64,000 nt of DNA, taken from assembly GCA_016790285.1 (NCBI GenBank), contig JAEUPJ010000041.1, positions 62,001-126,000 on the forward strand, in the 5' to 3' direction. Position 1 is the first letter of the stretch. Each line of letters starts with the position of its first letter. Source of the stretch: Roseateles sp. (lineage in GTDB: Bacteria > Pseudomonadota > Gammaproteobacteria > Burkholderiales > Burkholderiaceae_C). A program made the position numbers and the translations under genes. The notes under the pieces are model-generated. The model saw only the letters and a program-made list of their open reading frames with translations, did not search any database and had not been told where the DNA came from. Shown piece by piece: positions 1-64,000 of the stretch.

Positions 1-266
1 CCGAAGGCCTCCAGCGCGTCCTCGGAGTGGGAGTCCAGCGTGAGCTGCACGATGAGCTGGTCGGGCACGCCCACGAGCTCGGCGTTGACCTTGATCGTGT
101 AGCCCTCGATGACGCCGGCCTCCTCCATGCGCTTGATGCGCGCCCAGCACGGCGAACTGCTCAGCCCCACCTCGGCGCTGAGCTCCTGCAGGCTGGCGCG
201 CGCGTTGCGCTGCAGGGCCCGCAGCAGGGCGAGGTCGTGGCGGTCCAGCTTGATTTCCTGTGGCAT
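1..266 (-). CDS. Lrp/AsnC family transcriptional regulator, partial (3' part beyond the window edge)
   Basis: The visible 88 residues are the N-terminal DNA-binding part of an Lrp/AsnC regulator. The start MPQEIKLDRHD leads into a winged helix-turn-helix (roughly residues 8-50, with the typical SSSPCWARIKRM recognition region) and then the beginning of the ligand-binding RAM domain (GYTIKVNAELVG). Members of this family are amino-acid-responsive dimers or octamers that control amino-acid metabolism. The gene diverges from an acetolactate synthase gene across 89 bp, which suggests that it regulates branched-chain amino-acid synthesis; that target is an inference. The C-terminus lies outside the window. 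Confidence 0.9.
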   Translation of the reverse strand, partial: MPQEIKLDRHDLALLRALQRNARASLQELSAEVGLSSSPCWARIKRMEEAGVIEGYTIKVNAELVGVPDQLIVQLTLDSHSEDALEAF

Positions 267-286
267 GACGCTTTGAAAGAAAAGTT

Positions 287-358
287 TGCCGAATGCTAGG
301 TGGTGGGCCAGAAGAGAAGAAGCCTTTTCTGCCGGATGACGCACAAACTTGCCGGATG
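287..358. promoter_or_regulatory. Three TGCCGRATG boxes in the Lrp-ilvB divergent region (candidate operators)
   Basis: The nonamer TGCCGAATG occurs at 287-295 and TGCCGGATG at 330-338 and 350-358, all on the same strand between the divergent Lrp and acetolactate synthase genes. The last copy overlaps the synthase start codon at 356. Centre-to-centre distances of 43 and 20 bp are close to whole helical turns, as expected for sites bound by an oligomeric Lrp protein on one DNA face. Binding by the neighbouring regulator is an inference. Confidence 0.35.
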
Positions 359-2101
359 AATGCGCTTGCTGACGGGCCCCACCTGGCCCTTGCTCCCACC
401 GCCCGCACCGGCGCCCAGGTGCTGCTGGACACGCTGGCCGACTGCGGCGTGGACACCGTCTTCGGCTACCCGGGCGGGGCCGTGCTGCCCATCTACGACG
501 TGTTGCACGCCGAGACGCGCATCCGCCACATCCTCGTGCGCCACGAGCAGGCTGCGGTGCACGCGGCGCAGGGTTATGCGCGCAGCACCGGCCGCGTGGG
601 CGTGGTGCTCGTGACCTCGGGCCCGGGCATGAGCAACACCACCACGGGGCTGCTGGATGCGCTGTCGGACTCGGTGCCCGTGCTGTGCATCAGCGGCCAG
701 GTGGCGCTCGGCGCCATCGGGACCGATGCCTTCCAGGAGTGCGACGCGCTGGGCATCAGCCGCCCGGTCACCAAGTGGAACGCGCAGATCCGCGACGCCG
801 GCCTCGTGCGTGCCCTCGTGCGCCAGGGCCTGGCCGTGGCCGCGGGTGGGCGGCCCGGGCCGGTGCTCATCGACTTCCCCAAGGACCTGCAGCAGCAGGC
901 CGCGCCACAGCGGGCGCTGCCCGCGCCGCGAGCCCTGCGCCTGGCGCGCAGCGCGATCAACCCGGCCCGCGTGGCTCAGGCCGCGCAGTGGGTGGCCGAG
1001 GCCCGCCGGCCGGTCTTCTACGGCGGTGGGGGCCTCGTCAACGCCGGGCCCGAAGCCTGCGCCGCCTTCGCCGACGTGGTGCGCCTGAGCGGCGCCCCCT
1101 GCACGCTGACCTTGATGGGCCTGGGTGCCTTTCCGGCGTCGCAGGCGCAGTGGCTCGGCATGCTGGGCATGCACGGCACGCTGGAGGCCAACCTCGCGAT
1201 GCACGAGGCCGACCTCATCGTCTGCATCGGCGCGCGCTTCGACGACCGTGTCACCGGCCGGCTGGACCAGTTCGCGCCGAACGCCCGCGTCATCCATGCC
1301 GACATCGACCCCGCATCCATCCACAAGGTGCGCCGGGCGGACCTGCCCTTCGTCGGCGACGCGGGCGAGCTGCTCGCCGCCTTGCGCCTGGCCCTGCAGG
1401 CCGCTGCCCCCGCCCCCGGGCGGCTGGCCGGCTGGTGGCGCCAGATCGAGGCCTGGCGGGCCCGGCGTTGCCTGGACTTCGACGACACGCCGGGCGTCAT
1501 CGCCCCGCAGGCCTTGATGCGCGAACTGCAGCGCCAACTGCAGGGCCGCGACGCCATCGTCTCCACCGACGTCGGCCAGCACCAGATGTGGGCCGCGCAG
1601 CACCTGGCGTTCGACGCACCCGGGCGCTGGCTCACCTCGGGTGGCGCCGGCACCATGGGCTACGGGCTGCCGGCGGCCATCGGCGCGCAGGTGGCCCACC
1701 CGGGCCGCACGGTGGTGTGCGTGAGCGGCGACGCCTCGGTGCTGATGAACCTGCAGGAGCTCGCCACCGCGTGCCAGCACCGCACGCCCGTCAAGCTCGT
1801 GCTGTGCAACAACAGCCACATGGGCATGGTGCGTCAGTGGCAGCAGCTCATCCATGGCGAGCGCTACAGCCACAGCTACAACGCCTGCATGCCCGACTTC
1901 GTGGCCGTCGCGCGCGGCTTCGGCTGGCAGGCCGCGCGCGTGGACGAGCGTGACGCGCTGCCGGCTGCGCTGGCCGCGTGCCTGGCGTCACAGGAGCCCT
2001 TCTTCCTGGACGTGCGCGTGCGCGCCGAGGAAAACTGCTTCCCGATGATCCCGGCCGGCCGCGGCCACCACGAGGTGCTGCTGGGGCCGCCGCGAGAATG
2101 A
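356..2101 (+). CDS. ilvB: Acetolactate synthase-type ThDP enzyme, large (catalytic) subunit
   Basis: This 581-residue protein has the three-domain layout of thiamine-diphosphate acetolactate synthases, which condense two pyruvates (or pyruvate and 2-oxobutyrate) in valine, leucine and isoleucine synthesis. Seen: the Pyr domain with VFGYPGGAVLPIYD and the catalytic Glu in RHEQAAVHAAQGYAR, the central FAD-type domain (about residues 200-340), and the PP domain with the Mg/ThDP motif GDASVLMN and TSGGAGTMGYGLP. Length is normal for IlvB. The start at 356 was chosen because it gives the family N-terminus; an ATG at 293 would add 21 unrelated residues. No small regulatory subunit (ilvN/ilvH) or ilvC follows, so this is a stand-alone copy, possibly a second isozyme or a related carboligase. 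It is probably regulated by the divergent Lrp gene. Confidence 0.88.
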   Translation: MNALADGPHLALAPTARTGAQVLLDTLADCGVDTVFGYPGGAVLPIYDVLHAETRIRHILVRHEQAAVHAAQGYARSTGRVGVVLVTSGPGMSNTTTGLLDALSDSVPVLCISGQVALGAIGTDAFQECDALGISRPVTKWNAQIRDAGLVRALVRQGLAVAAGGRPGPVLIDFPKDLQQQAAPQRALPAPRALRLARSAINPARVAQAAQWVAEARRPVFYGGGGLVNAGPEACAAFADVVRLSGAPCTLTLMGLGAFPASQAQWLGMLGMHGTLEANLAMHEADLIVCIGARFDDRVTGRLDQFAPNARVIHADIDPASIHKVRRADLPFVGDAGELLAALRLALQAAAPAPGRLAGWWRQIEAWRARRCLDFDDTPGVIAPQALMRELQRQLQGRDAIVSTDVGQHQMWAAQHLAFDAPGRWLTSGGAGTMGYGLPAAIGAQVAHPGRTVVCVSGDASVLMNLQELATACQHRTPVKLVLCNNSHMGMVRQWQQLIHGERYSHSYNACMPDFVAVARGFGWQAARVDERDALPAALAACLASQEPFFLDVRVRAEENCFPMIPAGRGHHEVLLGPPRE

Positions 2102-2130
2102 CGCTTTCTCCACTTTCGGGAAGAGAGCGA

Positions 2131-3015
2131 ATGAAGAAGCTGTTGCAGGACCGCGTGGCCATCGTGACGGGCGCGGGCGGTGGCCTGGGCCGCGCGCATG
2201 CCCTGGAGCTGGCGCGCCACGGGGCGCGGGTGCTCATCAACGACCTGGCGGGCGCGAGCGATGGCCAGGGCGCCCGTGCGGTGGCCGACGAGATCCGCGC
2301 CGCGGGCGGCGAGGCCCTCGTGCACCTGGGCGACGTGACGCGACCGGAGGACATGCAGGCCATGGCCGACCAGACGCTCGCCGCCTGGGGCCGCATCGAC
2401 ATCCTCATCAACAACGCCGGCATCCTGCGCGACAAGACCTTCGCCAAGATGGCGCTGGAGGACTTCCGCCTCGTGCTCGACGTGCACGTGATGGGCGCGG
2501 TCAACGCCACCAAGGCCGTGTGGGCCACCATGCAGGAGCAGGAATACGGCCGCATCGTCATGACGACCTCGTCGTCGGGCCTGTACGGCAACTTCGGCCA
2601 GGCCAACTACGGCGCGGCCAAGATGGCCCTGGTGGGCTTCATGCAGACGCTGGCGCTGGAAGGCGCCAAGCGCAACATCCGCGTCAACTGCCTGGCGCCC
2701 ACCGCGGCCACCGGCATGACCGAGGGCATCCTGCCGGCCGAGGCGCTGAAGCAGCTGGCGCCCGAAAAGGTCAGCCCCGGCCTGATTCCGCTCGTCGTGG
2801 ACGACGCACCCAGCCGCATGATCCTGCTGGCAGGCGCGGGCAGCTTCGAGGCCGCGCACGTCACGATGACCCGCGGCATCCACATCGCCGACACGGCCGC
2901 GGCCGGTGAGCAGCTGTGCACGCGCCTGGACGAGCTGACCCAGCGCGACGGCGAGATCGTGCCGGCAGCAGGCTGGGCGCAGGTGCAGCTGGAAGTCAGC
3001 AAGCTCCCGGGTTGA
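2131..3015 (+). CDS. SDR family NAD(P)-dependent oxidoreductase, 3-hydroxyacyl-CoA dehydrogenase type
   Basis: A 294-residue short-chain dehydrogenase. The Rossmann motif VTGAGGGLGRAHALELARHG, the NNAGILRDKTFAKM segment and the catalytic Ser-Tyr-Lys set (TTSSSGLYGNFGQANYGAAK) are all visible. The extended NNAG segment resembles the dehydrogenase domain of peroxisomal multifunctional enzyme type 2 and its bacterial relatives, which act on (3R)-hydroxyacyl-CoA; the true substrate is not known. The C-terminal 70 residues extend beyond a basic SDR. The start at 2131 follows a purine-rich GGAAGAGAG; an alternative in-frame ATG at 2098 overlaps the ilvB stop as ATGA. The gene therefore probably lies in one transcript with ilvB and the two genes that follow. 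Confidence 0.85.
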   Translation: MKKLLQDRVAIVTGAGGGLGRAHALELARHGARVLINDLAGASDGQGARAVADEIRAAGGEALVHLGDVTRPEDMQAMADQTLAAWGRIDILINNAGILRDKTFAKMALEDFRLVLDVHVMGAVNATKAVWATMQEQEYGRIVMTTSSSGLYGNFGQANYGAAKMALVGFMQTLALEGAKRNIRVNCLAPTAATGMTEGILPAEALKQLAPEKVSPGLIPLVVDDAPSRMILLAGAGSFEAAHVTMTRGIHIADTAAAGEQLCTRLDELTQRDGEIVPAAGWAQVQLEVSKLPG

Positions 3016-3094
3016 CCCAAGAAACACGACACGCGCTGACAGGTATGGCGGCGCAGACTGCACGGACCTTGAACCCCGTGAACGGTCTGCCTCC

Positions 3095-3805
3095 ATGCCT
3101 CCTGTTGAAGCCTCCCAGGCGCCCGCCGCACCGGACTGCGGTGTCATCGAGCTGCGCCAGTACACCCTGCACCCCGGGCGCCGCGAGGCGCTGATCGCGC
3201 TGTTCGACCGCGAGTTCGTCGAGACGCAGGAGGCCGTCGGCATCCGCGTGCTCGGCCAGTTCCGCGACGCGGACGACGCCGAGCGGTTCGTCTGGCTGCG
3301 CGGTTATGCCGACATGGCGGCGCGAGGGCGGGCCCTGCCGGCGTTCTACGATGGCCCGGTGTGGGCGGCCCACCGCGACGCGGCCAACGCGACGATGGTC
3401 GATTCCGACGACGTGCTGCTGCTGCGCCCGGCCTGGCCCGGGGCGGCGCTGCCGGCGCGGGCGCGAGCGTCGGGCGCCGTGGGCGCGGCCCCGGGTGTGT
3501 TGCGTGCCGTGGTCGTCCACCTGAAGGCGCTGGCCGACGACACCGTGCTCGCGGCCTGCTGCGCGCTGCCGGCACGCGAGGCGCGGCTGCAGGCCTGCTA
3601 CGTCACCGAACCGGCGCCCAACAACTTCCCGCGCCACCCGCTGAGGGCCGGCGAGCCGGTGCTGCTGGCGCTGGCGGGCTTCGCCGAGCCGGCGCAGGCC
3701 GAGGCCTGGGCCCTGGCGATCGACGAGGCCCTGCAGCCCTGGCAGGCGCGTGCCACGCAGCACCTGCGCCTGCTGCCCACGTCCCGTTCTGCACTCCGCC
3801 CCTGA
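3095..3805 (+). CDS. NIPSNAP family protein
   Basis: A 236-residue protein without signal peptide or membrane segment. The N-terminal half carries the NIPSNAP ferredoxin-like pattern (VIELRQYTLHPGRREALIAL, then FVETQEAVGIRVLGQFRD and a tryptophan-containing FVWLRGYADM). The second half appears to be a second, more diverged alpha+beta unit, as in tandem-domain members. NIPSNAP proteins have no agreed enzymatic function in bacteria. The gene sits 79 bp after the SDR and 7 bp before the next gene, so it is probably cotranscribed, but that does not identify its role. Confidence 0.8.
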   Translation: MPPVEASQAPAAPDCGVIELRQYTLHPGRREALIALFDREFVETQEAVGIRVLGQFRDADDAERFVWLRGYADMAARGRALPAFYDGPVWAAHRDAANATMVDSDDVLLLRPAWPGAALPARARASGAVGAAPGVLRAVVVHLKALADDTVLAACCALPAREARLQACYVTEPAPNNFPRHPLRAGEPVLLALAGFAEPAQAEAWALAIDEALQPWQARATQHLRLLPTSRSALRP

Positions 3806-3812
3806 GGCCACC

Positions 3813-4322
3813 ATGACCTCACCTGCCACGCCCCACGATTTCGACTTCTTCATCGGCCACTGGGAAGTGCGCCACCGCCGCCTCAAGGAGCGGCTGCTCG
3901 GCTGCCATGACTGGGAGGACTTCAGCGGCCGCTGCCACATGTGGCCGCTGCTGGACGGCCGCGGCAATGTCGACGACAACGTGCTGGACCTGCCCACCGG
4001 CCCCTACCGCGCCGTGTCGCTGCGCACCTTCGACGCCGCCACCGGCCAGTGGGCCATCTGGTGGGTGGACGGCCGCCACCCGCACCGGCTGGAGCCGCCC
4101 GTCGTCGGCGGCTTTGCCGACGGCGTGGGCGAGTTCCAGTGCGACGACGAACTGCGCGGCCAGCCCATCCGCGTGCGTTACCGCTGGACGGACACGCGCA
4201 CCGACCACCCGCGCTGGCAGCAGGCCTTCTCCGCCGACGGCGGGCAGACCTGGGAGACCAACTGGGTGATGGACTTCACGCGCGTGGCCGCGCCGGGCGC
4301 GGGGCCTACTTCGCCGCGTTGA
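3813..4322 (+). CDS. DUF1579-like protein of unknown function
   Basis: A 169-residue soluble protein beginning with a FDFFIGHWEVRHRRLKERL motif, then conserved Trp and Asp positions (GRCHMWPLLDGRGNVDDNVL, QWAIWWVDGR). This pattern resembles the DUF1579-type beta-barrel proteins that begin with 'FDFxxGxW'. No catalytic residues can be assigned. It ends at 4322, overlapping by 17 bp the 3' end of the convergent GH5 gene, so the two transcription units meet here with no terminator between them. Function unknown. Confidence 0.6.
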   Translation: MTSPATPHDFDFFIGHWEVRHRRLKERLLGCHDWEDFSGRCHMWPLLDGRGNVDDNVLDLPTGPYRAVSLRTFDAATGQWAIWWVDGRHPHRLEPPVVGGFADGVGEFQCDDELRGQPIRVRYRWTDTRTDHPRWQQAFSADGGQTWETNWVMDFTRVAAPGAGPTSPR

Positions 4323-5691
4323 CGATGGCGCTGATCAGCCCGGTGTGCACCTGCGCACCGGTGCTGCGGTCGAACAGGCCCATGCTGTGGTTGGCGTTGG
4401 GCGAGCCCGCGTCCCACCACACCGGCACCGCGCCGTGCGTCCAGGCCGAGCGGGCGACGTAGCGCGCCCAGTTGGTGCGGTAGGTCTCGGCGCCGCTGAA
4501 CTCGGTGCGGCGGATGGCGCCGAACTCGCCCAGGATCACCGGAATGCCGGCGTCCACGAAGCGCGTCTTCATCTTCTGGAACTGTGCGTCCACATAGGCC
4601 TCGTTGGCCCAGGTCTCGGTGTTGGCCGCACTCGTGGCCGAGGCGCCCCACTGCCAGATGCTGCTCGTCTCGTTGAGCGTGAAGTTGTAGGGGTCGTAGA
4701 AGTGCACCTCCATCATCAGCCGCTTGGCCATCGGGTCGCTGGGCACGGTGGCGAAGTTCACCGTGTGGTCGATGTTGGTGTTGAAGCCCTGCACGATGAG
4801 GTGGCGGGCGAGGTTGTTGCCGCCCGTGGCGCGCACCGCGTTGACGAAGGTCTGGTTGAAGCTGTTCTGCACCGTGTAGAACTCGACGGTGGGCGTGTTG
4901 TAGTTGTCGGTCACCATCACTTCGTTGGTGCCGGCGAACAGCAGCGTGTCGTCATAGCCCTTGAAGTTGTTGGCGATCTGCGTCCAGAACTTGGTGATGC
5001 GGGCGTTGACCGTGGCCTGCTGGGCGTAGGTGGGCTGCATCCAGCCGCCGTCCCAGTGGATGTTGATCATCGTGTAGAGACCGGCGGTCTTCGCGTAGTT
5101 GACGACCTGCGTCACGCGGCTCATCCAGCTCGCGCTGATGTTGTCGTTGGCGTCGGCGTACTGCTTCCACGACAGCGGGATGCGCACGGTCTTGAAGCCG
5201 GCGGCCTTCACGGCGTTGAAGAGCGCCTGCGTGGCTTGCGGGTTGCCCCAGGCGGTCTCGCCGCCGATGGCCTCCAGCGTGTTGCCCAGGTTCCAGCCGG
5301 CGCCCATGAGCTTGCTGAGCTGCAGGCTGGTGAGGTCACGCATACCGGGCACCGTGATGGTGAAGGCCTGCGTGGACTTGGCACCGCAGCTGTTGGTGTA
5401 GGTGGCCGTGGCCGTGCAGCTGGCCTTGGCGGTGAGCGCCTGCTCGCGCGCCGTGCCGGACGTGCCGCAGCCGCTCCAGGCCCAGCTGCCGCCAGACGTG
5501 GGCTGCGGCCCGAAGGTGAACGTGCTGTCGGCGGCGACGCTGGCCGTGGCGGTGGCGGTCCAGGTCGTGCCGACCTTGATGAAGGGCTTGATGGCCGTGG
5601 CCGTGCAGGTCTGGGCCTGCGCTGTGGTTTGGGCGCCCAGCGCGAGGGCCAGCGCCAGCAGGCGCGTTGCCTTGCCGAAGGTTGATGTCAT
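4306..5691 (-). CDS. Secreted GH5 endo-beta-glucanase (cellulase/xyloglucanase), copy 1, with N-terminal Cys-rich Ig-like module
   Basis: A 461-residue exported glycoside hydrolase. A Sec signal peptide (MTSTFGKATRLLALALALG, cut after AQA) is followed by a module of about 85 residues with four cysteines (QTCTATA, WSGCGTS, KASCTATATYTNSCG) that looks like an Ig-like beta-sandwich, and then a GH5 (beta/alpha)8 barrel. The barrel shows AGWNLGNTLEA, the conserved GETAWGNP, the acid/base Glu in LLFAGTNEV and the nucleophile in VILGEFGAI. The WNLGNTL/ETAWGNP signature suggests subfamily GH5_4, many of which cut xyloglucan; this is an inference. The start is set by a strong AGGAGA site 6 nt upstream. 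It is the last gene of the leftward unit, 106 bp after copy 2, from which it probably arose by tandem duplication. Confidence 0.9.
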   Translation of the reverse strand: MTSTFGKATRLLALALALGAQTTAQAQTCTATAIKPFIKVGTTWTATATASVAADSTFTFGPQPTSGGSWAWSGCGTSGTAREQALTAKASCTATATYTNSCGAKSTQAFTITVPGMRDLTSLQLSKLMGAGWNLGNTLEAIGGETAWGNPQATQALFNAVKAAGFKTVRIPLSWKQYADANDNISASWMSRVTQVVNYAKTAGLYTMINIHWDGGWMQPTYAQQATVNARITKFWTQIANNFKGYDDTLLFAGTNEVMVTDNYNTPTVEFYTVQNSFNQTFVNAVRATGGNNLARHLIVQGFNTNIDHTVNFATVPSDPMAKRLMMEVHFYDPYNFTLNETSSIWQWGASATSAANTETWANEAYVDAQFQKMKTRFVDAGIPVILGEFGAIRRTEFSGAETYRTNWARYVARSAWTHGAVPVWWDAGSPNANHSMGLFDRSTGAQVHTGLISAIVNAAK

Positions 5692-5719
5692 GGTTTGTCT
5701 CCTGGTGGGGTGGTCGGCG

Positions 5720-5734
5720 CGGCACCTCGTGCCG
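5720..5734 (-). other. Short stem-loop between two GH5 genes
   Basis: CGGCAC, a 3-nt loop and GTGCCG form a perfect 6-bp hairpin in the 106-bp gap between the two distal GH5 genes; a second weaker one (TCCC/GGGA) lies at 5737-5750. There is no U-tract, so it is not a classical terminator. It may stabilise or separate the mRNAs. Confidence 0.3.
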
Positions 5735-5797
5735 GGTCCCTGCGCCGGGAACATCGGGCGCGGCCTTTCCCCTCCGCTGCCCGAATCGGGGGGCTCG

Positions 5798-7189
5798 TCA
5801 GCGCGCGGCGTTGACGATGGCCTTGATGGTCTTGGGGTAGGCCTGCAAGGTGGTGCGGCGGTTGAACAGGCCCATGCTGTGATCGCCCAGCGCGCCCTCG
5901 TCCCAGTACACGGGCACTGCGCCGTTCGCCCACGCGGTGCGGGCGACGAACTCGTCCCAGTAGGTGCGGTACAGCCCCGCGGCGTCCTTGGACAGGCGTG
6001 AGATCGCGCCGTACTCGCCGACGATGACGGGCACGCCGCGGTCGACGTAGGCCGTCTTCAGGCGCCGGAACTGCGACTCCACGTAGGCCTCGTCGGCCCA
6101 GTGCTCGGGCGACGCGGCGGCGTCGGTCACGATACGGCCCCACTGCCAGTACTTGTCGGGCGTACCGTCCCAGTAGGTGGTGGCCAGCGTGAAGAAGTAG
6201 GGGTCGTAGAAGTGCACCTCCATCATCAGCCGCGAGGCCACCGGGTCGTTGGGCAGCACCGAAACGTTGATCGCGTTGTCCACGCCCGTGCCGTAGCTCT
6301 GCACCACCAGGTGGCGCGCCAGGTTGTTGCCGCCGGTGGCGCGCACCGCGTCGATGAAGGTCTGGTTGAAGCCGTTCTGCACCGCCGCGTTCTCCGCCGT
6401 GGGCGGGTCGAAGTTGTTGGGCATGGCCACTTCGTTGGAGCCGGCGAACAGCAGCATGTCGTCGTGCGACTTGAAGTTGTTCGCGATCTGCGTCCAGAAC
6501 TTCGTGAGCCGCGCGTTGACCTCGGCCTGGTGGGCGTAGTCGGGGATCATCCAGCCGCCGTCCCAGTGGATGTTGATCATCACGTACAGGCCGGCATTGC
6601 GCGCCTGGTTGACGACCTGCGTCACGCGGGCCATCCAGGCCGGGCTGATGGTGTCGCTGGCGTCGGCGTACTGCTTCCAGGACACCGGAATGCGCACGGT
6701 CTTGAAGCCCGCCGCACGCACCGCGTTGAACAGCGCCTGGCTGGCCGGCGGGTTGCCCCAGGCCGTCTCGCCCCCCGTGGCCTCCAGCGTGTTGCCGAGG
6801 TTCCAGCCCGCGCCCATCAGGCGCGACAGCTGCACGCTCGTGAGGTCGCGCATGCCAGGCACGGTGATGGCAAAGCTCGCGCTGCTCGCCTGGCCGCAGG
6901 CGTTGGTGTAGGTGACGGTGGCCGTGCAGCTGGCCTTGGCGGTGAAGTTCACGCGCGTGGCGGTGCTGCTCAGGCCGCAACCGCGCCAGCTCGCACGGCC
7001 GCCGGTGTCATCGACCCGGGCCGACAGCTGCAGCGGGGTGCCGGCAGCGACGGTGGCTGGTGCACTGGCCGCGCTGCCACTGACCGCCAGGTTGGTGGTG
7101 AGCCGGCTGGCCGTGCAGGCTGGCTGCGCGTGGGCTGCGGCTGCGAGCAGCCCGGTGACGAACAGGAAAAGGGGTGTGTGGATTCGCAT
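5798..7189 (-). CDS. Secreted GH5 endo-beta-glucanase, copy 2, with N-terminal Cys-rich Ig-like module
   Basis: A 463-residue paralogue of copy 1 with the same architecture: Sec signal (MRIHTPLFLFVTGLLAAAAH, cut after AHA or AQA), a four-cysteine Ig-like module (PACTASR, WRGCGLS, KASCTATVTYTNACG) and a GH5 barrel. Catalytic positions are retained: acid/base Glu in LLFAGSNEV and nucleophile in VIVGEYGAI. The barrel is close to copies 1 and 3, but the Ig-like module is more diverged, with a different first strand (SRLTTNLAVSG). It starts at an ATG preceded by AGGAGACACGACC. It lies 16 bp after the PEP-CTERM gene, in the same unit. It is expected in the periplasm or outside the cell, cutting beta-1,4-glucan or xyloglucan backbones. 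Confidence 0.9.
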   Translation of the reverse strand: MRIHTPLFLFVTGLLAAAAHAQPACTASRLTTNLAVSGSAASAPATVAAGTPLQLSARVDDTGGRASWRGCGLSSTATRVNFTAKASCTATVTYTNACGQASSASFAITVPGMRDLTSVQLSRLMGAGWNLGNTLEATGGETAWGNPPASQALFNAVRAAGFKTVRIPVSWKQYADASDTISPAWMARVTQVVNQARNAGLYVMINIHWDGGWMIPDYAHQAEVNARLTKFWTQIANNFKSHDDMLLFAGSNEVAMPNNFDPPTAENAAVQNGFNQTFIDAVRATGGNNLARHLVVQSYGTGVDNAINVSVLPNDPVASRLMMEVHFYDPYFFTLATTYWDGTPDKYWQWGRIVTDAAASPEHWADEAYVESQFRRLKTAYVDRGVPVIVGEYGAISRLSKDAAGLYRTYWDEFVARTAWANGAVPVYWDEGALGDHSMGLFNRRTTLQAYPKTIKAIVNAAR

Positions 7190-7205
7190 GGTCGTGTCTC
7201 CTGCC

Positions 7206-8063
7206 TCAACGTGAGCCCTGGGCGCCGTGGCGGCGGCGCGCGACGCCTGCGGTGACCAGCAGGCCGGCCAGCCAGAGTGCTGCGCTGCCGGGCTCGGGCA
7301 CGGCCGACAGCACCTGGGCCGAGGTGAGCAGCGAGATCTGCGCGACGGCCAGGCTCGTGCCCGCGTTGTCCCAGCTGACCGACAGCAGGCTCGGGCCGCT
7401 GTAGCCGAGGCTGAAGTCGGGGCTGTCGACGGCCTGGGCTTCGGCGCTGACGAGCCCGGTACCGAGGTTGGCGTTCCAGAGGGCCAGCTGGGCCAGGGCG
7501 GAGGCGCTGCCGCCGTTGCCGACGACGGCCAGGCCGTCGAGCGTCATCGTGACGACCACGCGCGTGCGGGGGCCCACCATGAAGGCCGCATCCCACAGCC
7601 GTGCGGCGGCCGAGGCCACCTCGCCGCCGCTGGCGCTGGCAAAGGACGACGCGGCGCCGGCCGAGAAGAGGTCGCTGCCGGAGAAGCTGACGCTGGCCGT
7701 GGCCGAGCCGCTCGCACCCCCGACCGTGGCCTGGCGGTTGCTGCCGATCCAGCCGATGGACTCGGCGTGCTGGGCGGCGTCGGCCAGGTCGGCCGTGACG
7801 CCGGTGGACTCGGCCGTTGCGGGCCAGCCGGGGCCGGTGTTCTGCACGATCCAGGGCCAGTTGCCGGTGACCCAGGGCTCGGCATCGAGCGCCACGAGGG
7901 TGACGGTGACGTTGGAGATGCTGACCTGCGCGCTGGACGTCGCGGCGAGGGCAGGCGACATGGGCAGTGCGGCGGCGGCGAGGGTGGCCAGGGTGGCCAG
8001 CGCGGGGGTGCGCAGGCGTGACCGGGCATCCCGGCCGTGGAGGTAGGAAAGGGCTTGTCTCAT
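7206..8063 (-). CDS. PEP-CTERM sorting domain-containing surface protein
   Basis: A 285-residue exported protein of unknown function. Its N-terminus has a Sec signal (hydrophobic stretch TLATLAAAALPM, cut near ALA), and its C-terminus has the complete PEP-CTERM sorting signal: VPEPGS, a hydrophobic helix (AALWLAGLLVTAGVA) and the basic tail RRRHG. Such proteins are recognised by the exosortase EpsH/XrtA type system and sent to the cell surface or exopolysaccharide. The body is rich in Ser, Ala and Gly, contains several Trp residues and has predicted beta character, but no recognisable catalytic or carbohydrate-binding motif. No exosortase gene is in the window. It is embedded between GH5 genes in the same direction, so a surface role in polysaccharide binding is an attractive guess. 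The start codon has a poor Shine-Dalgarno site. Confidence 0.85.
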   Translation of the reverse strand: MRQALSYLHGRDARSRLRTPALATLATLAAAALPMSPALAATSSAQVSISNVTVTLVALDAEPWVTGNWPWIVQNTGPGWPATAESTGVTADLADAAQHAESIGWIGSNRQATVGGASGSATASVSFSGSDLFSAGAASSFASASGGEVASAAARLWDAAFMVGPRTRVVVTMTLDGLAVVGNGGSASALAQLALWNANLGTGLVSAEAQAVDSPDFSLGYSGPSLLSVSWDNAGTSLAVAQISLLTSAQVLSAVPEPGSAALWLAGLLVTAGVARRRHGAQGSR

Positions 8064-8121
8064 GATGTTGTGTTGTTGTGGGGCGTTGTCGAAGGCCGCG
8101 CCCCTGCCGGCCTGGGGAAGG

Positions 8122-9227
8122 TCAGCTCATGGCATCGACGATGGCCCGGATGAGGTCGCGCTCGACGGGAGCGCCGGTGCGGCGATCGAACAGCCCCATG
8201 CCGTGCTGGCCGGTGACGCCGTTGTCCCAGTAGACGGGCACGAGGCCGTGCGCGCGGGCCGAGCGGGCGATGTGGCGGTTCCAGGCGATGCGGTAGGGCT
8301 CGGAGCCGGGGCGGTCGGTGCGGCGGATGGCGCCGAACTCGCCGAGGACGACGGGGATGCCGCGGTCGATGAAGTGGCGCTTCATCTTCGCGAACTGCGC
8401 GTCAGCGTGGGCTTCGTTGCCCCAGGGCGCGGTGGCCTTGGCATCGCGCGCGGCGGCGCCCCACTGCCAGATCGCGCTCTTCTCGTCGAGCGTGAACTCG
8501 TAGGGGTCGTAGTAGTGCACCTCCATCATCAGCCGGTCGCGCACCGTGTCGCGCGGCATCACGGCGTGGGCCACCGTGTGGTCGATGTTGGTGTTGAAAC
8601 CCTGCACGACGAGGTGGCGGGCCGCGTTGTTGCCGCCGGTGGCGCGCACCGCGTCGACGAAGGTCTGGTTGAAGCCGTTCTGCACCGCCACGTACTCGGG
8701 CTTGGGCGGGCTGTAGTCGCCCTCCACCATGACCTCGTTGGTGCCGGCGAACAGCAGCGTGTCGTCGTGGTCGCGAAAGCGCTCGCCGATCTGCGTCCAG
8801 AAGCGCGTGATGCGGGTGTTGGCCTCGGCCTGGCGTGCGCGGGTGGGCTGCATCCAGCCGCCGTCCCAGTGCAGGTTGATGAGGCTGATGAGCCCGGCCT
8901 GCTTGGCGTAGCCCACCACCTCGGCGACGCGCGCCATCCAGCGTGTGCTGATCACGTCTTTCGCATCGGCGTACTGCTTCCAGGCGACGGGAATGCGCAC
9001 CGTGCTGAAGCCGGCGGCCTTGACGCCGTCCAGCAGCGCTTGCGTCGTGGCCGGGTTGCCCCAGGCGGTCTCGCCGCCGGTGGCCTCCAGCGAGTTGCCC
9101 AGGTTCCAGCCCGTGCCCATGAGGCGGGCGAACTGCAGGCTGGTGAGGTCGCGCATCGGCGCATCGGCCCGTACGGCCGGGGCGAGCGGCAGGCTGGCCA
9201 GGGCCAGCAGGGTGTGGCGGCGCGTCG

Positions 9228-9231
<4 letters not shown>
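8122..9231 (-). CDS. Exported GH5 endo-beta-glucanase, copy 3, without the Ig-like module
   Basis: A 369-residue enzyme. Its barrel is close to copies 1 and 2 (MGTGWNLGNSLEATGGETAW; acid/base Glu in LLFAGTNEV; nucleophile in VVLGEFGAIRR), but it goes straight from the signal peptide (TTRRHTLLALASLPLAPAVR) into the catalytic domain and so lacks the Cys-rich module. The signal has a twin arginine followed by a hydrophobic stretch, compatible with Tat export. The start at 9231 overlaps the stop of the preceding GH5 gene as ATGA, implying translational coupling. A longer in-frame start upstream would run backwards into that gene and is not needed. Probably periplasmic. Confidence 0.88.
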
Positions 9232-10495
<1,264 letters not shown>

Positions 10496-10499
<4 letters not shown>

Positions 10500-12070
10500 G
10501 CGGCCACCTGCTTCAGGCTCAGCAGCACCACGTCGTGGCTGCGCAGCTTGAGCTTCACGGTGGCCGTGCCGGCGGCGCCGACGCGGATCTCGCGCTGCAC
10601 CTCCGGCTGGTCGGTCGTCAGGCCCTGCAGCTGGGCAAGCTGGGCCGCGTCGAGGTTCTTGGGCGAGCCCATGGTCAGGTAAGGCGTGTGCGCGTCGTTG
10701 GCGAGGTAGCCCGTGCGGTGCTGCGTGAGCTGGTAGCGACCCGGGGGCAGGTGGCGCAGCTCGACGGTGGCCGTGCCCACGTCACGCGCGGGCTGGGGCT
10801 TGCCGAAGTAGCTGCGGTTGCTGAGCTTCTGGCCGGTGTTGCGCCAGTCCCAGACGAGGGCCTGGAGCTGCTTGCCGTCGGTGGCGGCCCAGGTGAAGGC
10901 GTCTTGCGTGGGCACCTGGCGGCCCTGCAGCGCGGCGAGGTACTTGTAGGCGAACCACACGGGCTTGCGGATGCCCTCGCGCGTCATCATGCCGAAGCCG
11001 CCGTGGAAGGGCGCGTCCGGCGGGCCGGGCTCCTCGAAGAGGTCGGTGTAGGTCCAGTAGCTCATGTGCTGGGCCAGGCCCTGGGTGGCCTTCAGCTTGG
11101 TGAGCACGTAGGCCGCGCTCATGTAGCTGTCGTGCACCAGGTCGCGCGGGTTGTAGCTCGTGCTCCATTCGGTGAAGAACAGCGGCAGCCCGGGCAGGTG
11201 CGAGGCCTCGATCTCCTGGCGCACGCGCCGCACGTCGCCGACGATGGCGTCGGGGTTGGGCGAGAGCATGCGGTCCTCCTGCCCGAACTCGTCGAGGAAG
11301 CCACCGTCCACGCCGTAGGTGTGGGTCGTCACGAAATCCACCGGCGAGTTGGTGGCCTTGGCATGCGCCAGGAACTCCGGCACCCAGGCGGCACCCGCCG
11401 TGGACGGGCCGCCCACGCGCAGCGCCGGGTCGATGGCCTTGATGGCCTTGGCCGTGCGCGTGTAGAGGTCGAAGTAGGCCTTCTGGTCGGCCTTCTCCCA
11501 GAAGCCGTCGAGGTTGGGCTCGTTCCAGACCTCGAAGTACCAGCTGTGCACCTCCGCGGCGCCATAACGCTGCAGCAGGTGGCGCGTGAAGGCGTCGATG
11601 AGCGCCACCCAGCCGGTCGGCTCCGGGTGGGAGGTGTTGCCCTCCCAGTAGAAGATCTTGTTGTCAGACGTCTTCAGCGCGGCCGGCGTGAAGCCCAGCT
11701 CGACGAAGGGCTTGATGCGCCGCGCCAGCATCGCGTCGTAGAGCTTGTCGATGTTGGTGAAGTCGAAGACGAGCTGGCCGGCGGCGTTGCGCGTCACCGT
11801 CTTGAAGACGTCGTGAAAGATCGCGTGAAAGCGCAGGTAGCGAAAGCCGAGCTCGTCGACCGCCGTCTTGAGCTGGGCCAGCGAGTCCTCGCGGAACAGC
11901 GTGCCGGGGAAGTCGGAGCCGACGCAGTGGTCGAAGAACCGGTCCAGCGGCGCCTTGGCCTGGGCCAGGTCCAGCACGATGCGGCGGTTGGGAGTGGCGG
12001 CCATGGCGTTGGGCAGCAAGGGCAGGGCGGCGGCGGCGGCCAGGAGCTGGCGGCGACGGGGAGCGGTCAT
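10496..12070 (-). CDS. GH39 family beta-xylosidase, exported
   Basis: A 524-residue enzyme of the GH39 type, which releases xylose from the non-reducing ends of xylo-oligosaccharides with retention. Seen: an N-terminal signal with arginines (MTAPRRRQLLAAAAALPLL), a (beta/alpha)8 domain with the acid/base Glu in WYFEVWNEPNLDGFW, the nucleophile Glu in LPLFFTEWSTSY, and a C-terminal beta-sandwich ending in a highly regular strand pattern (TVKLKLRSHDVVLLSL). The start at 12070 overlaps the preceding GH43 stop as ATGA, and its own stop overlaps the following GH5 start in the same way. Another GH39-like activity (for example alpha-L-iduronidase) is unlikely in this setting. Confidence 0.88.
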
Positions 12071-13656
12071 GCGTTGAGTCCTCGGTAGACGAAGTTGCGA
12101 AAGCGCGCCTCGCCGGCACCCGCACTGAACAGCGCGATGCGCAGGCTGACGAAGCCGCCGAACACGTTGTGATGGAAGCCCGAGACCTCCATCTGCCAGG
12201 GGTGCTGGACCCAGGTTGCGCCGTCGTCGCGCGAGTAGCGCCAGGTGACGACGTGGTCTCGGTTGACGAGGTGGATGCGCACGCGCCGCGTGGCCAGCGG
12301 CTCGCGCATCCACCCGTGCTCCTGGCCGTAGCCATAGGTCAGCAGCTGCGTGGGGCTGAAGCCGATGCCGGCATGGCCGCGCTCGTCGTAGAACAGGGCC
12401 AGGCCCGCGTGGCCGTCGCCGGTGATCTCCAGGTCGACCCAGCATTCGTAGCGGCGGTCGCCGTTGATGCAGACGAGCGGCGAGCAGTCCGCCAGGGACT
12501 TGCCCTTGCCGCGCATCGCCAGGCCCTCGGCGCCCCAGCGCAGGCGCGACAGCTCGTCCGGCCCGGGAGCGTGGAAGCTCCACTGCACGCCCAGGCGCGG
12601 GCGCGAGAAGTCGTCGGACAGCGGCGCGCCGGCCGGGCTCGGCTTGCCGCCGCGGGGCGCGGGCAGCGCGCGCGCGAGCGTGCCGCCCGTCGCGCGCGGC
12701 CAGCCGTCCTTCGTCCAGGTCAGCGGCTCCAGCAGGGTTTGCCGGCCGAGCGTGCGAAAGCCGTTCTCGTAGCCGTGGTAGACCATCCACCAGTCATCAG
12801 GCGCGCCACTGGGCCCCTCGACGAAGCTCGCGTGGCCGCGCGACCACCAGGGCTCGTCCACGCTGGCGGTGCGCACGATGGGGTTGTTCGGGCAGTCCTC
12901 CCAGGGCCCGTGCACCGAGCGCGAGCGGGCCACGGTGACCATGTGGCTCGTGGGTGGCCCGGCGGTGCCGCCGACCGCCGAGACGAGGTAGAACCAGCCG
13001 CCGCGCTGCAGCAGCTTCGGCCCCTCGGGCGCGAACATCTCGACGACCCAGTCCTTGGGGTACTGCCACGGCCGCCAGGCGCCCGCCTGCAGCGGGCCGT
13101 CGGTGGCCAGGCCGTCGTCGGTCAGGCGCACGCGGCGCCCGCCGTTGACGAACAGGTAGCGCCGCCCGTCCTCGCCCACCACGTGGCCGGGGTCGATGCA
13201 GCCGGGCATCCTCAGGTCCACCGGCGCGCTCCACGGGCCGCGGATGTCGTCGGCGTGGATGACGTAGACGCCCGTGCCCTGGTCCCGCAGCACGGGGATG
13301 TAGAGGTAGTAGCGCCCGGCGTGCTTGACGAGGTCCATCGCCCACACGGTGCCGATGTTCTGCTGCAGCGCGGCGGTGACGGGCGTCCAGTTCAGCAGGT
13401 CGGTGGAGTGCCAGAGCACGGCGCCGGGGTAGGACTGGAAGGACGAGAACGTCATCCAGTAGTCTGCGCCGTCCTTCAGGATGGTGGGGTCGGCGTGGTC
13501 GCCCGGGACGATGGGGTTGACGTAGCGGCCACCGCCCTGGTCCGCCCGGCGCTGGCCCTCGACGCCGCGGCCGGCCGCGCGGGGCGGTGCGGCCAGGGCG
13601 GGGGCGCTCGCGCCGGCCAGCGCCAGCTGCAGCGCGTGGCGGCGCGACACGCTCAC
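12067..13656 (-). CDS. GH43 family beta-xylosidase/alpha-L-arabinofuranosidase, Tat-type signal
   Basis: A 529-residue enzyme. An SRRHALQLALAG twin-arginine signal leads to a five-bladed propeller with the GH43 triad: Asp base in HADPTILKDGADYW, Asp pKa modulator in GCIDPG and Glu acid in MFAPEGPKLL. A C-terminal beta-sandwich of about 200 residues (from DDFSRPRLGVQWSF) resembles the accessory domain of xylan-active GH43 enzymes. It removes xylose or arabinose side groups; the exact specificity cannot be read from sequence. The start is a GTG at 13656 that overlaps the stop of the symporter gene (GTGA); a second GTG two codons on is also possible. It is expected in the periplasm, feeding the adjacent symporter. 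Confidence 0.87.
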   Translation of the reverse strand: MSVSRRHALQLALAGASAPALAAPPRAAGRGVEGQRRADQGGGRYVNPIVPGDHADPTILKDGADYWMTFSSFQSYPGAVLWHSTDLLNWTPVTAALQQNIGTVWAMDLVKHAGRYYLYIPVLRDQGTGVYVIHADDIRGPWSAPVDLRMPGCIDPGHVVGEDGRRYLFVNGGRRVRLTDDGLATDGPLQAGAWRPWQYPKDWVVEMFAPEGPKLLQRGGWFYLVSAVGGTAGPPTSHMVTVARSRSVHGPWEDCPNNPIVRTASVDEPWWSRGHASFVEGPSGAPDDWWMVYHGYENGFRTLGRQTLLEPLTWTKDGWPRATGGTLARALPAPRGGKPSPAGAPLSDDFSRPRLGVQWSFHAPGPDELSRLRWGAEGLAMRGKGKSLADCSPLVCINGDRRYECWVDLEITGDGHAGLALFYDERGHAGIGFSPTQLLTYGYGQEHGWMREPLATRRVRIHLVNRDHVVTWRYSRDDGATWVQHPWQMEVSGFHHNVFGGFVSLRIALFSAGAGEARFRNFVYRGLNA

Positions 13657-15089
13657 ACCTGCCCCCGCGTGGCTTCGAGCTGGCGGCGGATCTCGCCCAT
13701 GCGGCCTTCCGTCAGCGGGAAGCGCAGGATGGCGATCAGCGCCAGCACCAGGCCGATGACCGGGATGCCCGACAGCAGGATGCGGATCCAGAAGATGGCT
13801 TCCGGCGTCTGCACCGTCTGCTTGGCGTCGAAGCCGGTGAACTGCAGGATCCAGCCGGAGGCGCCCACGCCCAGTGCGATGCCGACCTTGGTGATCCAGG
13901 ACTGGCAGGCCGAGAACGAGCCTTCGCGGCGCTGGCCGGTCTGCATCTCGTCGTAGTCGACCACGTCGCCGATGGTGGCGCCGTACAGCGTCCAGAAGCC
14001 CGCGCCGGTGAACGCCACGAAGCCGCAGGCGAAGAGCTGCAGGTAGGGCCGCTCGGGGTCGTACAGCCACCAGTCGCCGATGAACGCGGCGATTGCCATC
14101 GCCAGCACCGTGGCCAGGGCCGCGCGCTTGCCCCGGCGCCGGGCGATCCACGAGAAGAACGGGATGCCCGCGAAGCCGAAGGCCATGCCGGCCAGGCCCA
14201 TGGCGGTGTTCCATTGCGTGGCCAGCGTCACGTCGCCCTTGCAGACGTAGTAGACGGTGGCGTAGTAGCCCAGGGCTCCCACCATGGCCGTGCCGATGCC
14301 GTAGGCCAGGGCCATCAGCAGCACGTGGCGGAAGGGCTGGCAGCGCAGCGTGCGCCAGAGGGTGTCGGCAAACGGGATGTGCGTCTGCGTGCGCGACACC
14401 AGCTTCTCGTAGTAGCGCTCGCGCGTCAGCAGGAAGATGGCGATGGAGACGGCCACCATGATGGCCCCGAGGATGGCGGTGTAGACCTGCGCGCCACGCA
14501 GGATGTCGGGCTTGCCGTTGGCGTCATGGAAGATGGCCAGCGTCGTGAACTGCGCGGCGAAGAACATCGCGAGCTCGGGCAGCTTCTGGATGGCGTTGCG
14601 GATGGCCATCACCGTGGTGCGCTCGTGGTAGTCGGGCGTCATCTCCGACCCGAGGCTCACCCAGGGCATGTTGAAGCAGCTCATGACCGGCACGTAGATC
14701 ACCATGCTGACCAGCATGAAGATGAAGTACTGCGTGTCCGTCCAGCCCTTGCCAACGGCGAACATCAGCGGCAGCCCGACGCCGGCCAGGATGCCGCCGA
14801 CCAGGATGAAGGGGCGCCGCCGACCGAAGCGCGTGCGGGTGTTGTCGGAGATCCAGCCGAAGACGGCGTCGCTCGCGGCGTCGATGAAGATCTTCACCAT
14901 CTGCACGGTGGAGATCAGCCCCGGCGCCACGCCCAGGAAGATGTTGAAGACGTGGAAGGCCAGCGACGGGTAGAGCCAGTGGCCCCACATGTCGAGGAAG
15001 GCGCCCAGGCCGAAGCCGATCTTCTGGCGCATGGGCAGCCGGTCGCTGCCGGGCGTCACGCGGTCCAGGTGAAGGGTGGCGGCGTTCAC
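13653..15089 (-). CDS. GPH-type (melibiose/xyloside:cation) sugar symporter, MFS superfamily
   Basis: A 478-residue, 12-helix inner-membrane carrier of the glycoside-pentoside-hexuronide:cation symporter family. The family hallmark is visible after helix 2: IDAASDAVFGWISDNTRTRF followed by GRRRPFILVGG, and the mirrored TLYGATIGDVVDYDEMQTGQR in the second half. It would import small glycosides or xylosides by cation symport. Its start is a GTG at 15089 overlapping the GH1 stop (GTGA), and its end overlaps the GH43 start, so it is translated in step with a cytoplasmic beta-glucosidase and a periplasmic GH43. This suggests import of cello- or xylo-oligosaccharides. Confidence 0.88.
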   Translation of the reverse strand: MNAATLHLDRVTPGSDRLPMRQKIGFGLGAFLDMWGHWLYPSLAFHVFNIFLGVAPGLISTVQMVKIFIDAASDAVFGWISDNTRTRFGRRRPFILVGGILAGVGLPLMFAVGKGWTDTQYFIFMLVSMVIYVPVMSCFNMPWVSLGSEMTPDYHERTTVMAIRNAIQKLPELAMFFAAQFTTLAIFHDANGKPDILRGAQVYTAILGAIMVAVSIAIFLLTRERYYEKLVSRTQTHIPFADTLWRTLRCQPFRHVLLMALAYGIGTAMVGALGYYATVYYVCKGDVTLATQWNTAMGLAGMAFGFAGIPFFSWIARRRGKRAALATVLAMAIAAFIGDWWLYDPERPYLQLFACGFVAFTGAGFWTLYGATIGDVVDYDEMQTGQRREGSFSACQSWITKVGIALGVGASGWILQFTGFDAKQTVQTPEAIFWIRILLSGIPVIGLVLALIAILRFPLTEGRMGEIRRQLEATRGQV

Positions 15090-16444
15090 AGGATCTTCCT
15101 CGCGGCCATCACCTCGGCGTAGTAGCGGGCCGAGAGCTTGGGCGTGCGCACCTGCGTGGCGTAGTCGCAGTGCACGATGCCGAAGCGGCGCTGGTAGCCG
15201 TCCTCCCACTCGTAGTTGTCGATGAAGCTCCACAGGAAGTAGCCGTGCAGCGGCACGCCGTCGGCCACGGCGCGGTGGGCTTCGCGCAGGTGGTTGCGCA
15301 GGAAGTCGCGGCGGTGCAGGTCCAGCACCTCACCGTTCACCACCGGCTCGTCGTTGTAGCCGCAGCCGTTCTCGGTGATGTAGAGCGAGCGGTGCCCATA
15401 GCACTCGGCCGCCAAGCGCGTGGCCCAGTAGATGGACTGCGGCGCGATGTGCAGCCAGGGGCTGTCGGCGCGCGGGTAGTTGGCCGGCAGGGGCACGGCC
15501 TCCCAGGCGGCGTCGCCCTGGCCAGCGCGCACGAAGGTGCCGGTGTAGATGTTCAGGCCCAGGTGGTCGGTGGGCAGGCTGATGAGGTCGAAGTCGCCGG
15601 GCTGCACCTGCGGCGCATCGGCGCCGACGCGGTCCAGGTAGCTCTGCGGGTAGCGGCCGGCATGCATGGCACCCAGCACATGGGCGTTCTTCTCCAGGAA
15701 CCAGGCCTTGGCCGCGGCGATGTCGGCGGGCGTCTCGGTCACGGGGATGCAGACGTCGCAGTTGTCGGTGAGGCCGACGACCGCGCCCGCGCCGCCGAAC
15801 TCGCGCACCGCGCGCACGCCGTGGCCGTGGCAGAGCAGCGCATGGTGGAAGGTCTGGTTGACGACAGCGGCACTCTCCTTGCGGCCCGGCGCCTTCGTGC
15901 CGGCGCCATACGCCAGCCACGTGAAGCAGCGGATCTCGTTCATCGTGATCCAGTGCTTCACCTCGCCTGCGAAGGCCTTCACGACCGTGTCGGCGTAGCG
16001 CGCGAAGGCGTCCACGGTCACGCGCGAGGTCCAGCCGCCGCGGTCTTCCAGGCTCTGCGGCAGGTCCCAGTGGAACATGGTGACCCAGGGCGTGATGCCG
16101 TGCTTCTTCATGCTCGCGAAGAGCCGGTGATAGAAGTCCAGGCCGGCCTGGTTGAGCTCGCCGTCGCCCCTCGGGTAGATGCGCGGCCAGGCCAGCGACA
16201 GGCGGTAGTGCTTGACGCCCAGGGACGCCATCAGCGCGAAGTCCTCGTCGAAGCGGTGGTAGTGGTCGCAGGCGACGTCCAGCGTGTCGCCGTCGTGCAC
16301 GGCGCCGGGCTGGCGGGCGAAGCGGTCCCAGATGGATTCGCCCTTGCCGGCCTCGAAGGCGGCGCCTTCGATCTGCGGGGCGGCGGCGGCCACGCCGAAC
16401 ACGAAGTCGGCGGGGAAGGAAGCGGAGTAGGTCAGTGCGGTCAT
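15086..16444 (-). CDS. GH1 family beta-glucosidase, cytoplasmic
   Basis: A 452-residue (beta/alpha)8 enzyme without signal peptide, of normal GH1 length. Seen: the N-terminal FVFGVAAAAPQIEGA, the acid/base Glu in HWITMNEI and the nucleophile Glu in LYITENGCGYND, plus the aglycone/sugar-binding segment SFIDNYEWEDGYQRRFG. The usual 'TFNEP' is here TMNEI, an unusual but not inactivating change. It would hydrolyse cellobiose or short beta-glucosides after import by the overlapping GPH symporter gene. It starts 19 bp after the SGNH esterase. Confidence 0.92.
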   Translation of the reverse strand: MTALTYSASFPADFVFGVAAAAPQIEGAAFEAGKGESIWDRFARQPGAVHDGDTLDVACDHYHRFDEDFALMASLGVKHYRLSLAWPRIYPRGDGELNQAGLDFYHRLFASMKKHGITPWVTMFHWDLPQSLEDRGGWTSRVTVDAFARYADTVVKAFAGEVKHWITMNEIRCFTWLAYGAGTKAPGRKESAAVVNQTFHHALLCHGHGVRAVREFGGAGAVVGLTDNCDVCIPVTETPADIAAAKAWFLEKNAHVLGAMHAGRYPQSYLDRVGADAPQVQPGDFDLISLPTDHLGLNIYTGTFVRAGQGDAAWEAVPLPANYPRADSPWLHIAPQSIYWATRLAAECYGHRSLYITENGCGYNDEPVVNGEVLDLHRRDFLRNHLREAHRAVADGVPLHGYFLWSFIDNYEWEDGYQRRFGIVHCDYATQVRTPKLSARYYAEVMAARKIL

Positions 16445-16463
16445 TTGGTCAGCGCTCGGGCCG

Positions 16464-17789
16464 TCAGGGCTTGAGCCATTGCGTCAGGAGAGGGTCCAGG
16501 CTGCGGGCCCAGAGGTCGTAGCCCGCCGGGCTGAGGTGAAGCCAGTCGGGCAGGATGTCGCGGGAGAGGGTGCCGTCGGGGCGGGTGAGGGCCGCGCCGA
16601 TGTCCAGGAACACGACCTGACGGCCGTCGGCCAGCGCCGGCAGCAGGGCGTTGATCTTGGCGTTGTGGCGGCGCAGCAGGCCGTCGGGCTTCTCGTCGCG
16701 CGGCAGCAGCGCCAGCAGCAGCACCTTGGCCTGCGGTTGGCGGCGGCGGATCTCGTCGAGGTTGGCGCGGATGCCGGCCACGGTCAGGGCCGGGTCTTCC
16801 AGCCGCTCGCCGGTGTTGTTGGTGCCGATGAGCATGACGATGGCGCGCGGCGCCATGCCGTCGAGCTCGCCGTGCTGCAGGCGCCACAGCAGGTTCTCGG
16901 TGCGGTCGCCGCCAAAGCCCAGGGCCACGGCGTTGTTGCGGGCGAAGTGCCGGGCCCAGGCGGCCTGGCCTTCCTTCTCCCAGCCTTGGGTGATGGAGTC
17001 GCCCAGGAAGACCAGGTCCACGCGTCGCCCGGCCTCGCGGTGGGCGCGGATCTCGGCGAGCTTGGCCTCGTGGCGGGGCAGCCACCAGTCCACCGCCCAG
17101 CTCTCCTGCAGCGGCTCGGGCGTGACGGACTGCGTGCGGTAGTCGGGGCAGGCGGTGTTGGGCGTGCCGGCGCGCTGGAAGGTCGGCGTGCCGATGCGGA
17201 TCTCGCCGTTGCCGGTGCCCTCCAGCGTGAAGGGAACGGGCACCGCGCTGAAGTCGTCGCCCTCGCGCCAGAAGCATTTCAGCGCCAGCGACACATGCCG
17301 CCGGCCCTGCCCTGCCAGCGCGCGGCCGGCAAAGAGGAAGGGGACCTTGCGCTCGCAGTCCGTGCCGCAGCCGAGCTTGAACTTCATGCCGCCGCGCGCC
17401 AGGTCCACCACGTCGAGGTCGAACTCGACGGTGCCCTGGGGCACATGGCCGCGCAGGTCCAGCGGCGGGCCGCCCTGCCAGCGCAGCTGGGCGATCCAGG
17501 TGTTGGTGAACTGCAGCGTCAGCAGGCCGTCGTCGCCCCGCGAGGCGGCAACGCGGCTGGCAGGCACGCGCGGCTGCGCGGGCTTGGGTACGGTGACGCG
17601 GTCGCCCGTGAGCGTGGTCTCGCCTTCGAAGTCGGTGACGGCGATCTGCCAGCCGCGGTGCAGGTCGACCGCCTGCGCGAGGCCCACGCAACACAGCCAC
17701 AGAGGCACAGAGACACAGAGGAATCGGCGCACCAACCCGGCGTCTCCGTGCCTCTGTGTCTCTGTGGCTGTGTTCTTGCTCGGTGACAT
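16464..17789 (-). CDS. ExoP-like domain fused to an SGNH/GDSL esterase, exported; signal peptide encoded by a hairpin repeat
   Basis: A 441-residue protein of unusual design. Residues about 45-230 match the ExoP-type galactose-binding-like domain usually found at the C-terminus of GH3 beta-glucosidases (LQFTNTWIAQLRWQGGPP, then FKLGCGTDCERKVPFLF and LALKCFWREGDDFS). Residues about 240-441 form an SGNH hydrolase with block I VFLGDSITQGW, block II GFGGDRTENL, block III IGTNNTG and block V DWLHLSPAGYD. It is probably an acetyl esterase acting on decorated glycans. The first 38 residues (TATETQRHGD, then FLCVSVPLWLCCVGLAQA) are encoded by a dispersed inverted repeat, whose second arm supplies the hydrophobic core of the predicted Sec signal, cut after AQA. 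The gene begins 2 bp after the GH95 stop. Confidence 0.85.
   Translation of the reverse strand: MSPSKNTATETQRHGDAGLVRRFLCVSVPLWLCCVGLAQAVDLHRGWQIAVTDFEGETTLTGDRVTVPKPAQPRVPASRVAASRGDDGLLTLQFTNTWIAQLRWQGGPPLDLRGHVPQGTVEFDLDVVDLARGGMKFKLGCGTDCERKVPFLFAGRALAGQGRRHVSLALKCFWREGDDFSAVPVPFTLEGTGNGEIRIGTPTFQRAGTPNTACPDYRTQSVTPEPLQESWAVDWWLPRHEAKLAEIRAHREAGRRVDLVFLGDSITQGWEKEGQAAWARHFARNNAVALGFGGDRTENLLWRLQHGELDGMAPRAIVMLIGTNNTGERLEDPALTVAGIRANLDEIRRRQPQAKVLLLALLPRDEKPDGLLRRHNAKINALLPALADGRQVVFLDIGAALTRPDGTLSRDILPDWLHLSPAGYDLWARSLDPLLTQWLKP
17691..17773. repeat. Dispersed hairpin repeat, copy A (inside the start of the SGNH gene)
   Basis: Two 30-bp arms at 17691-17720 and 17744-17773 are inverted with 27 of 30 positions matching, separated by 23 bp. 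The arms are built from short ACAGAG-type units. The same element occurs at 30689-30766 and about 63310-63403. In this copy both arms are read through in frame as protein. Confidence 0.9.
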
Positions 17790-17791
17790 GG

Positions 17792-20071
17792 TCAGTTCGG
17801 TTGGGCGAATTGCAAGGTCCGGGCCTTGCCCGGCTTCAGGTGGAGGTCGATGACGCGCTCGCCCACGCGCAGCCGCCCGCCGCCCGGGCCGGCCACGGCG
17901 CGCACGGTGGCGCTCTTCACGCGGGCGTCGGCCCAGGTCATGTCGACCTCGAAGCCGCCGCGCGCACGCAGCCCGCGCACGGTGCCGTTCGGCCAGGCTG
18001 CAGGCAGCGCGGGCAGCAGGTCGATGACGCCGTCGTGCGACTGCAGCAGCATCTCCGCGATGGCGGCGGTGGCGCCGAAGTTGCCGTCGATCTGGAAGGG
18101 CGGGTGGGTGTCGAGGAGGTTGGGGTAGGTGCCGCCCTGGTGCACCTCGGCGCCGGGGCGTGCGGCCTGGGCGCCGGGCTCGGCCAGCAGGCCGCGCAGC
18201 AGGCGGTGGGCGCGGTCGCCGTCGCGCAGCCGGGCCCACCAGGCCATCTTCCAGGCCATGGACCAGCCGGTGCTCACGTCGCCGCGCGCGTCCAGCGTCC
18301 TGCGGGCGGCGGCGGCGAGCTCTGGCGTGCGCGTGGGCGAGATCTGCCGACCCGGGAAGAGGGCGAAGAGGTGGGAGACGTGGCGGTGGGTGTCGCGCGG
18401 CGTGTCCAGCACCGGGTCCTGCAGCTCGTCGAGCCACTCCAGCAGCTGGCCCCAGCTGCCCACGCGCGGCGGCGCGAGGCGGTCGCGCACGGCCAGGGCG
18501 CGCTCGCGTGCGGCGGTCTCGCCGAGCACGGCGGCGGCCTGGGCGATGTTGTCGAAGAGGTCCCAGAGGATCTGCTGGTCGTAGGCCACGCCGTCCTGGA
18601 TGGGGCCGTGCTCGGGCGACCAGCCGTTGGGGGCGACGAGCCGCCCGTCAGGCGTGGCCTTGAGCCGGTCCTGCCAGAACTCGGCCACTTCCAGCAGCAC
18701 CGGCCAGGCGGTGTGGCGCAGGAAGCCGCGGTCCTGCGTGAAGGCGAAGTGCTCCCAGAAGTGGCGGGCATACCAGGCGTTGCCCGTCATGTTCCAGAGG
18801 TAGCCCTGGGCGCCGAAGGGGTTGGTCTCGGTGCGCAGCGCCCAGCCGCGCACGGGCTGGCCATCGGCCCGCAGGAAGGTCTCCTGCGGCGGTTGCACGG
18901 AGTTGTCCCAGGGCGGGGTCTCGGGCGGCAGGGCGGCGGGGTCTTTCAGGGCCAGCGCGGCGCGCTCGCTGACGGCGCGGCGCCACTGCGGCAGCAGGCG
19001 CTGCACGAAGCGGTGGAAAGGGCGCGCGGCCTCCGCCAGGTTGGCCGGTTCGGCCGGCCAGTAGTTCATCTGCAGGTTGATGTTGGAGTGGTAGTCGCTG
19101 TTCCACGGCGGCTGCAACTGGTCGTTCCACAGGCCCTGCAGGTTGGCCGGCAGCGAGTCGCGCGAGCTGCTCACGAGCAGGTAGCGGCCGAACTGGAAGT
19201 ACAGCGCCTCCAGCTCGGGGTCGCTGCCGTGCCGGGTGTAGGCGGCCAGGCGCGCGTCGGTCGTGAGGGCGCGGCGCTCGGCCGGTGCCGCGCCGAGGTC
19301 AAGCTGCACGCGGCCGAGCAGCCGCTGCACGTCGCGGTGGTGCGCCGCCCGCAGCTCGCGCCAGGCGGGCGTGGCGTCGAGTTGGGCCTGCACGCGCGGC
19401 AGCGGGTCGCGGCCGTCGTCGAAGCTGGTGCCGGCGGCGAGCAGCACGGTGAGCGCGGTGCAGCCCTCGAAGACGAGGCTGTCGCCTTCCACGCGCACGC
19501 GCCCGCCCTCATTCAGCAGCCGCAGCTGGCTCGCGTAGGCCAGGCCGTTGGGCAGGCGCCCGACGGCCGTCATGCCGCGGCCGGCGGCGGTGAGTGCGGC
19601 GCCATGCCGGTCGGCCAGCGCGATGCGCCCTTGGTAGCGGCCGGGGCGGTCGGCGCTCAGCCGCCAGGCGATGACCTGCGCGGGGTGGCTGGCCAGCGTC
19701 ACGCGCTCGAAGCGAACGCCGTCTTGCGTGTAGCGCAGGCGGTGCTCCCCGCGGGCGATGTCGAGTTCGCGCTGGTAGCCGCTGACCGGCGCCTCGGAGC
19801 GGTCCAGCGTCAGCACCACGTCGCCAAAGGGCTGGTAGGCGCCCAGGGTCTGGGTGTCGCCCGTCCAGAGCGTGATGTCGTTGAACTGCAAGCGGTCGCG
19901 CGCCACCTGGCCGAACAGCATGGCGCCCAGGCGCCCGTTGCCGATGGGCAGGGCCCGCTGCTCCCAGCCCTGCGCCGTGTCGGGCGCTGGCGCGGCATAG
20001 CGCAGCGTCAGATCGGCCGCCTGCAGCGGCAGGGCCAGCGCGAGCCAGCAGGTGAGCAGCAGCCGCTTCAT
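17792..20071 (-). CDS. GH95 family alpha-L-fucosidase (or alpha-L-galactosidase), exported
   Basis: A 759-residue inverting enzyme with a Sec signal ([18 protein letters not shown]). It has the N-terminal beta-domain ([23 protein letters not shown]), the (alpha/alpha)6 barrel and a C-terminal beta-sandwich typical of GH95. Family catalytic positions are seen: the Asn pair region in [13 protein letters not shown], Glu in NGWSPEHGP and Asp in [14 protein letters not shown]. Length is normal. GH95 enzymes in xyloglucan loci remove the terminal fucose from fucosylated galactosyl side chains; some remove L-galactose instead. Immediate neighbours are GH35 (7 bp upstream) and the ExoP-SGNH protein (2 bp downstream), which supports the xyloglucan reading. 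Confidence 0.9.
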
Positions 20072-20078
20072 CGCTGGT

Positions 20079-21725
20079 TCAACGCGGGCGGCCCATCTTG
20101 ACCTTGAGCATGACAGGCTCGGCGGGCAGGTTCAGGCCGTAGTCGACCTGGTCGCCGTTCCACACACGCTCCATGACCCAGCGGCCCTTGTCGTCGAAGC
20201 GGCCCTGCTCGGCGCGCATCATGATGCCGCTCGTGCCGGCCGCGGGCTCCATGCGCACGCGCACGCGGTGGCCGATCAGCAGGAACTCGTCCGGCCCGAG
20301 CTGGGCGATGGCCACACCCCCGCCCGGCTCCTCGGTGCCGGCGGCGGGCTTGGCGAACTCGCCACCCCAGGCGGACTCGCCGAAGCGGCCCAGGCGGTAG
20401 GTGAGCTTGGCTGTCCAGCCGGGGAAGTCCAGCTGCTGGGGCTTGCGGTCGTCGCCCTCGGCAATGCCTTGCGTGCGGCCTTCGAACGCCCACTGCGCCC
20501 ACAGGCGCTGGATGGGCGCGAACATGCGGTAGACGCGCTCGAAGGGCTCGACGATCGTCTTGTCCGTCGCGGTCGCGCCCAGCGGGTGGTTGCTGTAGTC
20601 GAAGTAGTCCACGCCGAAGGGCGACACGCCGATGGCGCCGCGGCCGAGCATGGCGTAGAGGAAGCGTCCATAGGCCGGCTTGGTGCCGATCTCGGGCACC
20701 CACAGCGCGTTGTCTGCGCGCTGGAAGAGGCGCAGGTTGGCCTCCACCTGGGCGGACTCGGGGCTGTAGATGTCGGGCGCGACGATGTCCAGCGCGGGGG
20801 CGGCGGCCTTGTAGATGTCGATGACGTCCCAGGTCGGCCCGCCGCTGGCGAAGTTCTTGTTCCAGGGCTTGGGCGGTTGCTCCAGCGGGTTGCGCAGCGC
20901 GTTGTTCACGTACATGGGCAGGTCGTACACCGCGCGGCCGGCGGCGGCGATCTCGCCGATGTAGCGGGCGATCGCCCAGGCGTGGAAGTACTCGTCGGCG
21001 TAGTCGCCGTAGACCTCGCGCCAGGTGCCACTGGCGGAAAGCTTGGGCTTCTGTCGCGCCAGTACGGCAGCGGGCACGGGCTGCTCGAAAGCCGCTTGCG
21101 CGGCCGGGCTGAAGTCGCGCACGAGGCCGTAGGTGCCGACCTCGTTCTCGACCTGCACCATCAGCACGGTGCGCTGCGCGCTGTCGAGCTTCTTCAGGTG
21201 GCTCATCAGCGCGACGAAGGCGCGCTTGTCGGCCTTGAGCGTCTCGGCGCCGAAGGGGCTGAGGCTGTAGTTGGCGCGGCCCTCGCGGTCGACGTTGAAA
21301 GGGAAGCGCTGGGTGTCGAGCTTGACCCAGGCGGGCGTGTATTGGGCGCTGGTGTTCTTCCAGGTGCCGAACCACAGGATGACCAGGCGCTTGTTCTGCT
21401 GGCGCGCCTCGCGCACCAGGGTGTCGACGAAGCTGAAGTCGAAGCGTCCTTCCTCGGGCTCGACCTGCTCCCAGGCCACGGGCATGAGCACGGTGTTGGC
21501 CTTGAGGTCGCGTGCGGCCTCCCACACCGGCTTGAGTGCGGCCGGGTAGTTGCTGGAGTTGTGGGCCTGCGCGCCCAGGATCAGGAAGGGCTTGCCGTCC
21601 ACCAGCAGGGCGTGGCGGCCGTCGCGCGTGACGATGCGGGGCGCTTCGGCGGAGGGCGCGGCCTGTGAGGCCGGTGCCGCGAGCAGGGCCGCAAGCGCCG
21701 CCGCGAGGAGGAAGTGTTTCTTCAT
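20079..21725 (-). CDS. GH35 family beta-galactosidase with DUF5597-type C-terminus, exported
   Basis: A 548-residue enzyme with a Sec signal ([18 protein letters not shown]). The N-terminal (beta/alpha)8 domain has the GH35 hallmark acid/base Glu in [11 protein letters not shown] and a likely nucleophile Glu in [12 protein letters not shown]. The C-terminal part (from about residue 400, with [19 protein letters not shown]) matches the DUF5597 domain that accompanies this bacterial GH35 branch. The Cellvibrio xyloglucan locus contains such an enzyme, which removes galactose from xyloglucan oligosaccharides, next to GH95 and GH31 genes; this window has the same set. It begins 71 bp after the TonB receptor. 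Confidence 0.88.
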
Positions 21726-21758
21726 CGGGGTTTCCGAAAAGGGGACTCGGCGGGGAAG

Positions 21759-21787
21759 GGCCCGGCGCCCGTCACGGACGCCGGGCC
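21759..21787 (-). other. Stable intercistronic hairpin between the TonB receptor and GH35
   Basis: GGCCCGGCG and CGCCGGGCC form a perfect 9-bp stem around an 11-nt loop that can itself pair (CCG/CGG). It follows the TonB-receptor stop on the minus strand. No U-run follows, so it more likely protects the receptor message from 3' decay or lowers downstream expression than ends transcription. Confidence 0.55.
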
Positions 21788-21796
21788 GGCTCAGAC

Positions 21797-24796
21797 TCAG
21801 AAAGAGTAGCTGGCCTGGACCGAGTAGCGGCGGCCCGTGTAGTTGACGCCGCGGGTCATGAAGCCGATCTGCTGCTGCATCAGCTGACGGGCCAGCGCGT
21901 TGTTCAGGTTCTGCCCTTCCAGGCTGACGCTGAAGTTGTCGGTGACCTTGTAGTTGATGCCGGCATCGATCTGGCCGTACGAGTCGCTCCACGTCGGCAG
22001 CGCCCATGCCACGCTCGTGCCGTTGGCCAGTCGGCCATCACCGCCGTTGGTGCCGTTGACGTTGACGCCCTGCAGGTACTTGGAGCGCCAGCTGTAGGCG
22101 ACGCGGGCCGAGAACGGGCCGTAGTCGTACAGCAGCGCCAGGTTGTAGGCGTTCTTGGACAGGTTGATCAGCGGCAGGTCGCCGAAGGTCTTGCCGTCGG
22201 TGTCGCAACCGTTGAGGTTGAGGTTGAGGTTCTCCGGACCGGTGCTCGTGCCGGCGCAGTAGGCGTTGACGACCGGGTTGTAGAGCTTGGTCTTGCTGTC
22301 GACGTAGGTGTAGTTGGCCTGAACGCCGAAGCCCGAGAGCCAGCCCGGCAGCATGTCCAGGTAGCGCTGGAAGGCGATTTCCAGGCCGCGGGCATGGCCC
22401 TTGGCGCCGTTGACCGGCGAGGTCACGTTGAAGATGACCGGCTTGCCGGCGCCGTCGAGCAGCTGCACGTTGGCCGACTGCTTGATGATGACGTCCTGCA
22501 GCTGCTTGTTGAACAGCGCCACCGTCAGCGAGCCGCTCTTGGAGAAGTACCACTCGCCCGTCAGGTCGAACTGGTTGGCCTTGACCGGCTTGAGCAGCGG
22601 GTTGCCGTCGGCCTTGCCGCTCAGCGTCACGTTGTCGACGACGACGGTGTTGCCTTCGGTGTGCTGCGTGGTGTCCAGCGTCAGGGAGGTGTAGGCCTGA
22701 AGCTGCGAGAAGTCCGGACGGGCCACGGCGCGCGCCACGGCGGCGCGGAACTGCAGCTGGTCGCTGGCCTTCATGCGCAGGTTCAGGCTGGGCAGCACGT
22801 TGGTGTAGGTCTGCGACGCATCCTGGGCCTTGCTGAAGGCCGTGACCGACGGGATGGCCACGCCACCCAGCGACTGGCCGGCCTGCAGCGTGGGGGCGTT
22901 GTTGGTGAAGACCGTGTAGCCATTGGCCTTCATGTCGGTGCGCACCACGCGCAGGCCGATGTTGCCGTCCACCGGCAGCGGCAGGTCGTCGAAGCCGAAG
23001 CGCAGCTGGGCATAGCCGGCCTGGGACTTCTCATGCTGCTCGTTCGTGCCTTGCGGGTCGGTGCCGAAGGTGGCCGGCTTCCAGGCATCGCAGCTGCCCC
23101 AGCCCTGAGCGGCGACCTGCTCGGCGCACAGGATGTCGTGGTACTTGTGCAGCGCGACGTAGGTGTCGGGGTAGCCCTTGGCGAGCGACACGTCCGGCAC
23201 GTAGACCGCCGGCACGCTCTGCCCGCCGAAGAAGTTCTTGAACTGGTGCAGTTGCACGGGCGCGTTGAAGCGCGGGTCGTTCAGGCGCGCCAGGCCCGAG
23301 ATGTTCCAGCCCTGTTGCCAGGTCTGGGTGATGGCCTGCCAGTTGTAGCTGGGGTTGGAGTTGATCGTGGTGGCGTCGCGATCGGTCAGGCGGATGCCGA
23401 ACTGCAGGTCCTGCAGCACCTTGTCGTCGAAGTTGAACTTGGCGTCCGCGCGCCAGGCCTTCTGCTCGGCCTTGCTGCGGTCCAGGTGCTCCATCGTGAA
23501 CGCCCAGTAGTAGTTGGCCTTGTTCGACAGGGCAGCGAGGTCGGACGAATCGAACACCACGCGCGGCAGGGAGCCGGTCAGGTCCAGCGTCTCCTTGGGC
23601 ATCTGCAGGCCGGTGGCGACGGTGGAGTCGAAGGCGTTGGTGCGCGACTTGACCAGTTGCAGGTCGGTGCTGAAGCTCCAGCGGTCGCTGGCCTTCCACT
23701 TCAGGCCCCAGCCGAGGTCACGCGTCTTGGAGTCGCGCGTCATGTAGCGGGTGTCGGCGCCGAAGTTCACGCCGCCGTCGGCGGGGGAGGTCAGCGTACC
23801 GGTCAGCAGCTGGTTGTTGGCGCCATAGGTGGCACCGCTGCCGATGACGAGGTTCCAGGGGTTGGACTGCGCGAACAGCGCGTTCTCGTCCCACTGCATG
23901 CGGTACTTGGACTCGAAGTAGGTCAGCGAGCTGCTGACGTCGTTGTTCTTCCACTGCAGCGCGCCGTAGGTGCCTTCGCGGGTGCGGTCGAAGTTGGAGT
24001 CGCGCCATTGCGCGCCCTTCGGGACCCAGTGCGTGCCGTCTACCTTGTAGTAGGGCTCGACCTGCCAGAGGTCGGTGCGGGTGGAGCTCTTGCTGCGCGC
24101 CAGGCTCAGCAGCGCGCCGAACTCGCCGAGGTCGGTCTTCCAGCGGTTGGACACCAGGCCCGAGGCGGCCGGGCTCCACTTGCCCTGCAGCTGGTTGTAG
24201 TTGCCGCTGAGGGTGATGCCGCCCTTGAAGCCGCTGTAGTCGAACGGCATGGCGGTGCGCAGGTTCACCAGGCCGCCGATGGCGCCTTCGATCTGCGCGG
24301 CCGACGGGTTCTTGTAGACGTCCACGCCGGCCATCAGCTCGGGCGGCACGTCTTCGAAGTTCAGCGCGCGGCCGCCATTGGCCGAGAAGGTGTCTCGGCC
24401 GTTGACCTCGGAGCGCACGTAGGACAGGCCACGGATGTTCACGCTGGAGCCTTCCACCGAGTAGTGCTCGGGGTCGCCCTTGGACATGGTGCGGTCGATG
24501 GTGATGCCCACCACGCGCTGCAGTACTTCGGTGACGGAGCGGTCAGGCAGCTTGCCAATGTCGTCGGCGACGATGGAGTCGACAATTTCGTCGGAGTCCT
24601 GCTTGATCTTCTGTGCGGATTGCAGCGCAGCGCGGCGGCCGCTCACGACGACGGTTTCGACCTTCTGCACTTTGGCATCGGGTGCGGAGGCGGCAGGCGC
24701 CGGGGCGGGCGCAGTCTGCGCCAGGGCCATGCCGCTGCACAGCAGGGCGGCCTGGGCGGCGGCGAGGGAAATGGCGGTGCGTTGTAGTGTCTTCAC
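21797..24796 (-). CDS. TonB-dependent receptor (carbohydrate type)
   Basis: A 999-residue outer-membrane receptor. After a signal peptide (cut after ALAQ) and a proline/alanine-rich stretch comes a TonB-box-like ETVVVSGRRAALQSA and a plug domain (DIGKLPDRSVTEVLQRVVG, NIRGLSYVRSEVNGRD). A long 22-strand barrel follows, ending with the required aromatic residue (SVQASYSF). The sequence type corresponds to the Xanthomonas/Caulobacter family of carbohydrate receptors. It would take up xyloglucan or beta-glucan oligosaccharides, given that it sits between xylA and GH35/GH95. The start is a GTG with AGGAGA 6 nt upstream. The 145 bp before it hold no clear promoter. Confidence 0.93.
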   Translation of the reverse strand: MKTLQRTAISLAAAQAALLCSGMALAQTAPAPAPAASAPDAKVQKVETVVVSGRRAALQSAQKIKQDSDEIVDSIVADDIGKLPDRSVTEVLQRVVGITIDRTMSKGDPEHYSVEGSSVNIRGLSYVRSEVNGRDTFSANGGRALNFEDVPPELMAGVDVYKNPSAAQIEGAIGGLVNLRTAMPFDYSGFKGGITLSGNYNQLQGKWSPAASGLVSNRWKTDLGEFGALLSLARSKSSTRTDLWQVEPYYKVDGTHWVPKGAQWRDSNFDRTREGTYGALQWKNNDVSSSLTYFESKYRMQWDENALFAQSNPWNLVIGSGATYGANNQLLTGTLTSPADGGVNFGADTRYMTRDSKTRDLGWGLKWKASDRWSFSTDLQLVKSRTNAFDSTVATGLQMPKETLDLTGSLPRVVFDSSDLAALSNKANYYWAFTMEHLDRSKAEQKAWRADAKFNFDDKVLQDLQFGIRLTDRDATTINSNPSYNWQAITQTWQQGWNISGLARLNDPRFNAPVQLHQFKNFFGGQSVPAVYVPDVSLAKGYPDTYVALHKYHDILCAEQVAAQGWGSCDAWKPATFGTDPQGTNEQHEKSQAGYAQLRFGFDDLPLPVDGNIGLRVVRTDMKANGYTVFTNNAPTLQAGQSLGGVAIPSVTAFSKAQDASQTYTNVLPSLNLRMKASDQLQFRAAVARAVARPDFSQLQAYTSLTLDTTQHTEGNTVVVDNVTLSGKADGNPLLKPVKANQFDLTGEWYFSKSGSLTVALFNKQLQDVIIKQSANVQLLDGAGKPVIFNVTSPVNGAKGHARGLEIAFQRYLDMLPGWLSGFGVQANYTYVDSKTKLYNPVVNAYCAGTSTGPENLNLNLNGCDTDGKTFGDLPLINLSKNAYNLALLYDYGPFSARVAYSWRSKYLQGVNVNGTNGGDGRLANGTSVAWALPTWSDSYGQIDAGINYKVTDNFSVSLEGQNLNNALARQLMQQQIGFMTRGVNYTGRRYSVQASYSF

Positions 24797-24814
24797 GGTG
24801 TCTCCTTGTTGTGG

Positions 24815-24827
24815 TGTGTCTCTGTGG
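24815..24827. repeat. Possible solo arm of the hairpin repeat family
   Basis: A 13-bp exact match to the repeat-arm core (TGTGTCTCTGTGG) lies in the 145-bp gap between xylA and the TonB receptor, without a partner arm. It may be a decayed copy or chance. The rest of the gap shows nothing clear. Confidence 0.25.
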
Positions 24828-24941
24828 GACTGCGGTTCGGCGGGTCAACATCGCCGCGGCGGGCGCGCGCAGGGCGAAGGAGCGGAGGTCCTCGTCATGG
24901 CGGCTCGGCGCGGGCGGGTTTGGGGTGGGCCCTTCGGCGCG

Positions 24942-26258
24942 TCAGGCGCAGAAGCGGTTGACGAGGTTCTCCAGCACCTCCTGGCGGCCGGAGACGGGCG
25001 CCACGTCGGTGTTGCGGGTCAGCACCTCGTCGGCGAGGTCGCTCAGCGAGCGCCGGCCTGCGAGGATGTCCTGGCCGGCGGCGGTGTCCCAGCCGGCGTA
25101 GCGGGCGTCGACAGCGGCCTTGAGGCGGCCGTCGTTGATCATCTTCTCGGCGACCAGCAGGCCCTGCGCGCAGACGTCCATGCCGCCGATGTGGCCGTGG
25201 AAGAGGTCGGCCGCGTCGATGGACTGGCGGCGCACCTTGGCGTCGAAGTTCAGGCCGCCCGAACCCAGGCCGCCGGCCTGCAGCACGTGGTACAGCGCCA
25301 GCGCCGTCTCGGGCACGTTGTTGGGGAACTGGTCGGTGTCCCAGCCCAGCTGCGGGTCGCCGCGGTTCATGTCCAGGCTGCCGAGGATGCCCAGCGCCCC
25401 GGCGGTAGCGATCTCGTGCTCGAAGCTGTGGCCCGAGAGCGTGGCGTGGTTGGCCTCGATGTTGACCTTGACTTCCTTCTCCAGGCCGTAGCGCACGAGG
25501 AAGCCGTACACGGTGGCGGTGTCGAAGTCGTACTGGTGCTTGGACGGTTCGCGCGGCTTGGGCTCGATGAGGATGGCGCCCTTGAAACCGATCTTGTGCT
25601 TGTACTCGACCACCATCGTGAGGAAGCGGCCGAGCTGGTCCAGCTCCTGGCCCAGGCGCGTGTTCAGCAGCGTCTCGTAGCCTTCGCGGCCGCCCCACAG
25701 CACGTAGTTCTCGCCGCCGAGCTTGAGCGTGGCGTCCATGGCGTCGCGCACCTGCAGCGCGGCGAGCTTGAAGATCTCCGGGTCAGGGTTGCTGGCCGCG
25801 CCCGACATGAAGCGGCGGTGGCTGAACAGGTTGGCCGTGCCCCACAGCAGCTTCACGCCGGTGGCCTGCTGCTTCTCGCCGAGCACATCCACCAGGCGCT
25901 GGAAGTTGTCGTGGCTCTCGCGCGGCGTGGCGCCTTCGGGAGCGACGTCGCGGTCGTGGAAGCAGTAGTAGGGCAGGCCGAGCTTGCTGAAGAACTCGAA
26001 GGCCGCGTCGGCCTTGAGCCGGGCCAGCTCCATCGGGCTGCCGCCCTGGAACCAGGGGCGCTCGAAGGTGGCGCCGCCGAACGGGTCCAGGCCCGTCCAC
26101 ACGAAGTTGTGCCAGTAGCAGGCGGCAAAGCGCAGGTGGTCCTCCATGCGCTTGCCCAGGACGATGCGGTCCTTGTCGTAGTGCTTGAAGGCCAGCTCGT
26201 TCTCGCTGGCGGCGCCTTCGAAGCGGATGGGGGCGATGTGTTGGAAGTAGCTCGTCAT
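24942..26258 (-). CDS. xylA: Xylose isomerase
   Basis: A 438-residue class II xylose isomerase that converts D-xylose to D-xylulose in the cytoplasm. The metal and substrate signatures are clear: [50 protein letters not shown] and the catalytic-His region [13 protein letters not shown]. Length is normal for class II. It lies 9 bp after xylB in the same unit as the ROK regulator, giving a complete pentose entry route for xylose released by GH31, GH39 and GH43. Confidence 0.97.
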
Positions 26259-26267
26259 GATCAGAGG

Positions 26268-27722
26268 TCAGGCACCGCGCAGTCGGCGGTAGAGGTCACG
26301 AAAGCGCGCCAGGCGTGGGGCCAGGCGGGCATGGCGTTGGGGGTCGGGTGAGAAGAGGGCGGCGACCGGGGGCCGCGTGCAGACGCGCTCGACCGGTGCG
26401 CCGGTGGCCAGCCAGCCCAGGCGGGCCGCACCCAGCGCGCCGCCGGCTTCGCTGCCGGTGTGCAGGGCGATGTCCACCCGCAGCGTGTCGGCGATGAGCT
26501 GCGCCCAGAAGTGGCTGCGCGAGCCGCCGCCCACGAGCGAGAGCTGGTGCACCTGGGTGCCCGCGGCGCGCAGCGCGTCCAGTCCGTCGGCCAGGCCGAA
26601 GGTCACGCCCTCCAGCACGGCGTAGGTGCAGTGCGCGCGCGTGGTCTGCATCGTCAGGCCGTGGAACACGCCGGGCGCGAAGGGGTCGTTGTGCGGGGTG
26701 CGCTCACCGGCGAGGTAAGGCAGGAAGAGCGGCGCGTCGGCGTTGACTGCGCTGTCATCGCGCGCAAGTTCGGCCAGCAGCGTGGCTTCATCGCTGCCCA
26801 CGAGCTGGCAGAACCAGCGCAGGCAGCTCGCGGCGGAGAGCATCACGCTCATCTGGTGCCAGCGCTCGGGCAGGGCATGGCAGAAGGCGTGCACGGCCGA
26901 CGCCGGGTTGGGCGAGAAGCGGTCATTGACGACGAAGAGCACGCCCGATGTGCCCAGCGAGATGAAGCCGTCGCCGGGCTGCGTGGCGCCGATGCCGATG
27001 GCGCTGGCCGCGTTGTCGCCCGCCCCCCCGGCCACCACGACCTCGGGGCCCAGGCCCCAGGCGCGCGCGAGTTCGGGCTTGAGCACGCCGCCGGGCTGGT
27101 TGCTCTCCACCAGGCGCGGCATGTGCGCGCGGGTCAGGCCACAGGCCTGCAGCAGCTCGTCGGACCAATCTCGCCGCGCGACGTCCAGCCACAGCGTGCC
27201 GGCGGCGTCCGACGGGTCGGAGACTTTGTCACCCGTGAGCTGCAGGCGCAGCCAGTCCTTGGGCAGCAGCACGCTGGCCACGCGGGCAAAGACCTCGGGC
27301 TCGTGCTGCTTCACCCACAGCAGCTTCGGCGCGGTGAAGCCGGGCATGGCGAGGTTGCCGGCGATGGCATGCAGGCGTGGCGCGGCGGCGGTCAACTCGT
27401 CGCACTCGGCGTGGCTGCGGCCGTCGTTCCAGAGGATGGCGGGGCGCAGGACGGCGTCGACCTCATCGAGCAGCACCGCGCCGTGCATCTGGCCCGACAG
27501 GCCGATGCCGCGCACCGCGGCGAACTCGGCGGGGTGGGCGGCACGCAGCGTTGCCACGGCGGACTGCGTGGCCTGCCACCAGGCGGCAGGGTCCTGCTCC
27601 GACCACAGCGGCTGCGGGCTGGACAAGGACAGGCCGCTGCCCGCCGTGCCGACGATGTGGCCGGTGGGGTCGAGCAGCAGCAGCTTGACTTCGGACGTGC
27701 CGAGATCGATGCCGAGGAACAT
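26268..27722 (-). CDS. xylB: Xylulokinase
   Basis: A 484-residue FGGY carbohydrate kinase that phosphorylates D-xylulose to xylulose 5-phosphate. Seen: the phosphate-1 motif FLGIDLGTSEVKLLLLD, the xylulokinase-type GLSGQMHGAVLLD, the substrate-side LPYLAGERTPHNDPFAPG and the FGGY signature 2 region LVGGGSRSHFWAQLIAD. The start ATG shares one base with the stop of the ROK gene (TGATG), and xylA follows after 9 bp, so the three are translated from one message. Confidence 0.95.
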   Translation of the reverse strand: MFLGIDLGTSEVKLLLLDPTGHIVGTAGSGLSLSSPQPLWSEQDPAAWWQATQSAVATLRAAHPAEFAAVRGIGLSGQMHGAVLLDEVDAVLRPAILWNDGRSHAECDELTAAAPRLHAIAGNLAMPGFTAPKLLWVKQHEPEVFARVASVLLPKDWLRLQLTGDKVSDPSDAAGTLWLDVARRDWSDELLQACGLTRAHMPRLVESNQPGGVLKPELARAWGLGPEVVVAGGAGDNAASAIGIGATQPGDGFISLGTSGVLFVVNDRFSPNPASAVHAFCHALPERWHQMSVMLSAASCLRWFCQLVGSDEATLLAELARDDSAVNADAPLFLPYLAGERTPHNDPFAPGVFHGLTMQTTRAHCTYAVLEGVTFGLADGLDALRAAGTQVHQLSLVGGGSRSHFWAQLIADTLRVDIALHTGSEAGGALGAARLGWLATGAPVERVCTRPPVAALFSPDPQRHARLAPRLARFRDLYRRLRGA

Positions 27723-28954
27723 CAGGCGGGCTCCTCCACCTCTGCAGCCACGGTGCCGGTGTCGGCCAGGGGCAGCGCGGGTCGGGTGAGTCGGTAACGG
27801 GCCAGCGCGGCGGCGCCCACGGCCACGGCGTTGGCGCCGAAGCGGGAGATGCGCACGCTCGGCGGCGGCAGGCTGGCGGCGTTGGCGTAGTCCAGCAGCG
27901 TGTCGAGCGCGGGCTTGAGGAAGGGCTCGCCCAGCTCCACGACCGAGCCGCCGAGCACGATGCTGGCGGGGTCGTAGGCGGTGGCGAGGTTTTGCAGCAG
28001 CACGCCCAGGTACCGGCCCGCCGAGGCGACAGCCTTCACGGTCTCGGCGTCTTCATCCACCAGGTGGGCCCGCACCTCGGCCAGCGAGCGCAGCGCGGCG
28101 TCCTCGCCGCTGCCGTGCAGCATGGCGCGGGTGGCGATCAGCGCTTCGGCGCAGCCGCGGCGGCCGCAGGAGCAGCGCGGGCCACCCAGCTGCAGCACCA
28201 TGTGGCCGACCTCGCCCGCGAAGCCGCGGCTGCCGGTCAGCAGCCGGTCGCCGACGATGACGCCGGCGCCCAGGCCCTGGTTGATGGAGACATACAGCAG
28301 CGGGTCGGACGCGGGCGTGGGGTTGAACTCCATCTCGCCCAGCGCCGCCACATCGGCTTCGTTCTGCAGGAAGAGCGGCGTGCCTTCCAGCGCGGTGCCC
28401 TGGAGCTTGTCCGTGAGCAGCTCGCCGAAGGGGATGTCGCGCCAGCCGAGGTTGGGCGCGAAGTGCAGCACGCCGCGCGCCTCGTTCACGCCGCCGGGCA
28501 GGCCCACGCCGATGCCGAGCACCTGCTGGTGGGCGTCGAGCTGCTTGCGCAGCTTCTGGAGGGCCGTGGCCAGGATGGTGATGCAGGCCCGCACCGTGCG
28601 GCTCGCGCCGAAGCTGGCGACCGTGCAGGCATGGATCTCGCCCGTGAGCGAGGTGGCGACGACGCGCACCGACTCCACGCCCACCTCGGCGCCCAGCAGC
28701 AGCAGCCGGCCGGGGTCGATGAACAGCGGCGTGGGGCGGCGGCCCAGGTCGCCGGTGGCCACGACTTCGCGTTCCACCAACCAGCCTTCGCCGATCAGCT
28801 CGCGCACCAGGCCGCTGACGGTGGACTTGGTCAGGCCCACGGCGCCGGCCAGGTCGGCACGCGACAGCCCCGGGTTGGCACAGAGGTGCCGCACCAGTGC
28901 CATGCGATTGATGACCTTGAGCAGCTGCTGGCTGCCGGCGGTTTCGGCCTGCAT
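27722..28954 (-). CDS. ROK family transcriptional regulator (XylR type)
   Basis: A 410-residue regulator. An N-terminal winged helix-turn-helix (LSRADLAGAVGLTKSTVSGL) is joined to a sugar-kinase-like ROK domain with the zinc signature CSCGRRGCAEAL and GIGVGLPGGVN. ROK repressors of this build, such as Bacillus XylR, leave their operator when they bind xylose or related sugars. The start at 28954 (MQAETAGSQQ) has an AGGAG site 6 nt upstream; an ATG at 28999 would place the protein start over the palindrome and is rejected. It is the first gene of the leftward unit, joined to xylB by TGATG, and is probably autoregulated. It may also act on the divergent halogenase-GH31 unit. Confidence 0.9.
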   Translation of the reverse strand: MQAETAGSQQLLKVINRMALVRHLCANPGLSRADLAGAVGLTKSTVSGLVRELIGEGWLVEREVVATGDLGRRPTPLFIDPGRLLLLGAEVGVESVRVVATSLTGEIHACTVASFGASRTVRACITILATALQKLRKQLDAHQQVLGIGVGLPGGVNEARGVLHFAPNLGWRDIPFGELLTDKLQGTALEGTPLFLQNEADVAALGEMEFNPTPASDPLLYVSINQGLGAGVIVGDRLLTGSRGFAGEVGHMVLQLGGPRCSCGRRGCAEALIATRAMLHGSGEDAALRSLAEVRAHLVDEDAETVKAVASAGRYLGVLLQNLATAYDPASIVLGGSVVELGEPFLKPALDTLLDYANAASLPPPSVRISRFGANAVAVGAAALARYRLTRPALPLADTGTVAAEVEEPA

Positions 28955-29003
28955 GTGTCTCCTGCTGTTGTGGGTGCCATGACGGCTTTGTGAATTCATA
29001 TTA

Positions 29004-29018
29004 GTTCGACCAACGAAC
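29004..29018. promoter_or_regulatory. Palindrome GTTCG-N5-CGAAC, candidate ROK/XylR operator in the divergent control region
   Basis: The 192-bp region between the ROK gene and the halogenase gene contains one clearly AT-rich island (about 28991-29030). In it, GTTCG (29004-29008) and CGAAC (29014-29018) form a perfect inverted repeat, preceded by TTA as in the TTAGTT...AAC half-sites of known XylR-type ROK operators. AT-rich stretches suitable as -10 elements flank it on both sides (TATGAA leftward, TAAATA rightward). The rest of the region shows nothing recognisable. Confidence 0.5.
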
Positions 29019-29146
29019 GAAGTAAATAGGGTGAAAGCACCTATCCGGCGCAGCCATGCCTCACCGAAGATCGCGCCGCCGCCCCGATGCCTCGTTTCGG
29101 GGCGACCCGACCCGGCTCCTGCACCAGACCTGCACACCGCGCGCCC

Positions 29147-30673
29147 ATGTCCGACCCTTCCATCCGCAAGATCGTCATCGTTGGCGGCGGCACCGCCGGC
29201 TGGATGGCGGCCGCGCCGCTCGCGCAGCGCTTCCAGAACGCGGGCCCGCACGGCTGCGAGATCGTGCTGGTGGAGTCGCCCGACATCGGCACCATCGGCG
29301 TGGGCGAGGCCACGCTGCCGCCCATCCGCGCCTACAACCGCACGCTGGGCCTGGACGGCGCGGAGTTCGTCAAGCGCACGCAGGGCAGCTTCAAGCTCGG
29401 CATCGAGTTCCGCGACTGGGGCCGCGTGGGTCACCGCTTCTTCCACGGCTTCGGCGACTTCGGCCCGGCCATCGAGAACCGCTCGCCCTGGCAGCACTGG
29501 CTGCGCCTGTCCAGCATCGTCGACGGGCTGCCGGGCTACGAGGACTGGTCCACCGCCACCGTCATGGCCCGCGGCCATCGTTTCACGCCGCCGGTCGAGG
29601 GGCCGCCGTCGGCCGCCAACGCCTACTCGTTCGCCTACCACTTCGACGCGGGCCTGTACGCCGCCTACCTGCGTGAGTACGCGGTGGCGCGCGGCGCGCA
29701 GCGCGTGGAGGGGCTCATCACCGATGTCGAGCTGCGCCCCGACGACGGCTTCGTCAGCGCCGTGCGGCTGGCCGACGGTCGCCGCATCGAGGGCGACCTG
29801 TTCATCGACTGCTCGGGCTTTCGCGCCCTGCTCATCGGCGGCGCGATGCAGAGCCCCTTCGAGGACTGGAGCGCGCTGCTGCCCTGCAACAGCGCGCAGG
29901 CCGTGCCCAGCGAACGCGTGGAGCCGCTCACGCCCTACACCACCTCCACCGCGAAGGCGGCCGGCTGGCAATGGCGCATCCCGCTGCAGCACCGCACGGG
30001 CAACGGCCACGTCTACTGCAGCCACTTCATCAGCGACGACGAGGCCAGCACCACGCTGCTGGCGGGCCTGGACAGCCCCGCACTCGACACCCCGCGGCAG
30101 CTGCGCTTCACCACCGGCCGGCGCAAGGCGGGCTGGGTCAGGAACGTGGTGGCCATCGGCCTGGCCGGGGGCTTCCTGGAGCCGCTGGAGTCCACCAGCA
30201 TCCAGCTCATCATGGACGGCGTGGGCCGGCTGCTGCAGTTCTTCCCGGACCGCAGCTTCAAGCCGCACCTGGCGGCCGAGTTCAACCGCCGCATGAGCGT
30301 GCAGTACGAGTCCATCCGCGATTTCATCGTGCTGCACTACAAGCTCACCGAGCGGCGGGACAGCGAGCTGTGGCGTTACTGCGCGGCCATGCCCATTCCC
30401 GACACGCTGGCGCACCAGATCGAGCTCTTCCGCGAGGCCGGCCGCGTGGCCATCCTCGACCCCGACGGCTTTGCCGAGCCCTCGTGGGTGTCGCTCTTCT
30501 TCGGCCTGGGCCTCAGACCTGAGCGCCACGACCCCTTCGTCGACCACATCGACCCCGAGGCCCTGCTGCAGCACTTCGCGCGGCTGCGCCAGGCCATCGC
30601 GCAGACGGCTGCAGACATGCCGCTGCATGCCGACTACATCCGCCGGCACTGCGCCGCGTCACCGCTGGCCTGA
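29147..30673 (+). CDS. Flavin-dependent tryptophan-halogenase-like protein, copy 1
   Basis: A 508-residue FADH2-dependent halogenase-family protein. Seen: the FAD motif IVGGGTAGWMAAAPLA, the family lysine in FKLGIEFRDW, the WQWRIPLQHR segment (the W-x-W-x-I-P motif that blocks monooxygenation) and the catalytic Glu in GGFLEPLESTS. The residues needed for halogenation therefore appear intact. Relatives are often found beside TonB-dependent receptors in carbohydrate loci, with unknown natural substrates. It is the first gene of the rightward unit. The start at 29147 gives a normal N-terminus; an upstream start at 29087 would add an unrelated arginine-rich tail. Confidence 0.88.
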   Translation: MSDPSIRKIVIVGGGTAGWMAAAPLAQRFQNAGPHGCEIVLVESPDIGTIGVGEATLPPIRAYNRTLGLDGAEFVKRTQGSFKLGIEFRDWGRVGHRFFHGFGDFGPAIENRSPWQHWLRLSSIVDGLPGYEDWSTATVMARGHRFTPPVEGPPSAANAYSFAYHFDAGLYAAYLREYAVARGAQRVEGLITDVELRPDDGFVSAVRLADGRRIEGDLFIDCSGFRALLIGGAMQSPFEDWSALLPCNSAQAVPSERVEPLTPYTTSTAKAAGWQWRIPLQHRTGNGHVYCSHFISDDEASTTLLAGLDSPALDTPRQLRFTTGRRKAGWVRNVVAIGLAGGFLEPLESTSIQLIMDGVGRLLQFFPDRSFKPHLAAEFNRRMSVQYESIRDFIVLHYKLTERRDSELWRYCAAMPIPDTLAHQIELFREAGRVAILDPDGFAEPSWVSLFFGLGLRPERHDPFVDHIDPEALLQHFARLRQAIAQTAADMPLHADYIRRHCAASPLA

Positions 30674-30688
30674 CATGACGACAACCGA

Positions 30689-30766
30689 ACAAAGCCACAG
30701 AGGCACACAGACGCAGAGGAGACCGGCGGGTGCTGCCTCTGTGCCTCTGTGTCTCTGTGGCTGTGT
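30689..30766. repeat. Dispersed hairpin repeat, copy B (intergenic)
   Basis: Arms at 30689-30718 and 30737-30766, separated by 18 bp, match copy A in length and sequence. It lies in the 187-bp gap between the halogenase and GH31. As RNA it would fold into a long hairpin but has no U-tract. Confidence 0.88.
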
Positions 30767-30860
30767 TTGAACGCGGGTGGGATGACCACCACAGCCTTGA
30801 ACAACGCCGCGCAGGCGCATGCCATGCCTGCCCGACCCTGGAGACAAGAAGGACCGATTC

Positions 30861-33131
30861 ATGAAGTTCACTGACGGACAGTGGATGCTTCAGCCGGGCG
30901 TCGCCGCGCACTACGCGGCCGAGGCCTACGCGGTTGAAGCCCACCCAGACCGCCTCGTCGTGCTCGCCACGACCCGCCCCATCAAGCACCGCGGCGACAC
31001 GCTGCAGGGCCCCACGCTCACCGTCACGCTCAGCTCGCCGCTGCCGGGCGTCATCCGCGTGAGCGTCGAGCACTACACGGCTTCCTCGCCGCCGCGCCTG
31101 CACATCCCGATGGTCGGCGCCACTCAGCCGGCCGTGCAGGTCACCGAGACCGACACGCATGCCACGCTCACTTCCGGCGCCATCTCGGTGGACGTGAAGA
31201 AGGGCGAAGGCTGGAACCTCGTCTTCCGCGAGGGCAGCCGCATCCTCACCAAGAGCGACTGGCGCAGCCTGGGCTACATCCAGTGGGGCGCAAAGGGCAA
31301 CCACGTGCACGAGCAGCTCACGCTGGCCGTGGGCGAGAACGTCTACGGCCTGGGCGAGCGCTTCACGCCCTGGGTCAAGAACGGCCAGGTGGTGGAGAAC
31401 ACCAACAAGGACGGCGGCACGGCCTGCGAGCAGGTCTACAAGAGCGTGCCGTTCTACCTGACCAACCGCGGCTACGGCGTGCTCGTCAACGAGGCGGGCC
31501 CGGTGTCCTTCGAGGTCGGCTCCGAGAAGGTCGCCCGCGTGCAGTTCAGCCGCGAGGGCGAGAGCCTGGACTACTGCGTCATCGCCGGCCCGACGCCCAA
31601 GGATGTCGTGTCCCGGTTGACAGCGCTGACAGGCCGCGCCCCGCTGCCCCCGGCCTGGAGCTTCGGCCTGTGGATGACGACCTCGTTCACGACCCAGTAC
31701 GACGAGGCCACCGCCACCCACTTCATCGACGAGATGAAGCGGCGCGACCTGCCTTTGTCGGTGTTCCACTTCGACTGCTTCTGGATGCGCGAGTTCCAGT
31801 GGTGCGATTTCGAGTGGGACCGCCGCGGCTTCCCCGAGCCCGAGGCCATGCTCGAGCGCCTGCACGCCAAGGGCCTGAAGATCAGCCTCTGGATCAACCC
31901 CTACGTCGCGCAGAAGTCGCCGCTGTTCGCCGAAGGCGTGAAGCACGGCTACTTCATCCAGCGTGACAACGGCCGGACCTTCCAGACCGACCAGTGGCAG
32001 CCCGGCATGGCCATCGTGGACTTCACGAACCCCGCGGCCAAGGCCTGGTACCAGGGTCACCTGCGCCGCCTGCTGGCCACGGGCGCCGACTGCTTCAAGA
32101 CCGACTTCGGCGAGCGCATCCCGAGCGAGGGCGTCAAGTACTTCGACGGCTCCGACCCCGTCGAGATGCACAACCTCTACGCGCTCAAGTACAACGAGGC
32201 GGTGTTCGAGCTGCTGCAGGAGGTGCAGGGCAGCGACGCCATCGTGTTTGCCCGGTCCACCTATGCCTCGGGCCAGCGCTTCCCGGTGCACTGGGGCGGC
32301 GACTGCTGGAGCACCTTCGAGTCCATGGCCGAGAGCCTGCGCGGCGGCCTCTCGCTCACGAGCTGCGGCTTTGCGTTCTGGAGCCACGACATCGGCGGCT
32401 TCGAGGGCAACCCGCCGCCGGCCGTCTACAAGCGCTGGATCCAGTTCGGCCTGATGTCCTCGCACAGCCGCCTGCACGGCAGCAGCAGCTACCGGGTGCC
32501 ATGGCTCGTGGACGAAGAAAGCTGCGACGTGCTGCGCGTCTTCACGCGGCTCAAGCACCAGCTCATGCCCTACCTCTACGCGAAGGCGCACGAGGCCACG
32601 CAGACCGGTGTGCCGCTGATGCGCGCCATGCTGCTGGAGCACCCCGGCGACCCGGCCTGCGCGACGCTGGACCGCCAGTACCACCTGGGCGAGAGCCTGC
32701 TGGTGGCACCGGTCTTCACCGAGAGCGGCGAGGTGGAGGTCTACCTGCCCGACGGGACCTGGACGCACCTGCTGTCCGGCGAGAAGAAGGCGGGCGGGCG
32801 CTGGTACCGCGAGCAGCATGGCTTCCTGTCCATGCCGCTGTACGCGGCGCCGGGCAGCGTCATCGCCTGGGGCGCCGAGACCGAGAAGCCCGACTACGAC
32901 TACGCCCGCGGCACGGTGCTGCGCGTGTTCGAGCTGGCCGACGGCGCGAGCGCGGCCTTCACGGTGGTGGGGCTCGATGGCCAGGTGGCCGCACGCGGCA
33001 CGGTCAGCCGCGCGGGCGCCCGCTACACCGCGCAGGTGAGCGAAGGCGCGCTGCGCGACTGGGCGCTGGACGTGGATGGCCGCCGCAGCCCGGTGCTGGC
33101 CGAAGGCGCCTCGCTGAGCTGGGGCGCCTGA
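30861..33131 (+). CDS. yicI: GH31 family alpha-xylosidase, YicI type
   Basis: A 756-residue cytoplasmic enzyme (no signal peptide) that removes alpha-1,6-linked xylose from the non-reducing end of xyloglucan oligosaccharides such as isoprimeverose. It resembles Escherichia coli YicI along its whole length: MKFTDGQWMLQPGV, VYGLGERFTPWVKNGQVVE, VFHFDCFWMREFQWCDFEWD, the nucleophile Asp in CFKTDFGERIP and the acid/base Asp in HWGGDCWSTFESMAESLRGG. The start at 30861 follows AAGAAGGA. Its presence with GH35 and GH95 is the strongest sign that the locus targets xyloglucan. Confidence 0.95.
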   Translation: MKFTDGQWMLQPGVAAHYAAEAYAVEAHPDRLVVLATTRPIKHRGDTLQGPTLTVTLSSPLPGVIRVSVEHYTASSPPRLHIPMVGATQPAVQVTETDTHATLTSGAISVDVKKGEGWNLVFREGSRILTKSDWRSLGYIQWGAKGNHVHEQLTLAVGENVYGLGERFTPWVKNGQVVENTNKDGGTACEQVYKSVPFYLTNRGYGVLVNEAGPVSFEVGSEKVARVQFSREGESLDYCVIAGPTPKDVVSRLTALTGRAPLPPAWSFGLWMTTSFTTQYDEATATHFIDEMKRRDLPLSVFHFDCFWMREFQWCDFEWDRRGFPEPEAMLERLHAKGLKISLWINPYVAQKSPLFAEGVKHGYFIQRDNGRTFQTDQWQPGMAIVDFTNPAAKAWYQGHLRRLLATGADCFKTDFGERIPSEGVKYFDGSDPVEMHNLYALKYNEAVFELLQEVQGSDAIVFARSTYASGQRFPVHWGGDCWSTFESMAESLRGGLSLTSCGFAFWSHDIGGFEGNPPPAVYKRWIQFGLMSSHSRLHGSSSYRVPWLVDEESCDVLRVFTRLKHQLMPYLYAKAHEATQTGVPLMRAMLLEHPGDPACATLDRQYHLGESLLVAPVFTESGEVEVYLPDGTWTHLLSGEKKAGGRWYREQHGFLSMPLYAAPGSVIAWGAETEKPDYDYARGTVLRVFELADGASAAFTVVGLDGQVAARGTVSRAGARYTAQVSEGALRDWALDVDGRRSPVLAEGASLSWGA

Positions 33132-33137
33132 GCGGCC

Positions 33138-33161
33138 ACCCGCCCGGCAACCCGCCCGGCA
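33138..33161 (+). repeat. 12-bp tandem duplication (ACCCGCCCGGCA x2)
   Basis: Two perfect copies lie head to tail at 33138-33149 and 33150-33161, just after the GH31 stop codon, in the 92-bp gap before GH2. No function is evident. Confidence 0.6.
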
Positions 33162-33172
33162 ACCCCAAACCC

Positions 33173-33200
33173 GGCGGCCGCATTCGAATGCGCGGCCGCC
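33173..33200. other. 28-bp near-perfect palindrome between GH31 and GH2
   Basis: GGCGGCCGC (33173-33181) and GCGGCCGCC (33192-33200) flank ATTCGAATGC, whose core ATTCGAAT is itself a palindrome. Apart from two extra bases the whole 28 bp is symmetric. It is followed by a normal Shine-Dalgarno for GH2, not a T-tract. It could be a protein-binding site or an mRNA hairpin. Confidence 0.55.
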
Positions 33201-33223
33201 GGCCCATTGCCTGAGGAATGCCC

Positions 33224-36043
33224 ATGAACTGGCTCGTTGTCCGCGTGGTCCTGACCGGGGTGCTGCTGGCCCTGGCCGGCCTGGTGCAGGCGGCCCCGCG
33301 CGAGCGGCTGTCGCTCGACCAGGGCTGGCTCTTCCACCGGGGCGATGTGGTGGCGCCGCCCATCAAGGGCCATGGCGCGTCCTACAACAGCGCCAAGGCC
33401 GGTGGCGCCGTGGGTGCGGCAGCACCCGACCACGACGACTCCGCCTGGCGCCGCCTGGACCTGCCGCACGACTGGGCCGTGGAAGGCGGCTTCGACCCCA
33501 CCGAGAACATCTCGCAGGGCTACCGCGCCCGCGGCATCGGCTGGTACCGGCGCTACTTCCGCCTGCCGGCATCCGACCGTGGCCGCCACATCGAGCTGCA
33601 GTTCGACGCCATTGCCACGCACAGCACGGTCTGGGTCAACGGCATCGTCGTCAACCGCAACTGGTCGGGCTACAACGGCCGCTACATCGACATCACGCCC
33701 TACCTGCGCTACGGCGAGGACGTGAACACCATCGCCGTGCGCGTGGACGCCGAGGCCCAGGAGGGCTGGTGGTACGAAGGCGCCGGCATCTACCGCCACA
33801 CCTGGCTCGTCAAGCGCGACGCCGTGCACATCGCCACCGACGGCATCCACGCCAACCCGGTGAGCCGCGACGGGCGGCGCTGGTCGCTGCCGGTGGAGGT
33901 CGAGGTGCAGAGCAGCGGCCGCGCGGCGCAGGATGCCGAGCTCGACGTGCGCCTCATCGACCCCGCCGGCCGCGAGGTGGCGCGCGGCGCCGCCCGCGTG
34001 CGCGTGCCGGCGCTGGGCAGCCGCACGGCCCGGCTGCAGCTTGCCGTGGCCAGGCCGCAGCTGTGGACGCTGCGCGACCCGCGCCTGTACCGCGTGCGCG
34101 CCGTGCTGAAGGCCGCGGGCCAGCCGCTGGACGAGGCCGAGACGCACACCGGCTTTCGCACCCTGCGCTTCGACGCCGACCGCGGCTTCTTCCTGAACGG
34201 CGAGCCGCTGAAGCTGCAGGGCGTGTGCATCCACCAGGACCACGCCGGCGTGGGCGTGGCCGTGCCCGAGGCCGTCTGGGCCTACCGCCTGCGCCGCCTC
34301 AAGGAGATGGGCGTCAACGCCATCCGCTTCGCCCACAACGCGCCGGCGGCCGAGGTGCTGGACCTGGCCGACCGCATGGGCTTTCTCGTCATGGACGAGA
34401 ACCGCAACTTCAACCCCTCGCCGGACTACCTCCAGCAGCTGACCTGGCTGGTGCGCCGCGACCGCAACCGGCCCAGCGTGATCCTGTGGTCGGTGTTCAA
34501 CGAGGAGCCCATGCAGGGCACCGAGGTGGGCTTCGAGATGGTGCGCCGCATGGTGGCCGCCGTGAAGGCGCTGGACACCACGCGCCCCGTCACCGCCGCG
34601 ATGAACGGCGGGCTGTTCGCGGATGTGAACGTCTCGCAGGCCGTCGACGTGGTCGGCTTCAACTACCAGATCGGCGAGTACGACCGCTTCCACCGCGCCA
34701 ACCCCCGGCTGCCGCTGACGAGCTCCGAAGACACCTCTGCCTTCATGTCCCGCGGCGAGTTCCGCACCGACTGGAAGGCCCACGTCATGGCCTCCGACGA
34801 CACCGAGGCCGCCTACTGGGGCAACACCCACCGCCAGGCCTGGCGGGCCATCGCCGAGCGGCCCTTCATCGCCGGGGGCTTCGTGTGGACGGGCTTCGAC
34901 TACCGCGGCGAGCCCACGCCCTTCGAATGGCCGAGCGCGGGCTCGGTGTTCGGCGCGATGGACCTGTGCGGCTTTGCCAAGACCGCCTTCTGGCTGCACC
35001 GCGCGCAGTGGACGAAGCTCGCCGATGCCGCCGTCGTGAAGATCGCGCCGCACTGGAACTGGCCGGGCGAAGAGGGGCGCGTGCAGCGCGTGCTGGTGCT
35101 CAGCAATGCGCCGCGCGTGCGACTGCTGCTCAATGGCCAGGCGGTGGGCGAGCGCGACGTCGACCCCTACGAGATGGTGACGTTCGACGTGCCCTACGCG
35201 CCGGGGCGGCTGGAGGCCGTGGCGCTGGCCCAGGGCGCGGAGCTGGCGCGCGACGTGGTGCAGACCAGCGGCCCGGCGGCGCGCCTGGTGCTGACGCCCG
35301 ACCGCAGCGGCATGCAGGGCGACGGGCTGGATGCCATGCCCGTCACCGTGAGTGCCGTGGACGCGCAAGGCCGGCCCGTGCCGACCGCGCAGCAGCAGGT
35401 GCGCTTCGAGATCACGGGGCCGGCCCGCATCATCGGCGTGGGCAATGGCGACGCCAACTCGCACGAGCCCGAGAAGGGCAGCGAGCGCAGCCTCTACAAC
35501 GGGCTGGCCCAGGTGCTGCTGCAGGTGCAGCCGGCGGGCAGCGGCACCGTCACGCTGCGTGCGCTGGCGCAGGGGCTGCAGCCCGCCGAGGTCACGCTGG
35601 CCGTGCAGGCGGCGCCGCAGCCGCCGGCCGTCGCCCCGGCCGAGCCGCTGACCCAGCTGCTGTACTGGCGCATCTCGCCAGCCCAGGCCGCGCGGCCCGA
35701 CCCCAACGTCGTGCTCGCCGAGAACGACATGAACACCTGGGGTTGGGGCGAAGTGCCCATCCGCCAGGCGGCCGAGGCCGCATCGTGGCGGCTGTACCGC
35801 ACCGATCTGAAACTGCGTGCTGACCTCAACGACGGCCAGGCGACGTTGAACTTCCGCGAACTTGCCGGTCGCGCGGAGGTGTGGCTGGCCGGCGTCAAGC
35901 TCGGTGAGAAGACGAACGCCGAGCCGGCCCCGTTCTCGGTGACCGTGCCGGCCGGTGCTGTGCAGCGGCAGCTGACCGTGCTGATCGCGTCCGACCCGGC
36001 CCAGCCTTCAGGCCTGCGCGGCAAGGTGACGGTGACGCGATGA
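33224..36043 (+). CDS. GH2 family beta-galactosidase-like enzyme, exported (copy 1)
   Basis: A 939-residue exported enzyme with signal MNWLVVRVVLTGVLLALAG. Order of domains: sugar-binding jelly-roll (GWYRRYFRLP, ATHSTVWVNGIVVNRNWSGY), Ig-like, (beta/alpha)8 barrel, then extra beta-domains including an Ig-like 'big' module (ITGPARIIGVGNGDANSHEP) and a C-terminal galactose-binding-like stretch. The acid/base Glu is in WSVFNEEPMQG; the nucleophile is probably in LTSSEDTS. The start at 33224 was chosen because GAGGA lies 6 nt before it; the ATG at 33218 has no room for a ribosome site. The stop overlaps the next GH2 start as ATGA. Confidence 0.88.
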   Translation: MNWLVVRVVLTGVLLALAGLVQAAPRERLSLDQGWLFHRGDVVAPPIKGHGASYNSAKAGGAVGAAAPDHDDSAWRRLDLPHDWAVEGGFDPTENISQGYRARGIGWYRRYFRLPASDRGRHIELQFDAIATHSTVWVNGIVVNRNWSGYNGRYIDITPYLRYGEDVNTIAVRVDAEAQEGWWYEGAGIYRHTWLVKRDAVHIATDGIHANPVSRDGRRWSLPVEVEVQSSGRAAQDAELDVRLIDPAGREVARGAARVRVPALGSRTARLQLAVARPQLWTLRDPRLYRVRAVLKAAGQPLDEAETHTGFRTLRFDADRGFFLNGEPLKLQGVCIHQDHAGVGVAVPEAVWAYRLRRLKEMGVNAIRFAHNAPAAEVLDLADRMGFLVMDENRNFNPSPDYLQQLTWLVRRDRNRPSVILWSVFNEEPMQGTEVGFEMVRRMVAAVKALDTTRPVTAAMNGGLFADVNVSQAVDVVGFNYQIGEYDRFHRANPRLPLTSSEDTSAFMSRGEFRTDWKAHVMASDDTEAAYWGNTHRQAWRAIAERPFIAGGFVWTGFDYRGEPTPFEWPSAGSVFGAMDLCGFAKTAFWLHRAQWTKLADAAVVKIAPHWNWPGEEGRVQRVLVLSNAPRVRLLLNGQAVGERDVDPYEMVTFDVPYAPGRLEAVALAQGAELARDVVQTSGPAARLVLTPDRSGMQGDGLDAMPVTVSAVDAQGRPVPTAQQQVRFEITGPARIIGVGNGDANSHEPEKGSERSLYNGLAQVLLQVQPAGSGTVTLRALAQGLQPAEVTLAVQAAPQPPAVAPAEPLTQLLYWRISPAQAARPDPNVVLAENDMNTWGWGEVPIRQAAEAASWRLYRTDLKLRADLNDGQATLNFRELAGRAEVWLAGVKLGEKTNAEPAPFSVTVPAGAVQRQLTVLIASDPAQPSGLRGKVTVTR

Positions 36044-38100
36044 GGGGCGGCTGGCGGGCGCTTGTGGTCTGCGCCTTCGGGTGGCTGGCGGCTGTGGCCG
36101 GGGCGCGCGAGGTCACGCCGCTGGACGACGGCTGGCGCTTCCTGCGGGCCGATGCGCCGGGCGCGTCGGCCACGGCGTTCGACGACAGCGGCTGGGCGCG
36201 CGTGCAGCTGCCGCACACCTGGAACGGCGTGGACGGCGAGGCGGGGGGCGACTACCACCGGGGTGCTGGCTGGTACCGCCGCGAACTGCGGCTGCCCGCG
36301 GCGCCCGCCGGGCTGCGCCACGTGCTGCAGTTCGACGGTGCGGCACTGCGCGCCGAGGTGTGGGTCAACGGCCAGCGCGCCGGCCACCACGACGGTGGCT
36401 ACGCGGCGTTTCGCGTCGACATCACGCCCTGGCTGGTGGCGGGCCGCAACCAGATTGCCGTGCGTGTGGACAACGCGACCGCGCCGCACGTGGCGCCGCT
36501 CGGCGGCGACTTCACCGTCTTCGGCGGCCTCTACCGCGGGGTGCAGCTCATCACCGTGGCGCCGGCCCACCTCGACCTGCTGGACGACGGCGGACCGGGG
36601 GTGTACGTGACGCCGGGTGCGGTGAGTGCCGAGCGGGCCGAGCTGACGGTGAGCGCCCGCCTGCGCAACGACGGCGGGCAGCCGCGCCGGCTGCGCCTGC
36701 GGCTCACGCTGCGCGATGCCGACGGCCGCCAGGTGGCGTCTGCCGAGCAGCAGGTGCAGGCCGAAGCACAGGCCACGGTCGTGGCCCGGCAGCCCTGGAC
36801 CCTGCCGCACCCGCGGCTGTGGAACGGCCCCGCCGACCCGCATCGCTACACGCTGACCACCGAAGTGCTGGACGGTGGCGCCGTGCAGGACGCGCTCACG
36901 CTGCCCGTCGGGCTGCGCAGCGTGGGCATCGACCCGCAGCGCGGCCTGCTGCTCAACGGGCGGCCTCACGCGGTGCACGGTGTGAACCTCTTTCACAGCG
37001 GCCGCCCCGGCCAGGGGCTGGCGGTGACGAGCGCGCAGGTCGACGAGGATTTCGCCATCCTGCGCGAGCTCGGCGTGACGGGGCTGCGCTTCGTGCACTT
37101 CCAGCACCCGCAGCGCGCCTACGACAACGCCGACCGCGCCGGCCTGCTCGTCTGGACCGAGGTGCCGCTGAACGCCGCCATGACCGAGAGCGAGGACTTC
37201 CGCGCCAACCTCGACCAGCAGCTGCGCGAACTCATCAAGCAGAACCACCACCACCCGTCGGTCTTCATTTGGGGCCTGGGCAACGAGGTCTACCGCGCCG
37301 ACGACGCCGTCGTGCAGCAGCTCGCGCGGCTGCACCGCCTGGCCCGTGAGCTCGACCCCACGCGGGCGACCAGCTACGCCCACTGCTGCGCCGCGGACGA
37401 CCACGCCATGGCGCGCCAGTCCGACGTCATCGGCTTCAACCGCTACTTCGGCTGGTACGACGGCGCCTTCACCGACCTGGGCCCCTGGGCCGACCGTGTG
37501 CATGCCGGCCAGCCCGACCGGGCCCTGGCCCTGGCCGAGTACGGCGCAGGTGCCAGCGTGCTGCATCAGCAGGACCCGCCCACGCGCCCGCAGCCGGCCG
37601 GGCGCTTCCACCCCGAGCAGTACCAGGCGCTGTTCCACGAAGCCTACTGGCCGCAGATCGCGGCGCGGCCCTGGCTCTGGGGCGCCTTCGTTTGGGTGGC
37701 GTTCGACCTCGCGTCCGCCGGTCGCAACGAGGGTGACCGCCCGGGCATCAACGACAAGGGTCTGGTCACCTACGACCGTGCCACCCGCAAGGAGGCCTTC
37801 CTGTACTACCAGGCCCAGTGGAACGACCCGCGGCGTGTGCCGGTGCTGCACATCGCCAACCGCCGGGCCTCGCCGCGCGCGGCCGGCCCGGCCGAGGTCA
37901 AGGTCTACACCAACGCCCGGCGCGTGACGCTGCAACTCAACGGCGCCGCGCTGCCGGCCGCCGCCGTGCAGGGCGGCGTGGCGCGCTGGCCCGGCGTCGT
38001 GCTGCAGCCCGGCCGAAACCATCTCACCGCACGGGGCGACACCGGCGCCACCGATCAGATCACCTGGGTGGCCGTGCCACCTTCGACCCGTTCACCATGA
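36040..38100 (+). CDS. GH2 family beta-galactosidase/beta-glycosidase, exported (copy 2)
   Basis: A 686-residue enzyme with a signal peptide (VVCAFGWLAAVAGA) and the core three GH2 domains: jelly-roll (GAGWYRRELRLP, AEVWVNGQRAGHHDGGYAAF), Ig-like and barrel. Acid/base Glu in IWGLGNEVYRAD; nucleophile Glu in LALAEYGAGAS. It lacks the extra C-terminal modules of copy 1. Start and stop both overlap neighbours by 4 nt (ATGA at 36040-36043 and 38097-38100), so it is translationally linked to copy 1 and to the GH9 enzyme. It may act on galactosyl or other beta-linked side groups. Confidence 0.86.
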   Translation: MRGGWRALVVCAFGWLAAVAGAREVTPLDDGWRFLRADAPGASATAFDDSGWARVQLPHTWNGVDGEAGGDYHRGAGWYRRELRLPAAPAGLRHVLQFDGAALRAEVWVNGQRAGHHDGGYAAFRVDITPWLVAGRNQIAVRVDNATAPHVAPLGGDFTVFGGLYRGVQLITVAPAHLDLLDDGGPGVYVTPGAVSAERAELTVSARLRNDGGQPRRLRLRLTLRDADGRQVASAEQQVQAEAQATVVARQPWTLPHPRLWNGPADPHRYTLTTEVLDGGAVQDALTLPVGLRSVGIDPQRGLLLNGRPHAVHGVNLFHSGRPGQGLAVTSAQVDEDFAILRELGVTGLRFVHFQHPQRAYDNADRAGLLVWTEVPLNAAMTESEDFRANLDQQLRELIKQNHHHPSVFIWGLGNEVYRADDAVVQQLARLHRLARELDPTRATSYAHCCAADDHAMARQSDVIGFNRYFGWYDGAFTDLGPWADRVHAGQPDRALALAEYGAGASVLHQQDPPTRPQPAGRFHPEQYQALFHEAYWPQIAARPWLWGAFVWVAFDLASAGRNEGDRPGINDKGLVTYDRATRKEAFLYYQAQWNDPRRVPVLHIANRRASPRAAGPAEVKVYTNARRVTLQLNGAALPAAAVQGGVARWPGVVLQPGRNHLTARGDTGATDQITWVAVPPSTRSP

Positions 38101-39809
38101 ATCCACACGCCAAGTTCCCCCGCAGCCTGCTGGCTGCCCTGCTGGTCACCGCCGGCCTCGCCCAGGCCGCAGGCATCGAGGTCAACCAGGTCGGCTACCT
38201 GCCCGGCGCGGCCAAATGGGCGGCCGTGCCGGCGGTCGACGCCCAGGCCTTTTCGGTGGTGCGCGTCGGCACCGACCGTGTCGTGTTTCGCGGCCGCCTC
38301 GGGCCGGCGCAGCGCTGGGAGACCTCCGGAGAGCGCGTGCGGCTGGCCGACCTGTCGGCGCTGAAGCTGCCTGGGGACTACGAGGTCGTCGTCAGCGGCC
38401 TGCCACGCTCGCCGCGCCTGCGCATCGCGCCTGACGCCTATGCCGAGCTGACCGCCGCGGCGCTCAAGGCCTTCTACTTCAACCGCGCCAGCGCGCCGCT
38501 GTTGCCCGAGCACGCCGGCCGCTGGGCGCGCCCGGCCGGGCATGCCGACGACCACGTGCTCGTGCACGCATCCGCCGCCAGTCCCGGGCGGCCAGAGGGC
38601 ACCGTCATCCGCGCGCCCAAGGGCTGGTACGACGCGGGCGACTACAACAAGTACGTCGTCAACTCCGGCATCACCGTCTACACGCTGCTGGCCGCGTGGG
38701 AGCATTTCCCCGAGGTGTTCAAGGCGCAGCGGCTGAACATCCCCGAGAGCGGCAACGACCTGCCCGATGTGCTCGACGAGGTGCTGTGGAACCTCGAGTG
38801 GATGCTGGACATGCAGGACCCGGCCGACGGCGGGGTCTATCACAAGCTCACCAACAAGGGCTTCGACGGCGTGGTGATGCCCGCCGACGCCCGAGGTGAA
38901 CGCTACGTGGTGCAGAAGTCCACGGCCGCCGCGCTGGACTTCGCCGCGTCGATGGCGCACGCCAGCCGCATCTTTGCGGCCTTCGAGGCGCAGCGGCCGG
39001 GTTTGTCTGCCCGCATGCTCGCTGCCGCGCGCCGGGCTTGGGACTGGGCGCAGGCCCACCCGCGCGAGTTCTACCGCCAGCCCGCCGACATCCGCACCGG
39101 CGGCTACGAGGACGACCAGCTCGCCGACGAGTTCGCGTGGGCCGGTGTGGAGCTGTGGGTCAGCACCGGCGAAGCGCGCTACCGGCCTGACCTGGCGCAG
39201 CTGGCGATCGGCGTGCCCGGCTGGGGTGATGTGAAGGGCCTGGCCTGGGTAACCCTAGGCCAACATCTGCGGGAAGTCGGGGAGAATGACAACGCTGTCG
39301 TCAAAGCCCGATTCATGACCTTCGCGCAAGAACAAACCGCCCTGTGGCAGGCCTCGGCCTGGCGCGCCGGCGCGCGCGGCGAAGACTACGTCTGGGGCAG
39401 CAACGCCGCGCTGCTCAACCGCGCGCTGATGCTCATCCAGGCCTACCGCCTGGCGCCCCGGCCCGACGTGCTTGCCGCCGCGCAAGGCCTGTTTGACCTG
39501 GTGCTGGGCCGCAACCCGCTGGGCCAGTCCATGGTGACGGGCTTCGGCAGCCGCCCGCCGATGCACCCGCACCACCGGCCCTCCGAGGCCGACGGCGTGG
39601 TGGACCCGGTGCCGGGCTTTCTCGTCGGCGGGCCCAACCCGGGCCAGCAAGACGCCAAGGGCTGCCCCGTGCCTTACGCGGCCAAGGCGCCGGCGCTGTC
39701 CTACCTTGACCACTTCTGCAGCTACGCGAGCAACGAGGTGGCCATCAACTGGAACGCGCCCCTCGTGTACGTGTCGGCAGCGCTGCAGGCGCTGACCCCC
39801 AAGAAATAG
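38097..39809 (+). CDS. GH9 family cellulase (endoglucanase or exo-acting), exported
   Basis: A 570-residue enzyme with signal MNPHAKFPRSLLAALLVTAG. An N-terminal Ig-like domain (IEVNQVGYLPGAAKWAAV, typical of the CelD_N type) precedes the (alpha/alpha)6 barrel. Catalytic Asp pair in GWYDAGDYNKYVVNSG, substrate His/Arg in MHPHHRPS and the proton-donor Glu in YASNEVAINWNAPLVYV. It has no carbohydrate-binding module, so it may act on soluble glucans or oligosaccharides. It overlaps the GH2 gene by ATGA and ends 11 bp before the MFS transporter. Confidence 0.92.
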   Translation: MNPHAKFPRSLLAALLVTAGLAQAAGIEVNQVGYLPGAAKWAAVPAVDAQAFSVVRVGTDRVVFRGRLGPAQRWETSGERVRLADLSALKLPGDYEVVVSGLPRSPRLRIAPDAYAELTAAALKAFYFNRASAPLLPEHAGRWARPAGHADDHVLVHASAASPGRPEGTVIRAPKGWYDAGDYNKYVVNSGITVYTLLAAWEHFPEVFKAQRLNIPESGNDLPDVLDEVLWNLEWMLDMQDPADGGVYHKLTNKGFDGVVMPADARGERYVVQKSTAAALDFAASMAHASRIFAAFEAQRPGLSARMLAAARRAWDWAQAHPREFYRQPADIRTGGYEDDQLADEFAWAGVELWVSTGEARYRPDLAQLAIGVPGWGDVKGLAWVTLGQHLREVGENDNAVVKARFMTFAQEQTALWQASAWRAGARGEDYVWGSNAALLNRALMLIQAYRLAPRPDVLAAAQGLFDLVLGRNPLGQSMVTGFGSRPPMHPHHRPSEADGVVDPVPGFLVGGPNPGQQDAKGCPVPYAAKAPALSYLDHFCSYASNEVAINWNAPLVYVSAALQALTPKK

Positions 39810-39820
39810 ATGGAGACCCC

Positions 39821-41137
39821 ATGACCACGCCCTACCGCCACCCGCTCGTCTGGGTGCCTTCCCTGTACCTGGCCATGGGCCTGCCCAACGTGATGGTGGG
39901 GGTGGTCGCGGCCATCATCTACAAGAACCTCGGCGTGGCCAACGAGGACATCGCGCTCTACACCTCGCAGATGTACCTGCCCTGGGTGCTCAAGCCGCTG
40001 TGGGCGCCGCTGCTGGAGGCCTACCGCAGCAAGCGCTTCTGGGTCATCAGCATGGAGTTCACGATGGCCGCCGCGCTCGGCCTGGTGGCGCTGTGCCTGC
40101 CGCTGGAGGGGTTCTTCAAGCTGTCGCTCGCGTTCTTCTGGATCGTGGGTTTTGCGTCGGCCACGCAGGACACCTGCGCCGACGGCGTCTTCATGACCAC
40201 CGTCAGCAAGACCGACCAGGCGCGCTACGCCGGCCTGCAGGGCATGTGCTGGAACATGGGCGCCGTCATCGCCTCGGGCCTGCTCGTGTCGCTCACGGGC
40301 TACCTGCACAACCACATGGGCCTGAACTGGGTGCAGTGCTGGGTCATCGTCGTGTCGCTCGCGGCGGGCGCGATGGCCCTCTTCGGCGTGTACCACCTGC
40401 GCGTGCTGCCGCCGGGCGCACCGTCGACGCTGCAGGGCCAGGGCCTCGCGGTGGGCCTGCGCGCCACGGCCGAAGCCTGGGTCACGCTGTTCCAGAAGCC
40501 GCAGATCTGGATGATGCTGGCCGTCATCTTCTTCTACCGCTTCGGCGAAGGCTTCATCGAGAAGTTCGGCCCGCTGTTCCTGCTGGATGCGCGCGAGGCC
40601 GGGGGCCTGGGCCTGGACAACGAGGCGCTGGGCCACATCAACGGCACGGTCGGCACGCTGACCTTCATCGCGGGCGCCTTCCTGGGTGGCTTCCTGGTGG
40701 CCCGGCGGACGCTGCCGCGCAGCTTCTTCACGCTCGCCCTGGTGCTCAACATCCCGCACCTGACCTACTTCTACCTCGCGCAGGCGATGCCAACGGACAC
40801 GACCACCATCGCCGTCATCGTCGCCATCGAGAAGTTCGGGTTCGGCATGGGCTCGGTCGGCCACATGCTGTACATGATGCAGCAGATCGCCCCGGGCCCT
40901 TTTCGCATGGCGCACTACGCCATGGCCACCGGCGTCATGGCCCTCACCAAGTGGGGCACGGGTACCGTCAGCGGCTTGCTGTGGAATGCCGTCGACCACC
41001 ACTACCTGGGCTTCTTCGGCTGGGTGCTGGTGTTCTCCGTCCCGCCGGTCATCCTCGCGTGGCTCGCCCCCTTCCCGCACGACCACGCGGAGGCGCCCGA
41101 GCACCACGGCGAGGCTGCGGTCGTCGGGGGGCACTGA
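39821..41137 (+). CDS. MFS transporter, AmpG-like
   Basis: A 438-residue inner-membrane protein with about 12 helices. It resembles the AmpG branch of MFS carriers, whose classical member imports GlcNAc-anhydroMurNAc disaccharides (EDIALYTSQMYLPWVLKPLW near the N-terminus; AFFWIVGFASATQDTCADGV). In this context the carried substrate is more probably an oligosaccharide released by GH9/GH2; that is an inference. A TGGAGA site precedes the start. Its stop shares one base with the start of the deacetylase gene (TGATG). Confidence 0.82.
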   Translation: MTTPYRHPLVWVPSLYLAMGLPNVMVGVVAAIIYKNLGVANEDIALYTSQMYLPWVLKPLWAPLLEAYRSKRFWVISMEFTMAAALGLVALCLPLEGFFKLSLAFFWIVGFASATQDTCADGVFMTTVSKTDQARYAGLQGMCWNMGAVIASGLLVSLTGYLHNHMGLNWVQCWVIVVSLAAGAMALFGVYHLRVLPPGAPSTLQGQGLAVGLRATAEAWVTLFQKPQIWMMLAVIFFYRFGEGFIEKFGPLFLLDAREAGGLGLDNEALGHINGTVGTLTFIAGAFLGGFLVARRTLPRSFFTLALVLNIPHLTYFYLAQAMPTDTTTIAVIVAIEKFGFGMGSVGHMLYMMQQIAPGPFRMAHYAMATGVMALTKWGTGTVSGLLWNAVDHHYLGFFGWVLVFSVPPVILAWLAPFPHDHAEAPEHHGEAAVVGGH

Positions 41138-41859
41138 TGCGCCTGCTGACGAGCCTGGCCCTGGCCATGACGACGCTGACTGCCGCCGCCGCCTCCTGCC
41201 CGCCGGATGCGCTCGGCACCTCCCGCACCTTGACGCTGCCGCGCGCAGCCGGCGCCTGGGGTACCGCCCAGCATGCACCGTTGCCGGGCCTGGCGCCCAA
41301 GGAGGTGGTCCTCACCTTCGACGACGGCCCGCGGCCCGAATCCACGCCGCTGGTGCTCAAGGCCCTGGCCGACCAGTGCGTGCAGGCCACCTTCTTCATG
41401 AACGGCGAGCCCATGGCCCGCCACCCCGAGCTCGCCCGCCAGGTGCGCGACGCCGGCCACAGCGTGGGCATGCACGGCTTTCGGCACGACAACTTCGCCC
41501 AACTGCCCGCCGAAGACCAGGGCCGCGACCTCAAGGCCATGATCGCGACCTACACCGACGTGCTCGGCGAGGCGCCACCGGCCTACCGATTCCCCTTCCT
41601 CGCTGAGTCACCGGTGCTGATGAAGGCGCTGGACAAGCTCGGCATCGCCGTCATGTCGGTCGACGCCGGCGCCGAAGACTGGCTGCCCGACCAGACGCCG
41701 CAGATGCTGGCCGACAAGCTCCTGAGCCAACTCGCCAAGCCGGGCGGCGGCCTCATCCTGCTGCACGACGCGCAGGACCAGACGGCCCGCGCGCTGCCGC
41801 ATCTGCTGCAGGTGCTGAAGGCGGGTGGGTACCGCGTCGTGCACCTTCGCTGGCGGTAG
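41137..41859 (+). CDS. Polysaccharide deacetylase (CE4/NodB domain), exported
   Basis: A 240-residue protein with signal MRLLTSLALAMTTLTAAAAS. The NodB domain has motif 1 LTFDDGPRP (two Asp), motif 2 HSVGMHG (two metal His), motif 3 YRFPF and motif 5 LILLHD, so the metal site looks complete. CE4 enzymes remove acetyl groups from chitin, peptidoglycan or acetylated xylan. Here it closes the rightward polysaccharide unit, which argues for an acetylated plant glycan, but peptidoglycan cannot be excluded. Confidence 0.87.
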   Translation: MRLLTSLALAMTTLTAAAASCPPDALGTSRTLTLPRAAGAWGTAQHAPLPGLAPKEVVLTFDDGPRPESTPLVLKALADQCVQATFFMNGEPMARHPELARQVRDAGHSVGMHGFRHDNFAQLPAEDQGRDLKAMIATYTDVLGEAPPAYRFPFLAESPVLMKALDKLGIAVMSVDAGAEDWLPDQTPQMLADKLLSQLAKPGGGLILLHDAQDQTARALPHLLQVLKAGGYRVVHLRWR

Positions 41860-41899
41860 ATGCGGGGTAGCCGCCCTTGTGAACGAGCTCAAACTCATG

Positions 41900-41926
41900 C
41901 GAGAGCAGATCTGAAGCATGCTCTCG
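41900..41926 (+). other. Stem-loop downstream of the deacetylase gene
   Basis: CGAGAGCA and TGCTCTCG form a perfect 8-bp stem with an 11-nt loop, 41 bp after the end of the rightward unit. No T-run follows, so it is a weak candidate for the end of the transcript. The remaining bases to 42146 show nothing recognisable. Confidence 0.35.
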
Positions 41927-42146
41927 TGCTGCGGGCCGTCGACGGCGACCGCTTCTGCTCCACGGCACATGTCCTTTTGGGCGCCGGCGCGGGCCAGACA
42001 GCTGTTGAACCTGTTGGCCCGTTCGTCTGAGCCGCCACGCGGTCAACGCACGTGCAAATGACCGGCTGGCTGCGGTCGTGCCGACGGGCGTGGCACCATG
42101 CGCAGCCGCCCGGCATTCCCGGGCTTGTGACCTTGCCGGAGTGAGT

Positions 42147-44327
42147 GTGGGACAGAAGCTGTTTGCGTGGATGCTGGCCTTGGCGGCCGCAATGCCGCTG
42201 GCCAGGGCGGACACGGAGCCGAACTACCCGCCGTTGCTGAAGCCGGCGGCTCAGGAGGGCAAGGCGGCTCGCCTGGCCGCGGACGTGCTGTCGCGCTACC
42301 ACTACAAGGCGCTGCCACTCGATGACGCGTTGTCGAGCAAGGTTTTCGACCAGTACCTCAAGGCGCTTGATCCGGAAAAGCTCTATTTCCTTCAGTCGGA
42401 CATCGATAGCCTGTCGGTGGACCGTCACCGGCTTGACGATGCCATCCTGACCCAGGACCTGAGCGCGCCGTTCGCGATCTTCCACCTCTACCAGCGCCGG
42501 GCCGTGGACCGGCTGGCCTTCGCCAGGAGCCTGCTGCCCAAGGGCTTCGACTTCGAGCGCGACGAAACGCTGATGATCGACCGCAAGGACCAGCCCTGGC
42601 CGGCGAGCGAGGCCGAGTCCCTCGATCTTTGGCGCAAGCGCGTCAAGAACGACTGGCTGCGACTCAAGCTCGCGGGCCAGGGTGACGCGGCCATCCGGCG
42701 AGTGCTCGACAAGCGCTATGACAGCACGGCCAAGCGTCTGGGCAAGATCAACAGTGCGGACACCTTCCAGGCGTTCATGAATGCCTACACGACAGCGATC
42801 GAACCGCACACCAACTACCTCGGGCCGCGCGCGGCCGAGAACTTCGACATCGCGATGCGCTTGTCGCTGGTGGGCATTGGCGCTGTCCTGACCGACAACG
42901 ACGGCCACGTCACCATCCGGGAGCTGGTGGCGGGCGGACCGGCGATGGTGTCAGGGCGGCTCCAAGCAGGTGACCGGATCGTGGGCGTTGCGCAGGGCCC
43001 CTCCGGCCCGATGGAAGACGTGGTCGGCTGGCGCCTGGATGACGTGGTGGCCTTGATCCGCGGCACGGTAGGGTCGACGGTCCGGCTGGACATCCTGCCC
43101 GCGGACGGCGGGCCGGACGCGTCTCCCAAGACCATTGCCCTGGTCCGCGACACCATCAAGATGCAGGACAGCGCGGCCAAGGCCAAGGTCTACTCGGTGA
43201 CGACCGGCGAAGGCACGCGCCGGGTCGGCGTGATCACGCTGCCCTCGTTCTACGAGGACGTCGCTGCGCTCCAGAAGGGGGACAAGGACTACAGAAGCGC
43301 GGCGCGCGACGTGGCCAGGCTGTTGCAGGACCTCAAGGCCCAGAACATTGAAGGCGTGCTGCTGGACCTGCGCAACAACGGCGGCGGCTCACTGCGCGAG
43401 GCGGTGGAGCTGACGGGCCTGTTCCTGGGCAAGGTGCCGGTGGTGCAGACCCGCAATGCCAAGGGCGACATCAGTGTCGCGACCAGCAACGACGCCCGCG
43501 TGGTCTGGGGCGGGCCGCTGGGCGTGCTGATCAACCGCGCGTCGGCATCGGCATCGGAGATCTTCGCGGCCGCGGTCCAGGACTACGGGCGCGGCCTGGT
43601 CATCGGCGAGCCCAGCTTTGGCAAGGGCACGGTCCAGACCGTCGCCCGCCTTGACCAGATCGCCAGGAACACCGCGCCGGTGTTGGGCGACCTGAAGCTG
43701 ACGATTGCGCAGTTCTTCCGCGTGAACGGCGCGACGACGCAGCTGCATGGCGTGACACCCGACATCCGCGTCCCCGCGATGGGTGACGACGCGCCGTTCG
43801 GCGAGTCCAGCTTCGGCAATGCCTTGCCCTGGACCCGCATCCAGCCCGTCGACTACCAGGCCGTGGCGGACGTCAAGCCTCAGCTGCCCCGCCTGCTGGC
43901 GTGGCACGAGAGCCGCGTTCAGCACGACCGCGACTACCAGGATCTGGTGCAGGACCTGGCAAAGGCAGGGGAACGACGCAAGAGCAATGTGATATCGCTC
44001 AACGAAGCCGTTCGCCGCAAGGAGCGCGCCGCCCAGGAAAAACGCGTGGCCGCCCTGCTGGGAGATGCCGCAGCGAGCGCAGCGGCGGCTGCGGGCAGCA
44101 CGTTGGCAGACGACGGCCTGCAGTTCAACGAGCGCCAGCTTGCCCGGGACCTCGCCGCGCAAAAGGCCCGGGAGGCCGCCAACGATGCCATCCTGAATGA
44201 GGCGGTCCACATCCTGTCCGACAGTGTGGCGTTGAAGGAAGGCAAGTCACAAGGCACCGCGAGCGCTTCAGCGAGCCGCCCCGCGGTGATCAAGGCGCTG
44301 CTGCTGCCGAGCTCCGCCGACCAATAG
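42147..44327 (+). CDS. prc: Tail-specific carboxy-terminal processing protease (Prc/Tsp, S41 family)
   Basis: A 726-residue periplasmic protease with a signal peptide (GQKLFAWMLALAAAMPLARA). Order: N-terminal helical domain, PDZ domain (LVAGGPAMVSGRLQAGDRIV), S41 catalytic domain with the Ser/Lys dyad (ASASEIF and PSFGKGTVQ) and a C-terminal DUF3340-like domain with an alanine/arginine-rich helix. Prc degrades ssrA-tagged and misfolded proteins and trims lipoproteins and peptidoglycan hydrolases. The start is uncertain: GTG at 42147 has GGAG 5 nt before it, while GTGs at 42141 and 42078 are also in frame. It appears unrelated to the flanking catabolic clusters. Confidence 0.9.
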   Translation: MGQKLFAWMLALAAAMPLARADTEPNYPPLLKPAAQEGKAARLAADVLSRYHYKALPLDDALSSKVFDQYLKALDPEKLYFLQSDIDSLSVDRHRLDDAILTQDLSAPFAIFHLYQRRAVDRLAFARSLLPKGFDFERDETLMIDRKDQPWPASEAESLDLWRKRVKNDWLRLKLAGQGDAAIRRVLDKRYDSTAKRLGKINSADTFQAFMNAYTTAIEPHTNYLGPRAAENFDIAMRLSLVGIGAVLTDNDGHVTIRELVAGGPAMVSGRLQAGDRIVGVAQGPSGPMEDVVGWRLDDVVALIRGTVGSTVRLDILPADGGPDASPKTIALVRDTIKMQDSAAKAKVYSVTTGEGTRRVGVITLPSFYEDVAALQKGDKDYRSAARDVARLLQDLKAQNIEGVLLDLRNNGGGSLREAVELTGLFLGKVPVVQTRNAKGDISVATSNDARVVWGGPLGVLINRASASASEIFAAAVQDYGRGLVIGEPSFGKGTVQTVARLDQIARNTAPVLGDLKLTIAQFFRVNGATTQLHGVTPDIRVPAMGDDAPFGESSFGNALPWTRIQPVDYQAVADVKPQLPRLLAWHESRVQHDRDYQDLVQDLAKAGERRKSNVISLNEAVRRKERAAQEKRVAALLGDAAASAAAAAGSTLADDGLQFNERQLARDLAAQKAREAANDAILNEAVHILSDSVALKEGKSQGTASASASRPAVIKALLLPSSADQ

Positions 44328-44440
44328 ATCATCGCCAAAGGGGGCGGGCATGCGGCGCCGGTGGCGCCGGGCCGCTCGCGCCACTGCTTTCCTCGCCTGA
44401 ACTGCGGGTTTCCCTGGCCCCATGGGGCTCAGCCAAATTC

Positions 44441-44469
44441 TTGACGTTTGAACTATTGATTTCTAAAGT
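44441..44469 (+). promoter_or_regulatory. Sigma-70-type promoter of the aminobenzoyl-CoA operon
   Basis: TTGACG (44441-44446) and TAAAGT (44464-44469) are separated by 17 bp, giving a short leader of roughly 15 nt before the ATG at 44491. The region is strikingly AT-rich against its surroundings. TTGA is repeated three times within 19 bp, a possible contact pattern for the MarR-type regulator encoded in the operon. Confidence 0.6.
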
Positions 44470-44490
44470 GGTGCGCAGCGAGGTCAATCC

Positions 44491-46830
44491 ATGCGTATCA
44501 CCTGTGTCGGCGGCGGGCCCGCCGGCCTGTATTTCGCGCTGCTGATGAAGAAGGCCGACCCGGCACACCAGGTGCGTGTGCTGGAGCGCAACCGGGCGGG
44601 CGACACGTTTGGCTGGGGCGTGGTGCTGTCCGACCAGACGGTGGACGCCCTGCGCGCGGCCGACCCCGAGACGGCGGATGAGATCGCCGACGCGTTCAAC
44701 CACTGGGACGACATCGCCGTGCACATCGCTGGCCGGCGCATCGTCTCCGGCGGTCACGGCTTTTGCGGCATCGGCCGCAGGAAGCTGCTCAACATCCTGC
44801 AGTCACGCTGCGCCCAGCTCGGCGTGGAGCTGGTGTACGAGGCCGACGTGCCGGACGACGCCGGCCTCGAGGCCGACCTCATCATCGCGGCCGACGGCCT
44901 GAACAGCCGCATCCGCCAGAAGTACGCCGCCACCTTCCAGCCCGACATCGACCTGCGCCGCTGCCGCTTCGTGTGGCTGGGCACCACGCGGCTGTTCGAC
45001 GCCTTCACCTTCGACTTCCAGCACACCGAATGGGGCTGGTTCCAGGCGCACGCCTACCGCTTCGACGCCACGCACTCCACCTTCATCGTGGAGGCGCCGG
45101 AAGACGTCTGGCGCGCCGCGGGCCTGGAGGCCATGAGCAAGGAGGAGGGCATCGCCTTTTGCGAGCGGCTCTTCGCCGGCGTGCTGCAGGGCCACCCGCT
45201 CATCTCCAATGCCGCTCACCTGCGCGGCTCGGCGCAGTGGATCCGCTTCCCGCGCGTGGTCTGCAGGACCTGGGTGCACCGCCGCGCCGAGGACGGCGTG
45301 CCCGTCGTGCTGATGGGCGACGCGGCCCACACGGCGCACTTCTCCATCGGCTCGGGCAGCAAGCTGGCGTTGGAAGACGCCATTGCGCTGGCCCGCGACA
45401 TCCAGGCGCAGGGCGAGCTGGGCGCGGCGCTTGCGGCCTACGAGGCCAGCCGCAGCGTCGAGGTGCTGCGCATCCAGAATGCGGCGCGCAACTCCACCGA
45501 GTGGTTCGAGAACGTGGAGCGCCACGCGCGCCTGGCGCCCGAGCAGTTCGCCTACTCGCTGCTGACGCGCTCGCAGCGCATCTCGCACGAGAACCTGCGT
45601 CTGCGCGACCCGGCCTACGTGGGCGAATTCGAACGCTGGCTGGCGGCGCAGTCGGGGGTGGACGCCACCGTGCCGCCCATGTTCACGCCGCTGAAGCTGC
45701 GCGGGCTGACGCTGAAGAACCGGGTCGTCGTCTCGCCCATGGCCCAGTACCGCTGCCTGGACGGCCTGCCGGGCGACTACCACCTCGCCCACCTCGGCGC
45801 GCGCGCGCTGGGCGGTGCGGGCCTCGTGTTCGCCGAGATGACCTGCGTCTCGCCGGACGCGCGCATCACGCCAGGCTGCCCGGGCCTGTGGACCGAGGAG
45901 CAGGGCCGCGCGTGGCGGCGCATCGTCGACTTCGTGCACACGCACAGCAGCGCACGCATCGCGCTGCAGCTCGGCCACGCCGGCGCCAAGGGCTCGACCT
46001 GCGTGCCCTGGGCCGGAGGTGACGACCAGCCGCTGCCGCACGGCAACTGGCCGCTGATCTCGGCCTCTCCCCAGCAGTTCCTGCCCGGCGTGAGCGCGCT
46101 CAGCCGCGCCATGACGCGGAAGGACATGGACCGCGTGCGCGACGACTTCGTCGCCGCCACCCGGCGCGCGGCCGAGGCGGGCTTCGACTGGCTGGAGCTG
46201 CACTGTGCGCATGGCTACCTGCTCAGCAGTTTCATCTCGCCGCTGACCAACCAGCGGCGTGACGACTATGGCGGCTCGCTCGACAACCGCCTGCGCTACC
46301 CGCTGGAGGTGTTCGCCGCGATGCGGGCTGCCTGGCCCGAGAGCCGGCCGATGTCGGTGCGCATCTCCGCCCACGACTGGGTGCCGGGTGGCACCACGCC
46401 GGAAGACGCCGTGCAGATCGCCGCCGCCTTCCAGGCCGCCGGGGCCGACCTCATCGACGTGTCCTCCGGCCAGGTCAGCAAGGCCCAGAAGCCCGTTTAT
46501 GGCCGCATGTGGCAGACGCCCTTCGCCGAGAGCATCCGCAACCGCGTGGGCATCGCGACGATGGCCGTGGGCGCGATCTCCGAGGCCGACCACGTCAACA
46601 GCATCATCGCGGCGGGCCGGGCCGACCTCTGCGCCATCGCCCGCCCGCACCTGGCCAACCCGGCCTGGACGCTGACCGAGGCCGCGCGCATCGGCTATGC
46701 CGGCCCCATCGGCCTGGACTGGCCGGCGCCCTACCTGTCGGGCAAGGCGCCGCTGGAGCGCGAGTTCGAACGCCAGCGCGCCGGCCAGGTGGCCGCGGCC
46801 GAGCAGGCCAACAAGGCCCTGGGAGTGTGA
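44491..46830 (+). CDS. abmA: 2-Aminobenzoyl-CoA monooxygenase/reductase (fused flavoprotein)
   Basis: A 779-residue fusion. Residues about 1-390 are an FAD aromatic hydroxylase of the salicylyl-CoA 5-hydroxylase type ([39 protein letters not shown]). Residues about 395-779 are an Old Yellow Enzyme-type NADH:flavin oxidoreductase ([45 protein letters not shown]). This fusion is the hallmark of the Azoarcus evansii enzyme, which hydroxylates 2-aminobenzoyl-CoA at C5 and then reduces the ring without cleaving it. The companion genes (ligase, acyl-CoA dehydrogenase, hydratase, SDR, transporter) fit that pathway. The same fusion is also annotated as salicylyl-CoA 5-hydroxylase, so salicylate is the main alternative substrate. 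Confidence 0.88.
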
Positions 46831-46832
46831 CG

Positions 46833-47564
46833 ATGCGGCATGCGGTGGTGACCGGAGGGGGCAGCGGCATCGGCGCCGCGGTGGCACGACGGCTGCTGGC
46901 CGAGGGCCTGCGCGTGACGCTGATGGGCCGGCATGCGCAGCGCCTGGCCGCGCAGCAGGCCGCGCTCGGCGGCTGCGGCATCCAGGTCTGCGATGTGGCC
47001 GACGAGGCCAGCGTCGCCGCGGCCTTCGCGGCCGTGGGCGACGTGGACGTCCTCGTCAACAACGCCGGGCAGGTCGAGACTGCGCCGCTGCACAAGACCT
47101 CGCGCGAGGTCTGGCAGCGCCTGCTGGACGTCAACCTCACCGGCACCTTCCTGTGCAGCCGTGCGGTGCTGCCAGGCATGCTCGCGCGCGGCCAGGGCCG
47201 CATCGTCAACGTGGCCAGCACGGCCGCGCTCAAGGGCTACGCCTACGTGGCGGCCTACTGCGCGGCCAAGCACGGCGTGCTGGGCCTGACGCGCGCACTG
47301 GCGCTGGAAGTGGCGGCCAAGGGTGTGACGGTGAACGCCGTCTGCCCGGGCTACACCGACACCGACATCGTCGCCAGCGCCATCGACACCATCGTCGCCA
47401 AGACCGGCCGCACCGCCGAGCAGGCGCGCGCCGAGCTCGCCCGCGCCAACCCGCAGGGCCGGCTCATCCAGCCTGACGAGGTGGCCGACACCGTCGCCTG
47501 GCTCGTGCAGGCCGGCGGCGTGAACGGCCAGGCCATCGCGGTCTGCGGCGGGGAGACGATGTGA
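46833..47564 (+). CDS. SDR family oxidoreductase, probable 3-hydroxyacyl-CoA dehydrogenase of the aminobenzoate pathway
   Basis: A 243-residue classical [20 protein letters not shown] Rossmann motif, [11 protein letters not shown], catalytic Ser in [22 protein letters not shown] with Tyr and Lys, and the [12 protein letters not shown] loop. It begins 2 bp after abmA and its stop overlaps the GTG start of the MarR gene, so it is firmly in the operon. It probably oxidises the hydroxyacyl-CoA formed after hydration of the dearomatised ring. Confidence 0.87.
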
Positions 47565-48034
47565 CCGACCTTGACCTCGAAACCCGCCTGTCCGACGACG
47601 ACCACCAGGCGCTCAAGCTCTGGCTGCGCCTGCTGTCGTGCACCACGCGCGTGGAAGACCACATCCGCCAGCGGTTGCGCCAGGAGTTCGGCACCACGCT
47701 GCCGCGCTTCGACCTGCTCGCGCAGCTCGAGCGCCACCCCGACGGTCTGACCATGCGCGAGCTCTCCAAGCGGTTGATGGTGACCGGCGGCAACGTGACG
47801 GGCATCACCGACCAGCTCGAGGCCGAAGGCCTGGTGCAGCGCGAGACCCGCGCCGAGGACCGCCGCAGCTTCATCGTCAGGCTCACGCCGCAGGGCCGCC
47901 GGCAGTTCAAGCGCATGGCGGCCACGCACGAGGGCTGGATCGTCGAACTCTTCGCCGGCTGGACGCCCGCGCAGAAGACGCAGGTGCACGACCTGCTGGC
48001 CCTGCTCAAGACGCACCTCAAGGACAGCACATGA
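47561..48034 (+). CDS. MarR family transcriptional regulator
   Basis: A 157-residue winged-helix protein ([20 protein letters not shown] as HTH, then the wing [17 protein letters not shown]). MarR proteins of aromatic-CoA pathways bind the CoA thioester and release DNA; that would make 2-aminobenzoyl-CoA the signal here (inference). It starts with GTG overlapping the SDR stop (GTGA) and ends overlapping the hydratase start (ATGA). The regulator lies inside the operon it probably controls, giving autoregulation through the promoter at 44441. Confidence 0.88.
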
Positions 48035-48870
48035 CGCCCCACCTGGCCGCCGGCAACCAGCACAGCCTCGCCGGCTACACCCCGCAGCATTTCGGCTGGC
48101 ATCAGCAAGGCGCCGTCGGCGTCATCACGCTGAACCGGCCCGAGCGCAAGAACCCGCTCACCTTCGACTCCTACGCCGAGCTGCGCGATCTCTTTCGCCG
48201 CCTGGCCTATGTGGACGAGGTGCGCGCCGTTGTCGTGCAGGGCGCGGGCGGCAACTTCTGCTCGGGCGGCGACGTGCACGAGATCATCGGCCCGCTCACC
48301 GGCATGGCCATGCCCGACCTGCTGGCCTTCACGCGCATGACGGGTGACCTCGTCAAGGCCATGCGGGCCTGCCCGCAGCCGGTCTTCGCCGCCATCGACG
48401 GCGTGTGTGCCGGCGCCGGCGCCATCCTGGCCATGGCGTCGGATTTGCGCGTGGGCACGTCGCGCAGCAAGACGGCCTTCCTCTTCACCCGCGTGGGCCT
48501 GGCGGGCTGCGACATGGGCGCCTGCGCCATGCTGCCGCGCATCGTCGGCCAGGGGCGGGCGGCCGAGCTGCTCTACAGCGGCCGCAGCCTCGGTGGCGAC
48601 GAGGCGCTGGCCTGGGGCTTCCTGAACCGCCTGGTGGCGCCCGAGCAGCTGCTCGACGAGACCCTGGCCTGGGCCGGCGAGATCGCTGCCGGGCCCGGTT
48701 TCGGCCACGCGATGACCAAGCGCATGCTGCACCAGGAGTGGGCCATGGGTGTGGACGAGGCCATCGAGTCCGAAGCCCAGGCCCAGGCCATCTGCATGAT
48801 GACCAAGGACTTCCATCGCGCCTACGAGGCCTTCGTCGCCAAGCAGAAGCCGGCGTTCCGGGGGGACTGA
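48031..48870 (+). CDS. Enoyl-CoA hydratase/isomerase family protein
   Basis: A 279-residue crotonase-fold protein with the oxyanion-hole segments [19 protein letters not shown] and [20 protein letters not shown]. At the usual catalytic Glu positions it reads [20 protein letters not shown], with Cys-Asp-Met instead of a glutamate-containing loop, so the chemistry may differ from a standard hydratase. It probably acts on the cyclic dienoyl-/enoyl-CoA intermediate of the pathway. It is linked by ATGA to the MarR gene and lies 1 bp before the acyl-CoA dehydrogenase. Confidence 0.86.
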
Positions 48871-48871
48871 C

Positions 48872-50029
<1,158 letters not shown>

Positions 50030-50036
50030 GGACGCC

Positions 50037-51641
50037 ATGCACCCTTCGGCCCACCTGGACACCTTCGCGAGAGACCATCTGCCGCCGCAGGACCAGTGGC
50101 CCGAACTCGTGTTCGAGGGGCCTGCGCTGCAGTTCGGCCCGCGGCTGAACGCCGCGACCGAGCTGCTGGACCGCTGGGTGGTGCAGGGCGACGGCGCTCG
50201 CCCCTGCGTGCAGGGCGCCGGCGTGCGCTGGACCTACGCGGAGCTGCAGACGCAGGCCAACCGCATCGCGCACGTGCTCGTCAGCGAGATGGGCGTGGTG
50301 CCCGGCAACCGCGTGCTGCTGCGCGGCGCCAACACGCCGCAGCTGGCGGCCTGCTGGTTCGCCGTCATCAAGGCCGGTGCCATTGCGGTGGCGACCATGC
50401 CGCTGCTGCGCGCAGGCGAGCTGGGCAAGGTCATCGACAAGGCGCAGGTCACGCACGCACTGTGCGACGCGGCCCTGGCCGACGAGCTCATGCAGGCCCA
50501 GGCCGCCCACGCCGTGCTGCGGCGCGTGTGCCTGTACCGCAGCGCCGCGCCCGACGGGCTGGAGGCGCTGGCGGCCCGGCACGGTGGCGACTTCACCAAC
50601 GTCGACACCGCCAGCGACGACTGCGCGCTGATCGCCTTCACCTCGGGCACCACCGGCCAGCCCAAGGGCACGATGCACTTCCACCGCGACCTGCTGGCCA
50701 TCTGCCGCTGCTGGCCGGTGCATTGCCTGCGCGCGGCGCCGGACGACGTCTTCATCGGCAGCCCGCCACTGGCATTCACCTTCGGCCTGGGCGGGTTGCT
50801 GCTGTTCCCGATGAGCGTGGGGGCGTCGGCCGTGCTGCTGGAAAAGGCCTCGCCCGAGTTGCTGCTCGCGGCCATCGACGAGCACCGGGCGACGGTGTGC
50901 TTCACCGCGCCCACCTCCTACCGCGCGATGGCGCCGCTGGTGGGCCAGCACGACCTGCGCGGGCTGCGCAAGTGTGTGAGTGCCGGCGAAGCCCTGCCCG
51001 CGGCCACGCGGTCGCTGTGGAAGCAGGCCAGCGGCCTGGAGCTCATCGACGGCATCGGCGCGACCGAGCTGCTGCACATCTTCATCTCCCACACCGAGGA
51101 CACCGCCCGGCCCGGCGCCACCGGCCGGCCCGTGCCGGGCTACCAAGCCTGCATCCTCGACGACGAAGGCCGGCCCTTGCCGCCGGGCCAGGTCGGCCGC
51201 CTTGCCGTGAAGGGCCCCACGGGCTGCCGTTACCTCGCGGATGATCGCCAGCGCCAGTACGTGCAGGGCGGCTGGAACCTGACGGGCGACGCCTACCTGT
51301 GCGATGCCGACGGCTACTTCGTCTACCAGGCTCGCACCGACGACATGATCATCTCCGGCGGCTACAACATCGCCGGCCCGGAGGTGGAGGCGGCGCTGCT
51401 GAGCCACCCGGCGGTGGCCGAGTGCGCCGTCATCGGCGTGCCCGACGACGAGCGGGGCCAGCTCGTCAAGGCCTTCGTCGTGCTGCGCGCCGGCCATGTG
51501 CCCGACGTGAAGGCCTTGCAGGAACATGCGAAGGCGACGATTGCGCCGTACAAATATCCTCGCGCCATCGAGTTCCGCGACAGCCTGCCCCGCACCGAGA
51601 CCGGCAAGCTGCAGCGGTTCAAGCTCAAGGACCCGACCTGA
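50037..51641 (+). CDS. abmG: 2-Aminobenzoate-CoA ligase (benzoate-CoA ligase family)
   Basis: A 534-residue AMP-forming acyl-CoA synthetase. Seen: the P-loop-like AFTSGTTGQPKGTMHFHRD, the adenine-binding IGATELLHIF, TGDAYLCDADGYFVYQARTD and the C-terminal Lys in RTETGKLQRFKL. The GMHFHRDLL-type sequence and length match benzoate/2-aminobenzoate-CoA ligases rather than fatty-acid ligases. It catalyses the first step of the pathway. GAGGAC lies just before the start. Choice of 2-aminobenzoate over benzoate or salicylate rests on the neighbouring abmA fusion. Confidence 0.88.
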   Translation: MHPSAHLDTFARDHLPPQDQWPELVFEGPALQFGPRLNAATELLDRWVVQGDGARPCVQGAGVRWTYAELQTQANRIAHVLVSEMGVVPGNRVLLRGANTPQLAACWFAVIKAGAIAVATMPLLRAGELGKVIDKAQVTHALCDAALADELMQAQAAHAVLRRVCLYRSAAPDGLEALAARHGGDFTNVDTASDDCALIAFTSGTTGQPKGTMHFHRDLLAICRCWPVHCLRAAPDDVFIGSPPLAFTFGLGGLLLFPMSVGASAVLLEKASPELLLAAIDEHRATVCFTAPTSYRAMAPLVGQHDLRGLRKCVSAGEALPAATRSLWKQASGLELIDGIGATELLHIFISHTEDTARPGATGRPVPGYQACILDDEGRPLPPGQVGRLAVKGPTGCRYLADDRQRQYVQGGWNLTGDAYLCDADGYFVYQARTDDMIISGGYNIAGPEVEAALLSHPAVAECAVIGVPDDERGQLVKAFVVLRAGHVPDVKALQEHAKATIAPYKYPRAIEFRDSLPRTETGKLQRFKLKDPT

Positions 51642-51665
51642 CCCCCTGACTGTGGAGACCACTGC

Positions 51666-52832
51666 ATGAAGACCACGCTCGCTGCCCTCGCCCTGGCCAC
51701 GTCGCTGCTGCCCGCGGCCCAGGCTGCCGACAAGCTCAAGGTTGGCTTCCTGAGCACCCTCTCCGGGCCTGGTGCGGGCCTGGGCGTGGACATCCGCGAC
51801 GGCTTCGCGCTGGGCCTCAAGCACAGCGGCGGCAAGCTCGGTGGCCTGCCGGTGGAGGTGGTGACGGCCGATGACCAGCAGAACCCCGAGGTGGCCAAGC
51901 AGAGCGCGGAGCGGCTGCTCAAGCGCGACAAGGTCGACTTCATGACCGGCATCGTGTTCTCCAACGTCATGCTGGCCGTGGGCCCGGCCGTGTTCGACGC
52001 CAAGGTGCCCTACATCAGCGCCAACGCCGGCCCCTCGCAGTACGCGGGCGAGCAGTGCAACCCGTACTTCTTCAACGTCGCCTGGCAGAACGACAACCTG
52101 CACGAGGCCGTCGGCAAGACCGTGACGGAGAAGGGCTTCAAGAAGCTCGTGCTGCTGGCGCCCAACTACCCGGCGGGCAAGGATGCGATGGCCGGTTTCA
52201 AGCGCTTCTACAAGGGCGCGGTGGTGGAGGAGATCTACACCAAGCTCGGCCAGCTCGACTACGCCGCCGAGCTCGCTCAGGCGCGCGCGGCCAAGCCCGA
52301 CGCGATGTACATCTTCCTGCCCGGCGGCATGGGCATCAACTTCATCAAGCAGTTCGTGGGGGCCGGCCTCTCCAAGGACGTGACGCTGTTCGGCCCGGGC
52401 TTCTCCGCCGACGAGGACGTCATCAAGGCGGTGGGTGAGCCGATGCTCGGCATGTTCAACAGCTCGCACTGGGCGCACGACATGGACAACCCCGCCAACA
52501 GGAAGTTCGTGGCCGACTTCGTCAAGGACTACGGCCGCCTGCCGTCGCTCTATGCCAGCCAGGGCTACGACGCGGCGCTGCTCATGAACGCGGCGGTGCG
52601 TGACGTGAAGGGCAAGGTGGAGGACAAGCCGGCGGTGCTGAAGGCGCTGAAGGCAGCGAGGTTCGAGTCGGTGCGGGGGGCGTTCCGGTTCAACCGCAAC
52701 CAGTACCCGGTGCAGGACTACTACCTGCGCGTCATCACGAAGGACGCGCAGGGGCGGGTGACGAACCGGACGCTCGGGAAGATCTTCACGCAGCATGAAG
52801 ATGCGTATGTGGCTTCGTGCAAGATGAGCTGA
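51666..52832 (+). CDS. ABC transporter substrate-binding protein (Liv/aromatic acid type)
   Basis: A 388-residue periplasmic binding protein with a Sec signal (MKTTLAALALATSLLPAAQA, cut before ADKLKVGF). It is a type I, two-lobed Peripla_BP_6 protein: FLSTLSGPGAGLGVDIRDGF, VTADDQQNPEVAKQSAERLL, YISANAGPSQYAGEQCNPYF. The family also contains binding proteins for benzoate-like acids, and the operon context suggests 2-aminobenzoate. A GGAGACC site precedes the start. A strong RNA hairpin follows the stop codon. Confidence 0.92.
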   Translation: MKTTLAALALATSLLPAAQAADKLKVGFLSTLSGPGAGLGVDIRDGFALGLKHSGGKLGGLPVEVVTADDQQNPEVAKQSAERLLKRDKVDFMTGIVFSNVMLAVGPAVFDAKVPYISANAGPSQYAGEQCNPYFFNVAWQNDNLHEAVGKTVTEKGFKKLVLLAPNYPAGKDAMAGFKRFYKGAVVEEIYTKLGQLDYAAELAQARAAKPDAMYIFLPGGMGINFIKQFVGAGLSKDVTLFGPGFSADEDVIKAVGEPMLGMFNSSHWAHDMDNPANRKFVADFVKDYGRLPSLYASQGYDAALLMNAAVRDVKGKVEDKPAVLKALKAARFESVRGAFRFNRNQYPVQDYYLRVITKDAQGRVTNRTLGKIFTQHEDAYVASCKMS

Positions 52833-52872
52833 AAGCGGCGCGTGATGCTTTTGCGGGGAGCTTCATGCTTCA

Positions 52873-52909
52873 GTGCATCGTGCCGGGGCGAACTCCCGGC
52901 GCGGTGCAC
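52873..52909 (+). other. Strong intercistronic hairpin after the binding-protein gene
   Basis: Arms 52873-52887 and 52895-52909 pair over 15 positions (13 Watson-Crick and two G-U) around a 7-nt loop. There is no U-tract. Its position between a binding protein and its permeases is typical of hairpins that give the binding protein more stable mRNA than the membrane components. Confidence 0.7.
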
Positions 52910-52974
52910 CGAGCCGAAGGACTCCCGGCAAGAACATCCGAACTCGACACCCCGCGCAAAGAGGTCTTCCGCTG

Positions 52975-53895
52975 ATGGACTGGATCCTCCTCACCGAGCA
53001 GGCCCTCAACGGCCTGCAATTCGGCCTGATGCTCTTCCTGCTCGCCGCCGGCCTCACCCTCGTGTTCGGCATCATGGACATGATCAACCTCGCCCATGGC
53101 TCGCTGTACATGGTCGGCGCCTACCTGGCTGCCGCCACGGCAGCGGCGACGGGGTCCTTCGGCCTGGCGGTGCTGGCCGCCCTGGTGGGCACGGCCGTGC
53201 TCGGCATGGCGCTGGAGGTCGCGCTGCTGCGGCGGCTGTATGCGCGCGACCACCTCAGCCAGGTGCTCGCCACCTTCGCCCTGATCCTGATGCTCAATGA
53301 AGGCGTTCGCATCGTCTGGGGCGACCAGCCGCTGATGCTCAGCCCGCCCGCAGCGCTGGCGGGCCCGGTGGAGCTGCTGCCGGGCCTGCACTACCCGGCC
53401 TACCGGCTGCTCATCATCGGCGTGGGCGCGGGCGTGGCCGGCGCGCTGTGGCTGCTTGTCACGCGCACGCGCTACGGCGCCTGGGTGCGCGCCGGTGCCT
53501 CCAACCGCGCGATGGCCACGGCCATGGGGGTCGACATCCGCAGGCTGTTCACCGCCGTGTTCGGGCTGGGCGCGGCGCTGTGCGCACTGGCCGGAGCGCT
53601 GCTCGGGCCGCTTCTGGCGGTGCAGGTGGGCATGGGCGAGAGCATCCTCATCCTGGCCTTCGTCGTCATCGTCGTGGGCGGCATCGGCTCGGTGCGCGGG
53701 GCGCTGGTCGGCTCACTGCTCGTGGGCATGGTCGACACCGCCAGCCGCACCCTGCTGCCGGCCGTGCTGCGGCAGCTGACCTCGCCCGAGGTGGCGGCCA
53801 ACCTCGGCCCGGCGCTCGCCTCCATCCTCATCTACGTGCTGATGGCCGCCATCCTCTTCTGGAAGCCTCGCGGCCTCTTCCCCGCCCATGGCTGA
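52975..53895 (+). CDS. livH: Branched-chain amino acid-type ABC transporter permease, LivH family
   Basis: A 306-residue inner-membrane permease with about eight helices and the LivH signatures QFGLMLFLLAAGLTLVFG and MDMINLAHGSLYMVGAY. It also has the EAA-like loop MATAMGVDIRRLFTAVFG and VIVVGGIGSVRGALVGSLLV. Start at 52975 with AAGAGG upstream. It overlaps livM by 8 bp. Together with livM, livG and livF it forms the importer for the aromatic acid bound by the preceding protein. Confidence 0.92.
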   Translation: MDWILLTEQALNGLQFGLMLFLLAAGLTLVFGIMDMINLAHGSLYMVGAYLAAATAAATGSFGLAVLAALVGTAVLGMALEVALLRRLYARDHLSQVLATFALILMLNEGVRIVWGDQPLMLSPPAALAGPVELLPGLHYPAYRLLIIGVGAGVAGALWLLVTRTRYGAWVRAGASNRAMATAMGVDIRRLFTAVFGLGAALCALAGALLGPLLAVQVGMGESILILAFVVIVVGGIGSVRGALVGSLLVGMVDTASRTLLPAVLRQLTSPEVAANLGPALASILIYVLMAAILFWKPRGLFPAHG

Positions 53896-54838
53896 AGCGC
53901 GTACCCTGCATCACCGCGGCCTGGGCCTGTGGGCCTGGCCGCTGCTGGCCCTTCTGGCGGCGCTGCCGCCCGTGTTGCAGGCCCTGGGCCTGGAGTTCTA
54001 CACGGTGGTGGCCATCCGCGTGCTCATCTTCGCCATCGCGGCGTCGAGCCTGAACCTCATCCTGGGCTTTGGCGGCCTCGTGAGTTTCGGGCACGCGGCC
54101 TACGTGGGCCTGGGGGCCTACACGGTGGGCGTGCTGATGGACGCGGGCGTCACGTCCGCCTGGGTCGCGTGGCCCGTGGCTTGCCTGGTCAGTGCGGCCG
54201 CGGCGGCCCTCATCGGCGCCATCAGCCTGCGCACGCGGGGCGTGTACTTCATCATGATCACGCTGGCCTTCGCGCAGATGTTCTATTTCCTGGCGGTCTC
54301 GCTGAAGGCCTATGGCGGCGACGACGGCCTGCCGCTGCCCCAGCGCTCGGTGCTGGGCGGCGGGCTGGACCTGAAGGACGACGCGACTTTCTACTGGGTG
54401 GCGCTCGCGTTGTGCGCCGCGGTCATGGCCGCGCTGCAACGGCTCGTGAACTCGCCGTTCGGCTGGCTGCTGCAGGGCGCGCGCGAGAACGAGGTCCGCG
54501 TGGCCGCCGCGGGCGGGCGGGTGTTCGCGGTGCGCTGGCAGGCATTCGTGTTGGCGGGCGCGCTGGCCGGCCTGGCGGGGGCGATGCTGGCCAACCTCAA
54601 CGGCCTCGTGTCGCCCCACCTGATGCACTGGTCGCAGTCCGGGCAGCTGATGGTCATGGTCATCATTGGCGGCGCCGGGGCGCTGTGGGGCGGGCCGCTC
54701 GGCGCGGCGGCGCTGCTGCTGCTGGAAGAGCTGCTGTCGGGCTACACGCTGCACTGGCAGCTGGGGCTGGGGGCGCTGTTGCTGGGCGTGGTGCTGTACG
54801 CGCCACGCGGGCTGGCCGGGGTGTGGCGCCGTGCTTGA
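53888..54838 (+). CDS. livM: Branched-chain amino acid-type ABC transporter permease, LivM family
   Basis: A 316-residue permease with LivM features: AASSLNLILGFGGLVSFGHA, LRTRGVYFIMITLAFAQM and VIIGGAGALWGGPLGAAALL. It overlaps livH (ATGGCTGA, 8 bp) and livG (8 bp), so translation of the three is probably coupled. Confidence 0.92.
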   Translation: MAEARTLHHRGLGLWAWPLLALLAALPPVLQALGLEFYTVVAIRVLIFAIAASSLNLILGFGGLVSFGHAAYVGLGAYTVGVLMDAGVTSAWVAWPVACLVSAAAAALIGAISLRTRGVYFIMITLAFAQMFYFLAVSLKAYGGDDGLPLPQRSVLGGGLDLKDDATFYWVALALCAAVMAALQRLVNSPFGWLLQGARENEVRVAAAGGRVFAVRWQAFVLAGALAGLAGAMLANLNGLVSPHLMHWSQSGQLMVMVIIGGAGALWGGPLGAAALLLLEELLSGYTLHWQLGLGALLLGVVLYAPRGLAGVWRRA

Positions 54839-55583
54839 GGTGCAGGGCCTCGTCAAACGCTTCGGTGCGCTGGCAGCCACCGACGGCGCGAGCTTTCGCG
54901 TCGCGCCGGGCGAGCTGCACGCGCTCATCGGCCCCAACGGCGCGGGCAAGACCACGCTCATCCACCAGATCTCCGGCGCCCTCGCGCCCGACGCCGGCCA
55001 CATCCGCTTCGACGGCCACGACGTCACCCGCCACGGCATGGCGCGCCGCGTGCAGGCGGGGCTGGTGCGCAGCTACCAGATCACGAGCCTGTTCCGGCCC
55101 TGCAGCGTGCGCGACAACCTCGTGCTGGCCGTGCTGGCACGGCGCGAGGCGGCGCCCTCCTGGTGGCGCCCCGCCCGGGCGGACGCCGCCGCGCACGCCG
55201 AGGCCGATGCGATGCTCGCGCGCGTGGGCCTGGGCGGGCAGGGCGGTCGCGTGGCGGGCGAGCTGGCCCACGGCGAGCAGCGCCAGCTGGAGGTGGCCCT
55301 CGCCCTGGCCGCGCGGCCTCGCCTGCTGCTGCTGGACGAGCCCCTGGCCGGCATGGGCCCGGACGAGTCGGTGCGCATGGTGGCGCTGCTGCAGGCGCTC
55401 AAGGCCGAGGGCCTGACGCTGCTGCTGGTGGAGCACGACATGGACGCTGTCTTTCGCCTGGCCGACCGCATCTCCACGCTGGTGGCCGGACGCGTGATCG
55501 CGAGCGACGCGCCCGACGTCATTCGCGAGCACCCCGAGGTGCGCCGCGCCTACCTGGGCGACGAGCTGGAGGCGCTGCCGTGA
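54831..55583 (+). CDS. livG: ABC transporter ATP-binding protein, LivG family
   Basis: A 250-residue ATPase with Walker A LIGPNGAGKTTLIHQ, the Q-loop region SYQITSLFRP, signature ELAHGEQRQLEVALAL, Walker B RLLLLDEPLAGM and the H-loop VEHDMDAVF. The signature begins AHGEQ instead of LSGGQ, as is common in LivG-type proteins. The start is a GTG at 54831 inside the end of livM. Confidence 0.92.
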   Translation: MLEVQGLVKRFGALAATDGASFRVAPGELHALIGPNGAGKTTLIHQISGALAPDAGHIRFDGHDVTRHGMARRVQAGLVRSYQITSLFRPCSVRDNLVLAVLARREAAPSWWRPARADAAAHAEADAMLARVGLGGQGGRVAGELAHGEQRQLEVALALAARPRLLLLDEPLAGMGPDESVRMVALLQALKAEGLTLLLVEHDMDAVFRLADRISTLVAGRVIASDAPDVIREHPEVRRAYLGDELEALP

Positions 55584-56290
55584 GTGCGCTGCTGGAGATC
55601 GAGGACCTGCAGGCCGGCTACGGCGGCAGCCAGGTGCTGTTCGGCCTGGGGCTGCGCATGCAGCCCGGCGAGGTGGCGACGCTGCTGGGCCGCAACGGCA
55701 TGGGCAAGAGCACGCTGCTGCGCTGCCTGTGCGGCTGGCTCGCGCCCCAGGGCGGGCGCATCCGCTTTTGCGGCCAGGACATCACCGGCTGGCCGGCCGA
55801 CCGCATTGCGCGGCTCGGGCTGGCCGTCGTGCCGGAGGGGCGGCAGGTCTTCCCGAACCTGAGCGTGCGCGAGCACCTGGACGCCTTCAGCGCCAACCGC
55901 AGCGGCGCCGCCGAGCCGTGGACGACGGCGCGCGTGTTCGAGCTCTTCCCGCGGCTGGCCGAGCGGGCCGGGCACGCGGGCCAGCAGCTCTCGGGTGGCG
56001 AACAGCAGATGCTGGCCATCGGCCGCGCGCTCGTCACCAACCCGCACCTGCTGGTGCTGGACGAGGCCACCGAAGGCCTGGCGCCGCTCGTGCGCGAGGA
56101 GATCTGGCGCTGCCTGGACCTGCTGCGCGCCAGTGGCCAGTCCATCCTGGTCGTGGACAAGTACGTGCAGCGCCTCATCCGCCTGGCCGATCACCACACG
56201 CTGGTGGTGCGCGGCCGGGCGGCCTGGGCCGGGTCCTCGGCCGCACTCGCCGCCGAGCCGGCGCTGTGGCAGCAGCACCTGGGGGTCTGA
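55580..56290 (+). CDS. livF: ABC transporter ATP-binding protein, LivF family
   Basis: A 236-residue ATPase: Walker A LLGRNGMGKSTLLRC, signature QLSGGEQQMLAIGRAL, Walker B LLVLDEATEGLAP. At the H-loop it reads VVDKYVQRL, where most ABC ATPases have a histidine; this substitution is found in several LivF-like proteins but is worth noting. The GTG start overlaps the livG stop (GTGA). Confidence 0.91.
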   Translation: MSALLEIEDLQAGYGGSQVLFGLGLRMQPGEVATLLGRNGMGKSTLLRCLCGWLAPQGGRIRFCGQDITGWPADRIARLGLAVVPEGRQVFPNLSVREHLDAFSANRSGAAEPWTTARVFELFPRLAERAGHAGQQLSGGEQQMLAIGRALVTNPHLLVLDEATEGLAPLVREEIWRCLDLLRASGQSILVVDKYVQRLIRLADHHTLVVRGRAAWAGSSAALAAEPALWQQHLGV

Positions 56291-56292
56291 GC

Positions 56293-56751
56293 ATGGCCAG
56301 TGCTTTCGAACGTGAGCAGCTCGTGCGCTTCGGCCACTGCGACCCGGCGGGCATCGTGTTCTACCCGCGCTATTTCGAGATGCTCAACGAGCTCGTCGAG
56401 GACTGGTTCGCGCAGCTCGGTGCCGGGCTCGACGTGCTCATCGGCCAGCGGCGCCTGGGTTTGCCCACGGCCCAGCTCGACACCCGCTTCCTGCGCGTGA
56501 GCCGCCAGGGCGATCGCCTGGTGCAGCGCATCCGCATCGAGCGCCTGGGCGGCAGCTCGCTGCGCCTGCAGGTCAGCTTTGACGGCGACGACGGCCCGCG
56601 CGTGGCGTTCGCGCAGGTGCTGGTGTGCACTGCGCTGGACACCCACCGGCCGCAACCCTGGCCCGACGACCTGCGCGTGGCGCTCGCCCGTGCGCTGGCT
56701 GCGCAGGACGCCCAAGACGTGCAAGAAGCACAACAGGAGACAACCCCATGA
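56293..56751 (+). CDS. 4-hydroxybenzoyl-CoA thioesterase family protein
   Basis: A 152-residue hot-dog-fold thioesterase with the active-site pattern FGHCDPAGIVFYPRYFEML (catalytic Asp) and LNELVEDWF helix. It may release CoA from dead-end thioesters of the aminobenzoate pathway and so protect the CoA pool. It lies 2 bp after livF and overlaps the Rid gene by ATGA. Confidence 0.88.
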   Translation: MASAFEREQLVRFGHCDPAGIVFYPRYFEMLNELVEDWFAQLGAGLDVLIGQRRLGLPTAQLDTRFLRVSRQGDRLVQRIRIERLGGSSLRLQVSFDGDDGPRVAFAQVLVCTALDTHRPQPWPDDLRVALARALAAQDAQDVQEAQQETTP

Positions 56752-57158
56752 ACCACAAGCAAGTCCTGCAGCCTGCGGGCTGGGCTGCGCCGCGCGGCTA
56801 TGCCAATGGCGTGGCGGCCAGCGGCCGGCTGGTCTTCGTTGCAGGCCAGATCGGCTGGAACGAGCGCTGTGAGTTCGACAGCGACGACTTCATCGCCCAG
56901 GTGCGCCAGGCGCTCCTGAATGTGCGTGCCGTGCTCGCCGAGGGCGGCGCCGGGCCCGAGCACATCGTGCGCATGACCTGGTACCTGCTGGACAAGCGCG
57001 AGTACATCGCCCGCGGCCGCGAGGTGGGCCAGGCCTACCGCGAGGTGCTGGGCCGGGACTACGGCATCGCGATGAGCGCGGTGCAGGTGTCCGCGCTGAT
57101 GGAAGACCGCGCCAAGGTGGAGATCGAGGTGACCGCCGTCGTTCCCGCGGGGGGGTGA
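56748..57158 (+). CDS. Rid (YjgF/YER057c/UK114) family protein lacking the RidA-type arginine
   Basis: A 136-residue Rid-fold protein: GRLVFVAGQIGWNERCEF, HIVRMTWYLLDKREYI and AMSAVQVSALMEDRAKVEIE. RidA enzymes that hydrolyse reactive enamines and imines use an Arg in a 'PAR-S/T' motif at this last position; here the sequence is A-M-S, so it falls in the subgroups without that residue. The pathway it accompanies makes an enamine-like 2-amino-oxocyclohexene-CoA, so a role in its deamination or handling is attractive but unproven. An AGGAGA site precedes the start. It is the last gene of the operon. Confidence 0.87.
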   Translation: MNHKQVLQPAGWAAPRGYANGVAASGRLVFVAGQIGWNERCEFDSDDFIAQVRQALLNVRAVLAEGGAGPEHIVRMTWYLLDKREYIARGREVGQAYREVLGRDYGIAMSAVQVSALMEDRAKVEIEVTAVVPAGG

Positions 57159-57202
57159 CCCTGGCTGGGCGCGGCCAAGGCCGGTCGCGCAGAATTGCCG
57201 GC

Positions 57203-58111
57203 ATGGGCGCCATTTCCCACCCCAGCGCCGCCGGCGGGCTCAGCCGGCGTGCCCTGCTGCTGGCAGCGGGCGGCAGCGGAGCGGCCTTGGCTGCACCGGC
57301 GCCCGTGGACAAGCCCGTGCCGCCCGTGGAGGTGGTCTACCCGCGCATGCCCGAGCGGCCGACGGACGCCTACCCCTTCCAGCTGCTCAAGGCGGCGCTG
57401 CAGGCTTCGGGCCGGCCGCACGTGCTGCGCCTGACCGATGACGAGCTGCCCTCCATGCGCGCCTACAAGGAGCTGACCGGCGGGCAGTTCAACGTGATGG
57501 ACACGGGGGCGGCGCCGCGCATGGCCGAGGGCGCCCGCGTGCTGCCTTTTCCGCTGGACCTCGGCCTGAGCGGCTACCGCGTGATGCTCGTGCGGCGCGA
57601 CAGCCTGCCGCGGCTGCGCGCCGTGCAGACGCTGGAGGACCTGCGCACATTGCGCTTCGGCCAGGGGCCGGACTGGGTGGACAACTACATCCTGCGCGCG
57701 GCCCGCCTGCAGGTCGTGGAGGCGGAGTTCCTGGCGCTGTTCCGCATGCTGGAGGCGGGGCGCTTCGATGCGTTCCCGCTGGGCGCGGACGAGGCAGAGA
57801 TGCTGCTGGCGCGCTTTCAGTCGCTGGCGCCGTCGGCCGTGGTGGTGCCGGACTGGTGCGTGCACTACCGCTTCGCGCGGGTGTTCGCGGTGCGCGAGGA
57901 CCAGACCGCCGTGTTCGACGTGCTGCAGGAGGGCTTGAGCCGCATCTTTGCCGATGGCCGGGCGCAGGCCATCCTCGCGCGCGACCCGCGCGTGGGCCCG
58001 CTGGTGGCGGGGCGGCGCCGGCTGCCGGCGCGGGTGTTTGGCATTCGCAATCCGCAGTGGGCGGCGGCCTACCAGGCCATCCCCGAGCACCTCTTCTTCA
58101 AGCAGCCCTGA
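57203..58111 (+). CDS. Exported protein of unknown function, periplasmic binding-protein-like
   Basis: A 302-residue protein with a twin-arginine-like signal (LSRRALLLAAGGSGAALAAP). The mature part has the alternating pattern of a small type II periplasmic binding protein (YRVMLVRRDSLPRLRAVQTL, LRTLRFGQGPDWVDNYIL, FDAFPLGADEAEMLLARF). I do not recognise a specific family or ligand. It starts 45 bp after the Rid gene, so it may be transcribed by read-through from the aminobenzoate operon or alone. It is convergent with fusA2. Confidence 0.6.
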   Translation: MGAISHPSAAGGLSRRALLLAAGGSGAALAAPAPVDKPVPPVEVVYPRMPERPTDAYPFQLLKAALQASGRPHVLRLTDDELPSMRAYKELTGGQFNVMDTGAAPRMAEGARVLPFPLDLGLSGYRVMLVRRDSLPRLRAVQTLEDLRTLRFGQGPDWVDNYILRAARLQVVEAEFLALFRMLEAGRFDAFPLGADEAEMLLARFQSLAPSAVVVPDWCVHYRFARVFAVREDQTAVFDVLQEGLSRIFADGRAQAILARDPRVGPLVAGRRRLPARVFGIRNPQWAAAYQAIPEHLFFKQP

Positions 58112-58116
58112 GCATG

Positions 58117-58150
58117 AAAAAAGGCGGGGCGCCTTGCAGCACCCCGCCTT
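58117..58150 (-). terminator. Intrinsic terminator of fusA2
   Basis: On the minus strand, AAGGCGGGG and CCCCGCCTT (58142-58150 and 58121-58129 on the plus numbering) form a 9-bp GC-rich stem, followed by a run of six U (58117-58122). It lies 5 bp after the fusA2 stop. Confidence 0.85.
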
Positions 58151-58154
58151 GCGG

Positions 58155-60170
58155 TCAAGCCGCCAGCGCCACGCGCGCCGGCACCTCGGCATGGTGGCTC
58201 AGCTGCATCGTGAACTGCGCGCGCCCGGAGCTGAGCGCCCGCAGCTGGCCGATGTAGCCGAACATCTGCGCCAGCGGCACGTGTGCCGTCACGACGACGG
58301 CCGTGCCGCGCGCATCCTGGCCCTGCACGTGGCCGCGACGGCGCAGCAGGTCACCGATGACGTCGCCCAGCGCCTCGGCCGGCGTGACGACTTCCACCGC
58401 CATCACCGGCTCCAGCACCACGGGTGCCGCGTTCAGCACCGCTTCGCGCAGCGCGTGGGCCGCCGCCAGCTCGAAGGCCAGCGCCGACGAGTCACGCACG
58501 TGGGCGCTGCCGTCCACCAGCGTGGCCTCGAAGTCCACGAGCGGGTAGCCCGCGAACGGGCCCGCCTGTGCGGCGCGGCGGATGCCCGCCTCCACCGCCG
58601 GGATGAACTCGCGCGGGATGGCGCCACCCACCACGGTGGTCGAGAACCTGAACCCTTCGCCGCGGCCCAGCGGCGCGATGCGCAGCGTCAACTCGGCGAA
58701 CTGGCCGGGGCCGCCGCTTTGCTTGCGGTGCACGTGACGCACCTCGGCCGCGGCCGAGATCGTCTCGCGGTAGGCCACCTGCGGGCGGCCCACGGCCACG
58801 TCCACGCCGAAGCGCGAACGCAGCTTCTCCACGGCGACTTCCAGCTGCAGCTCGCCCATGCCGGACAGCAGTGTCTGGCCCGAGTCCGGGTCCTGGCGCA
58901 GCCGCAGCGACGGGTCTTCGCGCACGAGCACCGACAGGCCCTTGGACAGCGCCGCCGCGCCGGACTGCTGGCGCGGCTCGATGGCCACGTCGATGACGGC
59001 CTCGGGCACGGCGATGCTTTCCAGCACCGGCGCGTTGCGCGTGGCCGCCAGCGTGTGGCCGGTGAGCACGTCCTTCAGGCCCACGACGCCCGCGATGTCG
59101 CCCGCCACCAGCGCGTCGCGCTCGACACGCCGGTCCGCGTGGATCTCATACAGGCGTGCCACGCGCTCGGCCTGGCCGGTGCTGGCATTGAAGACGGTGT
59201 CGCCGCGCCGCAGGCTGCCGCTGTAGACGCGCACGAACACCATCGCGCCGTGGTCGTCGGCGGTCAGCTTGAAGGCCAGCGCCGACAGCGCGCCGTCCAG
59301 CGGCGCTGCGCCGGGCGCTTCGCCCGGGGCAGGCAGGTAGGCGACGACGGCGTCCAGCAGCGGCTCCACCCCGCGGTTGCGGAAGGCCGAGCCCGCAAGC
59401 ACGGGCACCATGGCGCCGGCCAGCGTGGCCGCACGCACGCCGGCGCGCAGGGCGTCCACCGACGGGCTCTCGCCGCGCAGCCAGGCGTCCAGCAGCGCGT
59501 CGTCGCGCTCCACCACGGCTTCCACCAGGCGTGCGCGCGCGGCGTGGGCGGCGTCGAGCAGCTCAGGCGGGATGGCGGTCACGCGCGGCGGCGCGCTGGC
59601 ATCGTCGTGGTCCCACACGAGGGCGTGCATGGCGAGCAGGTCCACCACGCCGCGGAAGTCGCCTTCCGCGCCGATGGGCAGCTGCACCGGCACCGCGTTC
59701 GTGCCCAGGCGCTCGCGCATCATGGCCACGACACGGCCGAAGTCGGCGCCCAGGCGGTCGAGCTTGTTCACGAAGGCGATGCGCGGCACGCGGTAGTCGT
59801 CCGCCAGGCGCCAGTTGGTCTCGGTCTGCGGCTCCACGCCGGCCACGCCGTCGAACACGACGACGGCACCGTCGAGCACGCGCAGCGAGCGCTTGACCTC
59901 GATGTTGAAGTCGATGTGCCCGGGCGTGTCGATCAGGTTGATCTGCGTGCCGTGCCAGTGCACGGTGGTGGCCGCGCTGTGGATGGTGATGCCGCGCGCG
60001 CGCTCCTGGGGGTCGAAGTCCATCGTCGTGGCGCCGTCGTGGACTTCGCCGATGCGGTGGTTCTCGCCCGTGTAGAACAGGATGCGTTCGGTGGTGGTGG
60101 TCTTGCCGGCGTCGACGTGGGCAATGACGCCGATGTTGCGCAGGTTGCGCCAGGTGGTGTTGGAGTTCAT
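58155..60170 (-). CDS. fusA2: Elongation factor G paralogue (EF-G2)
   Basis: A 671-residue translational GTPase. G1 [17 protein letters not shown], switch [12 protein letters not shown]3 [11 protein letters not shown] and G4 [11 protein letters not shown] are intact, followed by domains II-V ([20 protein letters not shown] in domain III; YRETI and [16 protein letters not shown] in [18 protein letters not shown] in V). It is shorter than the usual EF-G (about 700) and stands alone, not in the str operon with rpsL, rpsG and tuf, so it is a second copy. The start at 60170 has AGGA 6 nt upstream, but that site lies within a hairpin. A longer in-frame start at 60251 is rejected. Expression seems controlled by its leader. 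Confidence 0.92.
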
Positions 60171-60171
60171 G

Positions 60172-60215
60172 GTGATTCCTGATTCGGGGTTGGCAGGCCA
60201 GCCCCGTGGAATCAC
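60172..60215 (-). promoter_or_regulatory. Hairpin that sequesters the fusA2 ribosome-binding site, with two pairing registers
   Basis: On the minus strand GTGATTCC (60208-60215) can pair perfectly with GGAATCAC (60172-60179), which contains the fusA2 Shine-Dalgarno. A direct repeat places a second GAATCA at 60180-60185, so the same upstream arm can pair there instead and leave the site free. Between them GGGG and CCCC close an inner stem. The upstream arm begins 4 nt after the stop codon of the 35-residue ORF, where a terminating ribosome would open it. Confidence 0.6.
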
Positions 60216-60219
60216 AGGG

Positions 60220-60327
60220 CTAGCGCGAAGGCAGGACGCCGAAGCGCGCACGCGACAGGCAGGGCCGAGCCGCGCTCCGGCGCTCGGGAATCGTGGCGAT
60301 CAGCTTGTCGAAGGTGCGGGTGCGCAT
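60220..60327 (-). CDS. Leader ORF 2 upstream of fusA2 (35 residues)
   Basis: A short ORF beginning [17 protein letters not shown] and ending FGVLPSR, rich in arginine (8 of 35). It starts after the terminator hairpin and stops 49 bp before the fusA2 start, at the base of the hairpin that covers the fusA2 ribosome site. No similarity is recognised. Its position fits a leader peptide or an upstream coupling ORF; it has no strong Shine-Dalgarno. Confidence 0.5.
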
Positions 60328-60340
60328 GGTGGAACTCAGG

Positions 60341-60378
60341 AAAAACAAAACCCCGGGAGGGACGAGCCTGCCGGGGTT
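60341..60378 (-). terminator. Intrinsic terminator/attenuator in the fusA2 leader
   Basis: On the minus strand AACCCCGG (60371-60378) and CCGGGGTT (60349-60356), extended inward by AGG/CCU, form a stable stem. It is followed by GTTTTGTTTTT (60341-60350). It lies before leader ORF 2 and fusA2 and after leader ORF 1, so it would stop transcription before fusA2 unless prevented. Confidence 0.7.
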
Positions 60379-60385
60379 GGGGGAC

Positions 60386-60425
60386 CGGAAGGCAGCGGCG
60401 CCTTCCGAACACAGTCGAAGGGCGC
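60386..60425 (-). promoter_or_regulatory. Mutually exclusive hairpins between leader ORF 1 and the attenuator
   Basis: Segment 60398-60407 can pair either with 60386-60393 (CGGAAGGC/GCCTTCCG, perfect 8 bp) or with 60416-60425 (CGAAGGGCGC with GCGCCTTCCG, one bulge). The second pairing abuts the stop codon of leader ORF 1 (60426-60428). Such competition is typical of attenuators that sense ribosome position. Confidence 0.45.
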
Positions 60426-60467
60426 TCAGCGGTTGAGGCGGGCTTGGACGGTGTGGGTGGTCTTCAT
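60426..60467 (-). CDS. Leader ORF 1 upstream of fusA2 (13 residues)
   Basis: ATG-initiated MKTTHTVQARLNR followed by a stop, placed directly before the competing hairpins and the attenuator. A GATAAT box at 60478-60483 would place the transcription start only a few bases before this ATG, so the peptide might be translated leaderless; there is no Shine-Dalgarno. The stretch 60484-60733 shows no further gene. Confidence 0.45.
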   Translation of the reverse strand: MKTTHTVQARLNR

Positions 60468-60733
60468 GATGGGCGAGATTATCGGCCGGCAGGTGAGGCC
60501 CTGGAGGGTGTGGGGTGATGTGCGGGTGGGGCCGGGATCGCAAGGGGGCTCACGGGCACATGGCGTGGCGAGGAACCTTGGGCCGCATCGCAGCGGTGCG
60601 GGCGTCAGGACAAGCACCCGGAAGCGGCAGGCCGTCGAGCTGTTGTCGCGCACAGCCGCAGCGATGGGCCTAGAGCTGCCGACTACGCGCTACCCCGCTG
60701 CTCGGTCAACTTGGTCGCCGACCAGATCTCCCC

Positions 60734-62284
60734 TCACGCCCCCTGCGGCACCGCCGCCAGCTGGCTGACGCTGGCCTGCCGGTACGGCGCGCACAGCTGC
60801 TCCACATAAGCCTGGTGCCCCGGCAGCCCCGCAACGATGCGGGACACGCGGCTGTGGATGTCGCCGAGGAACTGCGTCAGCTCGGGCGTGCCCATCAGGT
60901 CGGCCACGGGGTGGTAGCGCGCGGGCGTGATGCCCTGGCCCATCATGACTTGCACCCACGAGTTCTCGGCGAAGAGCTCGTCGCTCGGGCGGAACACGCG
61001 GCCCGTCTCGCGGAAGAGGTCGATGCGGTGGCGCAGCGAGGGCAGGAGGTCCATCTCGCGCACGTGCTTCCACAGCGCTGAGTCGGTGCGCTCGTTGACG
61101 TGGTAGTGCAGCACGATGAAGTCGCGGATGTGCTCCAGCTCGCGCTTGGACTGCGCGTTGAACTCGTCCACGTCGGCCTGCTGGATGCCGCCGGACGGGA
61201 AGGTCTGCATCAGGCGGATGGCCGAGCGCTGGATGAGATGGATGCTGGTGGACTCCAGTGGCTCGACGAAGCCGCTGGCCAGCCCCACGGCGATGCAGTT
61301 GCGGTGCCAGACCTTCTCGCGCTGGCCCGGCAGGAACTTGATGAGGCGAGGCTGCGTGAGCAGCTCGCCCTCGACGTTGGCGCGCAGCACGTCGGGTGCG
61401 TCGGCGTCGGCGAGCTCCTTGCTGCTGTAGACCAGGCCGTTGCCCACGCGGTGTTGCAGCGGGATGCGCCACTGCCAGCCGAAGCGGTGGGCGATGGAGC
61501 GGGTGTAGGGCCAGGCCTCGCGCACGGAGGCGGTCTGCACGGCCACGGCGCGGTCGCAGGGCAGCCAGTACGACCAGTCTTCGTAGGCGACGCCCAAGGC
61601 TTCGCCCAGCAGCATCGAGCGAAAGCCGGTGCAGTCGATGAAGAGATCGCCGTCGATGCGGCTGCCGTCCTGCATCTGCAGCGCGGCGATGTCGCCGTCG
61701 CGCGCGGCACCGGCCTCGGGGCCGTGCTTGAGCACCTGGGCGATCTTGCCTTCGATGCGCTGCACCCCGTGCGCCTCGCTCATGGCGCGCAGGAACTTGG
61801 CGTAGCGGCTGGCGTCCAGGTGGTAGGCGTAGTTCAGCGCGCTGCGCGGCACGTGGGCGAAGCGGTTGGCGAAGGCCGCCACCGTCTCGGGGTTGTAGTC
61901 GGTGTAGGTGCGCGCCAGGCCCTCGCGCTGGCCCTTGAGCCAGAAGTGCTGGAAGCCCGCGCTCCAGTGGTCGTTGCCGGTGGTGCCGAAGGAGTGGAAG
62001 TAGTCCTGGCCGATGTCCTTCCAGCCCTCGAAGTTGATGCCGAGCTTGAAGGTGGCGTTGGTGGCCGCCATGAACTCGGCTTCGTTGATGCCCAGCAGGT
62101 TGTGGAAGGTGTGCAGCGCGGGGATGGTGGCTTCGCCCACGCCCACGGTGCCGATCTCCTCGGACTCGACGAGCTTGATGTCGAGCTGCTTGCCGAGCAG
62201 CTTGCTCATGAGGGCCGCCATCATCCAGCCGGCGGTGCCGCCGCCCGCGATGACGACGCGGTTGAAGGGCTTGGAGGTGTTCAT
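60734..62284 (-). CDS. Flavin-dependent tryptophan-halogenase-like protein, copy 2
   Basis: A 516-residue protein of the same family as the one at 29147: VVIAGGGTAGWMMAALMSK, the family lysine in ATFKLGINFEGW, WQWRIPLQHR, and the catalytic Glu in GFVEPLESTSIHL. It starts at 62284, overlapping the stop of the cupin-like gene as ATGA. The SapC, cupin-like and halogenase order is a common companion set of TonB-dependent carbohydrate receptors. The natural substrate is unknown; the catalytic Lys and Glu suggest a working halogenase. Confidence 0.9.
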   Translation of the reverse strand: MNTSKPFNRVVIAGGGTAGWMMAALMSKLLGKQLDIKLVESEEIGTVGVGEATIPALHTFHNLLGINEAEFMAATNATFKLGINFEGWKDIGQDYFHSFGTTGNDHWSAGFQHFWLKGQREGLARTYTDYNPETVAAFANRFAHVPRSALNYAYHLDASRYAKFLRAMSEAHGVQRIEGKIAQVLKHGPEAGAARDGDIAALQMQDGSRIDGDLFIDCTGFRSMLLGEALGVAYEDWSYWLPCDRAVAVQTASVREAWPYTRSIAHRFGWQWRIPLQHRVGNGLVYSSKELADADAPDVLRANVEGELLTQPRLIKFLPGQREKVWHRNCIAVGLASGFVEPLESTSIHLIQRSAIRLMQTFPSGGIQQADVDEFNAQSKRELEHIRDFIVLHYHVNERTDSALWKHVREMDLLPSLRHRIDLFRETGRVFRPSDELFAENSWVQVMMGQGITPARYHPVADLMGTPELTQFLGDIHSRVSRIVAGLPGHQAYVEQLCAPYRQASVSQLAAVPQGA

Positions 62285-63294
62285 CGCTTCAATTGGTTGA
62301 GGAGTTGGGTGCGGGCCTGGCGGGACAGGGTCTCGTCGATGGGCCCGAGCAGGCCGCGCGCGGCTTCGGGGATGTGCTCCCAGGTGTGCGGGTCGTCGTT
62401 GAAGACAAAGTGCTGCAGGTGGTGCTGCCAGATGCGCTTTTCCTTCTCGGGCAGGTCGCGCAGCGTCATCAGGGCCAGACGCAGGGTGCTCAGCGGCGAG
62501 TCCACGTACTCGGGCGTTTGGCGCCACCAGGCGTTGATGAGGAGGTTGACCGGCGCAAGGCCCTCCACGTGGTGGAACCACATGCTCGGGATGTAGAGCG
62601 CGTCGCCCGGCTCCATCTCGGCCACTTCGCCCGCTTGCAGCGCCTGCGCGAAGCGTGGGAAGCGCTCGAAGTCGGGCGCGGCGAAATCGACCAGGCTGAT
62701 CGGCTGGCCGGCGGGGGTCGGGTCGAGCGGGCCGACGTAGAGGTTCTTGATCTGCTCCGGCGGGAAGACCGTGAAGCGGCGCCGGCCCGCCGCGACGACG
62801 GCGAGGTTGTCCGGCAGGTCGTAGTGGGCGGCGATGCGCGTGCGGTTGCCCAGCCACAGGCTCACGAGCGCGTCGCGCGCGCCCAGGCCCATGACGTTGG
62901 CTTCCATGAAACCCGGCAGCACGGCCTCGACGGTGGTGGAGCCGACGTACAGCGCCGGCGGCTCGGGCGTCTCGCTCAGGCCCAGCAGGCCCGCCAGCAC
63001 CTGGTCCAGTGTGGCGCCGTGGCGGCTGAAGTTGAAGCTGCTGAGGGTCTCGTCCGCGTAGAAGACCCGGCCCCGCGCTTCGGGCGGCATCTGGAACAGG
63101 CCGACGCGCACCCCGTTGTACAGGCCCATCAGGTAGCGCGCCAGGGCCTCGTCGGACTGGCGCGCGGCCTGCACCACGGGCCAGTGCGCGAAGGCGCCGC
63201 GCACGACGTAGGGGCGCTCGGCCGTGAGGAGTGCGTCCGGCAGCGTGCTCGGGTCGAACGCGCCGGGCCAGTTGGGAATCTCGCGCAAGGGCAT
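62281..63294 (-). CDS. Cupin-like (cupin_8/JmjC-type) protein
   Basis: A 337-residue protein of the cupin_8 family, which includes Fe(II)/2-oxoglutarate hydroxylases. The likely metal site is HYD (in IAAHYDLPDN) with a distal His in MWFHHVEG; MEPGDALYIPSMW is the second cupin strand. The start at 63294 (MPLREIPNWPGAF) is preferred. A longer frame begins at 63351 within hairpin-repeat copy C and would add a spurious hydrophobic stretch. The partner genes are SapC upstream and the halogenase downstream. It may hydroxylate a protein or small molecule; unknown. Confidence 0.82.
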   Translation of the reverse strand: MPLREIPNWPGAFDPSTLPDALLTAERPYVVRGAFAHWPVVQAARQSDEALARYLMGLYNGVRVGLFQMPPEARGRVFYADETLSSFNFSRHGATLDQVLAGLLGLSETPEPPALYVGSTTVEAVLPGFMEANVMGLGARDALVSLWLGNRTRIAAHYDLPDNLAVVAAGRRRFTVFPPEQIKNLYVGPLDPTPAGQPISLVDFAAPDFERFPRFAQALQAGEVAEMEPGDALYIPSMWFHHVEGLAPVNLLINAWWRQTPEYVDSPLSTLRLALMTLRDLPEKEKRIWQHHLQHFVFNDDPHTWEHIPEAARGLLGPIDETLSRQARTQLLNQLKR

Positions 63295-63309
63295 GCTGCT
63301 ATCGAGCCG

Positions 63310-63403
63310 ACAAAGTGCCACAGAGGCACAGAGCCACAGAGAGACCGTCAAGCCGGGGCGTCAGGGCCATGTCTCTGTGTCTCCGTGTCTCTGGGGCTGT
63401 GTT
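63310..63403. repeat. Dispersed hairpin repeat, copy C (between SapC and cupin-like genes)
   Basis: Imperfect inverted arms at about 63310-63341 and 63372-63403 with the same ACAGAG/CTCTGT sequence as copies A and B, and a 30-bp centre. Matches between arms are fewer than in copy A, so it may be older. Confidence 0.8.
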
Positions 63404-63407
63404 CACT

Positions 63408-64000
63408 TCAAGCGCGCCCCACCCCGCTCGCGCGCTCCAGCAGCAGGGGCAGTTGCGCGAGCGAGGCGATCTGCATGTAGATCGGCAGCAGGTGGCCGTC
63501 GCGCGCCAGCGCCTCCAGCGCTGCGCCGGGCAGCGCAGCCAGGCGTTCCTCGTTGATGGTGAAGAGGCCCGTCAGGCGGCCCTGTTCGCCGCTCGGGGTC
63601 TCGATGTCGATGACGAAGGGCTCGAGCAGCTGGTGGCGCGTGAGGGCCTCGATGAAGACGGGCAGCTGCTGGGCCTGGGCATGCAGGTGCTCCATCAGCT
63701 GCACGATGTGGTCGAGGTAGTCGCTGAAGCCGCCATGGGGCATGAAGAGCGCGGTGCCGACCTCGCCCTCCTCGGGGCGCACGATGCGGGGGCTGTCCAT
63801 GTCGATGTGCAGCTGCAGCGTGTCGTCGGGTGCGCGGCCGATCATGAAGGGGTCGCGCTGCAGTGCCATGGGCATGACGGTCGCGTCCCAGCCCGTGGGC
63901 GTGAGGAAGAGGTTCTGGCCTTCTTCCAGCCCGAACAGCGCCACGGGCTGGAAGCCCACGCCGCCTTCGACCAGCTGGAAGGCGATGGGGAAGTGGGCCT
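63408..64000 (-). CDS. SapC family protein, partial (5' end beyond the window)
   Basis: About 196 C-terminal residues of a SapC-like protein are visible: FPIAFQLVEGGVGFQPVALF, GLEEGQNLFLT, YPFM-like MALQRDPFMIGR and FVIDIETPSGEQGRLTGLF. SapC proteins were first named for a Campylobacter S-layer secretion protein. In proteobacteria they accompany TonB-dependent receptors, cupin-like proteins and flavin halogenases, with function unknown. The receptor itself is probably upstream, outside the window. Confidence 0.85.
   Translation of the reverse strand, partial: AHFPIAFQLVEGGVGFQPVALFGLEEGQNLFLTPTGWDATVMPMALQRDPFMIGRAPDDTLQLHIDMDSPRIVRPEEGEVGTALFMPHGGFSDYLDHIVQLMEHLHAQAQQLPVFIEALTRHQLLEPFVIDIETPSGEQGRLTGLFTINEERLAALPGAALEALARDGHLLPIYMQIASLAQLPLLLERASGVGRA

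Follow-up and report, generated by a model that had tools for sequence, protein, structure and literature searches.

The purpose and control of the second elongation factor G (EF-G) that several bacteria possess are poorly understood, and the question raised by the present locus is how the leader in front of such a gene, fusA2, might control its expression. The window, by which is meant the whole stretch of 64,000 nucleotides that was analysed, carries the gene as follows:

58155-60170, minus strand: fusA2, second elongation factor G, 671 aa (P0001), recognised by its match to TIGR00484

The product matches the TIGR00484 EF-G model over its full length (residues 2-668) with 838 bits against a curated cut-off of 659, and the start codon is the ATG at 60170-60168 on the minus strand, with an AGGA Shine-Dalgarno (SD) sequence upstream. 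The reading favoured here, to which a probability of about 0.62 is given, is that fusA2 is governed by tandem ribosome-mediated attenuators, with expression low when the leader ORFs are translated to their stops and released when elongation fails.

Within the genus set fusA2 is found in 16 of the 20 genomes and the leader in exactly those 16. A canonical fusA copy (1188-1200 bits) is present in 13 of these 20 genomes, with a partial copy in 1 more, and in the window's own assembly (G000) neither canonical fusA nor rpsG was found. Loss of the main EF-G from this organism was considered and rejected, as rpsG is missing too, and the str operon probably lies in an assembly gap. A tblastn search with fusA2 against plasmids gave 31 records, every one below 60% identity, and one relative (L032, from G057) has a fusA2 match with one in-frame TGA, which is either a pseudogene or a sequencing error. 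According to a study of 2017, Stenotrophomonas maltophilia reportedly raises fusA2 upon loss of fusA1. The two EF-Gs of Pseudomonas aeruginosa are described in the available part of one source with no such leader (PMC3832671), and in the available part of another the name fusA2 denotes the argyrin target of C. difficile, with no bearing on a leader-controlled fusA2 (PMC13392398).

A preliminary description of this DNA had placed a 35-codon leader ORF, here ORF2, ahead of fusA2, and comparison supports the conservation of ORF2 there. The features of this ORF are:

60220-60327, minus strand: leader ORF2, 35 aa, with the stop codon TAG at 60222-60220
60304-60309, minus strand: Asp-Lys codons GAC AAG of ORF2, a candidate arrest site
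60289-60301, minus strand: P0, a mini-hairpin GATCG-CCA-CGATT within ORF2, predicted by RNAalifold from 76 leaders
60238-60281, minus strand: P1, a hairpin within ORF2 with arms 60281-60271 and 60248-60238, predicted by RNAalifold from 76 leaders

The degenerate pattern MRT[YF]DKLIATI has 64 matches among 84,980 species. In 60 of them the stop is followed, after about 48-130 nt, by the start of an EF-G gene with 61-89% identity to fusA2, in a 61st (L062) fusA2 (64%) follows directly in the genome, beyond the stored stretch, and the remaining 3 (L052, L091, L097) end at contig starts. A mobile leader common to many genes was therefore rejected, since all 61 decidable matches precede fusA2 and none lies in viral contigs, where the pattern had no exact match. 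Approached from the gene, ORF2 is present in 16 of 16 orthologs (at least 60% identity) from 150 family genomes, with the motif diverged in L031 and L033, and the indels of ORF2 within the genus are multiples of three. The comparisons that follow draw on 76 distinct leaders, from which L020, L025, L031 and L073 were omitted as the start-codon motif failed; the leader of L020 is the same as that of L089. Two congeners, L007 and L016, have the very leaders of the Roseateles records L110 and L084 respectively, which places the window's organism close to Roseateles.

Every one of the 16 family leaders fetched via fusA2 has Asp-Lys, as [FY]DK; its presence in the 76-leader set is partly by construction, 49 having come from a pattern that demands it. 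Codon choice is a different matter, with the Asp codon being GAC in 76 of 76 leaders when GAT was free to occur, and the final Ile codon of FDKLIATI (60291-60289 in the window) being ATT in 76 of 76 though ATC was allowed, whilst the Ile preceding it is ATC in 63 of the 76. The ATT of this last Ile closes P0 by a G-U pair rather than a G-C pair. For P0 and P1 together 94.8% of cells are paired, with changes on both sides, compared with 23.0-50.1% in slid controls, a figure that is favourable because the structure comes from the same alignment (76 leaders, ORF2 sequences limited to 110 nt). ORF2 is thus constrained at the level of RNA as well as that of peptide. Only 21 of the 76 leaders have an SD-like motif ahead of ORF2, thus translation of ORF2 is not assured.

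Immediately past the stop of ORF2 lies the first of two arms:

60208-60215, minus strand: anti-RBS arm (A), GTGATTCC, 4 nt past the ORF2 stop
60172-60179, minus strand: ribosome-binding site (RBS) arm, GGAATCAC, containing the fusA2 SD and pairing with GTGATTCC

That the first of these arms pairs with the SD-bearing second had been claimed from the window alone, and the sequence bears it out, with 0 of 200 dinucleotide shuffles of the inter-ORF region of the window leader (L001) pairing equally well with its RBS. The RBS-masking analyses cover the RBS-type leaders (n=62). When the segment past the ORF2 stop is paired with the 13 nt immediately ahead of the fusA2 start codon, no more than 10 of 200 shuffles match the native pairing in 57 of 62 leaders, and the other five (L011, L055, L065, L072, L094) are not clearly above shuffles; in this test L022 was sorted as terminator type and L094 as RBS type, and the permutation and energy comparisons use a revised list of 62 leaders. 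The A arm starts 2-14 nt past the ORF2 stop in 60 of 62, the exceptions being L056 and L094.

It is apparent that the two arms vary together, as in GTGATTCC/GGAATCAC, GGCGATTCC/GGAATCGCC, GGTGGTTCC/GGAACCACC, GGCGAATC/GATTCGCC, GGCGGATC/GATCCGCC and GGCAATG/CATTGTC. Across 36 distinct RBS types the mean energy of the A:RBS helix is -13.25 kcal/mol for native pairs and -8.91 for swapped ones, and the native mean is reached by 0 of 10,000 permutations, or by 2 of 10,000 within the genus (8 RBS types), with relatedness ignored in both. Only 5 of the 36 types have the native RBS as the single strongest partner of the A arm, many of the types being alike. When RNAalifold was given the 46 leaders outside the 16-leader genus set, and no structure, the A:RBS helix was its sole prediction, with 7 pairs of which 5 are changed on both sides; 88.7% of the cells are paired against 33.8-50.0% in slid controls, and 27 cells are double-changed against 6.9 in shuffles. 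The compensatory changes for which the preliminary description had looked to related leaders are therefore found, by RNAalifold on 46 leaders, by permutation and by shuffling alike. As judged by comparison of sequences the RBS-masking helix is conserved with compensatory changes, the fusA2 RBS being paired, in computation and comparison, with an arm that adjoins a leader ORF, which supports the original view of an RBS-sequestering arm directly past the stop of a conserved leader ORF and ahead of a second EF-G. In L025 and L073 the A:RBS pairing is visible by eye. Inspection of L031 by eye gives a different picture, with a third small ORF, of which the stop overlaps the start of fusA2, seemingly lying between ORF2 and fusA2, and a masking arm that looks able to pair ahead of this third ORF instead.

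The masking helix has competitors, and these are:

60197-60224, minus strand: A:B hairpin (RBS-free, ON form), which holds the ORF2 stop, from folding and the 46-leader comparison
60185-60206, minus strand: B:C hairpin (RBS-masked, OFF form), nested within the A:RBS helix, from the 46-leader comparison

The RNA of the window alone favours the hairpin GCTAGCCCTGTG-ATTC-CACGGGGCTGGC at 60224-60197, in which the anti-SD arm is consumed and the SD is free. Over the 46 leaders 67.4% of the A:B cells are paired compared with 31.1-50.2% when slid, and 73.3% of the B:C cells compared with 26.2-44.1%. The conserved alternative is thus, on this comparison, A:B, competing with B:C plus A:RBS, and computation gives a mutually exclusive pairing that frees the RBS. 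Whilst the pairing and positions of the preliminary description stand, on sequence and covariation, its second register does not. This was to be formed by a GAATCA copy (60185-60180), which occurs in 6 of 16 genus leaders, with the matching TGATTC arm in 3 of 16, and the conserved competitor of masking is not this copy but the B arm just downstream.

The energies of the two forms are close. For the window one setting gives -25.8 for the RBS-free and -24.0 for the masked form, a difference of 1.8 kcal/mol, and a second setting makes them equal. Over 62 leaders masked minus RBS-free has a median of -2.9 kcal/mol (range -15.1 to 6.1), the gap is no more than 5 kcal/mol in 40 of the 62, and in several relatives the masked form is the lowest. 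As the lowest form differs between settings and between relatives, the resting state cannot be read from the energies. Within the RBS-free fold at least half of A is sequestered in 44 of 62 leaders, and in the window masking of 9-12 nt past the ORF2 stop keeps the RBS out of the A:RBS helix.

Not all leaders end in this way. Twelve leaders, among them those of Cupriavidus basilensis, Rhodoferax, Amantichitinum and Parachitinimonas, have an intrinsic terminator between ORF2 and fusA2. With the stop region free, the 5' arm of this terminator pairs with upstream sequence in 9 of the 12, but in only 1 of 12 with a ribosome masking that region. Masking past the ORF2 stop brings about a switch in 8 of the 12 compared with 2.1 expected from shuffles, the leaders that do not switch being L048, L054, L058 and L087. 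The Chitiniphilus leaders L061 and L094 have no T-run by the terminator rule.

These terminators bear upon where the ribosome would have to be for fusA2 to be expressed. EF-G acts in ribosome recycling, and it could be supposed that a ribosome lingering on the ORF2 stop, through slow termination or recycling, keeps the RBS open, so that fusA2 would sense a failure of termination or recycling. The position of the arm in 60 of the 62 leaders lies inside the footprint of a stopped ribosome, and freeing of the window RBS on masking agrees with this, as does the part of EF-G in recycling; yet the same ribosome position is predicted to favour termination in 8 of the 12 terminator-type leaders, and B:C, which matters mainly after the ribosome has departed, would be needless and is nevertheless conserved. 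This alternative is rated unlikely. The suggestion in the preliminary description that a ribosome on the ORF2 stop would cover the arm is kept, whilst such a ribosome is doubtful as the inducing event, given that a terminator stands at that place in 12 leaders.

Leaders of another kind may exist further afield. The best four fusA2-like genes in other families of the class (L112-L115) have 54-57% identity, and L112 and L114 (also L142 and L141), from two other families, have a different leader peptide in common, GRG..xAKGYxCLGVFRxAA, which L113 and L115 do not have. Of 369 class genomes 2 have the pattern KGYxCLGVFR, each time ahead of the distant fusA2-like genes L112 and L114, and a scan of 40 genomes from a single order gave it in no genome beyond the one identified before. 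L112 has a terminator-like stretch ahead of its fusA2-like gene as well. As L112 and L114 have this separate peptide in common, leader control of fusA2-like genes may be wider than the [FY]DKLIATI leaders.

To return to attenuation of fusA2 by tandem leaders, the second half of that proposal lies upstream of ORF2, in a region where the preliminary description had nothing of ORF1 or its terminator, as it also lacked the hairpins within ORF2:

60478-60483, minus strand: GATAAT, the -10 hexamer of a promoter predicted for the fusA2 leader, 10 nt ahead of the ORF1 start codon, assigned by its -10-like position
60426-60467, minus strand: leader ORF1, MKTTHTVQARLNR, 13 aa, assigned by frame conservation
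60341-60425, minus strand: transcription attenuator 1, beginning with segments A1 60425-60415, B1 60408-60398 and C1 60395-60385
60376-60341, minus strand: rest of attenuator 1, the terminator-like hairpin and T-run, with D1 60376-60367, E1 60360-60351 and T-run 60350-60341

A frame like ORF1, M[KN]... of 10-25 aa at a matching distance, is found in 44 of the 76 leaders compared with 0-1 in eight shuffled sets, examples of the peptides being MKILTNVIKASFAT and MKLNHTIQARLNT. Of these 44 leaders 41 have a -10-like hexamer 8-10 nt ahead of the start codon of ORF1, compared with 0-3 of 44 in ten shuffled sets, TTGNNN at -35 spacing occurs in only 23 of the 44, and an SD-like motif before ORF1 was found in none of them. 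The adjacent hexamer and the missing SD-like motif suggest that ORF1 is probably leaderless or nearly so. An ORF that begins at the 5' end of its RNA is on record for trpL of Sinorhizobium meliloti (PMC7298713).

Past ORF1 five segments yield either A1:B1 with C1:D1, or B1:C1 with the terminator. A terminator-like hairpin with a T-run stands before ORF2 in 65 of the 76 leaders, where eight shuffled sets give 11-20 of 76. When 12 nt past the ORF1 stop are masked, D1 becomes free in 25 of the 44 leaders where shuffles give 8.7, and without masking D1 is paired in 33, no commoner than the 31.9 of shuffles, thus the signal of attenuator 1 lies in the masked state. A leader ORF, the switching pairs of a competing antiterminator and an intrinsic terminator, the parts of transcription attenuation, are therefore each found above their shuffled controls.

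From these parts the order of folding and the sign of control may be proposed. The promoter would start the mRNA at ORF1 or close to it. A ribosome at the ORF1 stop would cover A1, B1:C1 would form and the terminator before ORF2 would follow, and with no ribosome there A1:B1 would form, then C1:D1 as antiterminator, and transcription would continue. A ribosome at the ORF2 stop would cover A and allow B:C, and after its release A would pair with the fusA2 RBS (OFF), whilst in some genera completion of ORF2 would lead to a second terminator instead of RBS masking. If the ribosome were held upstream in ORF2, for which the Asp-Lys of [FY]DKLIATI is the best candidate site, or were absent, A:B would form first and the RBS would be free (ON). 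Both outputs would then follow a common rule, completion of the leader ORF meaning OFF and a ribosome held upstream or absent meaning ON. The spare EF-G would be on when ribosomes fail to finish short ORFs, for example when EF-G is short or inhibited, and such shortage or inhibition is the simplest guess for the inducing signal, as the product under the leader is itself EF-G.

An arrest at Asp-Lys could also be the work of a drug. In ErmBL, a leader peptide that arrests the ribosome, a Lys follows the Asp of the arrest codon. The arrest is believed to take place at this tenth codon, Asp (PMC9178857). If fusA2 were likewise induced by drug-specific arrest at the Asp-Lys of [FY]DKLIATI, as with erm, EF-G shortage would not be the signal, and the [FY]DK of all 16 family leaders reached through fusA2 fits this, as does the shared Asp. 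However, the product is EF-G and not a known resistance enzyme of the erm class, Asp-Lys is in 0 of 44 ORF1 peptides when ORF1 has its own attenuator, and the conservation of ORF2 is partly at the RNA level, so that drug-specific arrest is likewise rated unlikely. Translational coupling of neighbouring ORFs is common, and the helix might merely fix a low, constant translation of fusA2 or couple it loosely to ORF2, without regulation, which would suit both the frequent lack of an SD-like motif before ORF2 and the arm of L031 that, by eye, seemingly acts on a third small ORF overlapping the fusA2 start. This is improbable, as three mutually exclusive helices are each above their slid controls and some genera bear a terminator at the same place. 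Amino-acid attenuation, with the leaders sensing charged tRNA, resembles the layout of two leader ORFs with attenuators in Salmonella mgtCBR, of which one ORF senses proline in the available part of the source (PMC3641672), and was rejected as very improbable, the target being neither a biosynthetic nor an uptake gene and the ORF1 and ORF2 peptides showing by eye no repeated codons of any single amino acid.

If tandem attenuation of fusA2 by its leaders is accepted, a further step can be taken, although it is tentative and rated at somewhat short of an even chance. The leader may be a dedicated sensor of translocation capacity, in which two serial ORFs, of which the first is near-leaderless, would gauge whether a short ORF is completed within the time set by RNA polymerase, spare EF-G being released upon shortage or inhibition of the main EF-G. 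In the course of evolution RBS masking and transcription termination would have replaced one another as the read-out whilst the leader peptide was kept. If the leader works as proposed the signal would have a name, unfinished short ORFs, the leader could serve as a reporter, and EF-G inhibitors would be predicted to increase the spare EF-G. The leader would then also offer a natural instance of a peptide whose job stays the same while the device that it drives shifts from RBS masking to a terminator.

By analogy the fusA2 leader would work like the attenuators of erm, trp and vmlR, in what appears to be a new arrangement and on a translation factor. In the erm leaders (ermC, ermB) a short leader ORF precedes hairpins of alternative form, in which the next RBS is either masked or free, and the position of the ribosome selects the fold. 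The fusA2 leader is similar in having a leader ORF and then alternative RBS-masking and RBS-freeing hairpins that would be chosen by ribosome position; it differs in that it serves a second EF-G, its masking arm is found past the leader stop, completion of the leader would set the OFF state, and a further leader ORF with its terminator lies upstream. Rfam 15 offers no family for it, the window from 59900 to 60900 matching only Xoo8 at 18.4 bits where the gathering threshold is 90; Xoo8, which in the available part of its source sits between lpxC and ftsZ (PMC3039613), was rejected as its identity. Ten relatives gave two matches, both under gathering, of which the one at a leader is to His_leader (32.4 bits, cut-off 49, at L023:3738-3858, minus strand), on the ORF1 attenuator stretch, and is either chance or a likeness of layout. 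No description of a fusA2 leader is among the literature matches listed, a search that covered few subscription papers.

For the remaining systems the comparison is with the available parts of the sources. A predicted terminator upstream of an EF-G gene is a feature that the rpsL-leader and streptococcal fusA attenuator have too, although these lie in the str operon, are treated together with protein S7 and have in that part no comparable leader ORF (PMC2965389). The PA5471.1-armZ system of P. aeruginosa is similar in having a leader peptide and a proposed transcription attenuation, with read-through going up upon impairment of the ribosome, and fusA1 mutations correlate with raised mexXY (PMC12057347), but it controls the anti-repressor of an efflux pump, an unrelated gene. 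Salmonella mgtCBR has, like the fusA2 leader, two ORFs and two attenuators; it responds to ATP and to proline, in either case through transcription (PMC3641672), whereas the second fusA2 attenuator would act on the RBS in most leaders and through a terminator in others. Bacillus subtilis vmlR combines an anti-antiterminator, antiterminator and terminator with SD masking and arrest on a small ORF, and is also induced by defects of ribosome assembly (PMC9226507). The fusA2 leader would likewise combine transcription attenuation with SD masking by a ribosome on a small ORF, but where vmlR has a single three-codon ORF and an ABC-F resistance factor, the fusA2 leader has two longer ORFs, with a switch for each, ahead of an elongation factor.
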